From contig JAJZOC010000037.1 of assembly GCA_021852095.1 (NCBI GenBank), positions 1-8,726 of the forward strand: 8,726 bases of DNA, read 5' to 3'. Position 1 is the first letter of the stretch, and every line of letters begins with the position of its first letter. Under the pieces are notes generated by a model. The model ran no database searches, was not told the origin of the DNA, and saw only the letters and a program-made list of their open reading frames with translations. Shown here piece by piece: positions 1 to 8,726 of this stretch. The DNA comes from a bacterium (GTDB taxonomy: Bacteria > Patescibacteriota > Microgenomatia > Levybacterales > UBA12049). The translations under genes and the position numbers were made by a program.

Positions 1-20
1 CAAATAATTATTTTTGACTT

Positions 21-257
21 ATGAAAGAGCAAGTTTTAATTTTTATCTGGCAGTTCTTTTTATCAGAAGAAGAACTCAAGAAAAGAAAACAGAGTTTGAT
101 AACTCAAAAACTGGCTTATTATGTAAAAGCCACAAGCCCCGGAGGGATTTTACCTCCTACCTTTTGGGAAAAAATCAAGATTGCTGGCTTTTTAATTATA
201 ATGATAGGAATAAGTTTCCTCATCTCTATACTAATTGCTTTTTCCGCTGGTCACTAA
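21..257 (+). CDS. Small hypothetical protein with C-terminal membrane helix
   Basis: I do not recognise this 78-residue protein. The first half is polar and charged (residues about 15-40, rich in E, K and Q). Residues about 55-74 form one strongly hydrophobic stretch of Ile, Phe, Leu, Met and Ala, preceded by Lys residues, which suggests a single C-terminal transmembrane helix with a cytoplasmic N-terminal part. An in-frame TGA at 15-17 shows that the frame does not continue upstream, so the ATG at 21 is the first usable start. No Shine-Dalgarno sequence is visible in the 20 bases present, and any promoter would lie outside the window. It faces the minus-strand cluster convergently. The coherent hydrophobic segment is the main reason to call it real; an overlapping frame starting at TTG 14 looks less protein-like. 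Confidence 0.45.
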   Translation: MKEQVLIFIWQFFLSEEELKKRKQSLITQKLAYYVKATSPGGILPPTFWEKIKIAGFLIIMIGISFLISILIAFSAGH

Positions 258-283
258 TTTATAATGTCAAGAATTCATATAAA

Positions 284-446
284 CTAGTGTCTCAAGGAAT
301 CTATGAACTGCACCTGGTTTTTGATTTTTACTTCTGATTTCAGTTTTCTTAATTCACCAACTGCTTGAGAAGATAATTCTTTGAGGGTTTGATCAGATTC
401 TAAAACTTCATCATTTAAGAATATCAAGTGCATCTTGTTGAATCAT
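284..446 (-). pseudogene. Remnant of a PIF1/RecD-like helicase gene (internal deletion)
   Basis: Only three bases after the stop of the upstream DUF6624-like gene, an ATG at 446 opens the peptide MIQQDALDILK, then two adjacent TGA stops (411-413 and 408-410). From memory, this resembles the first residues of the PIF1/RecD-like AAA helicases common in CPR genomes, in which such a stretch leads directly into the Walker A loop. Here the Walker A is absent. Shifted by one base, an open frame from 433 to 284 (49 codons from an ATG) continues with LNDEVLESDQTLKELS and a lysine-rich tail ending at TAG 284-286, which resembles the polar C-terminal tail of such enzymes. My reading is that the two ends of a helicase gene were joined near 411-420 by an internal deletion that also broke the frame. 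Alternatively the 49-codon frame is an unrelated small gene. The family assignment rests on short motifs only. Confidence 0.4.
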
Positions 447-449
447 AGG

Positions 450-965
450 TCATCTCATTCCATATTTCTCTTTATATTTCTCAACCGCTTCAGATAACGG
501 CGGGACATTATATTTTGCTCGCTCTCCATCAGTAATATTGGGATCAATTGGCTCTGCCAACTTCCATTCTCCATCTCCATTCCTTTGAAACTGCGTTCCA
601 TACTTCTGCGCTTTTCCAATTGAGAGTAAATACCGGTCTTCCGTTGCTGCAACCAGCCATTTTGCACTTTCATCACCAAGTTCAACTGCTTTTTCTGCAA
701 ATTCATGAGCCGAAAGATAGTCTGATGAGGTTTCACCATGTTGAAAAATGAGTGAGGCGTGGTGGCAATCCTCTGCTTTGGTTATTTGATCGAGCTGGTG
801 AAAGAAGGCAACGACATCTCTTCGTTTTTTATCCCGTTTTTTGAGCCACGATAGGTCTTTTTTTGTGGCAGTATCCCAATTCTTGCTATATCTATCTTCT
901 ATATCTTCCTTGTAGAGGGTTTTTATTATTGACGATGTATTTTGAATACGAAAAGGCAATGTCAT
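450..965 (-). CDS. DUF6624-like protein of unknown function
   Basis: This 171-residue protein is soluble, with no signal peptide or membrane segment. The N-terminal third is highly charged (KKRDKKRRD at about 42-50). The rest resembles DUF6624 proteins: a helical HHASLIFQHGE segment at 68-78, the core EDRYLLSIGKAQKYGTQF at 109-126, and a C-terminal ERAKYNVPPLSE at 148-159, matching the family pattern of DR, then G-x-x-Q-x-YGTQ, then R-x-x-x-x-x-PPL. The biochemical role of that family is unknown to me. The ATG at 963-965 is preceded by a purine-rich AAGGTAAGGG stretch, one of the few Shine-Dalgarno-like sequences in the window. The gene begins 9 bases after the pyrophosphatase stop, so it is probably co-transcribed with it, and its own stop lies 3 bases before the helicase remnant. 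The family call is by motif pattern only. Confidence 0.65.
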   Translation of the reverse strand: MTLPFRIQNTSSIIKTLYKEDIEDRYSKNWDTATKKDLSWLKKRDKKRRDVVAFFHQLDQITKAEDCHHASLIFQHGETSSDYLSAHEFAEKAVELGDESAKWLVAATEDRYLLSIGKAQKYGTQFQRNGDGEWKLAEPIDPNITDGERAKYNVPPLSEAVEKYKEKYGMR

Positions 966-973
966 ACTTACCC

Positions 974-1456
974 TTACCTTTCTTCTTGAGCAAATCGTTC
1001 TTGTGCTTCCTTAATTATTTTATAAGCGTTTTTCTTTGAAAGCCAACCAGTCACTTTTGCCCATTTATCTTCTAGTCTTTTATATTCTTCAAAAAAATGA
1101 ACTATCTCTTTTTTGTAATGCTCGTCAACATCAGTAATTTCTTGAATGTGTTTAAGTTTCGGATCTTTTTCAACTACTCCGACTATTTTGTAGTCGCGAC
1201 CGGCATTATCCTCCATGTCCAACAAACCTACTACCCTAACTGAGACAACACAACCTGGGAAAAGCGGATCAGTAATAAGAACAAGTGTATCTAAATGATC
1301 CCCATCCTCGGCACGGGTTTCAGGAACAAACCCGTATTCAGTAGGATAAAAGACAGGTGAATGAAGCACTCTATCTAAGCGGATTTCATCGAGCTTTTCA
1401 TCATATTCATATTTATGATGAGAGCCTCTTGGAATCTCTATAACTGTATTTATAAT
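974..1456 (-). CDS. ppa: Family I inorganic pyrophosphatase, 5' end missing or non-canonical start
   Basis: The product would hydrolyse pyrophosphate to two phosphates in the cytosol, pulling biosynthetic reactions forward. The open frame runs from just after an in-frame TAG (1457-1459) and begins IINTVIEIPRGSHHKYEYDE. Active-site residues of the family are present (numbered from the ATT at 1456): E7 of IEIP, K15 and E17 of KYE, R29 of LDR, the two Tyr of YPTEYG, the three Asp of EDGDHLD, the D and K of EDNAGRDYK, and YK before the C-terminal GW segment. No ATG, GTG or TTG occurs between 1456 and the GTG at 1369. Starting at that GTG would delete the conserved EIP-G-KYE strand. Relatives have about 10-20 more N-terminal residues before VVN or IIN. 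Either the gene lost its 5' end at the junction with the toxin gene, or it initiates at ATT/ATA by coupling to the toxin stop codon, which it overlaps. Confidence 0.85.
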   Translation of the reverse strand: MINTVIEIPRGSHHKYEYDEKLDEIRLDRVLHSPVFYPTEYGFVPETRAEDGDHLDTLVLITDPLFPGCVVSVRVVGLLDMEDNAGRDYKIVGVVEKDPKLKHIQEITDVDEHYKKEIVHFFEEYKRLEDKWAKVTGWLSKKNAYKIIKEAQERFAQEER

Positions 1457-1686
1457 CTAATGTCTATAATCTCAATTTCTCTCGAAACTATAATAAAAAT
1501 TGCTCGGTATTTTTTATCAATTCTGAAGGAATATATTTTTATTTCTTTAGGTTCTAATAATTCTGTATGCAAAGAAGGATGTTTGGGATTTTCTAGAAGA
1601 AGTACAATTTGTTTACTGAATTTTTTGGTTAATCCATGAAGTTTTAGATATTTTAATGAACGAGGACTAAGATTTTTTACCTTCAT
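1450..1686 (-). CDS. RelE/ParE-superfamily toxin of a type II toxin-antitoxin pair
   Basis: This 78-residue basic protein has the pattern of the RelE/ParE fold: an N-terminal helical part rich in Lys, LLENPKHPSLHTELL at 30-44, then YSFRIDKKYRAIFIIV at 52-67 and a final strand EIEIIDIRL. Members usually cut mRNA at the ribosome (RelE branch) or poison gyrase (ParE branch); the sequence does not decide which, though the NPKHPSL and YR-IF pattern is closer to mRNA interferases. The ATG at 1684-1686 lies inside the antitoxin gene, with a 20-base overlap typical of coupled translation, and no Shine-Dalgarno sequence is seen. The protein ends right after the last beta strand. Relatives often continue for a few residues, such as an H-Y tail, so the 3' end may be clipped at the junction with the pyrophosphatase gene, and activity is uncertain. 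Confidence 0.72.
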   Translation of the reverse strand: MKVKNLSPRSLKYLKLHGLTKKFSKQIVLLLENPKHPSLHTELLEPKEIKIYSFRIDKKYRAIFIIVSREIEIIDIRL

Positions 1687-1942
1687 AGAAAGATGATTCT
1701 TTTAATCCTTTTATCATGCTGTTGATGAATTTTTTATTATATTTGCCGGTTTTCTCAAACCCATCTCTAATTTGATCTAGGGGACGAGGAATAAATTCTT
1801 CAAATTTCCAATCTTCCGACCCAAAGTACCTTCGAATCAAGCTCCTAATAAACTCCGAACGGGTAGCAAAACCCTGTTTCTTTGTTTCCTCATCAACTCT
1901 TTTAGCAATTTGTCCGGGAAGTGAAATAGTAACGGTAGACAT
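1667..1942 (-). CDS. Ribbon-helix-helix antitoxin / autorepressor
   Basis: This 91-residue protein begins MSTVTISLPGQIAKRVDEE and continues with TRSEFIRSLIRRYF (28-40). That is a short DNA-binding beta strand (residues 2-8), then two helices, the CopG/Arc/MetJ-type ribbon-helix-helix fold. Residues about 45-91 form a charged tail that would bind and neutralise the toxin encoded directly downstream, whose start it overlaps by 20 bases. Such antitoxins repress their own operon by binding palindromes in the promoter; a perfect inverted repeat is present at 1954-1970. I chose the ATG at 1940-1942 because the protein then begins right at the conserved strand and because the predicted transcription start lies only a few bases before it. 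An ATG at 1951 and a TTG at 1960 are in frame, but they lie at or upstream of the predicted transcript start. Confidence 0.8.
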   Translation of the reverse strand: MSTVTISLPGQIAKRVDEETKKQGFATRSEFIRSLIRRYFGSEDWKFEEFIPRPLDQIRDGFEKTGKYNKKFINSMIKGLKESSFYEGKKS

Positions 1943-1951
1943 ATTAAGCAT

Positions 1952-1980
1952 ATTTAACAATATTTGTTAATTTTTGTCAA
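1952..1980 (-). promoter_or_regulatory. Promoter of the toxin-antitoxin operon
   Basis: On the minus strand a consensus -35 box TTGACA (1975-1980) is followed by a 17-base spacer and TTAAAT (1952-1957, four of six matches to the -10 consensus). Transcription would begin around 1943-1945, one to three bases before the chosen ATG at 1942, which gives a leaderless or nearly leaderless mRNA. No Shine-Dalgarno sequence precedes that ATG. Confidence 0.6.
1954..1970. promoter_or_regulatory. Perfect inverted repeat, likely antitoxin operator
   Basis: TTAACAA and TTGTTAA (1954-1960 and 1964-1970) are exact reverse complements separated by TAT. The repeat fills the spacer between the -35 and -10 boxes of the antitoxin promoter and touches the -10 box. 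That is where a ribbon-helix-helix autorepressor would be expected to bind. It also lies 3 bases from the -35 box of the divergent uvrB promoter. The binding role is inferred; the palindrome itself is seen directly. Confidence 0.55.
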
Positions 1981-2001
1981 GAGTAAATTATGTGGTAAAA
2001 T
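1974..2001 (+). promoter_or_regulatory. Promoter of uvrB (extended -10, leaderless)
   Basis: TTGTCA (1974-1979, five of six to consensus) is followed by a 16-base spacer ending in TGG and then TAAAAT (1996-2001, five of six), an extended -10 arrangement. The A of the uvrB ATG is the seventh base after the -10 box, so the mRNA probably starts at or beside the start codon. The -35 box overlaps the antitoxin -35 box on the opposite strand almost completely. Confidence 0.6.
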
Positions 2002-2007
2002 GGGTTT

Positions 2008-4050
2008 ATGGAATTTAAACTTGTTTCGGATTTTAAGCCAACCGGAGATCAGCCGCAGGCAATTGATTTACTTTCAAAAAATCTTCTTCACAGCAAGAAA
2101 TATCAAACCCTTTTGGGTGTTACCGGAAGCGGTAAGACTTTCACAATGGCAAATGTTATTACCAATGTTCAACGCCCAACCCTTGTTATCTCTCATAATA
2201 AAACCTTGGCCGCCCAGCTTTATCAGGAATTCAGGGATTTTTTCCCAAACAATGCCGTTTCTTACTTTGTTTCATATTATGATTATTATCAGCCCGAAGC
2301 CTATATTCCGCGAACAGACACATATATAGAAAAAGAGGCGGAGATTAACGAAGAAATAGATAAGCTGCGTCTTATGGCAACAACCAATCTTCTAACCAGA
2401 AAAGATGTTATTGTAGTCGCGTCTGTTTCCTGCATTTATAATTTGGGTTCTCCGGTTGAGTACGGCAGATTTATACTAGAATTACAGAAAAATCAGACAA
2501 TAAATTCAAGAACCATCTTGGAAAGATTAACTGATTTGCAATACGAAAGAGATGAATACGGGGCAAAAAGAGGAACTTTTAGGGTAAGAGGAGAATCTAT
2601 AGATTTATTCGAAAGCAACTCGGATTTTGGCTTAAGAATAGAGATCGAGAATAATACAATAAAAAAACTTTATATTTTTAACCCCCTGACAGGAGAAATA
2701 ATTAAGGTTTTGGAAAAAACAGTAATTTATCCGGCGAAACATTATATGACAGACCCGAAATCCTACAAAGATGTTTTTCCTCAAATCCGTAAAGACCTAA
2801 AAGAAAGAACAGATTTATTAAAAAGCAAAGGAAAAATAGTAGAAGCGGCAAGGCTTAAGCAAAGAGTAAATTTTGATCTTGAAATGATACAAAAAATCGG
2901 CTACGTTAACGGTATAGAAAATTATTCAAGGTATTTTGACAACAGAAAACCAGGAGATCCTCCCTATTCTCTGCTCGATTATATGAATTATGCCGCAAAA
3001 GATTGGCTTTTAATTATTGACGAATCCCACATGACAATTCCTCAGATAAGAGGGATGTACAACGGAGACCGTGCCAGAAAAGAAACACTTATTGATTACG
3101 GTTTCAGACTTCCCTCTGCTCTTGACAACAGACCCTTGAGGTTTGATGAATTTATGAGACGGATCCACCAAACAATATTTGTTTCCGCAACCCCAGATGA
3201 ATATGAATTGTCTTTAACACGTGAGTCCCACCTTCCAGGTGGTGTTGCGCCTGCGGCACACCTGGAAGGTGAATCTTTTGATGGAGTTGTCGAACAGCTT
3301 ATACGTCCGACAGGGCTCGTGGATCCCAAGATCTCCATTAGAAAAACAGATGGACAGATCAATGATCTGATTTCGGAAATTCAAAAAAGAGTAGAAAAGA
3401 AAGAACGAGTACTTATTACAACGCTTACAAAAAGAATGGCCGAGGAATTATCAAATTACCTTGAAGAAAGGGGTATAAAAGTGTCATATCTTCATTCCGA
3501 CATTCAAACTCTGGACAGGCAGGATGTGTTAGATAATTTAAGACAAGGAGAATACGATGTTATTGTTGGAATAAATCTTTTAAGAGAAGGCCTTGATCTG
3601 CCGGAAGTGTCTCTGGTTATAATCCTTGATGCCGATAAAGAAGGATTTTTACGAAGCAGAACGTCTTTAATTCAAACAATGGGCCGCGCCGCAAGACACA
3701 GCAACTCCCAAGTTATAATGTATGCCGACACCAAAACAAAATCAATGGATCTAGCGATAAAGGAGGTCGAAAGACGAAGAAAAATCCAGCTTAGCTACAA
3801 CAAAAAACATCATATAACGCCTGTTAGTATTAAGAAGGAAATTCGGGCAAGACTGGTTGAAGAACAAAAGGAGGAGGAAAAAACAGTTAAGTTCCTAACG
3901 GATCTTGAAAATAAAGAAGTTATACTTCCGGATGAAAAAGAACTTTTAATAAAAAGCCTGCGGGCCGAAATGAAGCAGGCGGCTGGGGAACTGGACTTTG
4001 AAACCGCGGCAATTCTTCGAGATAGAATAAAAATATTGAAAGAACGGTAG
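2008..4050 (+). CDS. uvrB: Excinuclease ABC subunit B (UvrB) with an in-frame insertion
   Basis: UvrB is the damage-verifying helicase-like subunit of nucleotide excision repair; it receives DNA from UvrA and recruits UvrC. The 680-residue protein is complete. Walker A GVTGSGKT is at 37-44, the damage-probing beta-hairpin with SYYDYYQPEAYIP at about 89-101, Walker B DESH at 338-341, SATP at 393-396, REGLD-P around 526-532, QTMGRAARH at 556-564, and a C-terminal UVR domain at about 645-680 (FETAAILRDRI) for UvrC binding. Between YEL (399-401) and VVEQLIRPTGL (427 on), where relatives have about 5-9 residues, there are 25, including HLPGGVAPAAHLEG. These are encoded by a GC-rich hairpin element. 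Removing 16 codons would give 664 residues, close to the family norm. The start is supported by the adjacent promoter. No Shine-Dalgarno sequence is present. Confidence 0.97.
   Translation: MEFKLVSDFKPTGDQPQAIDLLSKNLLHSKKYQTLLGVTGSGKTFTMANVITNVQRPTLVISHNKTLAAQLYQEFRDFFPNNAVSYFVSYYDYYQPEAYIPRTDTYIEKEAEINEEIDKLRLMATTNLLTRKDVIVVASVSCIYNLGSPVEYGRFILELQKNQTINSRTILERLTDLQYERDEYGAKRGTFRVRGESIDLFESNSDFGLRIEIENNTIKKLYIFNPLTGEIIKVLEKTVIYPAKHYMTDPKSYKDVFPQIRKDLKERTDLLKSKGKIVEAARLKQRVNFDLEMIQKIGYVNGIENYSRYFDNRKPGDPPYSLLDYMNYAAKDWLLIIDESHMTIPQIRGMYNGDRARKETLIDYGFRLPSALDNRPLRFDEFMRRIHQTIFVSATPDEYELSLTRESHLPGGVAPAAHLEGESFDGVVEQLIRPTGLVDPKISIRKTDGQINDLISEIQKRVEKKERVLITTLTKRMAEELSNYLEERGIKVSYLHSDIQTLDRQDVLDNLRQGEYDVIVGINLLREGLDLPEVSLVIILDADKEGFLRSRTSLIQTMGRAARHSNSQVIMYADTKTKSMDLAIKEVERRRKIQLSYNKKHHITPVSIKKEIRARLVEEQKEEEKTVKFLTDLENKEVILPDEKELLIKSLRAEMKQAAGELDFETAAILRDRIKILKER
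3221..3275. repeat. Palindromic element inserted in frame in uvrB
   Basis: The arms CACCTTCCAGGTG (3229-3241) and CACCTGGAAGGTG (3259-3271) are perfect 13-base reverse complements. The 17-base interior can extend the stem, with one bulged G (3242), through TG/CA and TTGC/GCGG pairing to a four-base loop. The element is flanked by GTGAGTC (3221-3227) and GTGAATC (3269-3275), six of seven bases identical and exactly 48 bases (16 codons) apart, like a target-site duplication. It is much richer in G and C than the surrounding gene. The frame stays open through it. It recalls the palindromic elements found inside Rickettsia genes, but its family is unknown to me. Confidence 0.75.
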
Positions 4051-4089
4051 CTAGAAAAAAATATAGTTTTCCCGCAGAAGTTGTTTATA

Positions 4090-4587
4090 TTAAAATCCGT
4101 AAGAACGGATTTTGAGCAAATTTAATGCTTCTTTATATAACTCGTCTTTATCCGCTCCAATACGCTTTAAAGCTATTTCGTGAAACCCGCCCATCCCCAT
4201 TAATGCAGTAAAAAGATGCAGAGGCGAAATTAAAGCTCTTTTATCTCTTAATTCAACCGCTTTTTTTGTCACTTCCCTAGCGGCCTCACCAAATCTTGCA
4301 GGAAACACTTCTTTATCCTTTGGCAAGAGCTTGATCGCTTCCTGATCTACTTTCTCTAAAGAAACGCCGTGTTTATCTAAAAGAACTGCAATGGGATCTC
4401 TTTTATCCATCTTTAATAAACTCACAAGCAAATGAAGTGTACCTGCTGGAGAAGATGCTTTAGGTATTGCAGTTTTTGCGCCTAGCAAAATATCATACGC
4501 TTCTTTAGTGCAGTCGTCTATTCCAATAGCAAGACCTTCTATTAAAGGCTTTGGTCCCATTCTTTTTTCTATTTGATTTAAAGTCAT
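4090..4587 (-). CDS. Standalone double Clp_N-domain protein
   Basis: The 165-residue protein consists of two Clp_N-type repeats and nothing else. The first is at about 26-82, with a helix around EAYDILLGAKTAI and LHLLVSLLK as the ISPLHLL-like core. The second is at about 100-157, with EAAREVTKKAVELRDKRALISPLHLFTALM, close to the ClpA/ClpC N-domain pattern of A...A...A, then I---HLL-ALL. In ClpA and ClpC this domain docks adaptors and substrates, but here no AAA+ ATPase domain follows. A role as an adaptor or as a regulator of a Clp machine encoded elsewhere is inference, by analogy with plant ClpT and other free Clp_N proteins. The ATG at 4585-4587 has no Shine-Dalgarno sequence. The gene lies 18 bases after yraN and is probably the last gene of the rplS operon. 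Confidence 0.78.
   Translation of the reverse strand: MTLNQIEKRMGPKPLIEGLAIGIDDCTKEAYDILLGAKTAIPKASSPAGTLHLLVSLLKMDKRDPIAVLLDKHGVSLEKVDQEAIKLLPKDKEVFPARFGEAAREVTKKAVELRDKRALISPLHLFTALMGMGGFHEIALKRIGADKDELYKEALNLLKIRSYGF
4092..4113. terminator. Bidirectional hairpin between convergent genes
   Basis: AAAATCCGT (4092-4100) and ACGGATTTT (4105-4113) pair perfectly over nine bases around an AAGA loop. It lies 41 bases after the uvrB stop and is built from the last codons and stop of the convergent Clp_N-domain gene. The T runs after it are short (four T), so any intrinsic termination would be weak. The position between convergent genes favours a shared terminator. Confidence 0.4.
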
Positions 4588-4605
4588 AACAATTAAAATT
4601 TTGGT

Positions 4606-4974
4606 CTAAAAACCGCTTATATTTCTTACAAGTTCTATATTTTCTGTTTCTCCAAAGTTATTCAATTTTATTCCCACTGCGTCTATTCTCATGTTTTCCG
4701 GAAGATTTTTATGAGTCAGAACGTAATATTGAGCAGTTTTTATTAAAGATTTTAACTTCCATGGAGTAATTGCCTCGAGCGGATTCCCATATCTGTTTGA
4801 CTTTCTTGTTTTAACTTCTACAAAAACCAAAACATCTTTATCTTGCGCGACAATATCAATTTCGCCGTATCTTTTTGAAAAGTTTCGCTCTATGATTTTG
4901 TAGCCTTTTTTCCGAAGATAACTTTCTGCAATATCCTCCCCGCTTCTCCCTTCATCTATTTTTTGATTACTCAC
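4606..4974 (-). CDS. yraN: YraN/UPF0102 family nuclease-fold protein
   Basis: The 122-residue protein has the full UPF0102 pattern: an N-terminal helix GRSGEDIAESYLRKKGY at 9-25, RNF at 30-32, then YGEIDIVAQD (36-45) and LVFVEVKTRKS (49-59). E38, D40, E53 and K55 form a PD-(D/E)XK-type nuclease signature. The family is thought to act on DNA, perhaps in recombination or processing, but its biological role is poorly defined. The start is GTG (4972-4974); this places the GR-GE motif about ten residues in, as in relatives, and no better start exists. It lies 37 bases downstream of rplS. rplS and yraN are often close neighbours in bacteria, commonly with rnhB between them, which is absent here. 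Confidence 0.9.
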   Translation of the reverse strand: MSNQKIDEGRSGEDIAESYLRKKGYKIIERNFSKRYGEIDIVAQDKDVLVFVEVKTRKSNRYGNPLEAITPWKLKSLIKTAQYYVLTHKNLPENMRIDAVGIKLNNFGETENIELVRNISGF

Positions 4975-5011
4975 CTATTCTTAGTTTTATAACTTTTTTG
5001 CAATTTTATGT

Positions 5012-5305
5012 CTATCTATTTTTTCTCAAGTAGTAAAGTTTTGCCCTGCGGACTTTTTTCTTTGAGTGCTCTTTTAATTCTACTTTGTCTATATTCGGTG
5101 AGAAAAGAGCATAAATTCTCTCGACTGCTACGTCCCCCACAACCTTTCTAACCATAAAAGTCTTATTAACACCTCTGCCCCTAATACCCAAAACAGTACC
5201 TTGAAATATCTGGATTCGTGTTTTTTCTTTACCTTTATCAATTTCCTGTATCTTCTGATGCACACGAACAGTATCGCCCGGTACAAAGTTTATTTGCTGA
5301 ATCAT
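5012..5305 (-). CDS. rplS: 50S ribosomal protein L19
   Basis: L19 sits at the subunit interface of the large ribosomal subunit, near bridges to 16S rRNA. The 97-residue product shows the family core: NFVPGDTVRVHQKI near the start, RIQIFQGTVLGIRGRGVNKTFMVRKV in the middle, GVAVERI-like DVAVERIYALFSPNID, and the C-terminal KVRRAKLYYLRKNR. It is shorter than E. coli L19 (115 residues) at both ends, lacking the N-terminal helix and the C-terminal basic extension. I chose the ATG at 5303-5305 over an upstream TTG (5312-5314) because that TTG overlaps the -10 box. It is probably the first gene of an operon with yraN and the Clp_N gene. Confidence 0.95.
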   Translation of the reverse strand: MIQQINFVPGDTVRVHQKIQEIDKGKEKTRIQIFQGTVLGIRGRGVNKTFMVRKVVGDVAVERIYALFSPNIDKVELKEHSKKKVRRAKLYYLRKNR

Positions 5306-5313
5306 ATATAACA

Positions 5314-5342
5314 ATTATAACTTAAATATCCAAATTTCTCAA
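5314..5342 (-). promoter_or_regulatory. Promoter of the rplS operon
   Basis: On the minus strand TTGAGA (5337-5342, five of six to consensus) is followed by a 17-base spacer and a perfect TATAAT (5314-5319). The rplS ATG begins nine bases after the -10 box, so the transcript would have no leader or only one or two bases. This is the strongest-looking promoter in the window, as expected for a ribosomal protein gene. It occupies most of the 97-base gap between the rplS start and the end of pyrG. Confidence 0.7.
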
Positions 5343-5402
5343 TAATAAAATTATTTTCCTAGTTTTGCGCTAATTTTTGATATTTGCGCTTTGATCTTTG
5401 AT

Positions 5403-7118
5403 TTATTTACTGCATGCTTGAAGAAAACTTAAAAAAATCGGGTGCGGCGATAAAGGTCTGCTTTTATACTCCGGATGGCCTTGAGTACCAAGATAAAATG
5501 GATGGGACTCTTTAGGAATTTCAATAATTTCCGCCAAACCCTCTTCCAAAGATCTAGCGCTTATAGTGAGCCCTTTTTCTTCAAACTGCTTGGCATACTC
5601 ATTATTAAACTCATATCTATGCCTGTGCCGCTCGCTTGTTAAATTCTTTTCTTTATTGATAAAACCATTATATTTTTCATAAATCTCGTAAGCCCGAGTT
5701 CCTTTTTTAACAATCGCTTCCCATGCCCCAAGCCTCATGGTTCCGCCATAAGCCCTTCTTTTCATAAAACTTTCCTGCTTCGGCATTAAATGGATAACAG
5801 GATGTTTTGTGTCGGGAGAATTTTCGACAGTGTTAGCGTCGTTAAAACCAAGAATGTCGCGGGCAAAAGCAACAACAGCCAACTGCATTCCATAACAAAG
5901 CCCTAAATAAGGTATTTTGTTTATTCTGGCATAAGATGCTGCCATAATCATACCTTCGGCGCCCCTTTCTCCCCAGCCGATTGGTACAATTATTCCATCG
6001 GGCATATCAATAATCTCTTTCAGCGCTGATGCCTTATCTTTTTTATCCGCCAAAGCTTTAGCGGCGGCAGACTCTATTTTTTCCGAATCAATCCATTTAG
6101 TTTTTACCTCAACCCCTAATGCCCAACCAGCATGATCTATGGCATCAAACAAAGCCGCATAAGAATCTCTTAACTGATATTCTCCTGTGCCGAAATATTT
6201 ACCGACTATTGCCAGTGTTATTTGTTTATGTTTTTTAGATTTAATCGAAGCAACAAGAGTCTCCCACTGCGTCATATCAACCGAGTTAACAGGAAGTTTT
6301 AGCTTTTCAAGAATTCGCTTATCCAACCCTTGCTTATGCAAAATAAGAGGTATCTCATAAACAGAGGCTAAATCGGGATTGGAAATTATATCTTGCGGCA
6401 GTATATTACAAAACAGCGCAAACCTGTCTCTTCGTCTTTGATCAAGATATTTTTCCGAACGGGCGACAATAAAATCCGGCTGTATGCCCATTGAGTTCAA
6501 TGTTCGAACAGATAGCTGGGTTGGCTTTGTTTTTGGTTCGCCAAGATGTCCGGGTGTTGGCACATAGCTAACATGAATATGTAAAACATCGCCCGGATTT
6601 TTCAAGGTCATAATCCTTGATGCTTCATAGTAAAAAACATTCTGATATTCCCCTGCTGTTCCTCCGAGCTCTATTAAAACAATATCCGCGTTTTTTCTTC
6701 TTGCTAAACTTTTGATTCTTGCAATAATCTCGTCTGTTATGTGAGGGATTGCCTCAACGTCTTCTCCCTTATATTCAAAACGCCTTTCCCGATCTATAAC
6801 CGTCTGATAAATCTTCCCCATGGTTACAAAGTTATTAGTATCCATGTCTTCATCCAAAAACTTCTCATAACTTCCTATATCCATATCTGTTTCTGTACCG
6901 TCTTCGCATAAAAAAGGATCGCCATGTTCTATAGGATTAATTGTTCCTGCATCAAGATTTAGATAATTTTCAAACTTTATAGGAGCAACTTTATACCCCG
7001 CAGATTTCAAAAGGAAAGCGATCGAAGCGGCAGTAGTGCCTTTGCCTATTCCGGAAATAACTCCTCCGGAAACAAAAATATACTTTGTTATTTTATTTAC
7101 AGATTTATCAGTGTGCAC
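5403..7118 (-). CDS. pyrG: CTP synthase (glutamine-hydrolysing), divergent form
   Basis: This enzyme makes CTP from UTP, ATP and glutamine, the last step of pyrimidine nucleotide synthesis. The 571-residue protein has both domains. The synthetase domain (about 12-285) has the P-loop SGGVISGIGKG (17-27), ETDMDIGSYEKFLD (76-89), E150 in IELGG and KTKPTQ (196-201). The class I glutaminase domain (about 300-571) has nucleophile C408 in GLCYGMQ, GGTMRLGAW (458-466), ERHRHRYE (496-503) and the H548/E550 pair. Several usually invariant stretches differ: PIGWGERG (379-386) where most enzymes have PGGFG-RG, GEYQN (156-160) for GDIES, and KFENYLN for K-DPY-N. The start is GTG, 11 residues before the usual KYIF start, chosen because no other start codon precedes KYIF and because a promoter abuts it. 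Confidence 0.95.
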   Translation of the reverse strand: MHTDKSVNKITKYIFVSGGVISGIGKGTTAASIAFLLKSAGYKVAPIKFENYLNLDAGTINPIEHGDPFLCEDGTETDMDIGSYEKFLDEDMDTNNFVTMGKIYQTVIDRERRFEYKGEDVEAIPHITDEIIARIKSLARRKNADIVLIELGGTAGEYQNVFYYEASRIMTLKNPGDVLHIHVSYVPTPGHLGEPKTKPTQLSVRTLNSMGIQPDFIVARSEKYLDQRRRDRFALFCNILPQDIISNPDLASVYEIPLILHKQGLDKRILEKLKLPVNSVDMTQWETLVASIKSKKHKQITLAIVGKYFGTGEYQLRDSYAALFDAIDHAGWALGVEVKTKWIDSEKIESAAAKALADKKDKASALKEIIDMPDGIIVPIGWGERGAEGMIMAASYARINKIPYLGLCYGMQLAVVAFARDILGFNDANTVENSPDTKHPVIHLMPKQESFMKRRAYGGTMRLGAWEAIVKKGTRAYEIYEKYNGFINKEKNLTSERHRHRYEFNNEYAKQFEEKGLTISARSLEEGLAEIIEIPKESHPFYLGTQGHPEYKSRPLSPHPIFLSFLQACSK

Positions 7119-7123
7119 GATTT

Positions 7124-7152
7124 ATATTAACAAATTACTAAATTTTCGTCAA
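7124..7152 (-). promoter_or_regulatory. Promoter of pyrG
   Basis: On the minus strand TTGACG (7147-7152, five of six) is followed by a 17-base spacer and TAATAT (7124-7129, four of six). The GTG start of pyrG is the sixth base after the -10 box, again implying a leaderless mRNA. It lies in the 73-base gap after the phosphoesterase gene. No terminator hairpin is visible in that gap, so read-through from the upstream gene is possible. Confidence 0.5.
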
Positions 7153-7191
7153 CTGGATGTTCTGGCATTACCTGGATACGAAGAAATTAAA

Positions 7192-8637
7192 TTATCCGTG
7201 TTTTTTATTAGGCCGGGTTTTCACAGGCTTATGGTAAATAAGGGTTGTTTTAGGATTAACGGGCAGAATCAGGGGCAAGCGCGGGGTTTGGGAAAAATCA
7301 AAATCATTTAGCAAATTTCCAAGTTTCGGATTATTTTCCCTGACATCCGGCCGGTTGTCCGGCCTTCCGTCTGTTTTCGGATTAATCCTCTGCCCTCCCA
7401 GAAAATCGTCTTCTATAAATTTTAGGTATGCGTCAAAACTTAAAGTTTGGTGGTCAATATATCCCCGTTTTGCCCAGGGACTGATTACAAGGCCAGGAAC
7501 GCGTATGCCGTAGCCGAGAGAATCAACGCTTGGAGGCACTACATGATCGTAAAATCCTCCCCAGTCATCCCAGGTAATAAAGATGGCGCTGTCTTTCCAG
7601 TCCGGGCTTTGCATTACCGCGTTTACTATTTTCGTTACGTAACTTTCTCCAACGCTTACTCTTGCCGGAGGATGTTCGCTGTCCGCGGGGTTTGGGAAAA
7701 TCCAGGAAACGGACGGCAGTTTACCCTCCTTTGCCGCTTTATAAAAATTATTTAGATTCTGGATGTTTTTAAGCTGGTTATCCTGATGAACATCTTTAAA
7801 TCCGGGAAGGACGTTCCAGATTTTAGGCACTCCTGCCCGTTTTTTCCCAACCCATTTTCCCTTCGGAGCTGCTCCGTTGTCAAGATAGTTAACCCAGGTT
7901 ACATTGTATTTATGCAAAAGATAAGTAATATCAGTCCAAGCAAAAGGGGTCGGGTCCTTAGGGGTTCTGTTTTTAGGCATAAGTTCGCTTTGGCAGGACA
8001 AAGGATTAACTGAGTTTTTACAGTTCGCAGACCAAGCGGAAACAAGAAAAAGATGAGAGGGAAAACTCCATGAATGCACTGACTCGAACATATGATCCTG
8101 AAGCGTGAAATTTTTCGCGTACGCAAAGTAATTGGGAATATCGCTTTGCGTGTGATACCCCATGACATCCGTTTTTGCACTATTGACGCATCTTGGATCT
8201 GTGGGATCGGCGCATTTCTTTTTGCCGCTTTGGGCTTCTTTGATAAACCCAGACATTTTACCGCTATCGATATCAACGGCCGAAGCTTTTGCGTCATGGG
8301 GTCCTCCGCCGTTAACATCATTGTGATCGACAAACGGTTTTACGCATTGTTTGCTTAAAGGGTCGGGGACGCACACCGTAGGCTCGCCGTTTCGCATCGG
8401 GATGCCATCCGCCCCTGGATATGTGCCAAAGTAAGAATCGAAGGAACGGTTTTCCTGAAAAATTATAATCACATGTTTTATTTTGTGTATGCCAGCTTGA
8501 CTTTGCGCGGTTTGTATTCCTGAATTTATTTTTTTATTGGAGATTAGAAAGAAAGAGGCGGCGAGAATTAATATGGCAATCGCGAGAAATCCATATAGAA
8601 ACTTAACGTGTTTAATTTTTACAAAAACCTTTTTCAT
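7192..8637 (-). CDS. Membrane-anchored phosphoesterase (phospholipase C / acid phosphatase family)
   Basis: The 481-residue protein starts with a Lys-rich tip and a hydrophobic helix (about 13-33), most likely an uncleaved signal anchor, leaving the catalytic part outside the cytoplasm. That part shows the phosphoesterase family (PF04185) pattern: [19 protein letters not shown] (57-75) with metal ligands E62 and N63, [15 protein letters not shown] (189-203) with S191 as the likely nucleophile, and [13 protein letters not shown] (354-366) with D357 and D358, followed by [18 protein letters not shown]. Members are phospholipases C or broad acid phosphatases such as AcpA; the substrate here cannot be told. 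Six cysteines fall in three pairs (C89/C98, C142/C150, C206/C215), suggesting local disulfides. Hand-counted blocks 7501-7560 and 7801-7860 are 52% GC, against 40% for a uvrB block (2101-2160), which hints at transfer, though block 8041-8100 is 40%. Confidence 0.92.
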
Positions 8638-8698
8638 ACATTCTCTCTTATTCCCTACAAATTTTCAAACAAATATTGGAAAACGGTCTATATGAAAA

Positions 8699-8726
8699 AG
8701 TATCATAAGATGATATCGTTTGTCAA
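8699..8726 (-). promoter_or_regulatory. Candidate promoter of the phosphoesterase gene with operator-like repeat
   Basis: On the minus strand TTGACA (8721-8726) is followed by a 16-base spacer and GATACT (8699-8704, four of six). Between and partly over the boxes lies the inverted repeat TATCAT/ATGATA (8701-8706 and 8710-8715, 3-base gap). Transcription would start near 8692, giving a leader of about 55 bases with a purine-rich AAGAGAG before the ATG. This differs from the leaderless genes of the window. The promoter reaches the window edge, so upstream context is unknown. Confidence 0.4.

Follow-up and report, generated by a model that had tools for sequence, protein, structure and literature searches.

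The uvrB gene of the window (the whole 8,726-nt stretch of DNA analysed) raises the question of how a palindrome of 48 bp came to lie in frame within a DNA repair gene, and what becomes of it there. Probably it is a REPIN-like element of two inverted REP hairpins (3228-3275) that a RAYT-type Y1 HUH transposase is likely to have inserted; its predicted translation product is a disordered loop, which UvrB would tolerate.

The palindromic element in uvrB

The source assembly (G000) is fragmented, 657 kb in size and 57% complete. Those of the best 120 of 8000 UvrB proteins that carry a name are mostly Patescibacteria, Microgenomates and Levybacteria; placement within the CPR, judged from the nearest named relatives, is thus well founded and agrees with the probable CPR genome of the initial annotation. 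The uvrB product scores 984 bits against NF003673 (cutoff 743), and its frame stays open through the insert, as had been described. uvrB is usually not strictly essential. The features are as follows.

2008..4050, plus strand: uvrB (excinuclease ABC subunit B), the host gene, 680 aa
3221..3227, plus strand: GTGAGTC, the left direct repeat of the initial annotation; flanking uvrB by comparison with G067
3228..3275, plus strand: REPIN-like element, 48 bp, 16 codons, encoding HLPGGVAPAAHLEGES; the block common to the G067 uvrB, adding 16 codons relative to sister UvrBs
3229..3241, plus strand: left REP arm CACCTTCCAGGTG (itself CACC-TTCCA-GGTG), from the inverted-repeat search
3242..3258, plus strand: inner part, 17 nt, pairing further down to a 4-nt loop (fold and G067 comparison)
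3259..3271, minus strand: right REP arm CACCTGGAAGGTG, an inverted copy of the left arm, from the inverted-repeat search

The two arms are complementary at 13/13 positions across the 17 nt that separate them, and pairing continues to the small loop, just as first reported. They form the only perfect inverted repeat in the window with arms of at least 10 (loop 3 to 40); 40 dinucleotide-shuffled versions of the window yielded arms of 11 at most, versus the 13 observed. The RNA fold of 3216-3280 reaches -34.6 kcal/mol (z -5.7), and 0/200 shuffles were as low. Two inverted REPs and a spacer thus make one hairpin at 3228-3275, the arrangement of a REPIN.

The unit had been drawn at 3221..3275, between 7-base direct repeats. 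The repeats are present (GTGAGTC at 3221-3227 and GTGAATC at 3269-3275, identical at 6/7 positions and 48 apart). The right copy overlaps the right arm, being part of the element, and the G067 copy retains the right GGTGAATC with the left counterpart absent; a target-site duplication, as in MITEs, is therefore unsupported at the uvrB element, and the repeats are not a flanking duplication. The hairpin stands, with better boundaries at 3228-3275 from the block shared with G067.

Occupied and empty UvrB linkers

Following SATPDEYE, the linker is 28 aa in the window UvrB versus 12 in three sisters (P0002, P0005 and P0006), which gives the 16 extra codons, or 48 nt, that had been recognized in the gene itself. 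Among 109 UvrB orthologues aligned with that of the window, 29 of them family loci and 80 taken from the genome collection, all but L011 and L036 have a linker at least 10 residues shorter. The orthologue comparison proposed in the initial annotation finds shorter linkers, both in the sisters and in nearly all of the 109. The long linker of L036 (Shapirobacteria) contains a short inverted repeat, which folds no better than shuffles (z -0.81).

Within the order the linker region was matched in 73/82 genomes; the G046 match came via a topA copy, leaving 72. With split matches added up, the region measures 297-321 nt in 66/72 and runs off a contig end in G039; the remaining five, at 348-411 nt, are G000, G062, G067, G070 and G049. 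In four of these genomes the fold of the insert is more stable than that of its shuffles (z -5.1 in G000, -5.4 in G067, -4.6 in G070 and -2.65 in G049); for the G062 uvrB insert it is not (z -1.05). The UvrB linker thus holds at least two other palindromic inserts in related genomes (G070 and G049), and probably a third in G062. At this site the palindromic inserts of G070 (L268) and G049 (L011/L278), two genomes of a single genus, differ from each other. Linkers of at least 20 residues occur in 28 and of at most 13 in 85 of the best 120 of 8000 UvrB proteins, a biased sample picked by similarity to an insert-bearing query; the count of 5/72 from the order is free of this bias. The other linker inserts among these nearest 120 are of several peptide types, with a DNA basis only for P0001 (the window) and L011/P0117.

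The G067 copy and the UvrB tree

G067 belongs to another genus and has the element at the same linker site and in the same phase, identical over 48 shared bases and with 36 extra bases within the loop. In a codon alignment with the window the element is identical at 48/51 bases, while in the 30 codons to each side 57/90 and 51/84 bases (61-63%) are identical, and in uvrB elsewhere 67.7%. Gene conversion of a uvrB tract was rejected, the G067 flanks being too diverged. Three congeners of G067 (G051, G068 and G069) have linkers of 11-15 residues without the element; no UvrB match was found in a fourth, G066.

In a tree of 126 UvrB proteins, built with linkers removed, the window protein groups with the three short-linker sisters. 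The eight rows with the element in forward orientation need five changes, four of them forced by supported branches, and they cluster more than shuffled labels do (0/500 as low). Gain is not distinguishable from loss in these changes. The linker of P0043 reads HLPGVPQAQHQLEGG, resembling, from its protein sequence alone, the reverse-strand translation of the element; such a reversed copy could have arisen by separate insertion or by inversion in place between the arms.

The element is present in some relatives and absent from others, as REPs and REPINs are, and appears to be mobile, presumably by transposition. The initial annotation had proposed a mobile palindromic element inserted in frame, and the empty sisters, the G067 copy with its diverged flanks and the in-frame copies in other genes described below all bear this out. 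It had also named two observations that would speak against mobility, namely that all close orthologues keep the residues with the palindrome lost, and that the genome has no other copy of the hairpin; the three sisters lack the insert, and the arm is found again on contig C34.

REPs and a RAYT-like gene in the same genome

On C34 of the window genome an ORF encoding a Y1 transposase domain has the 13-mer arm to either side, in identical copies at L006:3020 and 3736.

L006:3059-3706 (C34): RAYT-like ORF, PF01797 match, REPs either side

A REP thus flanks a RAYT-like gene in the same genome, as expected of a REPIN. The ORF matches PF01797 (Y1_Tnp) at 40 bits (cutoff 23), which supports the domain assignment; against the equivalog NF047646 it reaches only a weak 35.4 bits (cutoff 80). 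The REP on either side reads GAGTTCCCACC-TTCCA-GGTGGGAACTC and has an outer GAGTTC stem, which the right side of the uvrB element lacks. No GTAG/CGTC tag, the mark of the super-family of that name, adjoins the C34 REPs in their flanks; GGTAG adjoins some REPs of G062. The nearest relatives of the ORF, L127-L129 (58-62% identity), form one supported clade with it, and hairpins with a CCCAC stem lie on both sides of each of the four genes. RAYT-like matches occur in 37/73 family genomes and fall into several clades with differing flanking hairpins, or with none found. G010 (about 0.9 Mb) has up to ten such matches, representing nine genes. Among 22 RAYT loci in five genomes an arm-like core (at most 2 mismatches) is found on both sides in six, and the exact arm on both sides in two (G000:C34 and G045:C57); the RAYTs of G067 (C8) and G046 (C30) have no more than near-matches to the arm beside them.

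The initial annotation had also suggested a search for further copies, and both the arm elsewhere in the same genome and in-frame copies in related genomes were recovered. Ten arm matches with at most 2 mismatches were found in the 657 kb of this incomplete assembly, and none with reversed control patterns; at least two lone ones are probably chance, and those in C88 and C91 were discounted on this ground. In the 73 family genomes together, the REP pattern was hit 128 times and the control 12 times, with 23 versus 0 in G062. REPs are typically extragenic; the uvrB copy lies inside a gene, and other copies in this genome lie within a prepilin-peptidase-like gene (the pilD pair) and within the C34 ORF. 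In the latter the REP adds few residues net relative to 29 homologues, and the ORF is therefore weak evidence of insertion. The prepilin-peptidase-like gene (L121, G000 contig C4, ORF 2037-1165, minus strand) has, in addition to its REP pair, another palindromic element in frame that is unrelated to that pair (CHPEFISGSR...MLNQVQYDN), and pieces like this second element match several family genomes outside the prepilin-peptidase-like gene.

Copies in other genes and genomes

A DNA pattern blind to genes was scanned over 373 genomes of the class and matched in eight, with controls at 0. Six matches lie in open genes: uvrB (twice), tsaD, an ATP-dependent DNA ligase gene, an aspS-like gene and a radical-SAM gene. 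The match in G201, a long form, is between ORFs, and that in G106, with no second arm, was set aside as probable chance. A phylum scan matched 6/379 genomes (controls 0). New in it were the infB copy of G143, six matches in G434 and, in G504, a lone match, again with no second arm and probably chance. A family scan gave the topA copy in G046. Within the class, 8/9 loci found are genic. Identity to the window over the 43-base core is 43 in tsaD, 42 in topA, 39 in the ligase gene, where both arms have changed together, 38 in infB, 28 in aspS, a rearranged copy with several arms, and 23 in the radical-SAM gene, whose copy comprises the left half only. Shorter REP units occur in pheT of G067 and G068 and in carA of G068; the two pheT genes are reciprocal, each with a REP unit at a site that is empty in the other. 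PDB homologues have gaps over the insert of 14 residues for TsaD, 18 for the ligase, 20 for TopA and 15 for CarA. For aspS the PDB alignment stops at the insert and shows no clean gap.

Two further stretches were seen in these genes. The tsaD of G264 (L338) has a second REP pair, CACCTTCGAGGTG / CACCTCGAAGGTG, in another reading phase, and topA of G046 (L301) has another extra-looking stretch, SETREKQSQNDGIAADSSSPRNDNN, which may be a further palindromic insert.

The 24 G062 REP copies in the stretches examined include two in long named genes (pyrB and murT) and five that overlap ORFs of 70-148 aa; 17 overlap none. G434, of another class, has six matches (L344, L350-L354) to a close variant with a TTCGA loop and similar outer flanks. 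These lie in no ORF of at least 90 aa, several being at contig ends, and are perhaps parts of a larger mobile unit. No exact match to a 21-mer was found in viral_contigs, which were searched for phage carriage. The initial annotation held that the element tolerates or prefers essential genes: in-frame copies in housekeeping genes are indeed found, and targeting of in-frame or essential sites is not supported, the related REPs of G062 lying mostly outside long genes and the G434 matches outside any ORF of at least 90 aa. Open genes can only reveal in-frame copies, and for this reason a preference cannot be read from them.

Reading phase and predicted loop

All eight genic copies of the GGTGTTGC-type core read their arms in the H-L-x-G phase, with variants R-L-R-G for one infB arm and Y-L-E-G for one aspS arm; the radical-SAM copy is included in this tally with one recognisable arm. 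The shorter units in pheT (both) and carA share the phase. The pilD pair, the C34 ORF and the second REP pair in the G264 tsaD are exceptions, and they contradict the idea that every genic REP is read in one frame. The window element is open in 5/6 frames, and openness alone therefore does not explain the phase bias. The figure for this bias, 8e-4, assumes independent copies and was computed after the copies had been seen; the copies are few and not fully independent.

The element is predicted to be translated, its length being divisible by three and its reading frame in uvrB free of stops. As a whole, the AlphaFold2 model of UvrB matches UvrB crystal structures, with a mean pLDDT of 81. pLDDT falls below 50 over the insert (408-423, between a helix and a strand) and also at 613-625, near the C-terminus. 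The predicted insert peptide spans ESHLPGGVAPAAHLEGESFDG and is modelled as a disordered 16-residue loop, which would lie at the surface and be harmless to UvrB.

Origin of the insert

By the explanation we favour, a RAYT-type Y1 HUH transposase would move the element as single-stranded hairpin DNA and insert it without target duplication. uvrB would have gained the element rather than its relatives having lost it, the element would be translated as a 16-residue loop with UvrB function retained, and of genic copies purifying selection would spare only the frame-preserving ones situated in pliable loops. Such a place is the UvrB linker, given that at least two other palindromic inserts (G070 and G049) occupy it. 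A bolder version is possible, though we consider it doubtful. It takes the REPIN-like CPR family to be a coding mobile element specialised for gene interiors: arms and spacer are stop-free in the H-L-x-G phase in both orientations and lengths come in threes, and the element would therefore settle in loops of core proteins (UvrB, TopA, TsaD, ligase, aminoacyl-tRNA synthetases and IF-2) and have spread across families of the class.

In-frame palindromes in genes are the hallmark of Rickettsia elements (PMC3733652), which would suit a palindrome of that type, or a palindromic MITE, whose mover is a DDE transposase that duplicates its target and has no relation to RAYTs. This is improbable, since comparison with G067 shows no target duplication and the exact arm lies on both sides of RAYT genes in G000 and G045. 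The near identity of the element between genera could also reflect transfer of an element-bearing uvrB segment rather than transposition, but the 30 codons on each side are, at 61-63%, no better conserved than the rest of the gene, which makes such a transfer very improbable. The clustering of the eight forward carriers in the tree would suit a functional UvrB loop, inherited vertically and kept by selection for repair. Against this stand the three sisters without the insert, the same DNA in unrelated genes, the higher identity of the element than of its flanks in G067, the reversed element of P0043 and the different inserts at the same UvrB site, and the chance of it is slighter still. Byp elements of yeast mitochondria are mobile and are skipped by the ribosome, and a strong hairpin inside coding sequence might likewise go untranslated. 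A skipped element need not keep frame, however, and once the probable chance match is set aside 6/7 class-scan copies lie in ORFs open through the element and 1/7 between ORFs. That point is weakened, genic copies being recognised by their open ORF, and we nonetheless regard skipping as the least probable reading of all.

Relation to known elements and significance

The REPINs and RAYTs of Pseudomonas, as described by Bertels and Rainey 2011 (PMC3116915), are extragenic and abundant. The element resembles them in its inverted REPs and spacer forming one hairpin and in a Y1 transposase gene of its genome that has REPs on both sides, and differs in its low copy number, its in-frame position inside genes and its CPR host. 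The flanking of a tnpA-REP gene by REP hairpins also recalls the REPtrons of PMC6006769, where the E. coli TnpA-REP is reported to cleave and rejoin REPs. Similar in location are the intragenic GTAG/CGTC REPs of PMC3733652 (2013), which occur as singles and dimers in frame, many of them in replication and repair genes; they include in-frame REPs at two sites in R. conorii uvrB, others in uvrA genes, and recB of two Xanthomonas struck at about the same site. Because in-frame REPs in repair genes, including the Rickettsia uvrB, were published there, the kind of element is already known. Unlike the REPs of that account, those of C34 have no tag, different palindromic inserts share one UvrB linker, and one phase is dominant. 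No CPR member was found among the intragenic REPs of its excerpted text, and no paper on RAYTs or REPINs in CPR bacteria was among the matches listed in the open-licence literature. New are a REPIN-like family in the CPR, the genic position of most of the loci found in its class, the phase bias, and a UvrB linker common to different palindromic inserts.

Likeness to Rickettsia palindromic elements had been proposed at the outset. It holds for a palindrome in frame in a protein gene, as PMC3733652 describes these elements; the closest mechanism is that of REPs and REPINs with a RAYT, the arms flanking the C34 transposase.

The Rickettsia elements are not known to be linked to a RAYT. Selfish DNA of the REP sort is usually intergenic, and in-frame genic copies are therefore notable. 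The UvrB linker offers a natural experiment, with different palindromic inserts at one site and empty sites in congeners, and the puzzle of REPs in repair genes, raised in 2013, becomes testable as targeting versus tolerance. Inserts of this kind, if unrecognised, mislead protein annotation and alignments. CPR genomes are small and gene-dense and have little intergenic space; a selfish repeat that survives as a harmless peptide would therefore explain odd insertions in their core proteins.
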